Shown: piece after piece, positions 1 through 64,000 of the stretch
Layout of the letters: each line of letters starts with the position of its first letter
Position numbering within the stretch: the stretch's first letter is position 1
NCBI RefSeq assembly: GCF_026712245.1
Contig: NZ_JAPPUY010000001.1
Location: 496,001 to 560,000, forward strand
Length of the DNA stretch: 64,000 nt
Source: Roseateles hydrophilus
Lineage (GTDB): Bacteria; Pseudomonadota; Gammaproteobacteria; Burkholderiales; Burkholderiaceae_C
Direction of reading: 5' to 3'
Notes under the pieces: generated by a model
Seen by the model: only the letters and a program-made list of their open reading frames with translations
Databases searched by the model: none
Told to the model about the DNA's origin: nothing
Program-made: the position numbers and the translations under genes

Positions 1-1003
1 CGGGCTTTGCGGCTTCGGTGTCCAGCCAGGCCAGCGTGGCCGGGAAGGTCTTGGTCTGCGTGGCCGAGCCGGGCGTGACGATCCAGTCGCCGCGGCTCAC
101 GTCCAGTTGGCGGTCCAGCACCAGGCCGGCGGAGTCACCGGCTTCGGCGCTGGCGACGGTCTCGCCGGCCAGCCGCACTTCGGCGACGACGGCGGTCTGC
201 TTGGACGGCAGCACCTCGATGGTGTCGCCCGCCTTCACGGCGCCGTGGGCGATACGGCCCCACAGCACGCGCGGCTGAACGCCGGTGCCATTGGACTGGT
301 AGGCGTCCTTCTGCACGTACTGCACGGGCAGGGACAGCGGCGCGTCGGCGCGCTCGCTCAGCGTGGGCAGGCGCTCCAGCACCTGCAGCAGGCTCTCGCC
401 GTTCCACCAGGGCGCGTCCAGCGGCTGGGTCACGTTGTCGCCGCGCAGCGCGCTGACGGGCACCGTGGCCGCCACGTTCAGGCCGGCGGCGGCAGCGAAT
501 TTGTCCAGCGCGGCCTTGACCTTGGCGAAGCCGGCGCCCGGGTCGTCCAATGCATCGATCTTGTTGACGGCGAACACGATGCTGGGCACGCGCAGCAGCT
601 GGGCCAGCAGCGAGTGGCGGCGCGTCTGCGGCAGCAGCGGCACGTCGTCCTGCGTCAGGTCGAGCTTGGTGATGTCTACCAGCACGACGGCGGCGTCGCT
701 GCCGGCCGCGGCCGTGACCATGTTGCGCGTGTACTGCTCATGGCCGGGCGCGTCGGCAATGATGAACTTGCGCGTCTTGGTGGCGAAGTAGCGGTAGGCC
801 ACGTCGATGGTGATGCCTTGCTCGCGCTCGGCTTCCAGGCCGTCGGTCAGCAGGCTCAGGTCGATGGGCCGGCCGGCGGCGCGGCGCTCGAGTGTGTCGA
901 GCTGGTCGGCCAGGATGGCCTGGCCGTCGAACAGCAGGCGGCCGATCAGTGTGGACTTGCCGTCGTCGACGGAGCCCGCGGTGAGGAATCGCAAGGCCTT
1001 CAT
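1..1003 (-). CDS. cysN: Sulfate adenylyltransferase subunit 1 (GTPase), 3' end outside window
   Basis: CysN is the GTPase subunit of ATP sulfurylase; with CysD it activates sulfate to APS in the cytoplasm. The protein begins MKALRFLTAGSVDDGKST, with the P-loop GSVDDGKS at residues 10-17. DAPGHEQYTRNM (G3) and NKID (G4) follow, typical of elongation-factor-like GTPases of this family. About 334 codons are present and the frame stays open to the left edge, so the C-terminal part is missing and a CysNC fusion cannot be excluded. The ATG at 1003 overlaps the cysD stop by 4 nt (ATGA), so translation is probably coupled. It is the most distal gene of the operon visible here. Identity is secure. Confidence 0.95.
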   Translation of the reverse strand, partial: MKALRFLTAGSVDDGKSTLIGRLLFDGQAILADQLDTLERRAAGRPIDLSLLTDGLEAEREQGITIDVAYRYFATKTRKFIIADAPGHEQYTRNMVTAAAGSDAAVVLVDITKLDLTQDDVPLLPQTRRHSLLAQLLRVPSIVFAVNKIDALDDPGAGFAKVKAALDKFAAAAGLNVAATVPVSALRGDNVTQPLDAPWWNGESLLQVLERLPTLSERADAPLSLPVQYVQKDAYQSNGTGVQPRVLWGRIAHGAVKAGDTIEVLPSKQTAVVAEVRLAGETVASAEAGDSAGLVLDRQLDVSRGDWIVTPGSATQTKTFPATLAWLDTEAAKP

Positions 1004-1968
1004 CAGAAATACCCTTCCTTCTTGCGCTTCTCCATGGAAGCTTCACTCGTGCGGTCGTCCATGCGCGTGGCGCCGCGTTCGCTGACGGTGACGGTCAGCG
1101 TCTCGGCCACGACCTCGCTCGCATTTGCGGCGGGGCTCTCGACCGGGCAGGTGCAGGTCATGTCGCCCACGGTGCGGAAGCGCACCTGGACGGTCTCGAC
1201 GGTCTCGCCGGCCTCGGGCGGCGTCACGTCGGTCAGCGGCACCAGCAGGCCCTTGCGGCGGATGACCTGGCGTTCGTGCGCGTAGTACATCGGCGGCAGC
1301 GGGATGTTCTCGCGGGCGATGTAGAGCCACACGTCCAGCTCGGTCCAGTTGCTGATGGGGAAGCAGCGGAAGTGCTCGCCCGGGCGGATGCGCGTGTTGA
1401 ACAGCGTCCACAGCTCGGGGCGCTGCTCCTTGGGCTGCCATTGGCCGAAGCTGTCGCGGTGGCTGAAGATGCGCTCCTTGGCGCGCGCCTTCTCCTCGTC
1501 GCGGCGGGCGCCGCCGATGAGCGCGTCGAACTTGTGCTCCTCGATGGTCTCCAGCAGCGTCACCGTCTGGTGGCCGTTGCGGCTTTCCAGCGGGTGGGCG
1601 AGGCGGATGGTGCCCTTGGCCATGCTGTCTTCGAGGTGGCCGACGATCAGGCGCTCACCCATGTCGGCGACGCGCTGGTCACGGAAGGTGATGACCTCGG
1701 GGAAGTTGTGCCCCGTGTCGATGTGCACCATCGGGAAGGGCAGCTGGCCCGAGTAGCCGCTCGGATGCGCGGCGTTCTTCATCTTGAAGGCCTTCTCGGC
1801 CAGGCGCAGAACGACGCAGCTGTCCTTGCCGCCGGAGAACAGCAGGGCGGGGCGCTCGAAGCTCGCAGCCACCTCGCGCAGGATGAAGATGGCCTCTTCT
1901 TCCAGCGCATCCAGGTGCGCGTGGTCGACGTCGGCAATGAGTTGTTCGGGTTTCACAGCAGCATTCAT
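1003..1968 (-). CDS. cysD: Sulfate adenylyltransferase subunit 2
   Basis: CysD is the catalytic ATP pyrophosphatase subunit of ATP sulfurylase and forms APS from sulfate and ATP together with CysN. From the ATG at 1968 the product is 321 aa, close to the usual 300-320. The PP-loop SGGKDS is at residues 45-50. RFRTVGDMTC and the terminal KRKKEGYF match the conserved CysD C-terminus. The frame extends upstream to an ATG at 2013, but 1968 gives a 4-nt ATGA overlap with the cysH stop and the expected family N-terminus, so it was chosen. The same kind of overlap joins it to cysN downstream. Identity is secure. Confidence 0.95.
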   Translation of the reverse strand: MNAAVKPEQLIADVDHAHLDALEEEAIFILREVAASFERPALLFSGGKDSCVVLRLAEKAFKMKNAAHPSGYSGQLPFPMVHIDTGHNFPEVITFRDQRVADMGERLIVGHLEDSMAKGTIRLAHPLESRNGHQTVTLLETIEEHKFDALIGGARRDEEKARAKERIFSHRDSFGQWQPKEQRPELWTLFNTRIRPGEHFRCFPISNWTELDVWLYIARENIPLPPMYYAHERQVIRRKGLLVPLTDVTPPEAGETVETVQVRFRTVGDMTCTCPVESPAANASEVVAETLTVTVSERGATRMDDRTSEASMEKRKKEGYF

Positions 1969-2720
1969 GATTTGGCGTGCAGGCCGCATTCCTTGGATGA
2001 GTCTTCCCACCACCAGCGGCCGGCGCGGAAGTCCTCGCCGACGGCGATGGCGCGCGTGCAGGGCGCGCAGCCGATGCTGGGCATGAACTGGTCATGCAGC
2101 GGGTTGTAGGGGACGGCGTACTTCTCGACGTAGGCCCAGACCTCGGCCCAGGTCCAGTCGGCGATGGGGCTGATCTTGCGGCGGTTGTTGCCGTCGTCTT
2201 CATCGAAGGCGACATCGCCGCGTGCGCCCGACTGCTCACGGCGCAGCCCGGTGATCCAGGCCGTGCGGCCCTTCAGCATGCGTCCCAGCGGCTCCATCTT
2301 GCGCACGCCGCAGCAGGCCTTGCGCAGCTCGATGCTCTTGTACATCGCGTCGTCGCCCTCGCGGGTGACGAACTGGATGACGGCCTCGGCGACAGGCGTG
2401 AACACTTCGACGTCGAAGCCGTACCGGCTCTTGATCTGCGGTAGCAGGCCCAGCGTCTCGGCATGCAGCTTGCCGGTGTCCAGCGTGGAGATGTGCACGC
2501 TGAGGCCGGCGCGGGCGATCAGGTCGGTGATGACCATGTCTTCCACGCCCAGGCTGCTGCTCTGCACGAGGCCGTCGCCATGCGTGGCGCAGGCGTCGCG
2601 CAGGTGCTTCTGCGCAGCTTCGATCTTGGCGTCGAGTGCTGGCGTCCACTTGGCGTAGAGGCCTATGGCGTTGCCCGCCGCGGGCGCGGCGGCCCAGGGC
2701 AGGGTGCTGACGTCGCTCAC
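1965..2720 (-). CDS. cysH: Adenylylsulfate (APS) reductase, thioredoxin-dependent, 4Fe-4S type
   Basis: This enzyme reduces activated sulfate to sulfite in assimilation. From the GTG at 2720 the protein has 251 aa. It carries the Cys-Cys pair at 136-137 and a Cys-x2-Cys at 218/221, the four ligands of the 4Fe-4S cluster that marks APS reductases rather than cluster-free PAPS reductases. The catalytic Cys lies in ECGLH near residue 245. This predicts use of APS directly, which fits the absence of a cysC gene between cysD and cysN. GTG 2720 overlaps the upstream stop by 4 nt (GTGA); an ATG at 2741 would overlap by 25 nt and is less likely. Its TGA overlaps the cysD ATG. Confidence 0.93.
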   Translation of the reverse strand: MSDVSTLPWAAAPAAGNAIGLYAKWTPALDAKIEAAQKHLRDACATHGDGLVQSSSLGVEDMVITDLIARAGLSVHISTLDTGKLHAETLGLLPQIKSRYGFDVEVFTPVAEAVIQFVTREGDDAMYKSIELRKACCGVRKMEPLGRMLKGRTAWITGLRREQSGARGDVAFDEDDGNNRRKISPIADWTWAEVWAYVEKYAVPYNPLHDQFMPSIGCAPCTRAIAVGEDFRAGRWWWEDSSKECGLHAKS

Positions 2721-3211
2721 GCCGCGCTCCGCTGGAACCACGGGCGCGTCTCGGCCACGTCGCCCTGGTAGAAGCCGACCGGCGCGAACAGGTCCAGCGC
2801 CTTCTGCGCCGCGGCCTGCGATTGGTCGCCACGCATGATGACTTCGTCAAAGCCGGTGCGGGCCAGCAGCTGCATCATGTCCACCAGCACTTCGCCGCGG
2901 GCGCGGATGGCGCCTTGGAACTTGAAGCGGCTGCGCAGGATGCGGGCCTGGCTGTAGGCGCGGCCGTCGGTCCACTTCGGGAACTCCAGCACCACCAGCG
3001 CGATGCGGCCGAGGTCGGGCTGCAGCTGCGTGATGTCGGCATCGTTCGGGAACTCGATGGCGACCGGCACGTCGTGCGGCCAGTGGGCGCGCACGGCATG
3101 CCATTGCTCCAGGCTCAGCAGTCGGTGGGGCGCCGGATCGGGATCGGGCTTGGGGCCGTCTTCGCCGACGGCGTGCTGCCAGGGGCAGGTGGAGGCGTTG
3201 ATGAACTTCAT
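2717..3211 (-). CDS. DUF934 family protein (CysI-associated)
   Basis: A 164-aa cytoplasmic protein of the DUF934 family, which in Proteobacteria is encoded almost always next to a siroheme sulfite/nitrite reductase. Visible conserved stretches are the Trp/Phe-rich PKWTDGRAYSQARILR and a C-terminal RGDQ. The N-terminus MKFINASTCPWQ has a single Cys. No catalytic motif is recognisable. It overlaps the sulfite reductase stop by 4 nt at its start and cysH by 4 nt at its end, so it is strictly co-translated with sulfite and APS reduction. An accessory role in sulfite reduction is inferred from context only; the biochemical function is not known to me. Confidence 0.85.
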   Translation of the reverse strand: MKFINASTCPWQHAVGEDGPKPDPDPAPHRLLSLEQWHAVRAHWPHDVPVAIEFPNDADITQLQPDLGRIALVVLEFPKWTDGRAYSQARILRSRFKFQGAIRARGEVLVDMMQLLARTGFDEVIMRGDQSQAAAQKALDLFAPVGFYQGDVAETRPWFQRSAA

Positions 3212-4923
3212 GCTTTTGCAGTCGAAACACGCACGGCGTTGGCCGCAGTCTTGAACGGGTCGAGCCCCAGGCGCTTCACCGCGTCGATGAAGTGTTCACC
3301 GGCCAAACGTTCGCGCTTGAAGGTCTCGATGACGGCGTCGATGGCATCGGCAATCTCGTCGGCCGCGAAGCTCGGGCCGATGACCTTGCCGGCCACCGTC
3401 CCGCCGGCCAGCGTCGAGCCGTCGCCGCCGCCCAGCGTCAGCTGGTACCACTCGGTGCCGTCCTTGTCGACGCCGAGGATGCCGATGTGGCCGCTGTGGT
3501 GGTGGCCGCAGCTGTTGATGCAGCCGCTGATGTGCAGGTCGATCTCGCCGAGGTCTTCGAGCTCGTCGATGTCCTGGTAACGCTCGGCGATCTCGGCGGC
3601 CAGCGGCAGCGAGCGGGCGTTGGCCAGCGCGCAGAAGTCGCCGCCGGGGCAGGCGATCTGGTCGGTCAGCAGGCGGGCGTTGGGCGTCGCGAAGCCGGCG
3701 GCGCGGGCGGCCTGGAACAGCGCGGGCAGGTCGCTGGCCTTGACCCAGGGCAGCACCAGGTTCTGGCGGTGCGACACGCGCAGCTCGCCGTGGCTGAACT
3801 GCTCGGCCAGCGCGGCCGCCGTGTCCATCACGTCGGCGCTGGTGTCGCCCGGGGCGATGCCCACGCGCTTGAGGCTCAGCGTGACGGCGCGGTAGCCGGC
3901 CACGCGGTGGCCCTGCACGTTGCGGTCCAGCCAGCGCTTGAAGGCCGGGTCGCTGGTGTCCAGTGTCGGCTCGGCGGTGGCGACGACGCCGGCCGGGTCG
4001 ACGAAGCAGGCGGCCACGCGGTCCAGCTCGGCCTGCGGAATGATGTGCTCGTGGCCGCCGCTGTCGTCGGCCAGGATGCGCGCGTACTCGGCGTTCACCG
4101 CGTCGAAGAACTTCTGCCCCTCGGCCTTGACGAGGATCTTGATGCGGGCCTTGTAGAGGTTGTCGCGGCGGCCGGCCAGGTTGTAGCAGCGCACGATGGC
4201 CTCGATGTAGACGAGGATGTGCTGCCACGGCACGAAGGCGTTGATCTCCACGCCCGGGATGGGCGTGCGGCCCATGCCGCCGCCGACGAAGACCTGGAAG
4301 CCGACCTCGCCGGCCGCGTTCTTCTTCAGCTGCAGGCCGATGTCATGCCAGCCGATGGCGGCGCGGTCTTCGGCAGCGCCCGAGACGGCGATCTTGAACT
4401 TGCGCGGCAGGTGCGCGAACTCGGGGTGCAGCGTGCTCCACTGGCGCAGCACTTCGGCATAGGGGCGGGCATCAACGATTTCGTCCTGGGCGATGCCCAC
4501 CAGCGCATCGCTGGTGATGTTGCGGATGCAGTTGCCGCTGGTCTGGATGCCGTGCATGTCGACCTCGGCCAGCAGGTCCATCACGTCGGCGCTCTTGTCC
4601 AGCGGAATCCAGTTGTATTGCAGGTTCTGGCGCGTCGTGAAGTGGCCGTAGCCGCCCTGGCCGGCAAACGGGCCGTCGGGCTGGCGGTCGTACTCGCGGG
4701 CGATGCGCGCCAGCTGGCGCAGCTGGCGGCTGCTCAGCTCGCCGTAGGGCACGGCCACGCGCAGCATGGGCGCATGGCGCTGGATGTACCAGCCGTTTTG
4801 CAGGCGCAGCGCGCGGAAATCGTCGCCGCTGAGTTGGCCGGCGAAGTGGCGCTCCAGCTGGTCGCGGTATTGCGCGGCGCGGGCGCGGACGAAGCGGCGG
4901 TCGAAGTCGGTGTACTGATACAT
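3208..4923 (-). CDS. cysI: Siroheme sulfite/nitrite reductase hemoprotein (CysI-like)
   Basis: A 571-aa siroheme and 4Fe-4S protein of the nitrite/sulfite reductase family. It should reduce sulfite to sulfide by six electrons in cysteine synthesis. The cluster ligands show as C-x5-C (CPGGDFC, near residue 430) and C-x3-C (CINSC, near 470). Two ferredoxin-like half domains are present: the first around GQGGYGHFTTRQNLQ, the second around GELRVSHRQNLVLP. The position between tauE, DUF934 and cysHDN supports a sulfite substrate; a nitrite reductase role is the alternative. No CysJ-type flavoprotein is encoded in the window, so the electron donor is unknown. The ATG at 4923 lies 12 nt after the tauE stop. 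Confidence 0.9.
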   Translation of the reverse strand: MYQYTDFDRRFVRARAAQYRDQLERHFAGQLSGDDFRALRLQNGWYIQRHAPMLRVAVPYGELSSRQLRQLARIAREYDRQPDGPFAGQGGYGHFTTRQNLQYNWIPLDKSADVMDLLAEVDMHGIQTSGNCIRNITSDALVGIAQDEIVDARPYAEVLRQWSTLHPEFAHLPRKFKIAVSGAAEDRAAIGWHDIGLQLKKNAAGEVGFQVFVGGGMGRTPIPGVEINAFVPWQHILVYIEAIVRCYNLAGRRDNLYKARIKILVKAEGQKFFDAVNAEYARILADDSGGHEHIIPQAELDRVAACFVDPAGVVATAEPTLDTSDPAFKRWLDRNVQGHRVAGYRAVTLSLKRVGIAPGDTSADVMDTAAALAEQFSHGELRVSHRQNLVLPWVKASDLPALFQAARAAGFATPNARLLTDQIACPGGDFCALANARSLPLAAEIAERYQDIDELEDLGEIDLHISGCINSCGHHHSGHIGILGVDKDGTEWYQLTLGGGDGSTLAGGTVAGKVIGPSFAADEIADAIDAVIETFKRERLAGEHFIDAVKRLGLDPFKTAANAVRVSTAKA

Positions 4924-4935
4924 GGAGTCAGAGAT

Positions 4936-5922
4936 TCACGCCAGGGAACGGTAGATGTTGAAGGCGCTGACCAACACGATGGTGCTGCCCACCAGCGCCA
5001 GCAGCGCTTTGGTGTGCAGGCGCTTGGTCAGCAGCGCGGCAATCGGGGCGGCGAACAGGCCGCCCAGCACCAGGCCGGCCACGGTCACCCAGGGATTTTC
5101 GTCGCCAATCAGCAGCGCGAACACGCCGGCGCTGATGAAGGTCAGGAAGAACTCGGCGAGGTTGACGGAGCCGATGGTGGTGCGCGGGTCATGGCCCGTG
5201 CCCACCAGCGTGGTGGTGACCACCGGGCCCCAGCCGCCGCCGCCCACGGCGTCCACGAAGCCGCCGAACAGGCCCAGTTTGGCCACGTGGCGCGGCTCGC
5301 CGCCGCGCGGGCGGATCTTGCGAAAGATCTTGCTGATCACGTACAGCCCCATCAGCAGCAGGTAGGCCGACACGAAGGGCTTGATGACCGAGCCATCGAT
5401 GCTGGACAGTACCCATGCCCCCGATGCCGCGCCCAGCATGCCCGGCACCAGCAGGCGCAGGAACAGGTTGCGGTTGACGTTGCCCAGCTTCAGGTGCGCC
5501 AGGCCGGACACGCCGGTGGTGAACACCTCGGCGATGTGCACCGAGGCGCTGGCCACCGCCGGGCTGCTGCCGGTGGCCAGCAGGAAGGAGGTGCTGGTGA
5601 TGCCGTAGGCCATGCCCAGCGCGCCGTCCACGGTCTGGGCCAGCAGGCCCACGGCGACGGCGGCCCAGAACTCGGTGCTGGACAGCGCGTTGGCCACCAG
5701 TTGCAGGCCGCCCACGCTGCCGGCCGGCTGCGTGAACAGCCGCGAGGCCAGCGCGATGGACAGCGCCATCAGCAGGCCGACGACCGACCACATCGCCACC
5801 CGCAGCACCGGGTGGCCCGGGTCGTTGGCATGGGTGACGGCGTTCTCCAGCGGCGGCAGGCCCAGTTCGGCATGCTCGGCGTTGATGGGGTTGTTGCTGA
5901 GGTCGAGGTCGCGGACTTTCAT
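4936..5922 (-). CDS. Sulfite exporter TauE/SafE family permease
   Basis: A polytopic inner-membrane protein of the TauE/SafE (DUF81) family, 328 aa from the ATG at 5922. The sequence shows about eight hydrophobic segments and the glycine-rich loop GGGGWGPVVT typical of the family. These proteins are thought to move sulfite, sulfonates or other sulfur anions. As first gene of the sulfate assimilation operon it could import a sulfur source or relieve sulfite excess. The frame extends to a TTG at 5943 (starting MPRVAAS), but the ATG is preferred. The N-terminus before the first segment is about 40 residues long, somewhat more than usual. Confidence 0.87.
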   Translation of the reverse strand: MKVRDLDLSNNPINAEHAELGLPPLENAVTHANDPGHPVLRVAMWSVVGLLMALSIALASRLFTQPAGSVGGLQLVANALSSTEFWAAVAVGLLAQTVDGALGMAYGITSTSFLLATGSSPAVASASVHIAEVFTTGVSGLAHLKLGNVNRNLFLRLLVPGMLGAASGAWVLSSIDGSVIKPFVSAYLLLMGLYVISKIFRKIRPRGGEPRHVAKLGLFGGFVDAVGGGGWGPVVTTTLVGTGHDPRTTIGSVNLAEFFLTFISAGVFALLIGDENPWVTVAGLVLGGLFAAPIAALLTKRLHTKALLALVGSTIVLVSAFNIYRSLA

Positions 5923-6005
5923 CGAGGCCGCGACTCTAGGCAAGCTTGCTCAGCAGGCGAACGACATTCTTCTTGGGGCTATATGCCCAGGCTGAATAAG
6001 CAAGC
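5923..6005. promoter_or_regulatory. Leader of the cys operon with an inverted repeat
   Basis: An 83-bp gap between ybiB and tauE that must contain the cys operon promoter or leader unless ybiB reads through. AGCTTGCTCAGC (5943-5954) is complementary to GCTGAATAAGCAAGCT (5991-6006), giving a stem with a short bulge. It is relatively AT-rich (ATAT, GAATAAG) for this genome. It may be a regulator site or an RNA hairpin. CysB control would be expected for such operons, but no clear consensus can be assigned by eye. Confidence 0.35.
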
Positions 6006-6929
6006 TCAGTTCGTGGCCAGCAGCTTCAGTGCGGCGACCTGCTCGGCGATGCGCGGCGGCACCGGCTCGGTGCCCGTGAGCATCGCGCGGATCAGCGCGG
6101 CGTTGGTGGCGGGCGCGCAGGCGGCCGACAGCGGCCAGTCGAGGTCGGTCGTGTCGGCCGGGTGCAGCGGCGCGCTGGCGCCGTCCTGGAAGCCGATCAG
6201 GTGCGCCTTGCGGCGCAGGTGGGCGTAGGCCTCGCCCTCGCTGGCGCGCATCAGCAGCGCGCGGCCGCCATCGGCAGTCAGCGCGGGCAGCGTGGCGGCC
6301 ATGCTGTCCAGGTACTCGGGGTGCGTGACGGCGGCCACCCGCACGCCGCGGCCGGTGGGGAAGGGGTCCAGCAGCTTGGCCAGGCTGTGCGCGCTGTTGC
6401 GCAGGCCCAGGCGCGGGCGCAAGGCCATCAAATTGTTCAAGCCAGGGTTGAGCAGCTGCAAAGGCAGCACGGCCAGTCGCTCGGCGGCCAGGCGGGCTTC
6501 GGCATGGCCGAGCGAGGGGCTGGGGGGCAGGTCCAGCGCGTCCAGCAGTTCGAAGGGGCTGACGCGGCTGTCGAAATCATGCCGGCCGAAGATCAACACC
6601 GGCACGCCCTCGCGCGCCAGCAGCAGCGCCACCAGCGGCATCAGGTTGGCCTGCTTGCGTGCGCCGTTGAAGCTGGGTAGCAGCACGGTGCGCGGGCCCG
6701 GGGGTGCTGTCATCGCAGCGGTGCGGGCCTGCTGCGCCGCCAGGAAGCCCGCCAGCTCGTCGGCGCTCTCGCCTTTCACGCGCATCGCGATGAGGATGGC
6801 GCCCAGTTCCAGCTCGGGCACGCGGCCGTCCAGCATCGCGCCGAACAGCTGCTCGGCCTGGTCTCGGGTCAGGTCGCGTGCGCCGCGCGAGCCGCGGCCG
6901 ATTTCCTTGATCAACGGGGCGTAGTCCAT
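6006..6929 (-). CDS. ybiB: YbiB family protein (TrpD2, anthranilate phosphoribosyltransferase-like)
   Basis: A 307-aa protein with the fold of nucleoside/anthranilate phosphoribosyltransferases. It has an N-terminal helical part (DLTRDQAEQLFGAMLDGRV) and a large domain with LMPLVALLLAREGVPVLIFG. It matches the YbiB/TrpD2 group, whose E. coli member binds nucleic acids and lacks TrpD activity. The glycine-rich PRPP-binding loop of true TrpD (GTGGD) is replaced by a PSFNGARKQ-like segment, so enzymatic anthranilate transfer is unlikely. It lies directly upstream of the sulfate operon on the same strand, a layout common in Burkholderiales; a functional link to sulfur metabolism is not shown by the sequence. 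Confidence 0.8.
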   Translation of the reverse strand: MDYAPLIKEIGRGSRGARDLTRDQAEQLFGAMLDGRVPELELGAILIAMRVKGESADELAGFLAAQQARTAAMTAPPGPRTVLLPSFNGARKQANLMPLVALLLAREGVPVLIFGRHDFDSRVSPFELLDALDLPPSPSLGHAEARLAAERLAVLPLQLLNPGLNNLMALRPRLGLRNSAHSLAKLLDPFPTGRGVRVAAVTHPEYLDSMAATLPALTADGGRALLMRASEGEAYAHLRRKAHLIGFQDGASAPLHPADTTDLDWPLSAACAPATNAALIRAMLTGTEPVPPRIAEQVAALKLLATN

Positions 6930-7078
6930 GGCCTGGAGTGTAGGAAGGCCCCAGGGCCGGGGTTATGCGTGCCGGCGCGTCGCTGCCGTGCGACAAGCGC
7001 TCCCGTGGCGTTTGCGCCGCATCAAGTGCGCACGCCGTTCATTCGACGCGCTAGCACGGCCGCCGATACTCGCGGCCC

Positions 7079-10003
7079 ATGAAGCCGATGAAGCCCAAGA
7101 CGCTCTACATCACGCTCAGCACGCTGATGGTGGGCCTGGTGGTGTTGGTTTATGGCGTGCTGATGCTGTACGAGGCCTCGCGCAGCGATGCGTTGATGCT
7201 GCAGCAGGCCGGCGCGGCAGCGCGACGCATCGCGCGCGAGGCGGCGGGCGTGGTGGAGGCCGAGCTGCGCCCGGCGCGGGTCAGCGTGGCGCTGCTGGCG
7301 GCCGGGCCGCTGGGCCGCGCGGGCGCCGAGGCGGACCTGCCGCAGGTGTTGCCCGAGCTGGCGGCAGCGCTGCGCGGCAATGCGGCTGTCTCGGCCGTCT
7401 ATGCCGGCACGGTGCAGGGCAGCTTCCTGCTGTTGCGCCGGTTGGGTGACGCGGCCACGCGCCGGCGCATGGATGCGCCGTCCGAGGCCGAGTTCGCGCT
7501 GCAGACGGTGCTGCGTGAGGCCTCCGGCGTGCGTGGCCACTACCGGTTCTATGACGGCCAGCTGCGTGAACTGCAGGCGGTGCAACGGCTGGAGTACGAC
7601 TTCGACCCGCGCACGCGGCCGTGGTTTGCGCTGGCACGTCAGGCCCCGGCGGGCCAGGTCGTGCAGTCAGCGCCCTACCTGTTCTTCACGACCGGCGAGC
7701 CCGGGGTCACGCTGGCGCAGGCGCAGGGGGACACGGTCATCGGCGCGGACGTCAGCTTGCAGGCCTTGGCCGAGATGCTGGAAAAGCCGCAGATCAGCCC
7801 GTCGGCCGAGCTGCTCATCGCGACGCCAGGCGGCGAGGTGCTGGCGCAGGCACGGCACCGGCCGGGCCTGGCTGAGAGCCGGCGCCTGCCGCAGGTGAAG
7901 GAGGCCGGCTCGCCGCTGATGCGTGCGCTGTGGGAGCGGCGTGACGCCCAGGGGCGGCTGGCGGCGGTGGAGACGGTGGACGGCCGCGAGTGGGTCAGCC
8001 ATGCGCTGCCCTTGGCCAGCAGCTCGGCGGCGGGCGCGCCGCTGGTGCTGCTGATGGCCGCGCCGCGCGATGAGCTGCAGGCCCACCAGATCGAGAGCCG
8101 CCGCCATGGCTTCTACATCTCGCTGGCGCTGATGCTGTTGTTGCTGCCGGTGGTGCACCTGCTGGCGGATCGCGTGTCGCGGCCGCTGCGGCTGCTGGCG
8201 CGGCAGGCGGAGGCCATCGAGCACTTTGATTTCGACGGCCCCGACCCGGCGCGCAGCCGCATCCGCGAGGTGGACCGGCTGGCCGTGGCGATGACGGCGA
8301 TGAAGCATTCGCTGCGGCGCTTTCTCGACATCAGCGGTGCGCTGAGCGCGGAGCGCGACTTCGACCGGCTGCTGGACCTCATCCTGCGCGAGACCATCGC
8401 CGTGACGGGTGCCAGCGGCGGCGCCGTTCACCTGCTCAGCGAGGATGGCGCCGAACTGGAGCCGGCGGCGGTGTGGCTGCGCGGTGAGCCGCGCCCGGGC
8501 GCCGGCCGCAGCTGGGCGCTGAATGCGGCCGACAGCCCGGGTGCGCCGGTGCAGGCGGTGCGCGCCGACGACGCCGTCGAGGTGGACCTGGGCTGGGACG
8601 ACCCCGCCCACCTGGCGGCCTACGGCGACCTGTTCGCCAGCCTGGGCGTGTCGCGCCTGCGGCTGCTGTCGCTGCCATTGAAGAACCGCAGCCACGAGAC
8701 CATCGGCACGCTGACGCTGAGCTTCGCCCCGCCCGCCGACGGGCCGCTGCAGCCGCTGGGCGCCGCGCGCGTGGCGTTTGTGCGGGCGCTTTCGGGCACC
8801 GCAGCCGTGGCGCTGGACAACCAGCAGCTGCTGCGCTCGCGCAAGGTGCTGCTGCAAAGCTTCATCGAACTGGTGGCTGGCGCCATCGACGCCAAGAGCC
8901 CCTACACCGGCGCCCATTGCCAGCGCGTGCCCGAGCTGACCAAGATGCTGGCCCGCGCCGCCTGCGACGCGACCGACGGGCCGTTTGCGGGCTTCGCGAT
9001 GGATGAGGGGCAGTGGGAGGCGCTGCACATCGCGTCCTGGCTGCACGACTGCGGCAAGGTCACGACGCCGGAGTACGTGGTCGACAAGGCCACCAAGCTG
9101 GAGACCATCTACAACCGCATCCACGAGGTGCGCATGCGCTTCGAGGTGCTCAAGCGTGATGCGCTGATCGAGCGGCTGCAGGCGGAACTGGGCGAAGCCG
9201 GCAGCGCACGGGCGCAGGCGGCTGCGGCACCGGCCCAGGCAGCGCTGGATGACGACTACGCCTTTGTTGCCGCCTGCAATCAGGGCGGCGAAGGCCTGGC
9301 GCCCGAGGCGTTGGCGCGGCTGCGCGAGATCGCCGCACGGCGTTGGCAGCGCACGCTGGACGATGGCCTGGGCCTGTCCATCGCTGAGGCAGCACGGCTG
9401 CCGCGCGCGCGGCCGACGCTGCCGGTGTCTGAGCGGCTGCTGCAGGACCGGCCCGAACACCTTGTGCCGCGTCCGGCGGCCGAGCGGCTGGACAGCGGCA
9501 ACCGCTGGGGTTTCACGCTGGCCCAGCCGGAGCAGCTGTACAACCGCGGCGAGCTGCACAACCTGTCGGTGTCGCGCGGCACGCTCAGCGACGAGGAGCG
9601 CTACAAGATCAACGAGCACATCATGCAGACCATCCGCATGCTGGAGTCGCTGCCCTTCACCGGCCCATTGAAAGCCGTGCCGGAGATCGCCGGTGCCCAC
9701 CACGAGCGCATGGACGGCCGTGGCTACCCGCGCGGCCTGACCGGCGCGGCGATGAGCCCGCAGGCGCGCATGATGGCCATCGCCGATGTTTTTGAGGCGC
9801 TGACCGCCGATGACCGCCCCTACAAGCCCGGCAAGCGCCTGTCCGAGGCGCTGGGCCTGATGCGTGCGATGGTGGCCGAGGGCCACCTGGACGGCGAGCT
9901 GTTCGCGCTGTTCCTGCGCTCGGGCGTGTGCCTGGCGTTTGCCGCGCGATTCATGCCTGCCGAGCTGGTGGACCTGGACGACGTCAGCGCCTACCTGCCC
10001 TGA
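7079..10003 (+). CDS. Membrane-bound HD-GYP protein with Cache, HAMP and GAF domains
   Basis: A 974-aa predicted cyclic-di-GMP phosphodiesterase. An N-terminal transmembrane helix (residues about 8-30) is followed by a periplasmic Cache-type sensor with the WF-ARQAP signature. A second helix near 350 (FYISLALMLLLLPVVHLL) leads into HAMP and then a GAF domain (about 430-590). The C-terminal HD-GYP domain contains LHDCGK (HD near 656) and HHERMDGRGYP (GYP near 882). The gap between HD and GYP is about 225 residues, much longer than in a compact HD-GYP domain, because of an insertion rich in Ala/Arg helices. Metal-binding His/Asp residues look intact, so activity is plausible. It is a single gene, divergent from ybiB and convergent with the cyclodeaminase gene. 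Confidence 0.9.
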   Translation: MKPMKPKTLYITLSTLMVGLVVLVYGVLMLYEASRSDALMLQQAGAAARRIAREAAGVVEAELRPARVSVALLAAGPLGRAGAEADLPQVLPELAAALRGNAAVSAVYAGTVQGSFLLLRRLGDAATRRRMDAPSEAEFALQTVLREASGVRGHYRFYDGQLRELQAVQRLEYDFDPRTRPWFALARQAPAGQVVQSAPYLFFTTGEPGVTLAQAQGDTVIGADVSLQALAEMLEKPQISPSAELLIATPGGEVLAQARHRPGLAESRRLPQVKEAGSPLMRALWERRDAQGRLAAVETVDGREWVSHALPLASSSAAGAPLVLLMAAPRDELQAHQIESRRHGFYISLALMLLLLPVVHLLADRVSRPLRLLARQAEAIEHFDFDGPDPARSRIREVDRLAVAMTAMKHSLRRFLDISGALSAERDFDRLLDLILRETIAVTGASGGAVHLLSEDGAELEPAAVWLRGEPRPGAGRSWALNAADSPGAPVQAVRADDAVEVDLGWDDPAHLAAYGDLFASLGVSRLRLLSLPLKNRSHETIGTLTLSFAPPADGPLQPLGAARVAFVRALSGTAAVALDNQQLLRSRKVLLQSFIELVAGAIDAKSPYTGAHCQRVPELTKMLARAACDATDGPFAGFAMDEGQWEALHIASWLHDCGKVTTPEYVVDKATKLETIYNRIHEVRMRFEVLKRDALIERLQAELGEAGSARAQAAAAPAQAALDDDYAFVAACNQGGEGLAPEALARLREIAARRWQRTLDDGLGLSIAEAARLPRARPTLPVSERLLQDRPEHLVPRPAAERLDSGNRWGFTLAQPEQLYNRGELHNLSVSRGTLSDEERYKINEHIMQTIRMLESLPFTGPLKAVPEIAGAHHERMDGRGYPRGLTGAAMSPQARMMAIADVFEALTADDRPYKPGKRLSEALGLMRAMVAEGHLDGELFALFLRSGVCLAFAARFMPAELVDLDDVSAYLP

Positions 10004-10020
10004 GGCGCGGGCGCAGGCGC

Positions 10021-11058
10021 TCAGGCCGCCTGGCGCTGGCCGTGCAGCTGTAACTCGCCGAACAGGTTCTTGGGGTCGGCCATCTGCGGGATCAGGTCCA
10101 GCGGCGCGCCCAGCCCCAGCTGGGTGCTGACGTCGCGCAGCAGGCGCAGCGCCGAGAAGTCCTCCAGCGCGAAGCCCACCGAGTCGAACACGGTGACCTG
10201 CTCGGGCGCCTCGCGGCCCGGTGCGTCGCCGGCCAGCACGCGCCAGAACTCGGTGACGGGGAAGTCGGCCGGCATCTGCTGCATGTCGCCCTCGATGCGG
10301 CTCTGCGGCTCGAACTCGCAGATCACCCGCGCCATCTCCAGCACGCCGCGGTGCAGTTCGGTCTTGCCGGGGCAGTCGCCACCCACGCCGTTGATGTGCA
10401 TGCCGGGCTCGATCATGTCCGGCGTCAGGATGGTCGCGTTGGTTTTGTCGGCGGTCACGGTGGTGACGATGTCGGCGCCGCGCACGGCCTCGGCGGTGGA
10501 GGCGCAGACCGTCAGCGTCAGGCCCGGCGTGCCTTGCAGGTGGCGCACCAGGCGCGCGGTGGCGGCGGTGTCGATGTCGAACAGGCGCAGCTCGCGGATG
10601 CCCAGCAGGTGGTGGAAGGCCAGCGCCTGGAACTCGCTCTGCGCGCCGTTGCCGATCAGCGCCATCACGCGGCTGTCGGGCCGGGCCAGGCGCTTGGCCA
10701 CCATGACGGAGGTGGCCGCGGTGCGCATCGCCGTCGTCAGCGTCAGCTCGGACAGCAGCACCGGCGCGCCGGTGGCCACGTCAGCGAGCACGCCGAAAGC
10801 CATCACCGTCGGCAGGCCGACGCGGTGGTTTTTGGGGTGACCGTTGACGTACTTGAAGGTGTACAGGCTGGCATCGGCGATGGGCATCAGCTCGATGACG
10901 CCGTCGGCCGAATGGGCAGCGACGCGGGGCGTCTTGTCGAACTCGGCCCAGCGCAGGTAGTCGGCCTCCAGGTAGCCGACGAGGCGGCGCAGTAAATCGG
11001 GCAGGCCGACGCGCTGCACGATGCGGGCGATGTCCTGGGTGGTCAGCAGTGTGGTCAT
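10021..11058 (-). CDS. Ornithine cyclodeaminase / mu-crystallin family
   Basis: A 345-aa NAD(P)-dependent enzyme of the ornithine cyclodeaminase/mu-crystallin family, which deaminates ornithine to proline or reduces related cyclic imines. The Rossmann segment ALIGNGAQSEFQALAFHH and the conserved ADIVTTVTADKTN and INGVGGDCPGKTEL stretches are visible. The ATG at 11058 is preceded by a good ribosome site (AGGAG); an in-frame ATG at 11139 would lie inside the divergent regulatory region. The gene is divergent from an Lrp/AsnC regulator, the usual arrangement for amino-acid catabolic genes, so it is probably the regulator's target. Length and motifs favour true ornithine cyclodeaminase over alanine dehydrogenase relatives. 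Confidence 0.88.
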   Translation of the reverse strand: MTTLLTTQDIARIVQRVGLPDLLRRLVGYLEADYLRWAEFDKTPRVAAHSADGVIELMPIADASLYTFKYVNGHPKNHRVGLPTVMAFGVLADVATGAPVLLSELTLTTAMRTAATSVMVAKRLARPDSRVMALIGNGAQSEFQALAFHHLLGIRELRLFDIDTAATARLVRHLQGTPGLTLTVCASTAEAVRGADIVTTVTADKTNATILTPDMIEPGMHINGVGGDCPGKTELHRGVLEMARVICEFEPQSRIEGDMQQMPADFPVTEFWRVLAGDAPGREAPEQVTVFDSVGFALEDFSALRLLRDVSTQLGLGAPLDLIPQMADPKNLFGELQLHGQRQAA

Positions 11059-11119
11059 GGAGGTCTCCTGAAGTGGTTGATGGCGATTCTTCCGACGCAC
11101 CTCGCCAAACAGAAGCGCA

Positions 11120-11135
11120 ATTCCTGACAAGGAAT
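11120..11135. promoter_or_regulatory. Palindromic operator candidate between ocd and lrp-like gene
   Basis: ATTCCT-gaca-AGGAAT is a perfect dyad (6-bp arms, 4-nt spacer) in the divergent promoter region. It lies in an AT-rich patch unlike the surrounding genes, about 60 bp from the cyclodeaminase start and 20 bp from the regulator start. A second, weaker dyad (GGCAA at 11148-11152, TTGCC at 11167-11171) lies next to it. Binding by the adjacent Lrp/AsnC protein is inferred. Confidence 0.5.
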
Positions 11136-11153
11136 GCATTGGTTATTGGCAAA

Positions 11154-11609
11154 ATGGCAGTAGAAATTGCCGATTTGCACAAAATGGATGCCCTGGATCA
11201 GCAACTGCTGGCGCTGCTGCGCGCCGATGCCCGTGCCAGCGTCGCGACGCTGGCGGCCAAGCTCAAGGTGTCGCGCGGCACGGTCACCAACCGCATCGCG
11301 CGGCTGGAGGACAGTGGCGTCATCACCGGCTACACGGTGCGGCTGCGGCCCGACTCGGTGCCCGACCAGATCACCGCGTGGATGAGCATCACCGTCGAGG
11401 GCAACCGCACGCGCGAGGTGGTCGCGATGCTGCTGGGCGAGCCCGGCATCACCGGCCTGTTCGACACCAATGGCCGCTGGGATTTGCTGGCCGAGATCCG
11501 CAGCGCCAGCCTGCAGGAGCTGGCCGACGTGCTGGAGCGCGTGCGCCTCATCAAGGGCATTGCCGGCACCGAAACCTCCATCCATCTGCAGAGCTACAAG
11601 CTCGGCTGA
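11154..11609 (+). CDS. Lrp/AsnC family transcriptional regulator
   Basis: A 151-aa feast/famine regulator. The N-terminal helix-turn-helix covers about residues 11-60 (MDALDQQLLALLRADARASV, then LKVSRGTVTNRIARLE). It is followed by the RAM ligand-binding domain with GYTVRL, ITGLFDTNGRWDLLAEI and a C-terminal LIKGIAGTETSIHL. Start choice is uncertain: ATG 11154 gives a leader of ten residues as in Lrp, while ATG 11184 gives the short MDALD form. Neither has a clear ribosome binding site, so a leaderless or weakly translated message is possible. It is divergent from ornithine cyclodeaminase, which it likely controls in response to an amino acid such as ornithine or arginine. Confidence 0.88.
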   Translation: MAVEIADLHKMDALDQQLLALLRADARASVATLAAKLKVSRGTVTNRIARLEDSGVITGYTVRLRPDSVPDQITAWMSITVEGNRTREVVAMLLGEPGITGLFDTNGRWDLLAEIRSASLQELADVLERVRLIKGIAGTETSIHLQSYKLG

Positions 11610-11659
11610 GCTGGAAACCCAGCTCGGTTATCGTGCCGCCGCTCTCTGCTGTCCTGACC

Positions 11660-12580
11660 ATGATCCCTGTCCTGATCCGCCGCGCCAGCCTCGCGGCCCT
11701 GCTCGCGGCGCTTGCCGCCTGTTCCGTGCCCGTGCTGACACCGCAGCAGCCGGTCGTCGTGCCACCCCCCGTGGAGCCTCCACCCGTCATCAAGCCCGCG
11801 CCCAAGCCGCCCCGCCTGGGCCTGGCGCTGGGCGGCGGTGCGGCGCGCGGCTTCGCGCACATCGGTGTCATCCAGGTGCTCGAGGAGGCCGGCATCAAGG
11901 TCGACTTGGTGGCCGGCACGTCGGCCGGCAGCCTGGTCGCGGCGCTCTATGCGTCCGGCAAGACCGGCAGGGAGATGCAGACGCTGGCCGAGGGCATGGA
12001 CGAGGGCGCCATCACCGACTGGTCCTTCCCGCTGCGCGGCCTGATCCGTGGCGAAGCGCTGGCACGCTTCATCCGTGACAAGACCGGCGGCAAGGGCATC
12101 GAGCAGATGGCGCTGCCGCTGGGCATCGTCGCGACCGACCTGGGCGACGGCTCGGCCGTGCTGTTTCGCAGCGGCGACACGGGCACCGCGGTGCGCGCGT
12201 CCAGTGCCGTGCCCGCGGTGTTCCAGCCGGTCAAGATCGGCCAGCGTGAGTACGTGGACGGGGGCCTGGTGTCGCCGGTGCCGGTGCGCTTTGCGCGTGA
12301 GATGGGCGCGCAACTCATCATTGCGGTGGATATCTCGTCACCGCCTGAGAAGGACCCGCCCGGCGATGCCTTCCGCATGCTGATGCAGACCTTCGCCATC
12401 ATGGGGCGCAGCATCAACAGCTTCGAGTTGCGCGATGCCGATGTGCTGGTGCGTCCGCGGCTGGATGGCATTTCCAGCGCCGACTTCACCGCGCGCCGCC
12501 GTGCCATCCAAGCCGGCCGTGAGGCGGCGCAGGCCCTGCTGCCGCTGATCAGGCAGCGCATTGCCGAGAAGACGAGATGA
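11660..12580 (+). CDS. Patatin-like phospholipase, predicted lipoprotein
   Basis: A 306-aa patatin-family serine acyl hydrolase. The N-terminus has a lipoprotein signal (hydrophobic SLAALLAALAAC with the lipobox Cys near residue 21), then a proline-rich linker. The catalytic domain shows the oxyanion loop GGGAARG, the nucleophile elbow GTSAGS and the Asp of YVDGG, a complete Ser-Asp dyad. This resembles the RssA/YchK group placed in the envelope. The ATG at 11660 was taken because it begins the signal peptide; the frame is open further upstream. Its stop overlaps the next start by 4 nt (ATGA), so it is co-translated with the Lon-N protein gene. Substrate is unknown. Confidence 0.88.
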   Translation: MIPVLIRRASLAALLAALAACSVPVLTPQQPVVVPPPVEPPPVIKPAPKPPRLGLALGGGAARGFAHIGVIQVLEEAGIKVDLVAGTSAGSLVAALYASGKTGREMQTLAEGMDEGAITDWSFPLRGLIRGEALARFIRDKTGGKGIEQMALPLGIVATDLGDGSAVLFRSGDTGTAVRASSAVPAVFQPVKIGQREYVDGGLVSPVPVRFAREMGAQLIIAVDISSPPEKDPPGDAFRMLMQTFAIMGRSINSFELRDADVLVRPRLDGISSADFTARRRAIQAGREAAQALLPLIRQRIAEKTR

Positions 12581-13203
12581 ATCTCGACATCGAGACGCCG
12601 CTGTTCCCGCTGCGCTCGGTGCTGTTTCCCGGCGGCTACCTGCCGCTGCGCATCTTCGAACCGCGCTACCTGGACATGGTGCAGCGCTGCCACGCGCAGG
12701 GCCAAGCCTTTGGTGTCGTCGCGCTGACCGAGGGCCAGGAGGTGCGGCAGCGCGACGGGGCTGGCTTCCAGCGCGAGGCGTTCCACGCGGTTGGCACGCT
12801 GGCACGCATCGACCACTTCGTGCATGAACAGCCGGGTCTGATCCAGCTGCGCACGCGCGGCACGCAGCGCTTTCGGCTGCGCAGTGCACGCTGCCTGAGC
12901 CACGGGCTGTGGGTGGGCACGCTGACGCTGCTGCCGCCGGACGTCGCCGTGCCGGTGCCGGACGACCTGCGCTCCGCCGCACGCCAGTTGCAAGACCTGT
13001 TGGAAGGCTGGCGCGAGCGTGCCGGCGCCGAGGAACTGCCGCTGCAACCGCCCTACGACTGGGACGATGCCGGCTGGCTGGCCAACCGGTGGGCCGAACT
13101 GCTGCCCATGCCGGCGGATGAGCGCCAGCGCCTGATGGCACTGGACAACCCGCTGTTGCGGCTGGAGCTGGTGGTGGACCGGCTGGACGCGCTCAGCGGT
13201 TGA
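12577..13203 (+). CDS. LON peptidase substrate-binding (Lon-N) domain protein
   Basis: A 208-aa stand-alone Lon N-terminal domain with no AAA or protease module. It opens with the family signature (LFPLRSVLFPGGYLPLRIFE, then PRYLDMV) and continues with GTLARIDHF and GTQRFRL. Such proteins are widespread in Proteobacteria; the role is not established, and substrate recruitment is only suggested by homology. It overlaps the patatin gene by 4 nt at its start, and its last 11 nt overlap the convergent hydrolase gene. Confidence 0.88.
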   Translation: MNLDIETPLFPLRSVLFPGGYLPLRIFEPRYLDMVQRCHAQGQAFGVVALTEGQEVRQRDGAGFQREAFHAVGTLARIDHFVHEQPGLIQLRTRGTQRFRLRSARCLSHGLWVGTLTLLPPDVAVPVPDDLRSAARQLQDLLEGWRERAGAEELPLQPPYDWDDAGWLANRWAELLPMPADERQRLMALDNPLLRLELVVDRLDALSG

Positions 13204-14017
13204 GCCAGTCGGTCAGCACGCGCAGCACATCGTCTCGCTCGGGCTCGTTGAAGAGTTCATGGAACAGGCCCGGCCAGGGCCGTGTCGCGACGACATGGGC
13301 CGGCGCCGCTGCCGCAAACGCTTCGCTGCCGCGCGGCGCGACGCAGCGGTCCGCGCCGGCCCACATCAGCAGCGTGCGCAGCTGCCAGCGCGGCGCCGTG
13401 GCCAGTACCAGTTCGCCGGCATCGATGATGAAGCGGGTCAGCCGCGCGGTGATACGGTCGTGCACCAGCGGGTCGGCGGTGTAGGCGGCTACCACGGTGG
13501 CGTCGCGGCAGATCCAACCAGGCTTCAGCCCGTTGCCCACCGCCAGGCCGGGCGCAAGGTTCTCGGCCAGCGCCAGCGCCAGCTTCTGGCCGCTGGACAG
13601 GCCGGCGTCCAGCGCCGGCGATGACAGCACCAGCCCGTCCAGCGGCCGGCTCCAGGCCGCGGGCTGAGTGGCCAGTGCTTCGGCCGCGAAGCGCGCGGCG
13701 ATCAGGCCGCCCAGGCTGTGGCCCAGCAGCACGAAGGGCAGGGTGGGGCGGCGCGCAGCGTCGATGACGCGCGCGGTGTCGCGCAGCAGTGCGTCGGCGT
13801 CGGGGATATCACCCCGGCGCCCCTCGCTGCGGCCATGGCCACGGTGGTCCCAACCATGCACATCCCAGCCGGCAGCGTTCAGCGCGGCGGCCACATGGGC
13901 GTAGCGTTCGATGTGCTCACCCAGGCCGTGAACGATGAGGATCTGGCCGCGCGCGGGAGCGCTGGCGGGCCAATGCCGGGTGTGGAGCGTCAGGGCGTCG
14001 TCGGTGGTCAGCGTCAT
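13193..14017 (-). CDS. Alpha/beta hydrolase (monoacylglycerol lipase-like)
   Basis: A 274-aa serine hydrolase. It has the oxyanion segment VHGLGEH, the motif GWDHRGHGRSEG, the nucleophile elbow GHSLGG, the acid region WAGADRCVAP and a late His in GLFHELFNEP, so the triad appears complete. The order and the HGLGEH/DHRGHG motifs match the lysophospholipase/monoglyceride lipase group (PldB/MGL-like). ATG 14017 gives the standard N-terminus; an upstream ATG at 14068 is in frame. It is monocistronic and its 3' end overlaps the convergent Lon-N gene by 11 nt. Acyl-glycerol substrates are inferred from family only. Confidence 0.87.
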   Translation of the reverse strand: MTLTTDDALTLHTRHWPASAPARGQILIVHGLGEHIERYAHVAAALNAAGWDVHGWDHRGHGRSEGRRGDIPDADALLRDTARVIDAARRPTLPFVLLGHSLGGLIAARFAAEALATQPAAWSRPLDGLVLSSPALDAGLSSGQKLALALAENLAPGLAVGNGLKPGWICRDATVVAAYTADPLVHDRITARLTRFIIDAGELVLATAPRWQLRTLLMWAGADRCVAPRGSEAFAAAAPAHVVATRPWPGLFHELFNEPERDDVLRVLTDWLNR

Positions 14018-14207
14018 CGCGCGAGTGTCACTCAGCGCGCGCAGGCCGGGCGCGGCGCGCAAGTGCAAGGTGTGGACCTGCTGGTTCGCCGCCGAGCCGC
14101 GCGCACCGCAACGCAGCCGGCTGGCGTCAGCGCATCAACGCGCTCTGTCGACGAATCGGCACCAGCCGCTCGGCCCGACCGGCGCGCGTCGCGCTGAGGC
14201 AACTCTT

Positions 14208-14230
14208 GCAGCGCCGTGGCGCCACGCTGC
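14208..14230 (-). terminator. Hairpin downstream of the PEP-CTERM gene
   Basis: GCAGCG (14208-14213) and CGCTGC (14225-14230) enclose GTGGCGCCAC, forming a strong GC stem 10 nt beyond the stop of the minus-strand PEP-CTERM gene. No U-run follows, so intrinsic termination is uncertain. Confidence 0.35.
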
Positions 14231-14239
14231 GGGCTGTGT

Positions 14240-15097
14240 TCAGCGCGTGCGCCGCCGCTGCCAGATCGCCAGCATCAGCAGACTGCCCAGCAGCCACTGG
14301 GCCCATTGCGCGGGCTCGGGCACCGTGGCCACGGCAAAGCGGAGCGTGTCGCTGCCGCCCACGATGCGGTAGCCCACCATCACATCGGCGCCGCCCGCAC
14401 CGATGGGCGCGGTCAGTGCCGTGACTTCGGAGAATGGGGCTGCGGCACTGAACGGGTGATCGGCCTCGATCGCCAGCGTCAACATGTTGCCGGCTGGCAG
14501 GTCGATGGACATCCCGCTGAGCTGCGTGAAGGTCAGCACCGCGGTGAACCCCAGCCCCACCGGGCTGTTCGTCGGTGCCATGGCGCTGAAGAAGCCGGAG
14601 CCCAGTGCGACCGGGGTGGCCCCGGCCTCCACAGCCACCGTCGCGGCGCCAGTCGCGGTGTCGAAACCAAAGCTGGCCTCGCCCTGCACCGCGTACAGCG
14701 TTGCCGTGCTGGGCCCGGTCGTGTTCACTTCGAAACGCGCATACAGCGAATGATGGGTTGGCAGGGCCGTGCCACCGGCCACCAGGTAGGCACCGATGTC
14801 GATGTAGCCGCGCTCGACGAAATTGCCCGAGTAGTCGGTGAACTGCACCACCGACCATTCCGACCCCGTGAAGCCGGTGGCCTGCACGGGGGCGGTTGCG
14901 CCGGCTGCACGGGCGTCGATCGTGACCGTGGTCGCGGCCGCCGCCAAGCCCGGGCTCGCGATCGCAGCGGCCATCAAGGCGCCGGTGGCGGCCCAACGCC
15001 GCGCGAACTTCAAGCAGTTGGCCACTGCACGTTGCTCGTTGCGGCCTACCGACGACGACCCAAGCGTGGGCGAGGATCCATGGCAATTCAACATCAT
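14240..15097 (-). CDS. PEP-CTERM sorting domain-containing exported protein
   Basis: A 285-aa secreted protein. After a basic region (FARRWAATGALMAAAIASPG) comes a signal peptide ending near AAA, then a Gly/Ala/Thr-rich beta-type domain with no recognised fold. At the C-terminus VPEPAQWAQWLLGSLL is followed by a short hydrophobic helix and RRRTR, the PEP-CTERM tag recognised by exosortase. Such proteins occur with exopolysaccharide export in Burkholderiales. ATG 15097 has a ribosome site GGGAG just upstream; ATG 15094 and a longer start at 15142 are alternatives. No exosortase gene lies in the window. The gene stands alone. Confidence 0.85.
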   Translation of the reverse strand: MMLNCHGSSPTLGSSSVGRNEQRAVANCLKFARRWAATGALMAAAIASPGLAAAATTVTIDARAAGATAPVQATGFTGSEWSVVQFTDYSGNFVERGYIDIGAYLVAGGTALPTHHSLYARFEVNTTGPSTATLYAVQGEASFGFDTATGAATVAVEAGATPVALGSGFFSAMAPTNSPVGLGFTAVLTFTQLSGMSIDLPAGNMLTLAIEADHPFSAAAPFSEVTALTAPIGAGGADVMVGYRIVGGSDTLRFAVATVPEPAQWAQWLLGSLLMLAIWQRRRTR

Positions 15098-15338
15098 CAC
15101 TCCCTGTGTGTTGGCGCCCGTCTTCACCGGCAGGCTGTGCATGTGATGTGCCAGTTAACAGTAACTGCTGGCGATCAGGCCTGGGGAGGCTAACACCTTC
15201 ATGACTTGACCCGTACAGGCCGCCACGCTGCGGCCCCGCAAGTCAGGGGATGGCTGTCCCATCACGGCTGCTCTCGCACGGTGTGCGGCGCGTGAGGGGT
15301 GTTCCTCCAGCGCCGCCGCCTGATTGCGCGCGCCCATG
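15098..15338. other. Intergenic region between PEP-CTERM and phasin genes
   Basis: About 240 bp, which together with the phasin terminator makes the longest gene-free stretch of the window (293 bp). The part near 15145-15170 is AT-richer (TTAACAGTAACTG) and probably holds the PEP-CTERM promoter. No ORF with family support and no RNA gene was recognised. Confidence 0.4.
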
Positions 15339-15366
15339 AAAAAAGCCCGGCGCATGCACCGGGCTT
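15339..15366 (-). terminator. Rho-independent terminator of the phasin gene
   Basis: On the minus strand AAGCCCGG-tgcatgcg-CCGGGCTT is followed by a run of six T. It begins 24 nt after the phasin stop codon. This is a textbook intrinsic terminator. Confidence 0.85.
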
Positions 15367-15390
15367 GTCTTGCGTGGACGCTGGCCGGCT

Positions 15391-15948
15391 TCAGGCGGCA
15401 GCGCGCTTGGCGGTGCGGGCCGCCGTCTGCGTGGCTTTGACGGCTTGCGTGGTGGCGGCTTGGAAGTTGGCTTCTGCGACTTCGACGGCCTGCTTGGTGG
15501 CCTTGTGCACCGACTCGAAGGCGTTGTTCGCAGCGGCGACGGCAGACTTCACCAGCGCGACGGCGTTCTCGGTGCCGGCCGGGGCGTTCTTGGCGGCCGT
15601 GTCCACCATCGTCGAGAAGGTCTTCTGCGCATCGGCGAACTGGCTCTCAGCCACCTTGGCGACTTCGGCGCCGGTGCTGGAGGCGATGTCGTAGATGTGG
15701 CGGCTGTAGGAGGCAGCCTTCTCGGCGGTGGGTTGCAGCAGCGCGGCCTGCAGCGACAGCAGTTCCTGCGCGTCCTTCACCGACATGGCAGCGTTGGTGG
15801 TGTCGGCGGCCTCGCTCAGCGCGGTCTTGGCGACCTGCAGGTTCAGCTCGACGAGCTTCTCGACGCCTTCGAATGCCTTGTTCGTCAGGCCGAAGAGGGT
15901 TTCGACGTTGGCCTTGTGAGCGGCGAGGATCTGTTCAGCGGTCAGCAT
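15391..15948 (-). CDS. phaP: Phasin family protein (polyhydroxyalkanoate granule-associated)
   Basis: A 185-aa phasin, the amphipathic coat protein of PHA storage granules. [20 protein letters not shown] is the family N-terminus. The rest is Ala/Lys/Glu-rich helix with low-complexity A-T-K repeats, ending TAKRAAA, typical of Burkholderiales PhaP. ATG 15948 is preceded by GGAGT; the frame extends to an ATG at 16068, but that would start within the promoter region. It is monocistronic with its own terminator, as expected for a very highly expressed gene. It implies that the organism makes PHA, although no PHA synthase gene is in the window. Confidence 0.9.
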
Positions 15949-16115
15949 GGTGGAACTCCGATTTCGAGTGGTTGAACCGATTGCTGTGCTTGATTGCTGC
16001 ACTGCAACATGACTCGAATCATAGGGGTGTGCCGCCGGATTGCAAGTCTTTTTTGTGCGCTGCAACAAATTAGGGGTGTCTCCCGCTTTGATGCGGCGCT
16101 GCTACCGTGGCGGCC
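15949..16115. promoter_or_regulatory. Divergent phasin / deacetylase promoter region with repeated motifs
   Basis: A 167-bp AT-rich intergenic region. Two motifs occur twice in the same order: CTGCAACA at 16002-16009 and 16060-16067, and TAGGGGTGT at 16022-16030 and 16071-16079. Overlapping TGC/GCA-rich dyads (TTGCTGCACTGCAA, 15995-16008) resemble the kind of site reported for the PHA regulator PhaR, but this assignment is inference. Confidence 0.45.
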
Positions 16116-17045
16116 ATGCTGGCTTTCCATTCCGATGCCCACAGCCTGGCGCTGCCGCCGGGCCACCGCTTCCCGCAGTCCAAGTACCGCCTGCTGCGTG
16201 AGCACTTCGAGCGCGAGCCCGGCCTCTTGCGCATGCAGCCGGCGCCAGCGGCGGATGAGGGCGAACTGCTGCTGGCCCACACGCCGGACTACGTCGACGC
16301 CGTGCTGGGCGGCACGCTGAGCGCGGCACAGCAGCGTGAGATTGGCTTCCCGTGGAGCCCGTCAATGGCGGAGCGCTCGCGCCGTTCGGTCGGCGCCAGC
16401 ATCGCTGCCGCGCGTGCCGCGCTGGCTGAGGGGGTGGCGGCCAACATGGCCGGCGGCACGCACCATGCCTATGCGGACAAGGGCTCGGGCTATTGCGTGT
16501 TCAACGATGTCGCCGTGGCGGCCCGGTTGATGCAGGTGGAGTGGGCGCGGGCGCATCGTCATCTGCTGGGTGTGCTGGTGATCGATCTGGACGTTCACCA
16601 GGGCAATGGCACGGCGGCCATCTTTCGCGATGACGACTCGGTGTTCACCTTCTCCATGCACGGCGAGAAGAACTTTCCGTTCCGCAAGGAGCCGAGTGAC
16701 CTGGATGTGGGGCTGCCGGACGGCTGCGGCGATGCGGACTACCTGGCTGCGCTGGACGAGGCGCTGGCCACCGTCTGGCGCCGCTGCCAGCCCGGCCTGG
16801 CTTTCTACCTGGCCGGCGCCGACCCGCACGAGGGCGACCGCCTGGGGCGGCTCAAGCTCACCCACGCCGGCCTGGCCGAGCGCGACCGGCGCGTGTTGAC
16901 GGCGCTGCGCGAGCGCGGCATCCCGGTCGCGCTGAGCATGGCCGGCGGTTACGGGCATGACCTGGCGACCACCGTGGCCGCGCAGGTGACGACGCTGAAC
17001 CTCGCGGCCGAGGCCTGGGCGGCTAGCGCACGCGGAACTGGCTGA
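16116..17045 (+). CDS. Histone deacetylase-like (acetoin utilization/HDAC superfamily) protein
   Basis: A 309-aa zinc-dependent deacetylase of the arginase/deacetylase fold. Active-site features are present: GGTHHA (catalytic His pair), [19 protein letters not shown] (Asp and His zinc ligands), [12 protein letters not shown] (second Asp ligand) and MAGGYG near the end. The length matches bacterial class IV-like enzymes. The substrate could be an acetylated protein, polyamine or other amide; the sequence does not decide. A GTG at 16107 is an alternative start. The gene is divergent from the phasin gene, and its last 23 nt overlap the convergent chemoreceptor gene. Confidence 0.88.
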
Positions 17046-18558
17046 CCACCTGCGCCAGCCGCTGCGCCTGTTCGCGCAGCGACTCGGCTGCTGCGGCGCT
17101 TTCCTCGACGAGGGCGGCGTTCTGCTGCGTCATGTCGTCCACCTGGTTGACCGCCTGCGTCACATCGGCGATGCCCTGGCTCTGGGCGGACGCGCTGGCG
17201 CTGATCTCACCCATGATGTCGGTCACGCGCTGGACGGCGCCGACGATCTCTCCCATCGTCGCGCCGGCTTCCTGCACGTGGCGGGCGCCGGACTCGACGC
17301 GTTCCACGCTGGCGCTGATCAGCGTCTTGATTTCCTTGGCGGCCGTGGCGCTGCGGCCCGCAAGGCTGCGCACCTCGCCCGCCACCACGGCGAAGCCCCG
17401 GCCCTGCTCGCCGGCCCGCGCGGCCTCCACAGCAGCGTTCAGCGCGAGGATGTTGGTCTGGAACGCGATCTCGTCGATGACGCCGATGATGTCGGCGATG
17501 CGCTTGCTGGAGGCAGCGATGTCGTTCATCGTGTCCACCACCTGCTGCACGACGCTGCCACCGCGGTGCGCCACGTCGGCCGCCGAAGTCGCGAGCTGAT
17601 TGGCCGTCTGTGCATGCGCGGAGCTTAGCTGCACGGTGCCGGTCAGTTGGGCCATGGATGAGCTTGTCACCTCCAGGCTGGACGCTGTCTGCTCGGTGCG
17701 TACATTGAGCTCCTGGTTGCCGGAGGCGATCTCGGCGGACGCGGTGCGGATGTAGTCCGCCACCTGCATCACATCGCCCACGGTGCTGCCCAGCTGTTCG
17801 CACATCTGGTTCAGCGCCTGCATCAGGCCGGCCAATTCATCCTTGCCCAGCGGCGTGGCACGCTGCGTGAGGTCGCCCGCTGCCACGGCCTGGGCCAGCG
17901 ACAGGGAGGCGTTCACGTCGGCGGCGATCTTGCGCTGGTTGATCAGCAGCAGCCCCATGCCGGCGCCAGCGGCCAGCAGTGACACCAGTGCAAACAGCCA
18001 GGCGCCGCGGCGGGCGTGGTCCTGCTGGCTGCTGGCCGTGGCCTGTTGTTCTTCGCTCAGGCTGTGCACCACCTTGCCGATCAGTGTCGCCACGTCCTTG
18101 TAGCGTGCCTGGGCCTCCTGCATGGCGGCCACGCCGGTGTTGGGATCCACCGAGGCGAGGTCGACGGCGCCATCGGCCTTGCCCAGATAGGCCTGCAGTA
18201 GCGCCGGGCATTGCTTGATGAGCGCATCCGCATCGGGAGGCACGCCGTCCATGCTGGCGAGCGTGTTCAGCGTGCGCGTGACACCCTCCACCTGAGCCTT
18301 CAACTCGGCGCGCGCCGCCTTGACCTGGCCGTCGTCCATGGAGCCGATCAGCGCGAGGGTGCGGAACACGCCGCCGTGCATTTCGCCTACCTGCGTCTGC
18401 ACGGCCACCATGGTCATGAAGAGCTCATTGCGTTGCTGGCTGGCGGCATTGCTGCTCACGACCTCGCGCAGGGAATACCAGTTATTGCCCAGCCCAATGG
18501 CCAGCACGATGGCCAGCGCCGCCATCGGGGGCAGCAGCATCTTGGCGGCGAGTTTCAT
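17023..18558 (-). CDS. Methyl-accepting chemotaxis protein
   Basis: A 511-aa transmembrane chemoreceptor. The first helix (about 7-28) and the second (about 190-212, [19 protein letters not shown]) frame a helical periplasmic domain of the four-helix-bundle type. HAMP follows ([20 protein letters not shown]), then the long cytoplasmic coiled coil with the conserved hairpin tip ([20 protein letters not shown]). There is no C-terminal NWETF-like pentapeptide. It lies 31 nt downstream of a gene for a small periplasmic Cache protein on the same strand, so the two probably form an operon. Its 3' end overlaps the deacetylase gene tail. The ligand is unknown. Confidence 0.92.
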
Positions 18559-18589
18559 CGTCTACCCCCGGGGAGTGCGTCGGGCCTGT

Positions 18590-19048
18590 TTACTTGTAGA
18601 CGCCGCCGCAGACGATGGTCTCGTCCAGCCGCTCGCAGTACATCTGCTTGGGTTCGATCTTCTTGTTCGTCGGGTTGGTGAACTTGTAGTCCTGCCAGAA
18701 GCCGTTGGGTTTGGAGCGCCCCAGCTCCGTGCGCTCCCGCACGAAGGCCTTGCCGTCGATGTCCTTGAGGTCGATCAGGTCGCGGCCCACCTGCTTGGGA
18801 TTGGCGCCATGTGCCAGGCACTTGCCGTCCAGGCCGTAGACGACGAGGTAGAGGTCGTGCTTGATGAACTGCGCGTCCTTGCCGGTGATGTCGGCATAGG
18901 CCTTGTCCTTGCCGAGGGCCTTGATGTGGGCAATGCCCTTCTTGACCATGGCCACCGCGTCGTCCTTGGTGGCGTTCTGCGCCAGGGCGGTGGGGCTGCC
19001 GATCAAGGCGGCGCAGGCGAGGGCAAGCGAGGCGAGATTGCGGTGCAT
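18590..19048 (-). CDS. Periplasmic single-Cache domain protein
   Basis: A 152-aa exported protein with a signal peptide (MHRNLASLALACAALIG, cleavage near ALAQ). The mature part is a small Cache/PAS-like ligand-binding domain, with AVAMVKKGIAHIKALG, DLYLVVYGLDGKCLAHG, NPKQVGRDLIDLKDIDGK and FWQDYKFTNP. The ATG at 19048 has a ribosome site GGAAGGAG; the frame extends to 19228 but only this start gives a signal peptide. There is no transmembrane anchor or signalling module, so it must act through a partner. It is the first gene of a pair with the chemoreceptor 31 nt downstream, and may be a soluble sensor subunit for it (inference). Confidence 0.85.
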   Translation of the reverse strand: MHRNLASLALACAALIGSPTALAQNATKDDAVAMVKKGIAHIKALGKDKAYADITGKDAQFIKHDLYLVVYGLDGKCLAHGANPKQVGRDLIDLKDIDGKAFVRERTELGRSKPNGFWQDYKFTNPTNKKIEPKQMYCERLDETIVCGGVYK

Positions 19049-19226
19049 GCGGATGCTCCTTCCGAGCGTTGTGAAGCCGTTGCCAGCCGACGCCTCCGCG
19101 TGAGGCGTCCGCCGGTGCCCGACCTGGGCGATGCAGTGTCTACCGGTCAAATTGCGCCGGGCAAGTGCAAAAGTCGCAATCCATTGCCGGGCCATGCGCC
19201 GATGGCCGCATGGAAGAATGCGCCGC

Positions 19227-19664
19227 ATGACGCGACCACAGCCCGATGACCGCCAGGCCTACCCGCAGTTCGTGCCGCTCACGACGAGGTGGATGGACAA
19301 CGATGTGTATGGCCACCTGAACAACGTCGTGTACTACAGCCTGTTCGACACGGCGGTGAACCGCCTGCTCATCGATGCCGGCGCGCTGGACCTGCATGCC
19401 GGCACGGTCATCGGCTTGGTGGTGGAGACGCACTGCAATTTCTTCGAGTCGCTGGCCTTCCCGCAGCGCATCGAGGCCGGTGTGCGCGTGGCGCACCAGG
19501 GCCGCTCCAGCGTGCGCTACGAGATCGGCCTGTTTGCCGAAGGCGCCGAGCGCTGCGCGGCGCGCGGTCACTTCGTGCATGTGTACGTGGACCGCGACAC
19601 GCGCCGCCCGGTGGCCGAGTTGCCCCCGGCTTATCTGCAAGCCCTGCAAGCACTGACCCCGTGA
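19227..19664 (+). CDS. Acyl-CoA thioesterase, 4-hydroxybenzoyl-CoA thioesterase (hot-dog) family
   Basis: A 145-aa hot-dog fold thioesterase. The family signature is the motif with catalytic Asp in [20 protein letters not shown], followed by FFESLAFPQ. This places it with the YbgC/FadM-like 4HBT enzymes that hydrolyse short or aromatic acyl-CoAs. ATG 19227 was chosen for the family length; the frame runs upstream to 19131. It is 19 nt upstream of a 2-hydroxyacid dehydrogenase gene on the same strand and may be co-transcribed. The true substrate cannot be read from the sequence. Confidence 0.88.
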
Positions 19665-19683
19665 GCGGGGACGAGGAGCTGAC

Positions 19684-20664
19684 ATGCGCAAGAAGATCCT
19701 GATCGCCCGCCGGGCGCCCGCTGATGTCGTCGAGCGCCTGGCTGCGCACTTCGAGGTTGACGCCGTCGAGGGCGACGGCGTGCTGGCGCCCGACGACCTG
19801 CGCGCCCGGCTGCAGGGCAAAGCCGGCGCCTACATCACCGGCACCGAGCGCATCAGCGCCGAGCTGCTGGCCGCCTGCCCCGAGCTGCGCGCCGTCTGCA
19901 CGATGAGCGTGGGCTACAACCACATCGACCTGGCCGCCTGCACGGCGCGTGGCGTGCTGGTCACCAACACGCCCGATGTGCTGACCGAGACCACGGCCGA
20001 CCTCGGCTTCGCGCTCCTGATGGCCACCGCCCGCCGCATGAGCGAGGGCGAGCGCCTGCTGCGCGACGGGCAGTGGAAGAGCTGGTCCTGGGACTTCCTG
20101 GCCGGCGCCGAGGTGCATGGCACGACGCTGGGCATCCTCGGCATGGGCCGCATCGGCCAGGCGCTGGCGCGGCGCGGGCGTTTCGGCTTCGGCATGGACA
20201 TCGCGTACCACAACCGTTCCCGGCTGCCCGCCGACACCGAGCACGAGCTGGGCGCGCGCTACCTCAGCAAGGACGAGCTGCTGCGCCAGGCTGATCACCT
20301 GGTGCTGGTGTTGCCGTACTCTGCCGCATCTCACCACTGCATCGCCGCCGCCGAGCTGGCGCTGATGAAGCGCACGGCCACGCTGGTCAACATCGCCCGG
20401 GGCGGCATCGTCGACGAGGACGCGCTGGCGGCCGCGCTGCGCGAGCGCCGCATCGCTGCTGCGGGCCTGGACGTCTTCGAGGGCGAGCCGCGGGTCAACC
20501 CCGCGCTGCTGACGCTGCCCAACATCGTGCTCATTCCCCACATCGGCAGTGCCACGCTGCCCACCCGCCTGGCCATGGCCCGCCTGGCGGCCGACAACCT
20601 CGTGGCCGCGCTGACCGGCGCAACGCCTCCCACCCCCCTGAATCCCGAAGTGCTGCCCCTGTGA
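19684..20664 (+). CDS. ghrB: D-2-hydroxyacid dehydrogenase (glyoxylate/hydroxypyruvate reductase B-like)
   Basis: A 326-aa NAD(P)H-dependent dehydrogenase that should reduce glyoxylate, hydroxypyruvate or 2-ketogluconate. The Rossmann motif GILGMGRIGQALARR, the conserved NIARGGIVDEDAL (Arg), and the Glu and His of the catalytic set (FEGEPRVNP, PHIGSAT) are all visible. The N-terminal domain includes CTMSVGYNHIDL. Length and motifs match the GhrB/TkrA branch rather than 3-phosphoglycerate dehydrogenase. The start has a good GAGGAG site. The following unknown exported-protein gene overlaps its stop by 1 nt (TGATG), so it is co-translated. Confidence 0.88.
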   Translation: MRKKILIARRAPADVVERLAAHFEVDAVEGDGVLAPDDLRARLQGKAGAYITGTERISAELLAACPELRAVCTMSVGYNHIDLAACTARGVLVTNTPDVLTETTADLGFALLMATARRMSEGERLLRDGQWKSWSWDFLAGAEVHGTTLGILGMGRIGQALARRGRFGFGMDIAYHNRSRLPADTEHELGARYLSKDELLRQADHLVLVLPYSAASHHCIAAAELALMKRTATLVNIARGGIVDEDALAAALRERRIAAAGLDVFEGEPRVNPALLTLPNIVLIPHIGSATLPTRLAMARLAADNLVAALTGATPPTPLNPEVLPL

Positions 20665-21461
20665 TGAAACGCCGTCTGCTGTACGTACTGGCGCTGCTGC
20701 CCGCGCTGGCCCTGGCCCAGAAGAAGCCTGCCCCCCCGCCGCCCGCGCCGGCGCCTGAGGCCGCCGTTGAGGACAAGACGCCGCGCGATCCCAACAAGTT
20801 CGCCGCGCTGTCCCTGCTGGGTGACAGCGTGCAACTGCTGAACCTGACGCCTGCGCGCGGCGACACGGTGCAGGCTGGTGAATGGACTGCACGCCCTGCC
20901 AGCAGCCTGGACAACGCGGTGCTGCAGGCGCTGAACACGGCCGTCAAGGCTGGCGATGACAAGCGCGAGGTGAAGCTCTACACGTCCACCACGCGCAGCC
21001 TGTTCGGCGACCCCGCCAAGCTCTTCGTCGACGGCAAGCTCAGCCTGCCCGGCAACCTGGCCGCGGCGGTGCGCTCGGCCGGGGCGGGCAAGCTGCTGCT
21101 GGTCACCCGCAGTCAGCAGGAGCCGGGCCTGATCGCGGCGCTGCCGGCGCGCATCTACACCCCGCTGGAAGGCCCGGGCTTTGTGCTGGATCAGCGGCCC
21201 AGTGCCCAGATCGGTTTCGACGGTCAGGCCGGGTTGCCGGTGTTCGCGTCCTATGTGTCCATCCGTGTGGCGCTCATCGACCTGGGCGACATGCGGCTGC
21301 GCCGCGAGCAGTCGCTGGCGGTCGGCACGCGCCTGCCGGTGAGCCGCGAGGCCAGCGCCAACCCCTGGGCTGCCACCACGCCGGAGCAGCGCATGCAGGC
21401 GCTGGAGGCGCTGATCGAGGCGGAACTGCCCAAGGCGGTGAAGGGCTTGGTCGCGCCTTGA
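20664..21461 (+). CDS. Hypothetical exported protein
   Basis: A 265-aa protein I do not recognise. It has an N-terminal signal peptide (MKRRLLYVLALLPALALAQ) and a short Pro/Ala-rich linker (PAPPPPAPAP). The mature domain contains LSLLGDSVQLLN, KLLLVTRSQQEPG, a loop LEGPGFVLDQ and FASYVSIRVALIDL. No catalytic motif, Cys or membrane anchor follows the signal, so it should be periplasmic. ATG 20664 overlaps the stop of the dehydrogenase gene by 1 nt; a GTG at 20661 is also in frame. Translational coupling ties its expression to the dehydrogenase, but that does not reveal its role. Confidence 0.75.
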   Translation: MKRRLLYVLALLPALALAQKKPAPPPPAPAPEAAVEDKTPRDPNKFAALSLLGDSVQLLNLTPARGDTVQAGEWTARPASSLDNAVLQALNTAVKAGDDKREVKLYTSTTRSLFGDPAKLFVDGKLSLPGNLAAAVRSAGAGKLLLVTRSQQEPGLIAALPARIYTPLEGPGFVLDQRPSAQIGFDGQAGLPVFASYVSIRVALIDLGDMRLRREQSLAVGTRLPVSREASANPWAATTPEQRMQALEALIEAELPKAVKGLVAP

Positions 21462-21521
21462 GGGGGGAGGTCGAGGCACGGTCTGCGTGAGGCGTCGTAG
21501 CCCTGCGGCGACAATCGCCGC

Positions 21522-22889
21522 ATGACCGTGATCGATGTGCTCTTGCTGGGCTTGCTGGCCCTGGTTCTCTTCCTGGTGGTGCTGATTTGGGCACGTCAGA
21601 AGGCGCCGCAGGGCGTGCCGCCCGAGCTGCTGCAGAGCAATGAACGGCTGGAGCGCGAACTGCGCGATGAGCTGGGCCGCAGCGCCAGCGGCACGCGCCA
21701 GGAGCTGCTGCAGGGCCTGGCCCAGTTCCAGCAGGTGCTGACGCAAGGACTGCAGGGCAGCAACCAGTCGCTGGCGCAGCAGGCGCTGGCCGCGCGCGAG
21801 GCGCAGGACAGCGCCGCGCTGCGCAGCGCTCAGGCGCAGGCAGAGTCCATGCAAAAGCTGGGCGATGCGATGCGGGAGCAACTGCAGGCTCTGTCCAAGA
21901 CCAATGACCAGCGCCTGGCTGAGCTGCGCCTGACCGTGGAGCAGCGCCTGACCGCCATCCAGCAGGACAACGAGAAGAAGCTGGAGCAGATGCGTGCCAC
22001 CGTGGACGAGAAACTGCACGCCACGCTGGAGCAGCGCCTGGGTGAAAGCTTCAAGCAGGTGGCCGAGCGGCTGGAGCAGGTGCACAAGGGCCTGGGCGAA
22101 ATGCAGAACCTGGCGCGCGACGTCGGCTCGCTGAACCGCGTGCTGACCAATGTGAAGACCCGCGGCGTGTTCGGCGAGGTGCAGCTGGCCGGCCTGCTGG
22201 ACCAGGTGTTCACGCCCGAGCAGTACGCGGCCAATGTGGCCACGCTGCCGGGCTCGTCGGAGCGGGTGGAGTTCGCGATCTCGCTGCCCGGGCAGCGCGA
22301 CGATGGCCAGCCGCTGTGGCTGCCCATCGACGCCAAGTTCCCGCGCGAGGACTACGAGCGCCTGCTGGATGCGCAGGAGCGCGCCGATGCCGCCGCCGCC
22401 GAGGCCTCGGCCAAGGCCATCGAGACGCGGCTGCGGCTGGAGGCCAAGACCATCCGCGACAAGTACATCGGCCCGCCGCACACCACCGACTTCGCCATCC
22501 TCTTCGTGCCCACCGAGGGCCTGTATGCCGAGGCGCTGCGCCGCCCCGGCCTGCTGGAGAGCCTGCAGCGCGAGCACAAGGTGATGCTGTGCGGCCCGAC
22601 TACGCTGCTCGCCACGCTGACCAGCCTGCAGATGGGCTTCCGCACGCTGGCGCTGGAGAAGCGCTCGGCCGAGGTCTGGGAGGTGCTGGGCGCCGTGAAG
22701 ACCGAGTTCGGCAAGTTCGGCGATGTGCTGGCCAGGGCCAAGAAGAAGCTGGAGGAAGCCGGCAACACGCTGGAGGCTGCTGAGGTGCGCACGCGGGCGA
22801 TGACGCGCAAGCTCAAGGGCGTGGAGGCGCTGCCCGATGACGCGACGCAGCAGCTGCTGAAGCTGGCGCAGGCCGAGGACGCCGAGTGA
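21522..22889 (+). CDS. rmuC: DNA recombination protein RmuC
   Basis: A 455-aa RmuC protein, a PD-(D/E)XK nuclease-like factor that limits inversions at short inverted repeats. It starts with a transmembrane helix (about 7-24, LLLGLLALVLFLVVLIW). A long Gln/Glu/Arg-rich coiled coil spans about 40-200, and the conserved RmuC core begins near LNRVLTNVKTRGVFGEVQL. Diagnostic segments include WLPIDAKFPREDYERLL, the catalytic-like KYIGPPHTTDFAILFVPTEG and VMLCGPTTLLATL. Its stop overlaps the MFS transporter start by 4 nt (GTGA), so they form a pair. Confidence 0.93.
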   Translation: MTVIDVLLLGLLALVLFLVVLIWARQKAPQGVPPELLQSNERLERELRDELGRSASGTRQELLQGLAQFQQVLTQGLQGSNQSLAQQALAAREAQDSAALRSAQAQAESMQKLGDAMREQLQALSKTNDQRLAELRLTVEQRLTAIQQDNEKKLEQMRATVDEKLHATLEQRLGESFKQVAERLEQVHKGLGEMQNLARDVGSLNRVLTNVKTRGVFGEVQLAGLLDQVFTPEQYAANVATLPGSSERVEFAISLPGQRDDGQPLWLPIDAKFPREDYERLLDAQERADAAAAEASAKAIETRLRLEAKTIRDKYIGPPHTTDFAILFVPTEGLYAEALRRPGLLESLQREHKVMLCGPTTLLATLTSLQMGFRTLALEKRSAEVWEVLGAVKTEFGKFGDVLARAKKKLEEAGNTLEAAEVRTRAMTRKLKGVEALPDDATQQLLKLAQAEDAE

Positions 22890-24052
22890 GCGAGCCGGCC
22901 GGCCCGGCCCCCGCGCAGCGCATGCGCGACGCCTTCTGGTGGCTGATCGCCACCATGATCTGCGTGCACGCCTGCATGGCGACGACGCGGGTGACGGCGA
23001 GCCTGTGGGTGCTCAAGCAGGGCTATGGCGAGGCGTCGGTGGGCATGCTGCTGAGCCTGTTCGCCGTGGCGCCCATCGTGCTGTCGCTGTGGGCTGGTCG
23101 GCTGGCCGACCGCCACGGGCTGCACCGGCCGGTGGGCGTGGGCGTGCTGCTGGCCTTTGTCGGCGCCGTGCTGGCGCTGGCCATCCCGCAGCTGTGGGCG
23201 ATTGCGACCGGCTGCCTGCTGTGCGGCGGCGCGGTGGCGATGGCGGGCGTGGCCATGCAGCGCGAGGCCGGGCTGATGGCCCAGGAGCCGGGCGAGCTGA
23301 AGAAGATCTTCAGCTGGATGGCGTTGGGGCCGGCGCTGTCCAACGCGCTGTCGCCCGTCATTGCCGGCCTGCTGATCGACCATGTCGGCATGAGCGCCGG
23401 CTTCGCCTTCGCGGCGCTGCTGCCGCTGCTGGCCTGGGCGCTGGCCCGCAAGGTGCCGCGCAACCCGCCCAAGGTGTACACGAAGAGCTTCCGAGAGCGC
23501 GCGGCCTGGGATCTGTTCCGCCTGCCGGCCTACCGGCGCCTGCTCATCGTCAACCTGGCGCTGTCGGCAGGGTGGGATGCGCACAGCTTCGTGGTGCCCG
23601 TCGTGGGCCATGCGCGCGGGCTGTCGGCGGCCAGCATCGGCCTGGTGCTGGGCAGCTTCGCGGTGGCGGCGACGCTGGTGCGGCTGGCCATCGTGCGCTT
23701 CGCCGACGACATCGACGAGGCCAAGGCCCTGCGCGCCGCGATGGCGCTGGCCATGCTGACCTTCATGGCCTATGCGTGGCTGCCCGGCACGCTGGGGCTG
23801 GTGGCGGGCTCGGCGCTGCTGGGTGTGGCGCTGGGCTCGGTGCAGCCGATGGTGCTGGCGATGCTGCACCGCGCCACGCCGCATGAGCGCCACGGCCAGG
23901 CGCTGGGCCTGCGCATGCTGACGCTGAACGGCGCAACCGTGGGCATGCCCGTGGGCTTTGGCATGCTGGCCGCCACCACGGCGCTGGCCGCGCCCATGTG
24001 GCTGATGGCCGGCATCCTGTTGCTCGCACAGTTGCCCGCGCGGCGGCTGTAG
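22886..24052 (+). CDS. MFS transporter
   Basis: A 388-aa major facilitator superfamily permease with about 12 hydrophobic helices. The loop 2-3 signature is partly kept as WAGRLADRHGLHRP, and a second charged loop appears near RKVPRNPPKV. The GTG start at 22886 overlaps the rmuC stop by 4 nt. Nothing indicates substrate specificity; drug or metabolite efflux is the usual annotation for such proteins and is not more than a guess here. The gene is followed by an 8-bp perfect hairpin at 24084-24103 that may end the transcript. Confidence 0.85.
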   Translation: MSEPAGPAPAQRMRDAFWWLIATMICVHACMATTRVTASLWVLKQGYGEASVGMLLSLFAVAPIVLSLWAGRLADRHGLHRPVGVGVLLAFVGAVLALAIPQLWAIATGCLLCGGAVAMAGVAMQREAGLMAQEPGELKKIFSWMALGPALSNALSPVIAGLLIDHVGMSAGFAFAALLPLLAWALARKVPRNPPKVYTKSFRERAAWDLFRLPAYRRLLIVNLALSAGWDAHSFVVPVVGHARGLSAASIGLVLGSFAVAATLVRLAIVRFADDIDEAKALRAAMALAMLTFMAYAWLPGTLGLVAGSALLGVALGSVQPMVLAMLHRATPHERHGQALGLRMLTLNGATVGMPVGFGMLAATTALAAPMWLMAGILLLAQLPARRL

Positions 24053-24083
24053 CAGGCCCCTATACGGCCGACACGCAAGACCT

Positions 24084-24103
24084 GGCTTGCGCGATCGCAA
24101 GCC
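24084..24103 (+). terminator. Perfect inverted repeat after the MFS gene
   Basis: GGCTTGCG-CGAT-CGCAAGCC, 8-bp perfect arms with a 4-nt loop, 31 nt after the MFS stop codon. No T-run follows, so it could be a weak terminator or an operator for the downstream receptor gene. Confidence 0.35.
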
Positions 24104-24238
24104 CAAGGGCTGAGGTGCGTTGCCACAGCGCGCCACTAACCCTTTCCCTTTTGGGACGGCCTGCGCGATCATGAAGTGGGAGGCAGTGCGGCTGCGCTGG
24201 CCTGAACGTGCCCATCAATGCGAACAGCTGGAGGTGAT

Positions 24239-25783
24239 ATGCGCGTCAATCAGCCCGTGACTCAGCGGGAGTTCGAGTTCCCAGCGGATGCGACCCTGAT
24301 GTCGACCACCGATCCGCAGAGCCACGTGAAGTACGCCAACGACGCCTTTGTGTCGGTCAGCGGCTTCACGCGCGAAGAAATCATTGGCCAGCCGCATAAC
24401 TTTGTGCGCCACCCCGACATGCCGGAGGCCGCCTTCGCCGACATGTGGGCCACGCTCAAGGGCGGCGAACCCTGGACCGGCCTGGTCAAGAACCGCCGCA
24501 AGGATGGCGATCACTACTGGGTGCATGCCAACGCGATCCCCATCGTGCGCGGCGGCCGCACGCAGGGCTATATGTCGGTGCGCACGCGGGCGACGCGTGA
24601 GGAGTCTGCGTCCGCAGAGAAGCTGTACGCCGAGATGCGCGCCGGCCGCGCGGGCGTGCGCATGCACAAGGGCTTGCTGCTGGGCAATTCGGCCGTGGCG
24701 GCCTTGTTCAACTGGCGCAAGACGCTGGGCGCGCGCGGGCGCATCCGGCTCACGCTGTCACTGGTGTGGCTGGCCATGCTGCTGGTGGGCATCCCGCTCG
24801 CGTCCGACATGACGGCGCTGGCCCGCCTGGCGGTGGTGGTGGGTGTGGGCATGATCATCACGGCCATCGTCTTCGAGCAGATGTTTGCGCGGCCGCTGGA
24901 GGAGCTGAAGCGGCAGGCGCTGGCGGTGGCAACGGGCGCGCATCAGGACGTGTCCAGCATGGACCGCGTCGACGAAATCGGCATGAGCATGCGCTGTGTC
25001 AGCCAGTTGGGGCTGATGTTCCGCTGGCTGGTGAACGACGTCAGCCAGCAGGTGGTGAACCTGCAGACGGCTGTCAACGAGATCGCCAAGGGCAACGAGG
25101 ACCTGAGCTCGCGCACCGAGCAGGCCGCCTCCAGCCTGGAGCAGACCGCCGCGTCCATGGAACAGATGAACGCCACCGTCAAGAACAATGCCGACACGGC
25201 GCAGCAGGCCAACGAGCTGTCGGGCCAAGCCAGCACGGCGGCAGCGCAGGGCGGCGAAGCGATGGCGCAGGTGGTGGCGCGCATGGGCGACATCAGCAGC
25301 AGTTCGCGGCGCATCGCGGACATCATCGGCGTCATCGACGGCATTGCCTTCCAGACCAACATCCTGGCGCTCAATGCGGCCGTCGAAGCCGCACGGGCCG
25401 GCGAGCAGGGGCGCGGCTTTGCGGTGGTGGCAGGCGAGGTGCGCAACCTGGCCCAGCGCAGCGCCGAGGCAGCCAAGGAGATCAAGTCGCTGATCGGCGC
25501 CAGCGTGGAGCAGGTCGAGGCGGGCTCGCGCTTGGTGGACGGCGCGGGGCAGGCGATGGAAGAGATCATGGGCAAGGTGCAGCGCGTGTCGGACCTGATC
25601 AGCGAGATCAGCGGCTCGGTGCGCGAGCAGAGCACTGGCATCGCGCAGGTGGGCCAGGCGGTCAGTCACCTGGACCAGGTCACGCAGCAGAACGCGGCGC
25701 TGGTGGAGGAGAGCACCGCCGCGTCCTACAGCTTGCAGCAGCAGGCGGCCAGCCTGGTGGCGGCGGTCGGCGTGTTCCGGTGA
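24239..25783 (+). CDS. aer: PAS-containing chemoreceptor (Aer-like aerotaxis transducer)
   Basis: A 514-aa Aer-type transducer. The cytoplasmic N-terminal PAS domain opens [20 protein letters not shown] and contains [12 protein letters not shown] and [11 protein letters not shown], the PAS pattern of FAD-binding aerotaxis sensors. A hydrophobic hairpin (about 168-215) anchors it with no sizeable periplasmic domain. A HAMP-like segment and the methyl-accepting domain follow, with the conserved tip ([19 protein letters not shown]). A near-perfect ribosome site GGAGGTGAT ends right before the ATG. It likely senses redox or energy state through FAD (family knowledge). There are no che genes in the window. 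It is followed by a hairpin at 25790-25823. Confidence 0.9.
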
Positions 25784-25789
25784 TGCACA

Positions 25790-25823
25790 GCGGCTGTGGC
25801 CGGCGGGTGACCGGCCAAGCCGC
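25790..25823 (+). terminator. Stem-loop after the aer-like gene
   Basis: GCGGC-tgt-GGCCGG-cgggtga-CCGGCC-aa-GCCGC forms an 11-bp two-step stem starting 7 nt after the stop codon. No T-run follows, so efficiency is uncertain. Confidence 0.45.
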
Positions 25824-25907
25824 CGTTGGGCACTGACGAACGGCCCGGCCGCCAAAACCGCGCAGAATCCGCCGCGGCCGAAGCCTCGGCTGCCTGGAGA
25901 GAGACAG

Positions 25908-28700
25908 ATGCGGATCGCGATGGATGGATGGGTGGCGCGTGGCCTGGGCGCGGCCCTGCTGAGCCTGGTGCTGACGCAGGCGCACGCGCAGAACGTGGCC
26001 CGCGTCAAGCCTGGTGGCACGCGCGCCGTCGCGGCGGTGGCCGTGCAGCCGCAGGCCGTGCGCGAGCTGGGCGGCATCGAGGAATACCGCCTGCCCAACG
26101 GCCTGCAGATCCTGCTGTTCCCCGACGCCACGCAGACGACGACCACCGTCAACATCACCTACCGCGTCGGCAGCCGCCATGAGGCGCCGGGCGAGTACGG
26201 CATGGCCCACCTGCTGGAGCACATGGTGTTCAAGGGCACTGAGCGACAGCGCGACATTCCCGGCGCCATGGCACAGCGCGGCGTGCGCTTCAACGGCACG
26301 ACGACGACCGACCGCACGAACTACTTCGCCAGCTTCAACGCCAACGCCGACACGCTGGCCTTCCTGCTGGATCTGGAAGCCGACCGCATGGTGAACAGCC
26401 GGGTGGCCAAGGCCGACCTGGACACCGAGATGACGGTGGTGCGCAACGAGTTCGAGCGCGGCGAGAACCAGCCATTCGGCGTGCTGGCGCAGCGCGTCAA
26501 CGCGGCGGCCTTCGCCTGGCACCCTTACGGCCACGCCACCATCGGGCCCAAGAGCGACATCGAGAACGTGCCCATCGAGAAGCTGCAGGGCTTCTACAAG
26601 CGCTACTACCGGCCCGACAACGCAACGCTGCTGATCGCCGGCAGCTTCGACAAGGCGGCCACGCTGGCGCTGATCGGCCGGCACTTCGGCCCGCTGGCCC
26701 GGCCCACCACGCCCATCCCGCAGCCGTACACGGTGGAGCCGCCGCAGGACGGCGAGCGCAGCGTGGTCGTGCGCCGCGTCGGCGGCCAGCCGATGCTGCT
26801 GGCGGCCTACCACGTGCCCGCCATCACGCACCCGGATACACCGGCGCTCATCGTCTACGGCCTGCTGATGAGCCTGCAGCCCAGCGGTCAGCTGTACAAG
26901 CAGCTGGTGGAGACCAAGCTGGCCGTGGCCGCCGGGCTGGGCGGTGCCGGCGGCGTGGACCCCGGCGTGGCCAACGCGTTCGCGGCGCTGGCGCCCGGGG
27001 CGGACGTCGACAAGGTCGAGAAGCTGCTGCTGGACCTCGCCGAAGGCCGCGATGCCAAGCCGTTCGACGAGAGCGAGCTGGCGCGCGTGCGCGACATCGC
27101 CGTCAACAGCTACCGCCAGCAGATGAAGAACCCCGAGGCGCTGATCCAGCAGATCTCCGGCCTCATTGCGGCCGGCGACTGGCGGCTGCTGTTCCAGCTG
27201 ATGGAAGACATCCCCAAGGTCACGCTGGCCGACGTGGCGCGCGTGCGCGCGGCCTACTTCAGGCCGGCCAACCGCACGCTGGGCCGCTACCTGCCGGCGG
27301 CGGCTGTCGAGCGGGTCGCGATCCCGCCTGCGCCGCCGCTGGCGCAGCGCCTGGCCGCGCTGCAGGGCCCGCCCAAGGTCGAGGCTGGCGAGCAGCTGGC
27401 GCCAGTGCCGGCGGTGCTGGAGTCGCGCACGACGCGCACCACGCTGCCCAGCGGCATGGCGCTGCACACGCTGCAGAAGCAGACGCGCGGCAACAGCGTC
27501 GTGCTGCAGATGCAGCTGCGCTGGGGTGAGCGCGATGCCACCTACGCGCGCCGCGGCACTGAGTTCGTCGGCCAGCTGATGGACGAGGGCAGCCAGGGCT
27601 ACACGCGCCAGCAGCTTCAGGACGCGCTGATCAAGCTGCGCGCCAGCCTCAACATCGTCAGCCACGACCAGGGCGCCAGCATCTACCTGAGCGCCGAGCG
27701 CGACACGCTGCTGCCCGCGCTGCGCGTGGCCGCCGATGCGCTGCGCCGGCCGCTGCTGCCGCAGGATGCCTTCGACCGCGACCTCAAGGCTGCGGTGGCC
27801 AGCATCGAGGCCTCGCGCCAGGAGCCCGGCGTGCTGCGCCAGGAGGCCACCCGCGGCCACTACAACCGGGCGCGTGGCGTCAGCCTCGGCCACCCCGACT
27901 ACGTGATGGGCGTGGACGAGCGCCTGGCCGAGCTGCGCGGCACGACGCTGGACGACGTGCGGCGCTTCTACGCCGACTACTGGAGCGCCAACGAGGCCCA
28001 GGTCAGCGTCGTTGGTGCCTTGCCCGACGGGCTGGCTGCCGAGCTTGAGCAGTTGTTCGGCGACTGGAAGCAGCCCGCCGCGCCCAAGTTCGTGCGCCAT
28101 GTGCCGCGCCATGTGGATGTGCCGCCGGCACGCTTCGACGCCATCGCCCGCGACAAGGACAACGCCATCGTGCGCCTGCACCAGACGCTGCCGCTGAACG
28201 CCGAGGACGCCGACCACGACGCGCTGGAGCTGGCCGTGCATGTCTTCGGCGGTGGCGGTCTGGAGAGCCGGCTGTCCGAGCGCGTGCGCCAGAAGGAAGG
28301 CCTGACCTACGGCATTGGCGCCTCGCTGGGTGCTGGCCACTGGGGCAACGCGGGCAGCTTCGCCATCCAGGCCAGCTTTGCGCCCGACAAGCGCGAGCGC
28401 GTCATCGCCGTTGTGCAGGAAGAGGTGGCCCGCATGGCGCGTGACGGCCTCACGGCGGCCGAGCTGGCGCGGGCCAAGCACGACATCCTCGAAGGCCGCA
28501 AGCAGAGCCGGGCCGACACCGGGGCGCTGGCCGGCAGCCTGGCCGGCATGGCCGAGCGCGGCGAGACCTGGGCGCGCGCGCAGCAGCGCGACGAGCGGCT
28601 GGCGGCCATCACCGTCGAGCAGGCCAACGCCGCTTGGCGCAAGCACATCCGCGCAGACGCCTTCATCATTTCCACGGCGGGCGACTTCAAGGCCCCTTGA
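25908..28700 (+). CDS. M16 family zinc metallopeptidase (pitrilysin/PqqL-like), exported
   Basis: A 930-aa two-half M16 peptidase. The signal peptide ends near QAHAQ (residue 28). The N-terminal half has the inverted zinc motif HLLEH (His101, Glu104, His105) in MAHLLEHMVFKG and a downstream Glu in VVRNEFERGENQPFG, so it is catalytically complete. The second half (from about 505) repeats the fold without the zinc motif and ends with the LTYGIGASLGAG/R-Y-type substrate loop. Length fits the single-chain periplasmic family rather than the two-subunit processing-peptidase type. It is a single gene with a GAGAGA ribosome site. It probably degrades peptides in the periplasm. Confidence 0.92.
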   Translation: MRIAMDGWVARGLGAALLSLVLTQAHAQNVARVKPGGTRAVAAVAVQPQAVRELGGIEEYRLPNGLQILLFPDATQTTTTVNITYRVGSRHEAPGEYGMAHLLEHMVFKGTERQRDIPGAMAQRGVRFNGTTTTDRTNYFASFNANADTLAFLLDLEADRMVNSRVAKADLDTEMTVVRNEFERGENQPFGVLAQRVNAAAFAWHPYGHATIGPKSDIENVPIEKLQGFYKRYYRPDNATLLIAGSFDKAATLALIGRHFGPLARPTTPIPQPYTVEPPQDGERSVVVRRVGGQPMLLAAYHVPAITHPDTPALIVYGLLMSLQPSGQLYKQLVETKLAVAAGLGGAGGVDPGVANAFAALAPGADVDKVEKLLLDLAEGRDAKPFDESELARVRDIAVNSYRQQMKNPEALIQQISGLIAAGDWRLLFQLMEDIPKVTLADVARVRAAYFRPANRTLGRYLPAAAVERVAIPPAPPLAQRLAALQGPPKVEAGEQLAPVPAVLESRTTRTTLPSGMALHTLQKQTRGNSVVLQMQLRWGERDATYARRGTEFVGQLMDEGSQGYTRQQLQDALIKLRASLNIVSHDQGASIYLSAERDTLLPALRVAADALRRPLLPQDAFDRDLKAAVASIEASRQEPGVLRQEATRGHYNRARGVSLGHPDYVMGVDERLAELRGTTLDDVRRFYADYWSANEAQVSVVGALPDGLAAELEQLFGDWKQPAAPKFVRHVPRHVDVPPARFDAIARDKDNAIVRLHQTLPLNAEDADHDALELAVHVFGGGGLESRLSERVRQKEGLTYGIGASLGAGHWGNAGSFAIQASFAPDKRERVIAVVQEEVARMARDGLTAAELARAKHDILEGRKQSRADTGALAGSLAGMAERGETWARAQQRDERLAAITVEQANAAWRKHIRADAFIISTAGDFKAP

Positions 28701-28741
28701 GGTCGCGACAGTTCCTGTCCAGCCACGCACCGGAGCACACC

Positions 28742-29164
28742 ATGAAAGTCGAGCCCTACCTGTTCTTCAATGGCCAGTGCGAGGAGGCCATCGCGTTCTA
28801 CCAGCGGGCGCTGGGCGCCACCGTCGAATTCATGATGCGCTACGGCGAGAGCCCGGAGCCGCCGCCCGAGGGCACGCTGCCGCCGGGCTCGGCGCACAAG
28901 ATCATGCATGCGTCGCTGTGCATCGGCGAGGCGCGGTTCATGGTGGCTGACGACGTCTACAGCGGCGAGGGCGGCTTCAAGGGCTTCTCGCTGTCGCTGG
29001 ACTTTGCCGATGAAGCCGCTGCGCGGGCGGTGTTCGCGGCGCTGGCCGACGGCGGCCAGGTGAGCATGCCGCTGGGCAAGACCTTCTGGTCGCCGCTGTT
29101 CGGCATGGTGAGCGACCGCTTCGGCGTGGGCTGGATGGTGAGCGTCGCGGGCGGCGCGGCGTGA
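28742..29164 (+). CDS. VOC family protein (PhnB/glyoxalase-like)
   Basis: A 140-aa vicinal-oxygen-chelate fold protein with the start MKVEPYLFFNGQCEEAIAFY and the central HKIMHASLCIGEARFMVADD typical of the PhnB-like, 3-demethylubiquinone methyltransferase-like group. Two beta-alpha-beta-beta-beta modules are discernible. Most members of this branch have no assigned reaction. ATG 28742 gives the family start. The next gene begins at a GTG overlapping its stop codon by 4 nt, so the two are co-translated. Confidence 0.88.
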   Translation: MKVEPYLFFNGQCEEAIAFYQRALGATVEFMMRYGESPEPPPEGTLPPGSAHKIMHASLCIGEARFMVADDVYSGEGGFKGFSLSLDFADEAAARAVFAALADGGQVSMPLGKTFWSPLFGMVSDRFGVGWMVSVAGGAA

Positions 29165-29679
29165 TCGCGCTGGCGCCCCATCTGCGGGCCGATTGCTCGG
29201 CCTGCGTGGCGCTGTGCTGCGTCATCCCGCCGTTTGACGCCGTGCAGGGCTTCGGCTTCGACAAGCCGGCCGAGACGCCATGCCGCCACCTGTGCGATGA
29301 CCACCGCTGCGGCATCCATGCCGAGCTGATCCCGCAGGGCTTCAGCGGCTGCGTTGCCTTCGATTGCCTGGGCGCGGGCCAGCGCCTCACGGCCCTGGCA
29401 CGAGAGCGCTTTGGCGATGCCGACTGGCGTGCCCGGCCGGAGGTGGCGCGCTGGCTGTACGCGGCCTATCCGCGGGTGCGCCAGGCGCAGGAGTGGCTGG
29501 CCCAGCTGAGCCTGGCCGCGGCGGTGTCCGGGGAGGCTGCGCTCGCCAGCTTGGCTGCGGCCCTGGACGGCGAGGCCGGGCGCTGGCCTGACTGGACGTT
29601 GCAAGAGCAGGCGGCCTGGCGCGACCGTGTGCGCGCGGCACTGGCGCCGCTGGCGGAAAATCGCCGCCCAAGGAGTTGA
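29161..29679 (+). CDS. Cysteine-cluster protein (YkgJ-like), function unknown
   Basis: A 172-aa protein whose first 65 residues are rich in cysteine: CSACVALCC, CRHLCDDHRCGIH and GCVAFDC. Nine Cys and two His in this spacing suggest a metal (Zn or Fe-S) site as in YkgJ/UPF0153-like proteins, though the spacing is not the classic one. The rest is Ala/Arg/Trp-rich helix with no recognisable motif. The GTG start at 29161 overlaps the VOC gene stop by 4 nt. No membrane segment or signal is visible. The product is probably a cytoplasmic metal-binding protein of unknown role. Confidence 0.72.
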   Translation: MIALAPHLRADCSACVALCCVIPPFDAVQGFGFDKPAETPCRHLCDDHRCGIHAELIPQGFSGCVAFDCLGAGQRLTALARERFGDADWRARPEVARWLYAAYPRVRQAQEWLAQLSLAAAVSGEAALASLAAALDGEAGRWPDWTLQEQAAWRDRVRAALAPLAENRRPRS

Positions 29680-29732
29680 AGTGATGGATGCACACCAGGG
29701 TGACGGCAACAGCGAAATGACGGGAGCGACGC

Positions 29733-30227
29733 ATGGCGCTGCTGTCTGAGTTCGTCGAGCCCAAATGGCAGCGCCGCCGTGGGCTGCGCAAGATCCACCT
29801 CGTGGCCGTGCTGGCCGCGATCGCGGCGGCCGGGCTGGTGCTGCACATGTTCAGCGAGTTCGGTGTGCTGGACCTGGGTGACGACGGCGGCGAGCGCCAG
29901 CTGGTGGCCACGGTCGACCTGCGGCTGGGCACACCGGCGCTGTCGCGCGAGCGGGGCGAGGCCTGGGCGCGCAATGACGTGAAGGCCGGCGCGCTGAAGC
30001 TGCTGCGCGTGGGCCCGGCACCGGGCAAGGCCGAGACGGCCCGCGCCGAGCGCATGAAGCAGCGCTACGGTGTGGACTGGCTCACCCACAGCGAGCAGGT
30101 CACGCCGCTGACCACGGCCTATGCCGAGGGCTACAACAGCGTGATGCGCACCGAGATTGAGCGCCGCCACGGCAAGGACGTGGCCGACGGGCTGCTGGGC
30201 TTCGAGGCGGCTTCGTCGCCGCGCTGA
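29733..30227 (+). CDS. Hypothetical single-pass membrane protein
   Basis: A 164-aa protein I do not recognise. A basic N-terminus (EPKWQRRRGLRK) precedes one transmembrane helix (about 23-41, HLVAVLAAIAAAGLVLHMF), so it should be anchored with the C-terminus outside. The remaining 120 residues are charged and contain DWLTHSEQVTPLTTAYAEGY. There is no Cys and no known motif. It follows the Cys-cluster gene by 53 nt on the same strand and may be in the same transcript. It faces the DUF1697 gene, with only 13 nt between the two stop codons. Confidence 0.65.
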   Translation: MALLSEFVEPKWQRRRGLRKIHLVAVLAAIAAAGLVLHMFSEFGVLDLGDDGGERQLVATVDLRLGTPALSRERGEAWARNDVKAGALKLLRVGPAPGKAETARAERMKQRYGVDWLTHSEQVTPLTTAYAEGYNSVMRTEIERRHGKDVADGLLGFEAASSPR

Positions 30228-30240
30228 GTGCCCCGCAGCG

Positions 30241-30762
30241 TCATGTTGGCGCCTGCGCCAGCGCGCGCAGCTTCTGCACCGTGGCCCAGTTGCGGGTGGT
30301 GCCGGCGTCGCCCAGTTGCTTGAGCAACTGCACCGCCGCTTTGCTTTGCAGAATGCCGTTGCCGCACCACAGGTAGGCAGCGTGCGGTGTCACGACGAAC
30401 TGCTCGCCGTCGGCCGCGACGACGGCGGCAGCGGCCTGCAGCGCGGCATCACTCGCGGTGATGGCCACCAGCAGCCGGCTGGGATCGTCTGCGCCGGCCA
30501 GCGGCGGCACCGTCGCGATGGCGGCCCACTCGGCGGCCGTCTTCAGGATGACGGCCGCATCCACGCCGAGTTGCTCGCGCACGGCGCTGCGGATGCGGTC
30601 GGCGCTCATGCGGCCGGGCATGTCGAACACCGCATTGCCGCTGTTCAGCAGCGTGCTCACCCGCGTGGCGCCCAGCGAGGCGAGCAGGGTTTTGAGGTCC
30701 GCCATGGCCAGGCGCTTGGCCTTGCCGACGTTGATGCCGCGCCAGAGGGCGATGGTGCGCAT
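30241..30762 (-). CDS. DUF1697 family protein
   Basis: A 173-aa cytoplasmic protein of the DUF1697 family. The hallmark N-terminus is clear: IALWRGINVGKAKRLAMADL, then LLASLGATRVSTLLNSGNAVF, and a C-terminal TTRNWATVQKL. Family members have a ferredoxin-like fold and no established function. The gene follows the M3 oligopeptidase gene on the same strand after 73 nt and may be co-transcribed with it. It converges with the small membrane protein gene. Confidence 0.88.
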   Translation of the reverse strand: MRTIALWRGINVGKAKRLAMADLKTLLASLGATRVSTLLNSGNAVFDMPGRMSADRIRSAVREQLGVDAAVILKTAAEWAAIATVPPLAGADDPSRLLVAITASDAALQAAAAVVAADGEQFVVTPHAAYLWCGNGILQSKAAVQLLKQLGDAGTTRNWATVQKLRALAQAPT

Positions 30763-30835
30763 GGGTCAGTTGTCGAAGTTGCTGCAGGGCCAGTCGCGGC
30801 CCGCGGGCGAGCCCGCGCGCCCGATCTGGCAGCGT

Positions 30836-32833
30836 TCAGGCCATGCCCTGGTGGCGCAGCAGCGCGTCGATCTGCGGCTCGCGGCCGCGGAACGCCTTGA
30901 AGTTGTCGATCGCGTCGCGCGCGCCGCCCTGCGCCAGCACCTCGGTCAGGAAGCGCTGGCCCGTGGCTGCGTTGAACACGCCTTCCTCCTCGAAGGCGCT
31001 CCAGGCATCGGCGCTCAGCAGCTCGGCCCACTTGTAGCTGTAGTAGCCGGCCGCGTAGCCGCCCGCAAAGATGTGGCTGAAGCTGTGCTGGAAGCGGTTG
31101 AATGCCGGCGGCACAAGCACGGCCACCTCGGCCCGCACCTCGTCCAGCACGCGCTGCACGTCGGCCTCGGCGCCCGGCTCGCCGTGCAGCCGCATGTCGA
31201 ACAGCGAGAACTCGATCTGGCGCAGCGTCTGCAGGCCGCTCTGGAAGTTCTTGGCCGCGATCATCTTGTCGAACAGCTCGCGCGGCAGCGGCTCAGCGCT
31301 GTCCACATGGCCGCTCAGCTGCTGCAGCACGTCCCATTCCCAGCAGAAGTTCTCCATGAACTGGCTGGGCAGCTCGACGGCGTCCCATTCCACGCCGGAG
31401 ATGCCGGACACGCCCAGGTCGTTCACCTGCGTCAGCATGTGGTGCAGGCCGTGGCCGAACTCGTGGAACAGCGTGATGACGTCGTCGTGCGTCAGCAGCG
31501 CCGGCTTGTCGCCGACGGGGCTGGCGAAGTTGCACACCAGGTGTGCCACCGGCAGCTGCTGCTCGCCGGTGGGCTTGAGCCAGCGGCTGCGCACGCCGTC
31601 CATCCAGGCGCCGGGCCGCTTGCCCGGGCGGGCGTAGAGGTCCAGGTAGAAGCCAGCCACGGGCTGACCGGCGCAGCTGAGCTGGAAGTAGCGCACCGTG
31701 TCGTGCCAGACGGGCGCGGCGGCTTCTGTGATCTGCACCGAGAACAGCCGCTCGATGATGCTGAACAGGCCGGCCACGACCTTGGGCGCCGTGAAGTACT
31801 GCTTGACCGTCTGGTCGCTGAAGGCGTAGCGGGCCTCCTTGAGCTTCTCGCTCCAGTAAGACACATCCCAGCTTTCCAGCGGCTGGCCCTTGGAAAAGTC
31901 ACGCAACTCGGCCAGGTCCTTTTCGGCGAAGGGGCGCGCGCGCCGGGCGAGGTCGCGCAGGAAGCTCGTGACTTCGGCAGGCGACGAGGCCATCTTGGGC
32001 GCCAGCGACACCTCGGCAAAGTTGGCGTAGCCCAGCAGCCGGGCCTCTTCCTGGCGGAGGGCCACGATCTCGCGCATGGCGCCGGTGTTGTCCCACTCGG
32101 GCTTGCCGGCCTCGCTGGCGCGCGTCACGTAGGCGCGGTAAAGCGTCTCGCGTAGCGCGCGGTTCTCGGCGTACTGCATCACCGGCAGGTAGACCGGGAA
32201 GTGCAGCGTCAGCTTGTGGCCGCCGTCGTCCAGGCGGGTGGCGTCCAGCACGTCCTGCGGCACGCCGGCCAGTTCCTCGGCCGACGCGATGTGGTGCCAG
32301 CCGTCGGTGGCGTCCATCACATGCTCGCTGAACTGCTGCTGCAGTTCGGCGCTGCGTTCCTGGATGGCGGCATAGCGTGTGCGGGCCTCGCCTTGCAGCT
32401 CGGCGCCGGACAGCACGAAGTCGCGCACTGCGTGCTTCAGCGCCTGTCGGCGCGGCGCGCTCAGGTGTTTGCCCTGGGCGGCCAGCACGGCCTTGTACTT
32501 GGCGAACAGCGCCTCGTTGGCGCCCATGGCCGTGTAGAACTCGGTGACGGCCGGCAGCATGGCGTTGTAGGCCTCGCGCAGTGCCGGCGTGTCGGCCACG
32601 GCGTTGATATGGCCCACGGCGCCCCAGGCGGTACCCAGGCGCTCGGTGGCTGTGTCGAGGATGCCGGACAGCGTGTCGTAATCAGCCGGCGTGTCGGGCT
32701 TGACGGCTTCATCCAGCGCCGCCTGGGCGGCAGCCAGCAGTTCCTGGATGGCCGGCTGCACATGCTCCGGGCGGATGGCCGCGAAGTCGGGCAGGGCGGC
32801 GGTGGAGAGCAGGGGATTGGTCATTTCAGCCAT
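30836..32833 (-). CDS. prlC: M3 family oligopeptidase A
   Basis: A 665-aa cytoplasmic thimet-type metallopeptidase that degrades short peptides, including cleaved signal peptides. The zinc motif HEFGH is at residues 457-461 in TLFHEFGHGLHHMLT; a downstream Glu ligand lies in the ISGVEWDAVELPSQ region. The C-terminal AGGYAAGYYSYKWAELLSAD is strongly conserved in oligopeptidase A/PrlC. Length fits (E. coli 680). The ATG at 32833 is used; ATG 32824 (MTNPLLS) is an equally good start. Between it and folD upstream lies a 201-bp palindrome-rich block. DUF1697 follows on the same strand. Confidence 0.93.
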   Translation of the reverse strand: MAEMTNPLLSTAALPDFAAIRPEHVQPAIQELLAAAQAALDEAVKPDTPADYDTLSGILDTATERLGTAWGAVGHINAVADTPALREAYNAMLPAVTEFYTAMGANEALFAKYKAVLAAQGKHLSAPRRQALKHAVRDFVLSGAELQGEARTRYAAIQERSAELQQQFSEHVMDATDGWHHIASAEELAGVPQDVLDATRLDDGGHKLTLHFPVYLPVMQYAENRALRETLYRAYVTRASEAGKPEWDNTGAMREIVALRQEEARLLGYANFAEVSLAPKMASSPAEVTSFLRDLARRARPFAEKDLAELRDFSKGQPLESWDVSYWSEKLKEARYAFSDQTVKQYFTAPKVVAGLFSIIERLFSVQITEAAAPVWHDTVRYFQLSCAGQPVAGFYLDLYARPGKRPGAWMDGVRSRWLKPTGEQQLPVAHLVCNFASPVGDKPALLTHDDVITLFHEFGHGLHHMLTQVNDLGVSGISGVEWDAVELPSQFMENFCWEWDVLQQLSGHVDSAEPLPRELFDKMIAAKNFQSGLQTLRQIEFSLFDMRLHGEPGAEADVQRVLDEVRAEVAVLVPPAFNRFQHSFSHIFAGGYAAGYYSYKWAELLSADAWSAFEEEGVFNAATGQRFLTEVLAQGGARDAIDNFKAFRGREPQIDALLRHQGMA

Positions 32834-32837
32834 GTGT

Positions 32838-33034
32838 TGAGTCTCGCGCAGATTTCAAGCCGGCCGCGTTGCGGGCCGGCCATCGCGCGGCCGCCGGGGA
32901 ACCGGCTTTGCCGGGCCTCTGGCGGCGCCTGCTTGAGGGGACTGAGGCCGGACACGAAGAGTCCTGAGGACTCTTTGTGCCTGCCGAAGGACAAAGCCTC
33001 TGGCTTCGGCACGGCGAAGCCGGTAGGGAGGGGC
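32838..33034. repeat. Palindrome-rich intergenic block between folD and prlC
   Basis: Three separate hairpins occur in about 165 bp. GCCGGCC/GGCCGGC lies at 32859-32880 with an 8-nt loop. A 10-bp stem around AGAGTCC-tga-GGACTCT lies at 32955-32977. At 32983-33021 mutually exclusive stems compete: GCCGAAG with CTTCGGC, AAGCC with GGCTT, and GGCTTCG with CGAAGCC. A weak 80-codon minus-strand ORF crosses it with no family support. It looks like a dispersed intergenic repeat or an alternative-fold RNA leader, and probably includes the folD terminator. Confidence 0.5.
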
Positions 33035-33889
33035 CTAGTCTGCGGCGCGTTCTGCGGATTCAAGCGTGTTGACCAGCAGCATGGCGATGGTCATCGGGCC
33101 GACCCCACCCGGCACCGGGGTGATCCAGCCGGCCACTTGCCGAACGCCGTCGAAGTCCACATCGCCGCAGAGCTTGCCCTCGTCGTTGCGGTTCATGCCC
33201 ACATCGATGACGACCGCGCCGGGCTTGACCATGTCGGCCGTCAGCACGTTGCGCTTGCCCACCGCAGCGACGATGACGTCGGCCTGGCGCGTCATGGCGC
33301 CCAGGTCAGCGGTGCCGCTGTGGCAGACGGTGACGGTGGCGTTGGCGGCCAGCAGCATCATGGCCATGGGCTTGCCGACGATGTTGCTGCGGCCGATGAC
33401 GACTGCGTGCTTGCCCTTGAGGTTGCCCATGCCAATGCTCTCCAGCATCTTCATGCAGCCATAGGGTGTGCAGGCCTTGAAGCCTTGCTCGCCCACCATC
33501 AGCGCACCGGCGCTGGCGACGTGGAAGCCGTCTACGTCCTTGGCGGGCGAGATGGCCTCGATGACCTTGTGATCGTCGATGTGCTTGGGCAGCGGCAGCT
33601 GCACGAGGATGCCGTGAATCGTCGGGTCGTTGTTCAGCGCGTCCACGCGGGCCAGCAGCTCGGCTTCGGTCATCGTCGCGTCGTACTTTTCCAGCACCGA
33701 GTGGATGCCGGCTTCCTCGCAAGCCTTGACCTTGTTGCGCACGTAGACCTGGCTGGCTGGGTTGTCGCCCACCAGCACGACGGCCAGACCCGGGCGCTTG
33801 CCCTGGGCGGTGAGGGCGGCGGCGCGGGCGGCGACGTCGGCGCGGGTCTGCTTGGCGAGGGCGAGGCCGTCGATCAGTTGGGCGGTCAT
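33035..33889 (-). CDS. folD: Methylenetetrahydrofolate dehydrogenase / methenyl-THF cyclohydrolase
   Basis: A 284-aa bifunctional FolD that interconverts 5,10-methylene-THF, 5,10-methenyl-THF and 10-formyl-THF in one-carbon metabolism. The catalytic Tyr49 and Lys53 pair is seen in [19 protein letters not shown] and the Rossmann segment [14 protein letters not shown] follow, then [14 protein letters not shown] near the end. ATG 33889 has a GGAG site; a TTG at 33895 is in frame. It stands alone between two hairpin regions. In an organism with formate dehydrogenase it connects formate and the C1 pool, but nothing here ties it to that operon. Confidence 0.95.
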
Positions 33890-33901
33890 GGTCAAACTCC
33901 T

Positions 33902-33932
33902 AAATGCAAAGAGGCCGCATGCTGCGGCCTCT
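33902..33932 (-). terminator. Terminator of the response regulator gene
   Basis: AGAGGCCGCA-tgc-TGCGGCCTCT, perfect 10-bp arms with a 3-nt loop (33910-33932). On the minus strand it is followed by TTTGCATTT. It lies 17 nt beyond the response regulator stop and just before the folD ribosome site. Confidence 0.75.
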
Positions 33933-33949
33933 GTGTGTGAGTGGATGGG

Positions 33950-34573
33950 TCAGGCCTTCGCCGTGGCACCCAGCGCGATCTTGAGCAGGTCGGCCACGGT
34001 GTTGGCGTTGAGCTTCTCCATGATGTTGGCGCGGTGCGCCTCCACGGTCTTGATGCTGATGCCGAGGTCGTCGGCGATCTGCTTGTTCAGGCGGCCGGCG
34101 ACGATGCGCTCCAGCACCTGGGCTTCGCGGGTGGTGAGGCGGGCCAGCAGCGCGTCGCGGCTGGCAGCTTCCTGGTGGCTGGAGAAAGCGTCGCGGGCCT
34201 GGTCGAGCATGCGCTCCACCAGCGCCAGCAGCTCTTCTTCCTTGAAGGGTTTCTCGATGAAGTCCATCGCGCCCTTCTTCATGGTCTGCACGGCCATGGG
34301 CACGTCGCCGTGGCCGGTGATGAAGACGATGGGCAGCGGGCTCTTGCGCTCGATGAGGCGGTCCTGCAGCTCCAGGCCGGTCATGCCGTCCATGCGGATG
34401 TCGGCGATCAGGCAGGCCACCTCGCGGGGGTCGTAGCGGGTCAGGAAGGACTCGGCGGAGTCAAAGCACTTGACCCGGTAGTCCTTGCCCTCGAGCAGCC
34501 ATTGCAGGGAGTCGCGGACCGCTTCGTCGTCATCGACAACGTAGACGTTGCCCTTCTTGGGGATCAGGCTCAT
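33950..34573 (-). CDS. FixJ/NarL-type response regulator
   Basis: A 207-aa two-component regulator. The receiver domain has the acidic pocket VVDDDEA (about 12-18), phosphoacceptor Asp58 in LIADIRMDG, Thr in VFITGHGD and Lys in EKPFKEEE. The output domain is a LuxR-type helix-turn-helix (LTTREAQVLERIVAGRLNKQ, then SIKTVEAHRANIMEKL). The whole resembles FixJ/TtrR-like regulators. The ATG at 34573 overlaps the kinase stop by 4 nt, so it is the partner of that kinase. Followed by a strong terminator. Target genes are unknown; the divergent pyruvate dehydrogenase operon is an obvious candidate. Confidence 0.92.
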   Translation of the reverse strand: MSLIPKKGNVYVVDDDEAVRDSLQWLLEGKDYRVKCFDSAESFLTRYDPREVACLIADIRMDGMTGLELQDRLIERKSPLPIVFITGHGDVPMAVQTMKKGAMDFIEKPFKEEELLALVERMLDQARDAFSSHQEAASRDALLARLTTREAQVLERIVAGRLNKQIADDLGISIKTVEAHRANIMEKLNANTVADLLKIALGATAKA

Positions 34574-37170
34574 GGTGTGGTGGGTTCTGTTCTCTGAGCG
34601 CCGCCGGCGTTGGCCGCCGAGGTGTCCGCACGCAGGTGTTCTGAGGTGATGGTGACCGGGATCGTGAAGGCGAATCGGCACCCAACGACAAGGCCTCCAT
34701 TGTAGAGGTTCTCTGCTTTTATCCGGCCCTGGTGGGACTCGACGATAGACCGGCATAACCCTAATCCGATGCCCAGGCCGTCAGCCTTGGTGGAGAAGAA
34801 GGCCTCGTACATGCGGGCCAGCACTTCATCCGGCAAGCCGGGGCCCATGTCGGTCACCGAGAACTCGATGTGGCCGCCCAGCTCGGCGCTGTGCTTGGGC
34901 ACGACGCGCAGCTCGATGTGGCGCCGCGAGGTGGGTAGCGACGCGTTGTCGATGGCCTCGGCGGCGTTCTTCAGCAGGTTCATCAGCACCTGCTCGATGA
35001 GGATGGGGTCCACCATCATCTGCGGCAGGCGCTGGGCCACGTAGGTGTGGATGGCCACGTTGCGGCGGCGCAGCTCGATGCCGGCCAGCTCCACCGCGTC
35101 CTCGACGATGTCGGTCGCGTGCGAGGGCTGGCGCTGCGGCTCGCTGCGCTTCACGAAGTTGCGGATGCGGTGAATGATCTGGCCGGCGCGCTGGGCCTGC
35201 TTGGCGGTCTTCTCCAGCGCGGCGAGCAGGTCGTCCTTCTGGATGGCGTCGTTGCGCACGCGGCTGACCATGCCGTTGCAGTAGTTGGTGATGGCGGTCA
35301 GCGGCTGGTTCAGTTCGTGCGCGACGCTGGAGGCCATTTCGCCCATGGTCATCAGCCGGCTCGTCACCTGGGCCTTTTCGGCCTGCAGCGCGGCCTGCGC
35401 CTCGGCGTGGCGGCGCATGGTGATGTCGGTGGCGATCAGCATCTGCGCCAGGCGCCCGTCGGTCCACTGCAGGTAGCGGGCGCGCACGTCAAACCACATG
35501 GCCAGCGACTCGACGTAGACCTCGCGCGGGTCCGAGCCCAGGTCGGTCAGCGCCTCGGCGGGCAGGCCGGAGTAGTCATCCACCTCGTCATCGGCGCCAT
35601 CGTCCAGGCCGCGCCGGCTGGTGGTGCCGGCCAGCTGGCCACCCGCCAGCAGCGCGTGGCCGGCGGGGTCGGCGCCGAACCAGAGGCGATAGCTGCGGTT
35701 GGCGAACAGCAGTTCCGGCGGCTGCACGGACAGCACCGACACCGCGGCGTCCAGCCCTTCCAGCACGGTGGTGAAGCGCTCGTGCGACGCGGACAGCTGG
35801 TCGCGCACGCGCTTGGCCTCGGTGATGTTGGTCATCGAGGTCATCCAGCCGGTCTGCTTGCCCTTGGCGTCCACCAGCGGCGACACGTAGACGCGGGCAT
35901 CGAACTGGCTGCCGTCCTTGCGTTGGATCTTGACCTCCACGCCGCCCGAGGGGCTGCGGCCCTGCAGCTCCTGCTGCAGCAGGCGGGCGTTTTCCTCGCG
36001 GCGGTCATTGGGCCAGAAGGGGTAGGGCGGCGTGCGGCCGACGAGGTCGGCCTCCGAGAACCCGGTCATCGCGCAGAAGGCCGGGTTCACGTAGGTGATG
36101 CGCGTGTCCATGTCCATGGCGCGCATGCCGGTCAGCATGGAGTTCTCCATGGCGCGGCGGAAATTGGTCTCCAGCGTCAGCGCGTTCTGGATCTGCGTGC
36201 GGCGGCGCATGTGGCGCCAGGTGCCCAGCAGCATCCAGACCGTCATGCCGGCCAGCGCCAGCACCAGCCAGAACAGCGCGTTGTTGATGAGGCCGATGGA
36301 GGTGCGCCAGCCCTGGCCGCGCAGCACCAGCCCGTTCAGCGCCGGGGCCAGCGGCACGTCGTGCAGCAGCGACGCGCGGCGCAAGACCTGCCCCGGCATC
36401 GGCGTGACGGTGCTGGCGACGACCTGGTCGGCCGCGTCCAGCACGGCAATGCTGTGTCGCGTGGCGACCTCGCTGGGCACGTAATAGCGCAGCAGTGCTT
36501 CCACCGTGTACTCGGCAATCAGCACGCCGGCGAAGCCGCCGCGGTCGATCAGCGGGATGTGGATCTGGAAGACCGTGATGCCATTGGCGTCGGTGAACGG
36601 CGGCGAGTAGACGGGCTGGCGGCGGTCCTTGGCGGCCTCGAAGGCGATGGCGGCTGCGTTGGACTGGTTGGGCACCGGCATGGACGGGTCGTTGCCGTCG
36701 GTGGACATCAGGCCGTCGGCCTGGAAGCCGGCCGCGCCGACGCTGCTGCGGCGTTCGCGCTTGGCGCTGAGCCAGGTCACATGCGTCAGCTCGGGGCGCT
36801 CGCGCGCGAACGCCTGCGCCTGCGCGGAGAACTCATGGGCGTCGATCTGCCGCGTGACCACCTCGCGGGCGATGCGCACCAGTTGCTCCTGGTTCTCGAT
36901 CAGGCGCAGGCGGATCTGCTGCTGGGCGATCTCGGTGTCGCGCTTGACGGACTCGGTCTCGCGCTCGATCTCTTCGTTGCGCAGGTACCAGAAGGCCGAA
37001 ATGATGGCCGCCAGAAACAGCAGCACCGAAATCAGCGGGCCCAGCGTGGCCAGGCGGTCCTGGCGTGACGGCGACTGCCGGAACCACCAGCTGGTGACCA
37101 GCCGGCGCAGCGGGGCGAGCAGGCGCTGGCTGCGGGCGCGGAGCTTGGGCGCGGGGGAGGCGTTGGGCAT
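34570..37170 (-). CDS. Membrane sensor histidine kinase with two PAS domains
   Basis: An 866-aa sensor kinase. A transmembrane helix near 45-65 (LGPLISVLLFLAAIISAFWY) and one near 300-318 frame a large extracytoplasmic sensor (about 66-295) of CHASE/Cache type. A PAS domain (about 335-450) contains ITYVNPAFCAMTGFSE; a second, degenerate PAS (about 455-590) precedes the kinase core. The phosphoacceptor His618 is in SVAHELNQPLTAITNY, the HisKA subtype of FixL/DctB-like kinases. N-box NLLKNAAEAID, G1 DMGPGLP and G2 GLGIGLGL are intact. Its stop overlaps the regulator gene by 4 nt. It is divergent from aceE, 198 bp away. Confidence 0.92.
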   Translation of the reverse strand: MPNASPAPKLRARSQRLLAPLRRLVTSWWFRQSPSRQDRLATLGPLISVLLFLAAIISAFWYLRNEEIERETESVKRDTEIAQQQIRLRLIENQEQLVRIAREVVTRQIDAHEFSAQAQAFARERPELTHVTWLSAKRERRSSVGAAGFQADGLMSTDGNDPSMPVPNQSNAAAIAFEAAKDRRQPVYSPPFTDANGITVFQIHIPLIDRGGFAGVLIAEYTVEALLRYYVPSEVATRHSIAVLDAADQVVASTVTPMPGQVLRRASLLHDVPLAPALNGLVLRGQGWRTSIGLINNALFWLVLALAGMTVWMLLGTWRHMRRRTQIQNALTLETNFRRAMENSMLTGMRAMDMDTRITYVNPAFCAMTGFSEADLVGRTPPYPFWPNDRREENARLLQQELQGRSPSGGVEVKIQRKDGSQFDARVYVSPLVDAKGKQTGWMTSMTNITEAKRVRDQLSASHERFTTVLEGLDAAVSVLSVQPPELLFANRSYRLWFGADPAGHALLAGGQLAGTTSRRGLDDGADDEVDDYSGLPAEALTDLGSDPREVYVESLAMWFDVRARYLQWTDGRLAQMLIATDITMRRHAEAQAALQAEKAQVTSRLMTMGEMASSVAHELNQPLTAITNYCNGMVSRVRNDAIQKDDLLAALEKTAKQAQRAGQIIHRIRNFVKRSEPQRQPSHATDIVEDAVELAGIELRRRNVAIHTYVAQRLPQMMVDPILIEQVLMNLLKNAAEAIDNASLPTSRRHIELRVVPKHSAELGGHIEFSVTDMGPGLPDEVLARMYEAFFSTKADGLGIGLGLCRSIVESHQGRIKAENLYNGGLVVGCRFAFTIPVTITSEHLRADTSAANAGGAQRTEPTTP

Positions 37171-37368
37171 GCCGAATTATCCGGGCGCGTATTTAGGCTT
37201 AAAATTTCACGATAAGAAACGACCTCGCACAATTTGAGAAAATGCCGGGGGCTGTGCGACACTCCGCCCGCTCGCGGCGCCTGGCGTCCGCGCACGCCAC
37301 TGCCAAGCCCCCCGTTTCACAGAACGTACCTGCCGCCCGTCAGAGGCGGCTCATGTAGGAGACCGGCC
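37171..37368. promoter_or_regulatory. Divergent promoter region: sensor kinase / aceE
   Basis: A 198-bp region with a conspicuous AT-rich patch at 37190-37245, in contrast to its surroundings. For aceE a -10-like TAAAAT sits at 37200-37205 with a weak -35 (TTATCC) 17 nt upstream. That would leave a leader of about 155 nt before the ATG at 37369. For the kinase, TTGTGC and TGAAAT at 17-nt spacing are possible. The assignments are tentative; regulator sites for this pair could lie here. Confidence 0.35.
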
Positions 37369-40080
37369 ATGTCTGCCCAGCCGCAAGAGTTTCTCGGCGC
37401 CGCCGCGAACGACAACGATCCTCAGGAAACCAAGGAGTGGCTGGACGCCCTCTCCGCCGTCATCGATCGCGAAGGTGCCGAGCGCGCGCACTTCCTGATC
37501 GAGGAGATGCTGGAGCACGCCCGCCACCACAACATCGACCTGCCGTTCTCGGCCACCACCGGCTACGTCAACACCATTGCGCCGGACCAGGAAGCCCGCT
37601 GCCCCGGCAACATCCAGATCGAGAAGCGCCTGCGCGCCTACATGCGCTGGAACGCGATGGCCATGGTGGTGCGCGCCAACCGCCTGAACCCGGCGGACGG
37701 CGGTGACCTGGGCGGCCACATCGGCTCCTTCGCGTCGCTGGCGTCCATGCTGGGTGCCGGCTTCAACCACTTCTGGCACGCCGAGAGCGAGAACCACGGC
37801 GGTGACTGCCTCTACATCCAGGGCCACAGCGCGCCGGGCGTGTACGCCCGCGCCTTCCTGGAAGGCCGCCTGACCGAGGAGCAGCTGGACAACTTCCGCC
37901 AGGAAGTCGATGGCCAGGGCCTGTCCAGCTACCCGCACCCGAAGTTGATGCCCAACTTCTGGCAGTTCCCGACGGTGTCCATGGGCCTGGGCCCCTTGAT
38001 GGCCATCTACCAGGCGCGTTTCCTGAAGTACCTGCACGCCCGCGGCATCGCCAACACCGAGAACCGCAAGGTTTGGGCCTTCATGGGCGACGGTGAAATG
38101 GACGAGCCGGAAAGCCTGGGCGCCATCGCCCTGGCCGCGCGCGAAGGCCTCGACAACCTCGTCTTCGTCGTCAACTGCAACCTGCAGCGCCTGGACGGCC
38201 CGGTGCGCGGCAACGGCAAGATCATCCAGGAGCTGGAAGGCGAGTTCCGCGGCAGCGGCTGGAACGTCATCAAGCTGATCTGGGGCAAGGGCTGGGACGA
38301 GCTGCTGGCGCGCGACAAGAGCGGCAAGCTCAAGCAGCTGATGATGGAAACGCTGGACGGCGACTACCAGGCCATGAAGGCCAACGACGGCGCCTTCATC
38401 CGCAAGAACTTCTTCGGCAAGTACCCCGAGACCGCCAAGCTCGTGGAGCACATGAGCGACGCCGAGATCTTTGAACTGCGCCGCGGCGGCCATGAGCCCG
38501 AGAAGGTGTACGCCGCCTTCGAGCGTGCCCACAACAACAAGACGGGCCAGCCCACCGTGCTGCTGGTCAAGACCGTCAAGGGCTACGGCATGGGCAAGGC
38601 CGGTGAAGGCAAGAACACCGTCCACCAGACCAAGAAGCTGACGGACGACGACATCAAGTACATCCGCGACCGCTTCAACATCCCGGTGCCGGACAGCGAG
38701 CTGCCCAAGATCCCGTACTACAAGCCGGCCGACGACACGCCGGAAATGCGCTACCTGCACGAGCGCCGCCAGGCCCTGGGCGGCTACCTGCCCAGCCGCC
38801 GCGCCAAGGCCGAAGAGCAGTTCACCGTGCCCGACCTGGCCACGTTCCAGGCCGTGCTGGACCCGACCGCCGAAGGCCGCGAGATCTCGACGACCCAGGC
38901 CTATGTGCGCTTCCTGACGCAGCTGCTGCGCGACAAGGCGCTGGGCCCGCGCGTCGTGCCCATCCTGGTGGACGAGGCCCGTACCTTCGGCATGGAAGGC
39001 CTGTTCCGCCAGATCGGCATCTACAACCCCAAGGGCCAGCTGTACACCCCGGTCGACAAGGACCAGGTGATGTACTACCGCGAAGACAAGGCCGGCCAGA
39101 TCCTGCAGGAAGGCATCAACGAAGCCGGCGGCATGGCCAGCTGGATCGCTGCGGCGACGTCGTACTCGACGAACAACCGCGTGATGATCCCGTTCTACGT
39201 GTACTACTCGATGTTCGGCTTCCAGCGCATCGGTGACCTGGCCTGGGCGGCGGGCGACATGCAGGCGCGCGGCTTCCTGCTGGGCGGCACGTCGGGCCGC
39301 ACGACGCTGAACGGCGAAGGCCTGCAGCACGAGGACGGCCACAGCCACATCCTGGCCGGCACGATTCCGAACTGCATCTCCTACGACCCGACCTTCGCGC
39401 ACGAAGTGGCGGTCATCATGCAGCGCGGCCTCAAGCGCATGGTGGAAGACCAGGAAAACGTTTTCTACTACATCACGCTGCTGAACGAGAACTACCCGAT
39501 GCCGGGCCTGAAGGCCGGCACCGAGGAGCAGATCCTCAAGGGCATGTACCTGCTGGAAGAGGCGGACGCGAGCAAGGCCGTCAGCGTCAACCTGCTGGGC
39601 TCGGGCACCATCCTGCGCGAAAGCCAGGCCGCCAAGATCCTGCTGGAAGAAGACTGGGGCATCAGCGCCAACGTGTGGAGCTGCCCGAGCTTCAACGAGC
39701 TGACCCGCGACGGCCAGAACGCCGAGCGCTGGAACATGCTGCACCCGACCGAGCTGGCCTGCGTGCCGTTCGTGACGCAGCAGCTGGGCCGCACGACCGG
39801 CCCGGTCATCGCCTCCACCGACTACATGAAGAACTACGCGGAGCAGATCCGCGCCTTCATCCCCAAGGGCCGTTCGTACAAGGTGCTGGGCACCGACGGC
39901 TTCGGCCGCTCGGACTTCCGCTCCAAGCTGCGCGCCCACTTCGAGGTGAACCGCCATTACATCGTCGTGGCCGCGCTGAAGTCGCTGGCCGACGAGGGCA
40001 CCCTCCCGATGGCCAAGGTGGCCGAGGCGATCGCCAAGTACGGCATCGACGTCAACAAGATCAATCCTCTGTACGCGTAA
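37369..40080 (+). CDS. aceE: Pyruvate dehydrogenase E1 component, homodimeric
   Basis: A 903-aa homodimeric E1 that decarboxylates pyruvate with thiamine diphosphate and passes the acetyl group to lipoyl-E2. The length is normal for the proteobacterial AceE type. The ThDP motif begins FMGDGEMDEPES and ends with NLQRLDGPVRGNGKI; GYVNTIAPDQEARCPG and HAESENHGGDCLYIQGH are conserved AceE segments. ATG 37369 is preceded by AGGAG; the open frame upstream (to 37234) lacks family similarity. The E2 gene follows after 18 nt and E3 after 15 nt, giving a complete PDH operon. Control may involve the divergent two-component system. Confidence 0.96.
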   Translation: MSAQPQEFLGAAANDNDPQETKEWLDALSAVIDREGAERAHFLIEEMLEHARHHNIDLPFSATTGYVNTIAPDQEARCPGNIQIEKRLRAYMRWNAMAMVVRANRLNPADGGDLGGHIGSFASLASMLGAGFNHFWHAESENHGGDCLYIQGHSAPGVYARAFLEGRLTEEQLDNFRQEVDGQGLSSYPHPKLMPNFWQFPTVSMGLGPLMAIYQARFLKYLHARGIANTENRKVWAFMGDGEMDEPESLGAIALAAREGLDNLVFVVNCNLQRLDGPVRGNGKIIQELEGEFRGSGWNVIKLIWGKGWDELLARDKSGKLKQLMMETLDGDYQAMKANDGAFIRKNFFGKYPETAKLVEHMSDAEIFELRRGGHEPEKVYAAFERAHNNKTGQPTVLLVKTVKGYGMGKAGEGKNTVHQTKKLTDDDIKYIRDRFNIPVPDSELPKIPYYKPADDTPEMRYLHERRQALGGYLPSRRAKAEEQFTVPDLATFQAVLDPTAEGREISTTQAYVRFLTQLLRDKALGPRVVPILVDEARTFGMEGLFRQIGIYNPKGQLYTPVDKDQVMYYREDKAGQILQEGINEAGGMASWIAAATSYSTNNRVMIPFYVYYSMFGFQRIGDLAWAAGDMQARGFLLGGTSGRTTLNGEGLQHEDGHSHILAGTIPNCISYDPTFAHEVAVIMQRGLKRMVEDQENVFYYITLLNENYPMPGLKAGTEEQILKGMYLLEEADASKAVSVNLLGSGTILRESQAAKILLEEDWGISANVWSCPSFNELTRDGQNAERWNMLHPTELACVPFVTQQLGRTTGPVIASTDYMKNYAEQIRAFIPKGRSYKVLGTDGFGRSDFRSKLRAHFEVNRHYIVVAALKSLADEGTLPMAKVAEAIAKYGIDVNKINPLYA

Positions 40081-40098
40081 AGCCGAGGGAGACAAGAC

Positions 40099-40287
40099 AT
40101 GGCATTGGTTGAAGTCCAAGTTCCCGACATCGGCGATTTCGACGAGGTCGGCGTCATCGAGGTGCTGGTCAAGGTTGGCGACACCGTCAAGGTCGAGCAG
40201 AGCCTGATCACCGTGGAGAGCGACAAGGCCTCGATGGAGATCCCGTCGTCGCAGGCCGGTGTGGTCAAGGAGATCAAGGTCGCCGTG
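40099..40287 (+). repeat. Lipoyl-domain coding repeat, copy 1
   Basis: First of three near-identical lipoyl-domain coding segments (this one, 40453-40641 in aceF, and 41782-41970 in lpdA). Copy 1 and the lpdA copy share long uninterrupted nucleotide identity around the lipoyl-lysine region (40171-40208 against 41854-41891). Confidence 0.8.
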
Positions 40288-41766
40288 GGCGACAAGGTCA
40301 AGCAGGGCAGCGTCGTTGTGGTGGTGGAGGCCGAAGGTGCCGCCGCTGCAGCGCCTGCGCCGGCTGCTGCGGCCCCGGCCCCGGCCCCTGGGGCTGCGGC
40401 GCCCGCCCCGGTGGCCGCGCCTGCCGCCGCGCCGGCTGCCGCCGGTGGCAGCGTCACCGTCGTCGTGCCGGACATCGGCGACTTCGACGAAGTGGCCGTC
40501 ATCGAGGTACTGGTGAAGGTGGGCGACACCGTCAAGGTGGAGCAGAGCCTCATCACCGTCGAGAGCGACAAGGCGTCGATGGAGATCCCGTCCTCCACGG
40601 CCGGTGTCGTCGAGGAGCTGTTGGTCAAGCTGGGCGACAAGGTCGCCAAGGGCACGGCCCTGGCCCGCGTGAAGACGGTGGGCGGTGCGGCTGCCCCCGC
40701 CCCGGCGCTTGCTGCCGCTGCGCCTGCTGCTGCCGCGCCGGCGCCGGCCGCTGCCGCCCCCGTGCAGGCCGCCGTATCGGCCGCACCGGCCGTCGCGCTG
40801 CCGGCCCACCAGCCGACCGCGCCCACCGGCCAGCTGCCGCATGCGTCCCCCAGCATCCGCAAGCTCGCCCGCGAACTGGGTGTGCCGCTGGCTGAGGTCA
40901 AGGGCAGCGGCGCCAAGGGCCGCATCGTCGAGGCCGACATCCAGGGCTTCGTGAAGGCCGTCATGGCCGGCGCCGTGCAGACCGCTGCGCAGAAGGCCGT
41001 CGCGCCTGCCGCCGCGGCCGGCGGTGGTTCCGGCCTGAACGTGCTGGCCTGGCCCAAGGTGGACTTTGACAAGTTCGGCCCCACCGAGCGCAAGGAACTG
41101 TCCCGCATCAAGAAGATCTCGGGCGCCAACCTGCATCGCAACTGGGTGGTCATCCCGCACGTCACCAACCATGACGACGCGGACATCACCGAGCTGGAAG
41201 CCTTCCGCGTTCAGCTGAACAAGGAGAACGAGAAGGCCGGCATCAAGGTCACGATGCTCGCCTTCATGATCAAGGCAGCCGTCGCGGCGCTGAAGAAGTT
41301 CCCCGAGTTCAACAGCTCGCTCGATGGCGACACGCTCGTCCTGAAGAACTACTTCCACATCGGCTTCGCGGCCGACACGCCCAACGGCCTGGTCGTGCCG
41401 GTCATCAAGGACGCGGACAAGAAGGGCATCTTCCAGATCAGCGCCGAGATGTCGGAGCTGGCCAAGAAGGCTCGCGACGGCAAGCTGGGCCCGGCCGACA
41501 TGAGCGGCGGCTGCTTCTCGATCTCGTCGCTCGGCGGCATCGGCGGCAAGTACTTCACGCCCATCATCAACGCGCCGGAAGTGGCCATCATGGGTGTGTG
41601 CAAGAGCTCGATCGAGCCCGTGTGGGACGGCAAGGCCTTCCAGCCGCGCCTGATCCTGCCGCTGTCGCTGAGCTGGGACCACCGCGTCATCGACGGCGCC
41701 GCGGCCGCACGGTTCAACGTCTACTTCGCGTCGCTGCTGGCGGACTTCCGCCGCATCGCCCTCTGA
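40099..41766 (+). CDS. aceF: Pyruvate dehydrogenase E2, dihydrolipoyl acetyltransferase
   Basis: A 555-aa E2 core enzyme. Two lipoyl domains are present, with the lipoylated lysines Lys43 and Lys158, each in [12 protein letters not shown]. They are separated by Ala/Pro-rich flexible linkers (about 80-120 and 196-245). The peripheral subunit-binding domain is around 250-285 ([20 protein letters not shown]). The catalytic domain follows from about 310, with the conserved [13 protein letters not shown] near the C-terminus. The two lipoyl domains are nearly identical to each other and to the one in the downstream lpdA. Confidence 0.96.
40453..40641 (+). repeat. Lipoyl-domain coding repeat, copy 2
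   Basis: Second lipoyl-domain coding segment inside aceF, with the lipoyl lysine codon at 40570-40572. It is more diverged in third codon positions than copies 1 and 3. Confidence 0.75.
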
Positions 41767-41781
41767 TCGGGAGCAGGACCA

Positions 41782-41970
41782 ATGGCACTCATTGAAGTTC
41801 AAGTTCCCGACATCGGCGACTTCGACGAAGTCGGCGTCATCGAGGTGCTGGTCAAGGCCGGCGACACCGTCAAGGTCGAGCAGAGCCTGATCACCGTCGA
41901 GAGCGACAAGGCCTCGATGGAGATTCCCTCCAGCGCCGCGGGCGTTGTGAAGGAGATCAAGGTCAAGCTG
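41782..41970 (+). repeat. Lipoyl-domain coding repeat, copy 3
   Basis: Third lipoyl-domain coding segment, at the start of lpdA. It is closest to copy 1 of aceF, including the same protein start pattern ([19 protein letters not shown]). Confidence 0.8.
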
Positions 41971-43590
41971 GGCGACAAGGTCAGCAAGGGCTCGGTCATC
42001 GTGTCGCTGGAAGCCGACGGTGCTGCGGCGCCCGCACCAGCGCCGGTCGCTGCGGCTCCTGCATCCGCTCCAGCACCGGCCGCTGCGCCGGTGCAGGCCC
42101 CCGCGGCCGCCACCTACAGCGGCAGCGCGGACCAGGCCTTTGATGTGGTCGTGCTGGGCGGCGGCCCCGGCGGCTACTCGGCCGCCTTCCGTGCGGCCGA
42201 CCTGGGCCTGAAGGTCGCCCTCGTCGAGCGTTACGCGACGCTCGGCGGCGTGTGCCTGAACGTGGGTTGCATCCCGTCCAAGGCGCTGCTGCACGTCGCA
42301 GCCGTCATGGACGAGGCCTCGCACATGGCCGACCTGGGCGTCGTCTTCGGCGAGCCCACGGTGGACATCGACAAACTGCGCGCCCACAAGAACAAGGTCA
42401 CCGGCAAGCTGACCGGCGGCCTCGCGGCGATGGCCAAGATGCGCAAGGTGACGGTGCTGCGCGGCGTCGGCTCGCTGCTGGATGCCCAGCACCTGAAGGT
42501 GGAAGCCACCGAAGGCGCCGTGGGCCAGGCCAAGACCGGCGCGGTGCAGACCGTGGCGTTCAAGCGCCTCATCATCGCGGCCGGTTCGCAGGCCGTGCGC
42601 CTGCCCTTCCTGCCCAACGACCCGCGCATCGTCGACTCGACCGGCGCGCTGGAAATGCAGGTCAAGCCCGAGAAGATGCTCATCGTCGGCGGCGGCATCA
42701 TCGGCCTGGAAATGGGCACGGTGTACTCCACGCTGGGCGCGCGCCTGGACGTGGTCGAGATGCTGCCCACGCTGATGACGGGCGCCGACCGCGACCTCGT
42801 CAAGGTCTGGCAGAAGTTCAACCAGCACCGCTTCGACAACATCATGTTGAACACGAAGACGGTGGCGGCCGAAGCCAAGCCCGACGGCATTTACGTGACC
42901 TTCGAAGGCGAAGGCGCGCCCAAGGAGCCGCAGCGTTACGACCTGGTGCTGCAGGCCGTGGGCCGCACGCCCAACGGCAAGAAGATCGGCGCCGAGAACG
43001 CCGGCGTCATCGTGGGTGACCGCGGCTTCATCCCGGTGGATGTGCAGATGCGCACCAACGTGCCCAGCGTGTTCGCCATCGGCGACATCGTCGGCCAGCC
43101 CATGCTGGCCCACAAGGCGGTGCACGAGGGCCACGTGGCGGCGGAAGTCTGCGCCGGCGAGATCCTGGGCGACGACAAGCTCAAGAAGAGCCAGTTCGAC
43201 GCCCGCGTGATTCCGAGCGTGGCCTACACCGACCCCGAGGTGGCCTGGGTGGGCATGACCGAGGACGAGGCCAAGGCCAAAGGCATCAAGTTCACCAAGG
43301 GCCTGTTCCCCTGGACGGCCTCCGGCCGGGCGATTGCCAACGGCCGCGACGAAGGCTTCACCAAGCTGATCTTCGACGAGGAAAGCCACCGCATCATCGG
43401 CGGCGGCATCGTCGGCACGCATGCCGGCGACATGATCGGCGAGATCGCGCTGGCCATCGAGATGGGCGCTGATGCGGTGGACATCGGCAAGACCATCCAC
43501 CCGCACCCGACGCTGGGCGAGAGCCTGGGCATGGCGGCGGAAGTGGCGCACGGCTCCTGCACGGACGTGCCGCCGGTGCGTAAGAAGTAA
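41782..43590 (+). CDS. lpdA: Dihydrolipoyl dehydrogenase (E3) with N-terminal lipoyl domain
   Basis: A 602-aa E3 of the PDH complex, about 125 residues longer than a plain dihydrolipoamide dehydrogenase because it begins with a lipoyl domain (Lys43 in [12 protein letters not shown]) and an Ala/Pro linker to about residue 112. The flavoprotein part starts [20 protein letters not shown]. It has the redox-active pair Cys158/Cys163 in [13 protein letters not shown], the NAD-binding [13 protein letters not shown] and the C-terminal HPHPTLGES with the catalytic His and Glu. Fused lipoyl-E3 enzymes are known in some betaproteobacteria and Neisseria. It is the last gene of the operon, followed by a strong terminator at 43614. 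Confidence 0.95.
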
Positions 43591-43613
43591 GCCGCACGGC
43601 TCAGCGCAAACAG

Positions 43614-43649
43614 CAAGGCCCGGCACCGCAAGGTGGCCGGGCCTTGTTT
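43614..43649. terminator. Bidirectional terminator between lpdA and the protease gene
   Basis: CAAGGCCCGGC (43614-43624) pairs with GCCGGGCCTTG (43636-43646) around a small inner ACC-GCAA-GGT loop, followed by TTT on the plus strand. It is placed between two convergent genes and probably ends the PDH operon. Confidence 0.8.
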
Positions 43650-43686
43650 CATGCGGCGGGCGCCAGTGCCCGCCGCGTGTGCGGCG

Positions 43687-44985
43687 TCAGGGCGCGACGC
43701 TGAGCTGCAGCGCCTTCAGCGCCTCGTCGATGGGGATGAAGAAGTTGAAGCCCTTGCCCGACTCCACGCCGCCGCGCGTGATGGCGATGACGCGGCCGTC
43801 GCCGTCCAGCAGCGGGCCGCCGCTGCTGCCGAAGGTGACGGCGGCATCGCTCTGCAGCACGCGCCGGCCCTGCAGCACGCGGTCGGCGCTGAGCACGCCG
43901 CGCGTCATCGAGTTGTTCAGCACGCCCAGCGGCGAACCGATCGCGTAGACGTCCGAGCCCACATCCGGCGCCGGGCCGGCACGCAGCGCCAGCGCGTCGC
44001 CATCGGTCAGCGTGGTGCGCAGCAGCGCAACATCGGTCTGCTCGTTGACCTTGACGACCTCGGCCACCGCCTTGTCGCCGTTCTGCAGCTTGATGCGAGC
44101 GTACTTGGCGCCCTTCACGACATGGGCGTTGGTCAGCAGGTGGCCCGCCTTGTCGATGAAGAAGCCACTGCCCGAGCCGGACGCGGTTTCCAGCGTGACG
44201 ACCGCATTGCGCAGTTGGGCCTGGTTCTTCAGCGCGCCGCCGCCCGGCAGCGCCACGCTCTTGAGCGTCAGCGTGCCGGCGCTGGCTGCCGCGGTGTCAG
44301 GCGAGCCCGGCGCCGCGGGCGCGCCAGCCACCGCGGGCGTGGCGGCGTCGTTGGCCTTGAGTGCTTCCAGGATGTCCGGCGCGGCCAGGAAGTTGGCCAG
44401 CGAGGACAGGATGGCCTTCTTGGGCATGTCCGCCGCCTTCTCCTTGCTCGTGGCCAGGCCCTCGGCGGTGGACTGGTAGACGACCTTCTGCTTCTTCTCG
44501 GAGAACAGTGCCCAGTCGATCTTGTAATAGACCCAGCCCTCGGCCTTGTTGTCCAGCCAGCAGAGCTCGTGCTTGGCTTCGGTCAGGATGCCGCCGATGC
44601 GGAAGTCGGGCGCCGCGGCCACGTCCACGTCAAAGGCATTGGACTGGCCCTTGCCGGACAGCGGGTAGCCCAGGCGCTTGAGTTCCTGCGTGACGATGGT
44701 GGCCACGTAGCCGCCATAGTTCTTCAGGTAGTTCTCGGTGATGACGGCCGGCTGGCGATTGGCGCAGAACCAGCCGTAGGAGTTGTGGCCGAGTTCGTCG
44801 CCCTGCAGCATGGAGATCTTGAGCTTGTCCACGGCCAGCGTCACCTTGAGGTCGCTGCCCTGGGCGCTGACGGCCTGCTTCTGCTGCACTGTGGGCGCTG
44901 GCGGGCCATCCGCAGCCTGCGCGGCGGGCAGGGCGAGTGCCCAGCTCAGACCCAGCACGGCGGCCGGGCGCAATCCGAAAATCAT
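43687..44985 (-). CDS. Exported trypsin-like serine protease with unknown N-terminal domain
   Basis: A 432-aa periplasmic or secreted protein. The signal peptide ends near AAQAA (residue 25). Residues about 40-210 form a domain I do not recognise (YGWFCANRQPAVITENYLKN, HELCWLDNKAEGWVYYKIDW), then a Pro/Ala linker. The C-terminal S1C protease domain has His288 (LTNAHVVKG), Asp318 (EQTDVALLR) and Ser388 (FGSSGGPLL), a complete triad. No PDZ domain follows, unlike DegP/DegS. ATG 44985 has an AGGAGG site and gives the signal peptide; the long open frame upstream is spurious. The unknown domain may sense or tether the protease. Confidence 0.88.
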   Translation of the reverse strand: MIFGLRPAAVLGLSWALALPAAQAADGPPAPTVQQKQAVSAQGSDLKVTLAVDKLKISMLQGDELGHNSYGWFCANRQPAVITENYLKNYGGYVATIVTQELKRLGYPLSGKGQSNAFDVDVAAAPDFRIGGILTEAKHELCWLDNKAEGWVYYKIDWALFSEKKQKVVYQSTAEGLATSKEKAADMPKKAILSSLANFLAAPDILEALKANDAATPAVAGAPAAPGSPDTAAASAGTLTLKSVALPGGGALKNQAQLRNAVVTLETASGSGSGFFIDKAGHLLTNAHVVKGAKYARIKLQNGDKAVAEVVKVNEQTDVALLRTTLTDGDALALRAGPAPDVGSDVYAIGSPLGVLNNSMTRGVLSADRVLQGRRVLQSDAAVTFGSSGGPLLDGDGRVIAITRGGVESGKGFNFFIPIDEALKALQLSVAP

Positions 44986-45065
44986 GGTTCCTCCTGGGAT
45001 GTCGGTCCGGGCATGACAAGGCCCGTCCAATGCGGGCGATGGTAGCGGCGCCGAGCGGCCTGGGC

Positions 45066-45641
45066 TCACAGATCTGACGCGTACATCGCCGGGCAGTTGG
45101 CGGTGCCGAAGCGGTCGACCGGCACGCGAAAGCGCATGCCCTCGCGCAGTTGCTGCCAGCGCGCCGCGTCCACGCGGCAGATCCAGGCGTGGTCCTGGCG
45201 GTCGCGCAGCTCGATCTCGTAGAAAGCCTCGCGCCGTCCCAGGCGCTCGCTGCCCGGCTCGCCCGGCGGCGCCATGCGCAGCGGCGGGGTGGGCCACGTG
45301 GGTCGCTCGGCCGGGCCACCTTCCTGCTTGGCGATCCAGCTGCGCCGCCACACCAGTTGGCTGAAGCGGCAGTGCTCGGCCGAGGCGCCGCGCTGGCCGG
45401 TGGTGTCGGCCACCACGCGGCGGCTGATGTCGCGGGCGTCTGCCGGGAGCTCGTCGCACCAGGCGGAGTCGGTCTCCAGCCGCAGCCTTTCGACGAGGAT
45501 TTCCATGCGCCAGCTGCGCCGCGTCAGCTCCACGGCCACGCCCGGCGGGCCGAAGGCCCACCAGCCCAGCGTCGCCAGCGTCGCGATGACCATGGCGACA
45601 AGCACCAGGGTGCGCAGGCGTGGCAGGCGCATGCGGCTCAC
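45066..45641 (-). CDS. Hypothetical membrane-anchored protein
   Basis: A 191-aa protein I do not recognise. A basic start (MSRMRLPRLR) is followed by one transmembrane helix (about 11-29, TLVLVAMVIATLATLGWWAF). The outer part has four Cys in widely spaced positions, possibly two disulfides, and a C-terminal HAWICRVDAARWQQLREGMR segment. The GTG start at 45641 overlaps the HDOD gene stop by 4 nt; ATG 45632 is an alternative. Coupling to the HDOD signalling protein suggests a shared process, but no function can be assigned. Confidence 0.68.
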   Translation of the reverse strand: MSRMRLPRLRTLVLVAMVIATLATLGWWAFGPPGVAVELTRRSWRMEILVERLRLETDSAWCDELPADARDISRRVVADTTGQRGASAEHCRFSQLVWRRSWIAKQEGGPAERPTWPTPPLRMAPPGEPGSERLGRREAFYEIELRDRQDHAWICRVDAARWQQLREGMRFRVPVDRFGTANCPAMYASDL

Positions 45642-46543
45642 GCCGCGTCGAACTGCGCGATGACGGCTTCTTCCCAGTGCGCCAACTCGTCCCAGCCGAT
45701 GTGCAGCCAGGCCATCGCAGCGGCATGGTGCTGCGCCCAGTCGGCGTCTTCCGGCAGGCCTTCGTGGCGGCGCATCAGGTACTCGGCGATCAGGCCCGCG
45801 GCGATCAGCGTGTGAACGTCGGCATCGATGTCCGCATGGCCGAGCGCGCTGTAGTCGTGATGCAGCCGGATGGCGGTCATCAGCGTCGGCGGCAGGTTCC
45901 AGACCCGGGCCACCAGCGCGCCGACCACGGCGTGGTCGGTCCGGTGGTTGGCGTTCTCGGTGGCGATGTAGGGGCGGTCGATGCGGGCGGCGGCCTCCAC
46001 CATCGTGGCGGCGTAGCCGCGCACGCTTTGCATCAGCACCGGAATGCCGACATGCAGGAACAGGCCGAAGCTGTGGGCCAGGTCCAGGGACAGGCCAGGC
46101 AGCTCGCGTGCGATGGTGGTCATCGCGACGGCGCGCTTGGCACTGCGCTCCCAGAAGCGCGCCAATTGGGGCACGTTGACCGGGATGGCGTGCTGCACCA
46201 GAAAGCCGGTCATCACGGCCACGCTTTCATTCAGGCCGATGCGCGTCATCGCCTGACCGACCGTGCTGCACGGCAGGCCCACGGGTTTGAACAGCGGCCC
46301 GTTGGCGATGCGCAGCAGCGACGCCGCCATGGCGACATCGCTGCCGGCGATGCGGGCCACGGCGTTCAGGTCGGGCTCGTCGCCGCGCATGGCTTCTTGC
46401 AGCTGCACCAGCAACGCTGGGCATGGGGGGATCTTGATCTGTTGGAGGCTGCCGCGGCGGCGTGATTCGTCGATGTCGTCGCGGATCTGCTGCGCGCGCG
46501 TGCTGAGTGCGGGGGACGCGTGGGAAGGTGCCGGGTTCTGCAT
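45638..46543 (-). CDS. HDOD domain-containing protein
   Basis: A 301-aa cytoplasmic signalling protein with an HDOD domain (about 35-235), an HD-related helical fold that usually lacks phosphohydrolase activity. Conserved features are SLQQIKIPPCPALLVQLQEA, VARIAGSDVAMAASLLRIAN and HRTDHAVVGALVARVWNLP. There is no GGDEF, EAL or receiver domain attached. The ATG at 46543 is used; a TTG at 46549 is in frame. Its stop overlaps the next, membrane-protein gene by 4 nt. It is divergent from lapG-lapD with 74 nt between the starts, so all may relate to surface behaviour (inference). Confidence 0.85.
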   Translation of the reverse strand: MQNPAPSHASPALSTRAQQIRDDIDESRRRGSLQQIKIPPCPALLVQLQEAMRGDEPDLNAVARIAGSDVAMAASLLRIANGPLFKPVGLPCSTVGQAMTRIGLNESVAVMTGFLVQHAIPVNVPQLARFWERSAKRAVAMTTIARELPGLSLDLAHSFGLFLHVGIPVLMQSVRGYAATMVEAAARIDRPYIATENANHRTDHAVVGALVARVWNLPPTLMTAIRLHHDYSALGHADIDADVHTLIAAGLIAEYLMRRHEGLPEDADWAQHHAAAMAWLHIGWDELAHWEEAVIAQFDAA

Positions 46544-46617
46544 AGACAAAAATCTTAGAGCGCCAGGGTGGGCGTCAGCCCGGGTACAGTGAATTCAATC
46601 GCTGACCGACGTCAATC

Positions 46618-47295
46618 TTGCCGACTTCTCCCACCAGTTTCGCTGTTGCCAGCCGGGCCTGCCGCTGGGGGCTGGCCCTGTTGCTGGTGCTGCCCTGGCT
46701 GGCGGCGATGGCTTATGACGCAACCCGCGTGATGGAAGCCGCCGCGCAGCGCGGCCCGCGCGTGGCCGAGCAGGCGCTGGCGCTGCTGCAGCAGATCGAG
46801 CGCAGCAGCAGCCACGAGGATGAACTGCAGCGGCTGAAGGACATCAACGACTTCTTCAACCGCCGCGTGGACTTTCGCGACGATGCGGCGACCTGGGGCG
46901 TGCCCGACTACTGGGCCTCGCCACTGGAGACGCTGGAGCGGCGCGCGGGCGACTGCGAGGACTACGCGATCGCCAAGTACTTCAGCCTTGCAGCGGCCGG
47001 CGTGCCCACGGCCCGGCTGCGCATGGTCTACGTGCGGGCGCGCATGCAGGGGCAGTCGCTGGCGCACATGGTGCTGGCCTACCATGCCCAGCCGGGCGCG
47101 GAGCCGCTCATCCTGGACAACCTGCGCCCCGAGGTGCTGCCCGCCTCGCAGCGCACCGACCTGACGCCGGTGTTCAGCTTCAACACCGAGGGCCTGTGGC
47201 AGGGCGTGGGGCAGGTCACGGCGGGCGACCCGCTGGCGCGCCTGTCGCTGTGGCGTGACCTGGTGGCCAAGGTGCGCAAGGAAGGATTCATCTGA
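46618..47295 (+). CDS. lapG: Transglutaminase-like cysteine protease LapG
   Basis: A 225-aa periplasmic protease of the bacterial transglutaminase-like (BTLCP) family, which cleaves the N-terminus of large RTX adhesins to release biofilm. The catalytic triad is visible: Cys113 in RAGDCEDYA, His150 in SLAHMVL and Asp167 in LILDNL. An N-terminal hydrophobic stretch (about 18-32, GLALLLVLPWLAAM) serves for export. The start is a TTG at 46618, since no ATG or GTG precedes the signal; this is a guess. lapD follows after 13 nt, the standard operon. No LapA-like adhesin gene is in the window. Confidence 0.9.
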   Translation: MPTSPTSFAVASRACRWGLALLLVLPWLAAMAYDATRVMEAAAQRGPRVAEQALALLQQIERSSSHEDELQRLKDINDFFNRRVDFRDDAATWGVPDYWASPLETLERRAGDCEDYAIAKYFSLAAAGVPTARLRMVYVRARMQGQSLAHMVLAYHAQPGAEPLILDNLRPEVLPASQRTDLTPVFSFNTEGLWQGVGQVTAGDPLARLSLWRDLVAKVRKEGFI

Positions 47296-47308
47296 TGGAG
47301 AACGAGCC

Positions 47309-49225
47309 ATGTCGTTGATGCGGCAGATCGCCTGGCTGGTGCTGGGCGTGGTGCTGGCGGCGCTGGTGGGCGCCGTGGGCCTGTCCACGCTGTCCACGCG
47401 CGCGCTGATGCAGACCCAGCTGGGTCTGAAGAATGCCGACAACGCGCAGTCGCTGGCGCTGGCGTTGTCGCAGCAGCAGGGCGATGTCGAGCTCATCAAG
47501 CTGCTGGTGTCGGCGCAGTTCGACACCGGCGCGTACGAGTACGTGCGCTGGCGCGATGCGCAGGGCCGCCTGGTGTTCGAGCGGGCCGGCGCGCCGCAGG
47601 AGGGGCGCTCGCCGGCCTGGTTCCGCGCGGCTGTGCCCATCCAGGCGGCGGCGGGTGTGGCCCAGGTGTCCAGCGGCTGGACGGCCATCGGCAGCGTTGA
47701 GCTGAAGAGCCACTCAAGCTACGCGCATGACGCGCTGTGGCTGGCGTCGCGCCAGCTGCTGGCCTGGCTGCTGATGGTGGGCATCGTGGCGGCCGTGCTG
47801 GCCTCGCTGGGCCTGCGCCGCATCCGCCGCCCGCTGGACGCGGCGGTGGCCCAGGCCGAGGGTGTGCTGGCTGGCAGCTACGGCCAGGTGACCGAGCCGC
47901 GTGTGCCGGAACTGCAGCGCCTGACGCGGGCAATGAACGCCATGGTCAAGCGCGTGCGCGAGCTGTTCGAGGCGCAGGCGGGCCAGCTGCTGGTGCTGCG
48001 CGAACAGGTGCACCACGACGCGCTGACAGGCGTGTCCACGCGCCGGCACTTCCTGGCCGAGCTGGATGCGGCGCTGCAGCGCGATGACGGCCCGGCCGTC
48101 GCAGGCCTGGTGCTGGTGCGCCTGCGCGATCTGCCGGGGCTGAACGCCCGCCTCGGGCGCGCGGCGGCAGACGATGTGCTGCAGACCGTGGCGACGGCCC
48201 TGCAGACCTACCCGGCCTCGGTGCCGGGCTGCCGCGTCGGGCGGCTCAATGGTGGCGACTTCGCGCTGTGGCTGCCGGCCGCGGGTGTGGCGGCCGAGAC
48301 GGCGCATGCGCTGGCCGATGCGCTGCGTGCCAGCCTGCCGGCCTTCGGTGCCGGTGTGCAGGTGGCACTCGGCGCGGTGGAGCTGCCGCGCGAGCGGCCC
48401 AGCCCGGTGTGGCTGGGCGAGGCCGACGCGGCGCTGGCGCGTGCCGAGCACCTGGGCGAGTCGCGCGGTGGTTTCGTCGTGGAGGTGGTGGCCCAGGCCG
48501 GCGTGGGCCGGGAGCAGGGCGAGGGCGTCTGGCGCGCGCAGCTGCAGGATGCCGTGGCGCGGCAGCAAGGGCAGCTGGTGACGTTCCCGGTGCGGGACCG
48601 CAGCGGCCGCGTGCTGCACCTGGAATGCCCGCTGCAACTGCAGCTGGAGGGCCAGTGGGTGCCGGCGGCGGGCTGGCTGCCGCTGGCGGCGCGGGCGCGC
48701 GTGACGGCATCGGTGGATCTGTTCGCCGTGGGGCTCGCGCTGCAGGCCATCGCGTCTGACGGTCAGGCGCGCTGCATCAACCTGGCGCCGGCCTCGCTGG
48801 CAGACGCTGCCTTCCTGCCGCAGCTGCGCGACCTGCTGGGCCATGCGCCGCAGGCCGCACGCCTGCTGCTGCTGGAGCTGTCCGAGACCGCCGCCACGGA
48901 GCATTTCGACCGCCTGCTGGAGCTGGGCCGGCAGTTGCGCCCCATGGGTGTGAAGCTGGGTCTGGAGCACGCCGGAGCCGGGCTGGCGCAGGTGGAGCGG
49001 CTCTACCAGGCCGGGCTGGATTACGTGAAGCTGGACGCGTCGGTGCTGTTGGGCGTGGCTGGCGAGGCCGGGCGCGCGGCCTTCGTGCGCGGCATGGTGA
49101 TCATGCTGCGCAGCCTGGCGCTGAAGGTCTACGGCGAGGGCGTCGTCGACGAGATGGACGCGCAGGCGCTGTGGGACTGCGAGCTGGACGGCCTGACCGG
49201 CCCGTGGGTGACGGCGACGCGGTGA
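47309..49225 (+). CDS. lapD: LapD-type c-di-GMP effector (LapD/MoxY-N, HAMP, degenerate GGDEF, EAL)
   Basis: A 638-aa inner-membrane receptor that sequesters LapG when c-di-GMP is bound. TM1 is at about 7-25 and TM2 near 155-173 (LLAWLLMVGIVAAVLASLG); between them is the periplasmic LapD/MoxY N-terminal domain. HAMP follows, then a GGDEF domain whose motif is NGGDF and which lacks the normal substrate-site residues. In the EAL domain ECPL replaces EAL, and LEHAGAGLAQVERLY replaces the metal-binding DDFG-type loop. Both catalytic domains should thus be inactive while still able to bind ligand, as known for LapD. ATG 47309 follows lapG by 13 nt. Confidence 0.9.
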   Translation: MSLMRQIAWLVLGVVLAALVGAVGLSTLSTRALMQTQLGLKNADNAQSLALALSQQQGDVELIKLLVSAQFDTGAYEYVRWRDAQGRLVFERAGAPQEGRSPAWFRAAVPIQAAAGVAQVSSGWTAIGSVELKSHSSYAHDALWLASRQLLAWLLMVGIVAAVLASLGLRRIRRPLDAAVAQAEGVLAGSYGQVTEPRVPELQRLTRAMNAMVKRVRELFEAQAGQLLVLREQVHHDALTGVSTRRHFLAELDAALQRDDGPAVAGLVLVRLRDLPGLNARLGRAAADDVLQTVATALQTYPASVPGCRVGRLNGGDFALWLPAAGVAAETAHALADALRASLPAFGAGVQVALGAVELPRERPSPVWLGEADAALARAEHLGESRGGFVVEVVAQAGVGREQGEGVWRAQLQDAVARQQGQLVTFPVRDRSGRVLHLECPLQLQLEGQWVPAAGWLPLAARARVTASVDLFAVGLALQAIASDGQARCINLAPASLADAAFLPQLRDLLGHAPQAARLLLLELSETAATEHFDRLLELGRQLRPMGVKLGLEHAGAGLAQVERLYQAGLDYVKLDASVLLGVAGEAGRAAFVRGMVIMLRSLALKVYGEGVVDEMDAQALWDCELDGLTGPWVTATR

Positions 49226-49309
49226 CGATTCACCCCGGGGCGGCCCGGGGTGGCACGCAGCGGCGCCGTTAGAGTCGCCCGGCTCTTTCCGCTTTTGTCA
49301 GGACTCCCG

Positions 49310-50251
49310 ATGCGACTGCTGCTGGCCACCGTTGTTTCCTTCGCCTTTCTGCTGGCCGCCGCGCAGGCCAGTCAGGCGAGCTGCCCGCCTGTGGCGCAGG
49401 CCCCGACGCCCGAGCAGCTGCAGGCGGCCCAGGCCGCGGCCAAGGACCGCGGCGCGCTGTGGCGGCTGCGCAAGGACGGGCGCGTGTCCTATCTGTACGG
49501 CACCGTGCACGTTGGCAAGCTGGATTGGGTGTTCCCCGGGCCGCAGTTGCAGGCGGCCCTGCGGGCGACGGAGGTGCTGGCCGTGGAGGTGAACCCGATG
49601 GACCCGGCGTTCGCGGCCGAGGTTCAGGCCGCGCAGACCCAGGCGGCCCAGCTGACCCTGACCCGCGCCGAGCAGGCCCGGCTTGACGCCGAGGCCGACG
49701 CCGCTTGCCTGCCGCGAACGGCACTGGCGGCGCTGCACCCGGTGATGCAGGCGGTGACCTATGTGTCGCTGGCTGGCCGCCACGATGGCCTGGACCCGGC
49801 CTACGCGCAGGAACTCGTGCTGCTGGGCGCCGCGCAGGCGACCCAGCGCCCGGTCGTGGCGCTGGAGTCGGTGGCCAGCCAGATGGCCGTGCTGCTGCCC
49901 GTGGATGCGGCCGAGGCGCGCGCGCTGCTGAACCACACGCTGGACAGCCTGCAGCGCCAGGAGAGCCGCACCTCGCTGCGGCGCGTGAGCCAGGCCTGGG
50001 AGCGCGGCGACCTGGACGCGATGGACTCGCCGGCCAAGCTCTGCGACTGCGTGCCGACAGCGCAGGAGCTGCAGTTCCTGCGCCGGCTCAACGACGACCG
50101 CAACCCGGGGCTGGCCGACCGCATCGCCCAGGAACATGGCAAGGGCAAGGCGGTGTTCGCGGCCGTCGGCGCGCTGCACATGACGGGCGCCCAGGCCTTG
50201 CCGGGCTTGCTCAAGGCGAGGGGCTTCGAGGTCGAGCGCGTGCCGTTCTGA
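49310..50251 (+). CDS. TraB/GumN family protein
   Basis: A 313-aa exported protein of the TraB/GumN (Tiki-like) family. A signal peptide (MRLLLATVVSFAFLLAAAQA) precedes the conserved N-terminal GTVHVGKLDWVFPG motif. The C-terminal VGALHMTGAQALPGLLKARG is the second signature. In eukaryotic Tiki relatives these two motifs carry metal-dependent protease residues, so a periplasmic metalloprotease is possible but unproven in bacteria. It follows lapD by 84 nt on the same strand and may be transcribed with it. ATG 49310 starts the signal peptide. Its stop codon lies within a perfect hairpin shared with the convergent TonB receptor gene. Confidence 0.87.
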   Translation: MRLLLATVVSFAFLLAAAQASQASCPPVAQAPTPEQLQAAQAAAKDRGALWRLRKDGRVSYLYGTVHVGKLDWVFPGPQLQAALRATEVLAVEVNPMDPAFAAEVQAAQTQAAQLTLTRAEQARLDAEADAACLPRTALAALHPVMQAVTYVSLAGRHDGLDPAYAQELVLLGAAQATQRPVVALESVASQMAVLLPVDAAEARALLNHTLDSLQRQESRTSLRRVSQAWERGDLDAMDSPAKLCDCVPTAQELQFLRRLNDDRNPGLADRIAQEHGKGKAVFAAVGALHMTGAQALPGLLKARGFEVERVPF

Positions 50252-50270
50252 CGACGGCGAACGTCGTCAG
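50248..50270. terminator. Perfect hairpin spanning two convergent stop codons
   Basis: CTGACGACG-gcgaa-CGTCGTCAG: perfect 9-bp arms with a 5-nt loop. The TGA of the TraB gene (50249-50251) and the TGA of the TonB receptor gene (50267-50269 on the minus strand) sit symmetrically inside the arms. It probably acts as a bidirectional terminator. Confidence 0.6.
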
Positions 50271-52534
50271 AGCTTCATTTCCCAGCGCAGCTGCCACTGC
50301 GTGTAGCTGGGCCCGCCGCTGCGGGTGGTAATGACGCGCGTGTCGCTGGCGATGACGCTGCCGGTGTAGTAGTCCAGCGGCGACAGGTTGCTGGCCGACA
50401 GGCGCAGCGACTGGTCCGGCGTGACGCTCCACATCACGAAGGCGTCGCTGACCAGCTTGCGGTCTGTGGACACCTCGGTCAGCACCGACTGCTGGATGGT
50501 GGCCGTGGGCGTCCAGTTCAGCGACGCGCCCAGCGACACCGGCACCGAGCGCAGCCGGTAGTCGACGCCCAGATTGGCCGTCGCCTTGGGCTGGCTGTCC
50601 AGCCGGTTGTTCGGCCCGGGGATGCCGTCGACCTTGGATGTGAAGACGCTGAGGTTGCTGCGCACGTTCAGCGGCAGGGCGTCGTCGAAGTATTCGTCCA
50701 GCCGGAACTTGGCCTCCAGTTCCAGCCCCATGGTCGTGGCCTTGCCGAGGTTGCGTGGGCGCGAGACGTAGCGCGGCGTGGCGCTCCAGCTCACGGTCTC
50801 CAGCGCCGTGAAAGTGCGCATTACGTTGGTGATGCGGCGGGCGAAGAAGTTGGCGCCCAGCATGCCGCCTTTGCTCAGGTACTTCTCGTAGCCGATCTCC
50901 AGGCCGGTGGCGAGTTCGGGCTTCAGGGCGGGGTTGCCGGCGCGGTCGGGCGTGGCTTCGTCGTGGCGCGATTCGGTGTTGATGGACGGGCGCGCCACCA
51001 GGTCCTGCAGCTGCGGGCTGCGGTAGCTGCGCGTCAGGCTCATGCGGATGGCTTCCTTGCCGCCGGCATCCAGCTTGTAGCGCGCATGGGCCAGCGGCGT
51101 GAACACGCTGGACGTGTTGCTCACCGCGTAGTTGGCCGCGCTGCTTTCGGTCTTGATGCCTTCCCAGCGCAGGCCGGCGTAGAAGTCCCACTGCTTGCCA
51201 ACGTTCCACTCGTCCTGCGCGTAGGCTGCCAGGCGCGTCGTCGAGGCGTCCATGTCGTCGCCGAAATCGCCCAGGCCCTGCTGCGGCGCGCCGTTGATCA
51301 GCGTGGTGCGGGTGGAGCGCCGGTTGTTGCCTTCGCCCTCCAGGCCGAGCACCAGGCTGTGGTCGTTCTGCAGGCTGCGCGAGAACTTGCCCACCAGGTT
51401 CCAGTTGCGGTCGCGGCTGTCGGTGCTGTCCTGCTGCAGCCGCGTGCCCAGGCCGGCCAGGGATTCCTGGCGCGTGCTGCTGTTCTCGCCGCTGGCGCCG
51501 CCCACGCCGCCGCGCAGGTCGATGCGCGTGTCGGCGTCGGGGCGCATCTGCCACTGCGCATTCAGGCGCGCCATCGTGAAGCGAGTCGTGCCGACCGTTT
51601 CGATGCGGTCATAGAAGTCGACCGGCGGTGGCACGGGGGCGGGCGTTGTCGTGCGGGTGATGTCTGAGTGGCTGTCCGACTTGTTGAAGACGACGAAGGG
51701 CTGGATGGACAGCGTGTCCTGCCCGCCCAGCTTGAACTGCACGCGGCCGTTCAGGTTCACGCCCTCGCGCGAGTTCTCGCTGCGGCCGCGTGTGGACTGC
51801 AGTTCCTCGGCGCCGGTGGCCAGCGTGCGCGTCAGCCGGTCGCTGAACACGTCGTCCTCGCGTTCGCCGCGCATGGCGTTCAGGCCGAAGCTGTAGGTGT
51901 GGCCCGCGCCGAAGCTGTCGTTGCGCGTCCAGCTGACGTTGGGGCTGGCCTTGTCGCGCTCGATGCCGACACCGGCGCGGAACTCGTTGAGCTTCTTCTT
52001 CAGCGGCTCGCGCAGCACCACGTTGATGGTGCCGGCAATCGCGCGCGTGCCGTACTCGGCCGTGGGCGCGCGCAGCACCTCGATGCGCTCTACCTGCTCG
52101 GGCGGCAGCTCGCTGAGCGAGAAACCCGGCGGCATGCGCTCGCCGTCCACGAGGATCTGCGTGAAGCCGCCGCCCATGCCGCGCATGCGCACGTCGCCGC
52201 CGCGCCCCGGCGCGCCGCCGGTGGTCACGCCCGGCAGGCGCTTGAGCACCTCGCCGACGGTGGCGTCGCCGAACTTCTCGATCTCTTCGCGGGTGATGAC
52301 GATCTTGCTGGCCGTGGAGGCCTTGCGGATGGTCTCTTCGCTGGCGGTGCCGGAGACCTCCACCCGCTGCAGCTGCTCGGCGCTGCGTGGCGTGGGGGTG
52401 GCCGGGCGGGCCGGGGCGGAGGCTGCTGCGGCGGCTGGCGCGGGTGCCGCGGTTTGTGCCCAGGCGCTGCCGGACAGACTGCCGCAGGCCAACAGGGCGG
52501 CGGCGGAGAGAGCGTGGAGTCGAGGAGTTTGCAT
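50267..52534 (-). CDS. TonB-dependent outer-membrane receptor
   Basis: A 755-aa TonB-dependent transporter. The signal peptide (MQTPRLHALSAAALLACGSL, cleavage after AWAQ) is followed by an Ala/Pro-rich stretch and a likely TonB box (RVEVSGT). The plug domain follows (ATVGEVLKRLPGVTT, then GDVRMRGMGGGFTQILVDGE, and PEQVERIEVLRAPTAEYGT). A 22-strand barrel fills the rest. It ends QLRWEMKL, without the terminal Phe of many outer-membrane proteins. The plug is of the catecholate/OmpA-linked receptor type, but no siderophore or vitamin genes are nearby, so the substrate is open. It is a single gene with a promoter in the AT patch at 52580-52600. Confidence 0.9.
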   Translation of the reverse strand: MQTPRLHALSAAALLACGSLSGSAWAQTAAPAPAAAAASAPARPATPTPRSAEQLQRVEVSGTASEETIRKASTASKIVITREEIEKFGDATVGEVLKRLPGVTTGGAPGRGGDVRMRGMGGGFTQILVDGERMPPGFSLSELPPEQVERIEVLRAPTAEYGTRAIAGTINVVLREPLKKKLNEFRAGVGIERDKASPNVSWTRNDSFGAGHTYSFGLNAMRGEREDDVFSDRLTRTLATGAEELQSTRGRSENSREGVNLNGRVQFKLGGQDTLSIQPFVVFNKSDSHSDITRTTTPAPVPPPVDFYDRIETVGTTRFTMARLNAQWQMRPDADTRIDLRGGVGGASGENSSTRQESLAGLGTRLQQDSTDSRDRNWNLVGKFSRSLQNDHSLVLGLEGEGNNRRSTRTTLINGAPQQGLGDFGDDMDASTTRLAAYAQDEWNVGKQWDFYAGLRWEGIKTESSAANYAVSNTSSVFTPLAHARYKLDAGGKEAIRMSLTRSYRSPQLQDLVARPSINTESRHDEATPDRAGNPALKPELATGLEIGYEKYLSKGGMLGANFFARRITNVMRTFTALETVSWSATPRYVSRPRNLGKATTMGLELEAKFRLDEYFDDALPLNVRSNLSVFTSKVDGIPGPNNRLDSQPKATANLGVDYRLRSVPVSLGASLNWTPTATIQQSVLTEVSTDRKLVSDAFVMWSVTPDQSLRLSASNLSPLDYYTGSVIASDTRVITTRSGGPSYTQWQLRWEMKL

Positions 52535-52729
52535 GCCGTCAGCTTGCCATGCGGGGCGGCGCGGCTTGTGGCCGCTCGGTTAACGAAAGAATTCTTTACA
52601 GACGGGCGGCCCCGCGGCCCGTCACGCCGGGGATGGCCGGTGCTCGGGTGGGGGCTCGCCGGCCCGCCCGGCCCGGGGCGCCGCGCAGGGCTAGACTGCC
52701 GGCCCCATTCCTGCGAACCGCTGCCCGCC
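52535..52729. promoter_or_regulatory. Divergent TonB receptor / apbC region with palindrome
   Basis: A 195-bp gap between divergent genes. It contains the perfect 12-bp palindrome AAAGAATTCTTT (52586-52597) in a small AT-rich patch (TTAACGAAAGAATTC), the only one in otherwise GC-rich sequence. It is a plausible promoter/operator of the TonB receptor gene. It does not match a Fur box by eye. Confidence 0.4.
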
Positions 52730-53824
52730 ATGACCGCCATCTCCGAAGCATCGCTGCAACCCCTGCTGCAGGCCGTGATCGATCCCGGCAGCGGCCGCAC
52801 GCTGGGCGAATCGCGCGCCGTGCGATCGGTGCAGGTCAGCGGCGCGGATGTCGCCGTGGACGTCGAACTGGGCTACCCGGCGGCCAGCCAGCATGCTGCG
52901 CTGCGCGCCGCCGTCATCGCGGCCGCCCGCGCACTGCCGGGCGTGGGCAATGTCAGCGTCGCCATCTCGACGCGGGTCGTCGCCCATGCGGTGCAGCGCG
53001 GCGTGCAGCTGCTGCCGGGCGTGAAGAACATCATCGCGGTGGCGTCCGGCAAGGGCGGCGTCGGCAAGAGCACCACGGCCGCCAACCTGGCGCTGGCGCT
53101 GGCCGCCGAGGGCGCCAAGGTCGGCGTGCTGGATGCCGACATCTACGGCCCCAGCCAGCCCACCATGCTAGGCGCCAGCGGCCGCCCCGAGACGCTGGAT
53201 GGCCAGACCATGGAGCCGCACATCGCCCACGGCCTGCAGGTCAACTCCATCGGCTTTCTTGTGGACGACGACCAGGCCATGATCTGGCGCGGCCCCATGG
53301 CCACGCAGGCGCTGGAGCAGCTGTTGCGCCAGACCCGCTGGCAGGAGCTGGACTACCTCGTCATCGACATGCCGCCGGGCACCGGCGACATCCAGCTGAC
53401 GCTGTCGCAGCGCGTGCCGGTGACCGGCGCCGTCATCGTCACCACGCCCCAGGACATTGCCCTCATCGACGCCAAGAAGGGCCTGAAGATGTTCGAGAAG
53501 GTGGGCGTGCCCATCCTGGGCATCGTCGAGAACATGGCGGTGCACATCTGCTCGAACTGCGGCCATGCCGAACACATCTTCGGCGCCGAGGGCGGGCGGC
53601 AGATGGCGGCGCAGTACGGCACGGAGCTGCTGGGCTCGCTGCCGCTGGCCATGAGCATCCGCGTGCAGGCGGATGCCGGCGCGCCCACGGTGGTGGCCGA
53701 TCCGGCCGGCGAGGTGGCGGCGCTGTACAAGGCGCTGGCCCGCAAGATTGCCGTGAAGATCGCAGCGCAAGGCAAGGACTACTCGTCCAAGTTCCCGACC
53801 ATCGCCATCTCCAAGGGCACCTGA
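52730..53824 (+). CDS. apbC: Iron-sulfur cluster carrier protein ApbC (Mrp/NBP35 ATPase)
   Basis: A 364-aa P-loop ATPase that carries Fe-S clusters to target proteins. An N-terminal MIP18/DUF59-like domain (about 5-85) precedes the deviant Walker A SGKGGVGKST (106-115). DADIYGPSQPTML and YLVIDMPPGTGD (Walker B) follow, then the cluster-binding CSNC motif near residue 290. ATG 52730 was chosen from family length; the open frame far upstream runs antisense to the TonB gene. It lies 183 bp upstream of the formate dehydrogenase operon on the same strand. Since that operon encodes Fe-S-rich subunits, a helper role is attractive but unproven. Confidence 0.92.
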   Translation: MTAISEASLQPLLQAVIDPGSGRTLGESRAVRSVQVSGADVAVDVELGYPAASQHAALRAAVIAAARALPGVGNVSVAISTRVVAHAVQRGVQLLPGVKNIIAVASGKGGVGKSTTAANLALALAAEGAKVGVLDADIYGPSQPTMLGASGRPETLDGQTMEPHIAHGLQVNSIGFLVDDDQAMIWRGPMATQALEQLLRQTRWQELDYLVIDMPPGTGDIQLTLSQRVPVTGAVIVTTPQDIALIDAKKGLKMFEKVGVPILGIVENMAVHICSNCGHAEHIFGAEGGRQMAAQYGTELLGSLPLAMSIRVQADAGAPTVVADPAGEVAALYKALARKIAVKIAAQGKDYSSKFPTIAISKGT

Positions 53825-54007
53825 TTCGCGCACCCGGAAGCTGACGCCTCCCTGACTTCCGGCTTTGCCTGACGCTATCGCTGAGTCGGCCAAACACCTA
53901 TTGGACAAGTCCCGTCGGTTGTGAAGAAATCCGGACGCTGCCGCGTGCCGGCGTCAATCTTCAATCTGTTGGACGGTGGGGTCCACGAGGCCCCTGGAGA
54001 CGATTCC

Positions 54008-57000
54008 ATGGACATGAACCGGAGGCATTTCTTCCGGGTGAGTGGCGCGGGGCTGGCAGCATCCAGTCTGGTCGCGCTGGGGTTCTCGCCGACGGCCGCA
54101 TTGGCCGAGGCGCGCAACTTCAAACTCTCCCGGGCCACAGAGACCCGCAACACCTGCCCCTACTGCTCGGTGGGCTGCGGCGTTATCATGTACTCGCTGG
54201 GCGACAAGGCGAAAAACGTCACCTCGTCCATCATCCACATCGAAGGTGACCCGGACCACCCGGTCAACCGCGGCACGCTGTGCCCCAAGGGCGCCGGCCT
54301 GCTGGACTTCGTGCACAGCCCCAACCGGCTGAAGTTCCCCGAGATCCGCGAGCCTGGCAGCAAGGAATGGAAGCGCGTCAGCTGGGACGAGGCCATGGGC
54401 CGCCTCGTCAAGCTGATGAAGGCCGACCGCGACGCCAACTTCCAGGCCACCAACGCTGACGGCAAGACCGTCAACCGCTGGCTGACCACCGGCATGCTCT
54501 GCGCGAGCGCATCGTCCAACGAGGCGGGCTACATCACCCACAAGGCGATGCGCTCGTTGGGGATGCTGGTCTTCGACAACCAGGCGCGCGTTTGACACGC
54601 CCCGACGGTGGCCAGTCTGGCCCCGACGTTTGGGCGCGGTGCGATGACCAACCATTGGGTGGACATCAAGAACGCCGACCTCGTGCTGATCATGGGCGGC
54701 AATGCCGCCGAGGCCCACCCCTGCGGGTTCAAGTGGGTCATTGAGGCCAAGCACCACAACAAGGCCAAGCTGATCGTTGTCGATCCGCGCTTCACGCGCT
54801 CGGCCGCGATGAGCGACTACTACGCGCCCATCCGGGCGGGGGCTGACATCGCGTTCCTGGCGGGCGTGATCAACTACCTGCTGGCCGGCGACAAGATCCA
54901 GCACGAGTACGTCAAGCACTACACCAACGCCAGCTTCATCGTCGGCGAGGACTACAAGTTCGACGATGGCCTGTTCAGCGGCTACGACGAGGCCAAGCGC
55001 CGCTACGACAACAAGAGCTGGGGCTACGAGCTCGACGAGAAGGGCTTCGCCAAGGTCGACCCGACGCTGCAGCATCCGCGCTGCGTGCTCAACGTGATGA
55101 AGGCGCATTACGCGCGCTACACGCCCGAGATGGTCAGCAAGGTCACCGGCACGCCGCAGGACAAGTTCCTGAAGGTCTGCCAGATGATCTCGGAGACCGC
55201 CAAGCCCGATCGCGCCATGACCATCATGTACGCGCTGGGCTGGACGCAGCACAGCCAGGGCTCGCAGATGATCCGCACCGCGGCCATCATGCAGCTGCTG
55301 CTGGGAAACATCGGCGTGGCCGGCGGCGGCATGAATGCGCTGCGCGGGCACTCCAACATCCAGGGCCTCACCGACCTGGGCCTGCTGTCGACCTCGCTGA
55401 CGGGCTACATGAGCCTGCCGCGCGAAAGCGAGCAGGATTTGGAGACCTACTACAAGCCGCGCGCCGTCAAGCCGCTGCGCCCGGGGCAGATGAGCTTCTG
55501 GCAGAACTACCCCAAGTTCTTCGTCAGCCAGCAAAAGGCCTGGTGGGGCAAGGCGGCCACGGCCGAGAACGAGTGGGCCTTCCACTACCTGCCGAAGTGG
55601 GACAAGGTCTACGACGTGCTGCAGGCCTTCGAGCTGATGAACCAGGGCAAGCTCAACGGCTACATCTGCCAGGGCTTCAACCCGGTCGGCTCCTTCCCCA
55701 ACAAGAAGAAGATCGTCGGTGGCCTGTCCAAGCTCAAGTACCTGGTCATCATCGATCCGCTCAACACCGAGACCGCCGAGTTCTGGAAGAACCACGGCGA
55801 GCACCACGACGTGAAGAGCGAGGAGATCCAGACCACGGTGTTCCGCTTCCCCAGCACCTGCTTTGCCGAGGAGGACGGCTCGCTGACCAACTCCGGCCGC
55901 TGGCTGCAGTGGCACTGGAAGGGCGCCGAGCCCCCGGGCGAGGCCAAGGGCGACCCGGAGATCATTGCCCAGTTGTTCACGCGCCTGAGGGCGGCCTACG
56001 CGAAGGAGGGCGGCGCCTTCCCCGACCCCATCCTCAATCTCGCCTGGCCCTATCTGCAGCCCACCAACCCCTCGGCCGAGGAACTGGCCAAGGAGTACAA
56101 CGGCAAGGCGCTGGCCGACGTGCTGGACCCCAAGGACCCGACCAAGGTGCTGGTCAAGGCCGGCGACCAGGTCAGCGGCTTCGGCCAGCTGCGCGACGAC
56201 GGGTCCACGTCCTGCGGCTGCTGGATCTATGCCGGTAGCTGGACGCAGGCCGGCAACCAGATGGCGCGCCGCGACAACAGCGACCCCTACGGCATCGGCC
56301 AGACGCTGAACTGGGCCTGGGCCTGGCCAGCGAACCGCCGCGTGCTCTACAACGCGGCGTCCTGCTCGCCCGAGGGCAAGCCGTGGAACGCCAAGCGCCG
56401 TCTGGTGGCCTGGAACGGCGAGAAGTGGGGCGGCTCCGACGTGCCCGACATCCGGCCCGACGCCAACCCGACGGACGCCGAGGCTGTGCGGCCCTTCATC
56501 ATGACGGCCGAGGGCGTGGCGCGTCTATTCGCGCCCACGGGCCTGGTGGACGGCCCATTGCCGGAGCACTACGAGCCCTTCGAGACACCGCTGGCCGCCA
56601 ACCCCATGCACCCCAACAACGCCAAGGCCAAGAGCAATCCGGCCGCGCGCGTGTTCAAGGGCGACATGGAGGCCTTCGGTACGCCCAAGGACTTCCCATA
56701 CGTGGCGACGTCCTACCGGCTGACCGAGCACTTCCACTACTGGACCAAGAACGTGCGCTCGTCCGCCGTGACGCAGCCGCAGCAATTCGTCGAGATCGGT
56801 GAGGAATTGGCCAAGGAGAAGGGCGTGGCCAATGGCGACTGGGTCAAGGTGAGCAGCAACCGCGGCTTCATCAAGGCCGTGGCCGTGGTGAGCAAGCGCA
56901 TCGCGTCGCTGGACGTGGACGGCAAACGGGTGCACACCGTGGGCCTGCCCAATCACTGGGGCTTCGTCGGCGTCGCCAAGCCCGGGTATCTCGTCAACAC

Positions 57001-57079
57001 GCTGACCCCCTTCGTGGGCGATGCGAACACGCAGACGCCCGAGTTCAAGAGCTTCACCGTGAACCTTGAAAAGGCTTGA
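54008..57079 (+). CDS. fdhA: Formate dehydrogenase catalytic subunit, selenocysteine-containing (FdnG/FdhA type)
   Basis: A 1023-aa molybdopterin (bis-MGD) subunit that oxidises formate. An in-frame TGA at 54593-54595 encodes selenocysteine at residue 196, in the context NQARV-U-HAPTVA. Reading through it restores one continuous, fully conserved protein, and Sec196 is also the position known from E. coli FdnG. The twin-arginine signal [11 protein letters not shown] at the N-terminus predicts folded export to the periplasm. The 4Fe-4S ligands are Cys50, Cys53, Cys57 and Cys92 ([19 protein letters not shown]). A SECIS hairpin follows the TGA. Gene finders that stop at TGA will split it into two CDS, 54008-54595 and about 54608-57079. 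fdhB starts 2 nt after its stop. Confidence 0.96.
54593..54636 (+). promoter_or_regulatory. SECIS element with the UGA selenocysteine codon
   Basis: Bacterial selenocysteine insertion element inside the fdhA coding region. TGA is at 54593-54595. The lower stem is CGCCC (54598-54602) with GGGCG (54632-54636). The apical hairpin is GG-U-GGCC-AGUCU-GGCC-CC (54607-54624), in which U54609 is a bulge and the loop contains GU. A bulged U and GU-containing loop are the SelB-contact features known from the E. coli fdnG/fdhF elements. Confidence 0.9.
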
Positions 57080-57081
57080 CC

Positions 57082-57963
57082 ATGTCTTCACTCCAATCTC
57101 TCGACATCGCCAAGCGCTCGGCCACGACCACCAACCCGCCGCAGGCGCGCAAGACCATCGAGGTCGCCAAGCTCATCGACGTCTCCTCCTGCATCGGCTG
57201 CAAGGCCTGCCAGGTGGCCTGCATGCAGTGGAACGACCTGCGTGACGACGTGGGCGAGGCGCACGGCACCTACGACAACCCGCGCGACCTGACGCCGCAG
57301 AGCTGGACGGTCATGCGCTACTCCGAGGTGGAGGTCGAAAAAGACCGGCTCGAGTGGCTGATCCGCAAGGACGGCTGCATGCACTGCGAGGATCCGGGCT
57401 GCCTCAAGAGCTGCCCGGCGCCCGGTGCCATCGTGAAGTACACGAATGGCATCGTGGACTTCATCTCCGAGCACTGCGTGGGCTGCGGCAACTGCGTCAC
57501 TGGCTGCCCCTTCGACGTGCCGCGCCTGTCCAAGGTCGACAGCAAGGCCTACAAGTGCTCGCTGTGCTCCGACCGGGTCGGCGTCGGGCTGGAGCCGGCG
57601 TGCGCCAAGGCCTGCCCGACCGGCGCCATCCGCTTCGGCACCAAGGAGGACATGCTGGACTACGGTGCCGAGCGCGTGACCGACCTCAAGGACCGCGGCT
57701 ATGCCAACGCGGGCGTCTATGACCCGCAGGGCGTTGGCGGCACCCACGTCGTCTATGTGCTGCAGCACGCCGACAAGCCCGAGCTCTACCACGGCCTGCC
57801 CGCCGATCCCAAGATCAGCCCGCTGGTGTCGCTGTGGAAGGGGGCGGCCAAGCCGCTGGCGGTGGCGGCGATGGTGGGGGCGGTCGTGGCCGGCTTCTTC
57901 CACTACATGAAGGTCGGTCCGGTGGAGTCCAAGGACGACGCCGACAACAAGGCGGACGCCTGA
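57082..57963 (+). CDS. fdhB: Formate dehydrogenase iron-sulfur subunit (FdnH/FdhB type)
   Basis: A 293-aa ferredoxin-like electron-transfer subunit. Four cluster-binding groups are visible: [11 protein letters not shown] (Cys37-Cys47), [24 protein letters not shown] and [20 protein letters not shown], so four 4Fe-4S clusters as in FdnH. A C-terminal membrane helix (about 257-276, [19 protein letters not shown]) anchors it on the periplasmic side next to the cytochrome. The start is the ATG at 57082, 2 nt after the fdhA stop; the TTG at 57076 is in frame but overlaps. It has no signal peptide and should be exported together with FdhA by the Tat system, as known for FdnGH. Confidence 0.95.
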
Positions 57964-57974
57964 AGGAGCACGAC

Positions 57975-58598
57975 ATGGCAATTCGAACCCTGCGTCGCTA
58001 CGAAGACCGCGACCGCATGAACCACTGGCTCATCGCGCTGCTGTTCGTGCTGGCCGGGCTGTCCGGCCTGGCCTTCTTCCACCCGAGTCTGTACTTCTTC
58101 AGCGCGCTGTTCGGCGGCGGCGTCTGGACACGCATCCTGCATCCGTTCTTCGGTGTCGCCATGGTGCTGGCCTTCGCGGTGATGTTCTTCCGCCTGTGGC
58201 GCGACAACGTGTTCACGCCGTCGGATCGGGACTGGGTGGCGCACAGCGGCGACATGCTGCGCGGCAACAAGGCGGCCATGCCGCCGGTGGGCAAGTACAA
58301 CGCCGGCCAGAAGGGTGTGTTCTGGCTGATGAGCCTGTGCCTCGTGGTGCTGCTGGTGACCGGTGTGATGTTCTGGCAGCCCTGGTTCGCCAGCAGCTTC
58401 CCCATCCTGCTGCGCCGCATCGCCGTCGTGCTGCATGCGGCCAGCGCGGTCGTGCTGATCCTGGGCGTCATCATGCATGTGTACGCCGCGATCTGGGTCA
58501 AGGGCACGGTGCGCGCGATGACGCGTGGCACGGTGACCGAGGGCTGGGCGCGTCAGAATCACCCGCTGTGGCACCGTGAGATGACAGGCAAGCAGTGA
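57975..58598 (+). CDS. fdhC: Formate dehydrogenase cytochrome b556 subunit (FdnI/FdhC type)
   Basis: A 207-aa diheme cytochrome b that passes formate electrons to quinone in the inner membrane. Four hydrophobic helices are predicted. Heme-ligand histidines appear in RMNHWLIALL (His17), ILHPFFGVAM, VLHAASAVVL and IMHVYAAIW, matching the FdnI pattern. The ATG at 57975 has a GAAGGAG ribosome site. The stop overlaps the fdhE start by 4 nt (GTGA). Together with FdhA and FdhB this makes a respiratory, periplasm-facing FDH-N-type complex rather than a hydrogen lyase enzyme. Confidence 0.95.
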   Translation: MAIRTLRRYEDRDRMNHWLIALLFVLAGLSGLAFFHPSLYFFSALFGGGVWTRILHPFFGVAMVLAFAVMFFRLWRDNVFTPSDRDWVAHSGDMLRGNKAAMPPVGKYNAGQKGVFWLMSLCLVVLLVTGVMFWQPWFASSFPILLRRIAVVLHAASAVVLILGVIMHVYAAIWVKGTVRAMTRGTVTEGWARQNHPLWHREMTGKQ

Positions 58599-59599
58599 CC
58601 CCGACGACCAGCACCTCCCAGAAACTCCTCAGCCCCGAAGAGATCGCCGTCCGTGCGGGCGAGCAGCTGACCTTTGTGCACCTGCCCGATGCCGGCGTGT
58701 TCGCCGCGCGGGCACTGCGCTTGCGCGAGCTGGCCGCCGGCCATGCGATGCGCGACTTCCTGCTATTCGTCGCCGAACTGGCCGACGCCCAGCACCGGGC
58801 GCTCAAGGCCGGCGTCAGCGTGCCGGTGCCCTCGGCCGAGCAGGTGGGCGCCGCCGCGCGCGACGGCGTGCCGCTGCTGCCAGCCGAGGCCTGGGTTCGC
58901 GAGCCGGTCTGGCGCGACAGCCTGCGTGCACTGCTGCGCGATCTCGCCGCGCATCTGCCGGAAGGCCCGGCGCGTGCCGCCGCAGCCCACCTGGCTGACG
59001 CGACGGATGAGCACCTGGACACGCAAGCCGGCCGCCTGCTGACCGGCGTGATGCTGGGGCTGGACCTGGCCGCCGCGCCGCTGATCGCCGCCGGCCTACA
59101 GCTCCATTGGGTGCGCCTGGTGCAGCAGACCGCCGTCGCCCACGGCGGCGGTGCGGTCGCGCCCTTCGGCCGCATCGACGACCCGACCGTCTGCCCCTGT
59201 TGCGGATCGCGCCCCGTGGCGTCACTGGAGCGCCTGGGCGCCGAGGGCGCGCGTTACCTGGCCTGCGGTCTGTGTGCCACGCAGTGGCATTACGTGCGCA
59301 TCAAGTGCACGCACTGCCAGAGCACCAAGGGCATCTCGCTGCAGAACCTCGTCGCAGCCGACGCCAGCGCGCCCGAGGCGCAGCCGGCCGTGCAGGCCGA
59401 GTGCTGCAGCGAGTGCGGTCACTACCTCAAGCTGATGCACCCGGCGCGTGACAACGGCCTCGAACCCGTGGCTGATGACCTGGCCACGCTGACGCTCGAT
59501 CTGCTCGTCAGCGAGGACGGCCAGCAGCGCCACGGCCTGAACCTGCTGCTGCTCTTCGGCGAGCCCGACGAGGCCCCACCGCCCGGCGGAGGACATTGA
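58595..59599 (+). CDS. fdhE: Formate dehydrogenase accessory protein FdhE
   Basis: A 334-aa cytoplasmic maturation factor needed for active Tat-exported formate dehydrogenases. The N-terminal helical half is followed by a rubredoxin-like half with paired Cys: CPCCGSRP, CGLCATQWHYVRIKCTHC and CCSECGHYLK, the known FdhE iron-binding pattern. The GTG start at 58595 overlaps the fdhC stop by 4 nt. selA follows with its GTG 2 nt after the fdhE stop. FdhD, the sulfurtransferase also required for FDH activity, is not encoded in the window. Confidence 0.93.
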   Translation: MTPTTSTSQKLLSPEEIAVRAGEQLTFVHLPDAGVFAARALRLRELAAGHAMRDFLLFVAELADAQHRALKAGVSVPVPSAEQVGAAARDGVPLLPAEAWVREPVWRDSLRALLRDLAAHLPEGPARAAAAHLADATDEHLDTQAGRLLTGVMLGLDLAAAPLIAAGLQLHWVRLVQQTAVAHGGGAVAPFGRIDDPTVCPCCGSRPVASLERLGAEGARYLACGLCATQWHYVRIKCTHCQSTKGISLQNLVAADASAPEAQPAVQAECCSECGHYLKLMHPARDNGLEPVADDLATLTLDLLVSEDGQQRHGLNLLLLFGEPDEAPPPGGGH

Positions 59600-59601
59600 T
59601 C

Positions 59602-61031
59602 GTGGCGCCCGACGAATCCGTGGTTCACGGTTCCAAGGCCCCCGACAAAGCGGCCCCCAAGGACCTCCCGGCCCTCGACAAGCTGCTGCGCGAATGTGCG
59701 GCGCTGGTGGCCGAGCACGGCCACACGCTGGTCGCCCGCGAGGCGCGGGGGCTGCTCGACGCCCTGCGCACGCGCGCGGTGGCGGGCGAGTTGCCCCGCG
59801 CCGAGCTGGCCGGGCTGCCGCAGGCGCTGGCCGCGCGTGTTGCCGCGCGCATGAGGCCCAAGATGCGTGCGGTGCTCAACCTCAGCGGCACCGTCATCCA
59901 CACCAACCTCGGCCGCGCGCTGCTGGCCGACGCCGCGCTGCAGCAGGTGCTGGCACTGACCGGCGCGCCCAACAACCTCGAGTTCGACCTGGACACCGGT
60001 GGCCGCGGTGACCGTGACGACCTCATCGAGAACTTGCTGTGCGAACTCACCGGCGCCGAAGCGGCCACGGTGGTGAACAACAACGCGGCTGCGGTGCTGC
60101 TGGGCATCGCGGCGTTGGCGCGGGGCAAGGAGGCCATCGTGTCGCGCGGCGAGCTGGTCGAGATCGGCGGCGCCTTCCGCATGCCCGACGTGATGTCCGC
60201 GGCCGGCGCCACGCTGGTGGAGGTGGGCACCACCAACCGCACCCACCCGCGCGACTACGAGGGCGCCATCAACCCGCGCACCGGCCTCATCGTCAAGGTG
60301 CACACCAGCAACTACGCCGTGCAGGGCTTCACCGCCTCGGTGGATGAGGCGACGCTGGCCCCGATCGCGCGAGCGGGCGGTGTGCCGCTGATGACCGATT
60401 TGGGCAGCGGTGCGCTCGTGGACCTCACCCAATGGGGCCTGCCGGCCGAGCCGCTGCCCCAGGCCATGCTGGCCGCGGGCTGCGACGTGGTCACCTTCAG
60501 CGGCGACAAGCTGCTGGGCGGCCCGCAGGCCGGGCTCATCGTTGGCAGCAAGGCCGCGGTGGGGCGCATTCGCAAGTTCCCGATGAAGCGGGCGCTGCGC
60601 CTGTCCAAGCTGCCGTTTGCTGCACTGGAGGCCACGTTGCGCCTGTACCTGCGGCCCGAGCGGCTGGTGCAGGACCTGCCCACGCTGCGCCTGCTGACCA
60701 GACCGCAGGCCCAGATCGCCGCGCTGGCGCAGGCCCTGCTGCCGGTGCTGGAAGCCGCTGTGGCGCCACGCTTTGCGGTGTCGGTCGTCGCGCTGCAGAG
60801 CCAGATCGGCTCCGGCTCGCTGCCGGTGGAGCGGCTGCCGTCGGCCGGCCTGGCTCTGGCCGCGCTCGACGGCCGTGGCCGCACGCTCGAAGCGCTCGTG
60901 ACGGCCCTGCGCGGGCTGCCGCGCCCGGTGATCGGCCGTGTCCACGACGACCGCCTGCTGCTGGACCTGCGCTGCCTGGAAGACCCGGCACTGCTGACCG
61001 GCCAGCTGGGCGTGCTGAAGGAGGCGTTGGC

Positions 61032-61035
<4 letters not shown>
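59602..61035 (+). CDS. selA: L-seryl-tRNA(Sec) selenium transferase
   Basis: A 477-aa PLP enzyme that converts Ser-tRNA(Sec) to Sec-tRNA(Sec) with selenophosphate. The cofactor lysine is Lys303 in [15 protein letters not shown]. Other conserved segments are [19 protein letters not shown], the [10 protein letters not shown] loop and [17 protein letters not shown]. The GTG at 59602, 2 nt after the fdhE stop and behind GGAGG, is the preferred start; a TTG at 59596 would give a 4-nt overlap. Its stop overlaps the selB GTG by 4 nt. The selenophosphate synthetase gene selD is not in the window. Confidence 0.95.
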
Positions 61036-62906
<1,871 letters not shown>

Positions 62907-62913
62907 GGACTTC

Positions 62914-63009
62914 GGAGGGGCAACGACACCGGTGTGTCGGCCGGGCTTCAAACCCGGTGGGTGGCGCCATGCGCTGCTGGGTGGGTTCGACCCCCACGCC
63001 CCTCCGCCA
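62914..63009 (+). tRNA. selC: tRNA-Sec (anticodon UCA)
   Basis: A 96-nt selenocysteine tRNA. The acceptor arm has 8 bp, GGAGGGGC (62914-62921) with GCCCCTCC (62998-63005), longer than in ordinary tRNAs. The anticodon arm is CCGGG-CTTCAAA-CCCGG with the anticodon TCA reading UGA. A long variable arm follows (about 62960-62980), then the T arm GTGGG-TTCGACC-CCCAC. Discriminator G63006 and CCA (63007-63009) are encoded. The overall layout matches E. coli selC. It lies directly behind selB. Confidence 0.97.
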
Positions 63010-63132
63010 TTTGGCATTCATTCGGCGGCTGCGCGGCCCGATCCTGCGCCTGCGATGCTCGCCGTACGCCAGTACGGCTGCGCTGCTCGACGCAGCCTCG
63101 GGCCGCTCGCGGTGCCGACTGAACGCCAAATG
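63008..63132. repeat. Long imperfect inverted repeat behind selC
   Basis: The left arm 63008-63041 (starts CATTTGGCATTCATTCGGC) is complementary, with two mismatches and an internal loop, to the right arm 63098-63132. Between them a perfect hairpin GCCGTAC-gcca-GTACGGC (63061-63078) and further CTGCG/CGCAG pairings give a cruciform-like shape. It overlaps the last two bases of the tRNA CCA. It may serve as terminator or tRNA 3'-processing structure, or be a dispersed repetitive palindrome. Confidence 0.7.
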
Positions 63133-63147
63133 CCGAGGAGGGCGTCC

Positions 63148-63585
63148 ATGCTGATCGCCGGTACAGAGCTGCCGGACGACCTCTGGTACTGGGTCGAAGA
63201 CCAGACCTGGGTGCGGCTGCTGCCTGGGGGCGGGGTGCGGGTGGGCATCACGGCGCTGGGCTTGAAGGCGTCGGGCGAGATCTACATGTGCCGGCCGAAG
63301 TCGGTGGGCAGCGAGGTGGTGCAGGGGCGCTCCGTCGGTGTGGTGGAGCTGTCCAAGTCGGTCGTGTCGGTGCGCTCGCCGCTGTCGGGCACGGTGACGC
63401 GGGTCAATGAGGCGCTGGAGACGCAGCCTGAGTTGGTGCACCGCTCGCCCTACGGAGAGGGCTGGCTGGTGGAGCTGGCGCCGTCCCAGCTGCCGCAGGA
63501 GCAGGCCGGGCTGGCCATCGGCGCGGCCGCCGTGCGCGAAGCCATGCAGGCCTGGGCGCGGCTCAACCGGCTGGAGGCGGACTGA
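63148..63585 (+). CDS. GcvH-like lipoyl carrier protein
   Basis: A 145-aa protein with the fold of glycine cleavage H protein. It has the conserved WVRLLPGGGVRVGITALGL, and Lys70 in VVELSKSVVSVRSPLSGTV aligns with the lipoylated lysine of GcvH (VVESVKA...PVSG). LETQPELVHRSPYGEGWLVE follows the H-protein pattern. No gcvT or gcvP is near, and the SKS context differs from classic GcvH, so it is more like the lipoate-binding proteins found with sulfur (DsrE/Hdr-like) systems. The DsrE-like gene overlaps its stop by 1 nt. Function in sulfur or one-carbon transfer is inference. Confidence 0.8.
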   Translation: MLIAGTELPDDLWYWVEDQTWVRLLPGGGVRVGITALGLKASGEIYMCRPKSVGSEVVQGRSVGVVELSKSVVSVRSPLSGTVTRVNEALETQPELVHRSPYGEGWLVELAPSQLPQEQAGLAIGAAAVREAMQAWARLNRLEAD

Positions 63586-63965
63586 TGTCGCGCACCGGCC
63601 TGGCCATCCTGCTGTGGGCCGCCGACCCCGACGAGCCCGCGCGCCTGGCCACGCCCTTCGCCCATGCGGCCGCGGCAGCGGCGATGGACCTGCAGGTGGA
63701 GGTGTATTTCTCGGCGCGCTCGGTGCTGCTGCTGCGCCCCGGTGTGGCAGAGTCGCTGCGCGCATCGGCGCGTTTCGACAAGACGGTGGCGGCCTGGATG
63801 CAGGACGCGCTGTCGCACGGCGCGCGCTTTCTGGCCTGCTCCGATGCGCTGGCCGCGCAAGGCCTGACCCCGGCCGACATCCTGCCCGCCGCGCGCCAGC
63901 ATGGCGGTGCGGTCCAATTCACTGCCCGTGCCGCTGACCCGGCCTGGGCCACCCTGGTGTTCTGA
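63585..63965 (+). CDS. DsrE-like sulfur-carrier family protein
   Basis: A 126-aa protein resembling the DsrE/DsrF fold: an initial beta-strand (GLAILLWAADPDEPARLATP), a helix, VEVYFSARSVLLL, and a single conserved-position Cys85 in ARFLACSDALAAQG, followed by LTPADILPAARQHGG. In DsrE/TusD relatives this Cys carries a persulfide. The start codon overlaps the stop of the GcvH-like gene (TGATG), so the two are co-translated. Pairing of a lipoyl carrier with a DsrE protein points to sulfur transfer. Confidence in the fold is moderate, in the function low. Confidence 0.72.
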   Translation: MSRTGLAILLWAADPDEPARLATPFAHAAAAAAMDLQVEVYFSARSVLLLRPGVAESLRASARFDKTVAAWMQDALSHGARFLACSDALAAQGLTPADILPAARQHGGAVQFTARAADPAWATLVF

Positions 63966-63997
63966 TCGGGCACCGAACTTTTCCCTGGAGATCTGCA

Positions 63998-64000
63998 ATG
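63998..64000 (+). CDS. Start codon of a further gene, cut by window edge
   Basis: The window ends exactly on an ATG preceded by GGAGA at a 5-nt spacing, 32 nt after the DsrE-like gene. It is probably the third gene of the same operon; its identity would tell what the lipoyl/DsrE pair does. Confidence 0.55.

Follow-up and report, generated by a model that had tools for sequence, protein, structure and literature searches.

A TGA codon at position 196 of a formate dehydrogenase-N alpha subunit gene of Roseateles hydrophilus, very probably read as selenocysteine

The question raised by this locus is whether an in-frame TGA breaks the gene of a formate dehydrogenase alpha subunit or is read as selenocysteine (Sec). 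In the window (the whole 64,000-nucleotide stretch of DNA that was analyzed), the frame at 54008-57079 on the forward (+) strand is interrupted once, by a TGA at 54593-54595, which is codon 196 counted from the ATG at 54008. Read through this TGA, the frame encodes 1023 residues and terminates at 57077-57079 in a codon that is also TGA. The first-pass annotation had described two open frames as parts of the same frame, interrupted by one TGA, which agrees with the ORF listing and with an end-to-end match to the E. coli chain 1KQF_A. The mechanically called ORF upstream of the TGA spans 53921-54595 and opens at GTG; the ATG at 54008 is preferred as the start because it fits the homologue start MDVSRRQFFK in 1KQF. 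The second frame, listed as beginning at about 54608, merely starts at the first GTG past the TGA (codon 201).

The read-through product was identified as the alpha subunit of formate dehydrogenase-N (fdnG/fdoG, also fdhA; 54008..57079, +), with Sec as residue 196, on the basis of a family profile, a structural homologue and sequence motifs. The TIGR01553 profile matched with 1484.7 bits, relative to a curated cut-off of 814.2, over model positions 2-1009 of 1009, and 1KQF_A aligned with residues 1-1023 of the query at 1526.6 bits, with the non-standard residue X of 1KQF_A opposite residue 196. The protein has an RR signal-like start, C50PYCSVGC and a CPKG at 92. We take C50PYCSVGC to be the [4Fe-4S] motif and RR to be the signal, and residue 196 is presumably the metal-ligand position. 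E. coli FdnG (1KQF/1KQG) and its aerobic twin FdoG resemble the window in full-length homology, in Sec at residue 196 and in having the beta and gamma subunit genes next to the alpha gene.

The state of codon 196 in related genes was evaluated by a scan of species genomes, which gave at least 595 related stretches. In the best 80 of these, codon 196 was TGA in all 80, and when 29 further loci were added it was TGA in 108 of 109 and TGT in one (L131). Five pairs of genes among the 109 loci were identical, leaving 104 distinct genes, 103 of them with TGA. The Roseateles and Pelomonas orthologues L003, L022, L005 and L007, 85-92% identical in the best segment, have TGA at codon 196 as the window does. 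The closest named relatives among the matches listed were Pelomonas sp. Root1237 (L003) and Roseateles cellulosilyticus (L022), each with 92% identity in the best segment, a value also found for an unclassified Burkholderiales MAG (L004); L003 and L022 carry the same gene sequences as L110 (genome G013) and L109 (genome G012), respectively, and both of these genomes are in the genus of the window. Chance can be discounted for this codon, given that the X of 1KQF_A falls on the TGA in an end-to-end match and that the TGA is kept in 108 of the 109 related loci. Alignment of the read-through protein to homologues with Sec or Cys at this site had been proposed in the first-pass annotation as a check, and its outcome is that X of 1KQF lies under the TGA and that the related loci have TGA with the one TGT exception.

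A SECIS element of family RF01989 (SECIS_3) was found at 54590..54648 (+), with 84.6 bits relative to a gathering score of 63 and a match over the full model (1-59); it begins three bases 5′ of the TGA. Its 59 bases align without gaps to the corresponding stretch of an E. coli gene, 48 of them identical; that E. coli gene is labelled fdnG, but it adjoins fdoH and is probably FdoG. A SECIS_3 search of the whole genome returned seven matches (E up to 10), one of which, that in fdnG, was above the family score. The six weaker matches (at most 19.2 bits, E of at least 0.296) were taken as chance.

The hairpin was also evaluated by folding and by pairing across relatives. Folding alone supports the element weakly: the stability was slightly greater than that of shuffles for two short stretches (z of -1.64 and -1.65), and with wider flanks the hairpin was no more stable than shuffles (z of 0.22). 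Pairs were counted in 49 sequences, 44 of them distinct, comprising the window, 47 of the 80 loci and one E. coli gene. In the 44 distinct sequences, the Rfam hairpin had 91.1% of cells paired, compared to 27.7-49.6% for slid versions, with 100% in the upper helix and 84.1% in the lower helix. The pair at columns 8-48 fails in 27 of the 44 sequences, and two other pairs fail in 14 and 12. Changes on both sides of a pair were found in 29 cells, a number reached by 0 of 500 shuffles, and were spread over 4 pairs, a number reached by 28 of 500 shuffles. Codon conservation in the SECIS stretch was above the gene average (ratio of 0.648 for 14 codons relative to 0.853 for 483 codons), ranking 42 of 818 sliding windows, with duplicates included among the rows.

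Downstream of fdnG are the genes for the other subunits and for the decoding of Sec, all on the same strand. These are fdhB, the iron-sulfur beta subunit of formate dehydrogenase (57082..57963, +; TIGR01582, 445.6 bits, cut-off 334.7); fdhC, the cytochrome b556 gamma subunit (57975..58598, +; TIGR01583, 174.8 bits, cut-off 115.85); fdhE, a formate dehydrogenase accessory protein (58595..59599, +; TIGR01562, 223.8 bits, cut-off 187.65); selA, L-seryl-tRNA(Sec) selenium transferase (59596..61035, +; TIGR00474, 557.7 bits, cut-off 267.9), which is the sole match in the genome; selB, the Sec-specific elongation factor (61032..62906, +; TIGR00475, 434.9 bits, cut-off 242.25), with the winged-helix domains SelB-wing_2, SelB-wing_3 and SelB_WH_2nd_bact; and selC, the tRNA-Sec with anticodon TCA (62914..63005, +; RF01852, 74.3 bits; 62914-63009 by ARAGORN). 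The profile scan of fdhB was started from a TTG at 57076, and the ATG at 57082 is the likelier start. The order is fdnG-fdhB-fdhC-fdhE-selA-selB-selC, with neighbors overlapping by 4 bases or sitting 2-11 apart, and we infer that the genes are cotranscribed. The presence of fdhE, selA, selB and selC downstream on the strand of fdnG differs from the E. coli arrangement, in which selAB and selC, as we understand it, lie apart from fdnG.

Two further genes were found elsewhere in the genome: selD (427.6 bits, cut-off 125) and fdhD (177.7 bits, cut-off 140.9). With selA, selB, selC and selD all present, the genome has a complete set for decoding Sec. The gene adjoining selD encodes a rhodanese-domain protein of 392 residues and is presumably mnmH/ybbB. 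One TGA was flagged inside fdhD, which was considered as a second selenoprotein gene and rejected: this TGA is the terminal stop, which the alignment overran by two codons, and the fdhD frame is open, with a CGLCG motif. A second match in the genome to the tRNA-Sec model over the gathering score (48.5 bits) was taken, by inference, to be a serine tRNA.

The possibility that the TGA really ends translation, or results from a sequencing error, so that fdnG is broken, has in its favor that genetic code table 11 takes TGA as a stop and that mechanical gene calling splits the frame. Against it stand a TGA that recurs at this codon in 108 of the 109 related loci (the best 80 of at least 595 and 29 more), the SECIS match at exactly that place and the adjoining sel genes, and we consider it extremely improbable. 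A second possibility is that each piece is a protein of its own and that translation re-initiates at the GTG that is present at 54608, downstream of the TGA. However, this GTG encodes a valine in a 16-residue stretch common to the E. coli gene, and a split would cut the molybdopterin domain PF00384, which occupies residues 107-592 of FdnG, making re-initiation still harder to credit. Finally, a change of code by which TGA is generally sense in this genome, without a SECIS element, would leave the frame open once TGA is counted as a residue, but both fdnG (57077-57079) and fdhB terminate in TGA, and therefore a general code change is unlikely; the sole tRNA found in the 64-kb window, with anticodon TCA, is the tRNA-Sec, and the chance of such a change is practically nil.

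The selenocysteine reading is favored because of the family match, the X of 1KQF at residue 196, the SECIS_3 element, the adjoining selA, selB and selC, the presence of selD and fdhD, and the conserved TGA. The first-pass annotation had placed Sec at residue 196, the position that it has in E. coli FdnG, and had regarded the TGA as no break; the alignment with 1KQF, the SECIS element and the conservation of the TGA uphold this. To judge from the sequence, the gene is almost certainly a standard bacterial selenocysteine gene, in which the sel machinery would insert Sec at residue 196 of FdnG. SelA would convert Ser-tRNA(Sec), made from selC, to Sec-tRNA(Sec) with selenophosphate from SelD, and SelB, bound to the SECIS hairpin just 3′ of the UGA, would bring Sec-tRNA(Sec) to the ribosome, so that Sec would be put in at residue 196. 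Sec196 should serve as a ligand of a bis-MGD center with molybdenum (or tungsten) as the probable metal. The alpha subunit would be exported by the Tat route with FdhB and the membrane cytochrome FdhC. In E. coli, Fdh-N and Fdh-O oxidize formate outside the cytoplasm and pass the electrons to the quinone pool, and the enzyme encoded in the window may likewise oxidize formate outside the cytoplasm and deliver electrons to the quinone pool.

The selenocysteine reading is correct, and the locus is an ordinary one, of a kind already described. According to excerpts of Zhang et al. 2006 (PMC1794560), fdhA lies beside selA-selB-selC in Alpha- and Betaproteobacteria and in Pseudomonadales, fdhA is the only selenoprotein gene of Sec-decoding Betaproteobacteria, and the Betaproteobacteria were among the groups with the Sec trait in at least 10 genomes or in half of those sequenced. 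The window has the same arrangement as the cluster in these excerpts, and its genome has a single above-threshold SECIS_3 match; selD is located apart and adjoins a ybbB/mnmH-like gene, as the excerpts state for Pseudomonadales. Among the features compared with the cluster in those excerpts (PMC1794560), no difference was found. Of bacterial selenoproteins, according to an excerpt of a further paper (PMC5029168), the formate dehydrogenase alpha subunit and SelD are the most widespread, the former occurring in 822 organisms. A literature search for Roseateles with formate dehydrogenase found no paper.

The value of these results for annotation is that fdnG is intact, in a genome that has one clear SECIS_3-type selenoprotein gene and the complete decoding set. 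It had been expected in the first-pass annotation that automatic annotation would split this gene or mark it as a pseudogene. Mechanical calling with table 11 does split the frame, but one E. coli record is an intact CDS with no pseudogene flag. Among 12 plasmid matches from Burkholderiales, a single fdnG name lies under the match in 2 (H11 and H14), and the other 10 are without a listed feature in a gene table that is incomplete.

The single TGT homologue, L131, is from genome G086. A SECIS_3 match was sought in L131 and none was found. A wider 12-kb stretch of G086 (L135) contained fdhB, fdhC and part of fdhE, and a search of these 12 kb for selA, selB and the tRNA found none of them. The best tRNA-Sec match in G086 had 48.7 bits, just over the gathering score of 47, and was taken to be a serine tRNA. 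The selenocysteine reading has a clean natural control in this TGT homologue, which lacks a SECIS_3 match and comes from a genome with no strong tRNA-Sec.

How common such genes are was evaluated in 100 relatives, including the genome of the window: 20 of the same genus, 40 of other genera of the family and 40 from elsewhere in the order. Every one of the 100 genomes gave some match to the tRNA-Sec model, and 54 were over the cut-off of 47, a number that takes in matches scoring about 50 bits or less. These low-scoring matches were read as serine tRNAs because they occur across the 100 relatives and in all 14 controls, Bacillus subtilis included. The tRNA-Sec was counted at 67 bits or more, and no match lay between 67.4 and 50.4 bits. 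By this measure, a strong tRNA-Sec was present in 38 of the 100 genomes: 15 of 20 in the genus (the genome of the window included), 10 of 40 in other genera of the family and 13 of 40 in the rest of the order.

FdnG-type matches at E of 1e-100 or better were obtained in 33 of the 100 genomes, and codon 196 was covered in 31 of these, 30 having one TGA and one, G086 with TGT, having no stop. The remaining two, G078 and G064 (46% and 42% identity, matched from residues 348 and 351), have codon 196 outside the match and were excluded from the Sec/Cys count. The position of the TGA at codon 196 was verified for the window and for 28 of the remaining 29 genomes, all but G089. The 30 genomes with TGA all belong to the 38 that have a strong tRNA-Sec; G086 lies outside them. 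Selenoproteins had been called uncommon in Burkholderiales of this type, and given a tRNA-Sec in 15 of 20 genomes of the genus and 38 of 100 overall, and TGA in 30 of the 31 FdnG-type matches that span codon 196, this claim of rarity does not hold. Eight genomes (G030, G055, G061, G064, G069, G071, G085 and G095) have a strong tRNA-Sec and no FdnG match at E of 1e-100 that covers codon 196, and these may hold other selenoproteins.

Within the genus, fdnG and a strong tRNA-Sec were both present in 15 of 20 genomes and both absent from 5, one of which (G011) is 83% complete. We suggest only tentatively, and with more doubt than conviction, that the seven genes fdnG-fdhB-fdhC-fdhE-selA-selB-selC behave as a self-contained Sec cassette, acquired or lost as one unit within the genus. 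Co-transfer of such clusters was proposed earlier, in the excerpts of PMC1794560, and if the suggestion is true, gain and loss of the cassette in this genus would be a local example.

The arrangement downstream of fdnG was compared in the 66 of the 80 loci (the best 80 of at least 595) that extend at least 7,900 bases downstream of the gene. It was found that fdhB, fdhC and fdhE were present in all 66, selB in 65, selA in 62 and a tRNA-Sec, by ARAGORN, in 55, with selA, selB and selC together in 54. For L042, L056 and L076, the tRNA-Sec was not found by Rfam either, within the stretch covered. In L007 and L008, selA and selB are separated by additional DNA, so that selB comes to lie at the locus end. 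L007 (Pelomonas sp. CA6) differs from the window in this respect, with about 3 kb between the two genes (15368-18463), and the ORFs of its insert, read by eye, are flavocytochrome sulfide-dehydrogenase-like, thioredoxin-like and transglutaminase-like; in L008 (Variovorax), selA and selB are about as far apart.

Other genes border the locus on both sides. Upstream of fdnG, on the same strand, is a gene for an apbC/mrp iron-sulfur carrier (52793-53821, +; NF008669, 435.1 bits). Of the 66 loci that extend far downstream, 4 also have a match to this gene ahead of fdnG. Just past selC, at 63148-63965 (+), are genes for a glycine-cleavage-H-like protein (PF01597, 92.5 bits) and a DsrE-like protein (PF02635, 32 bits), perhaps lipoyl- or sulfur-related. 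Many of the 109 loci end before this point, and both genes were also matched in L003, L014, L021, L025, L052 and L059.
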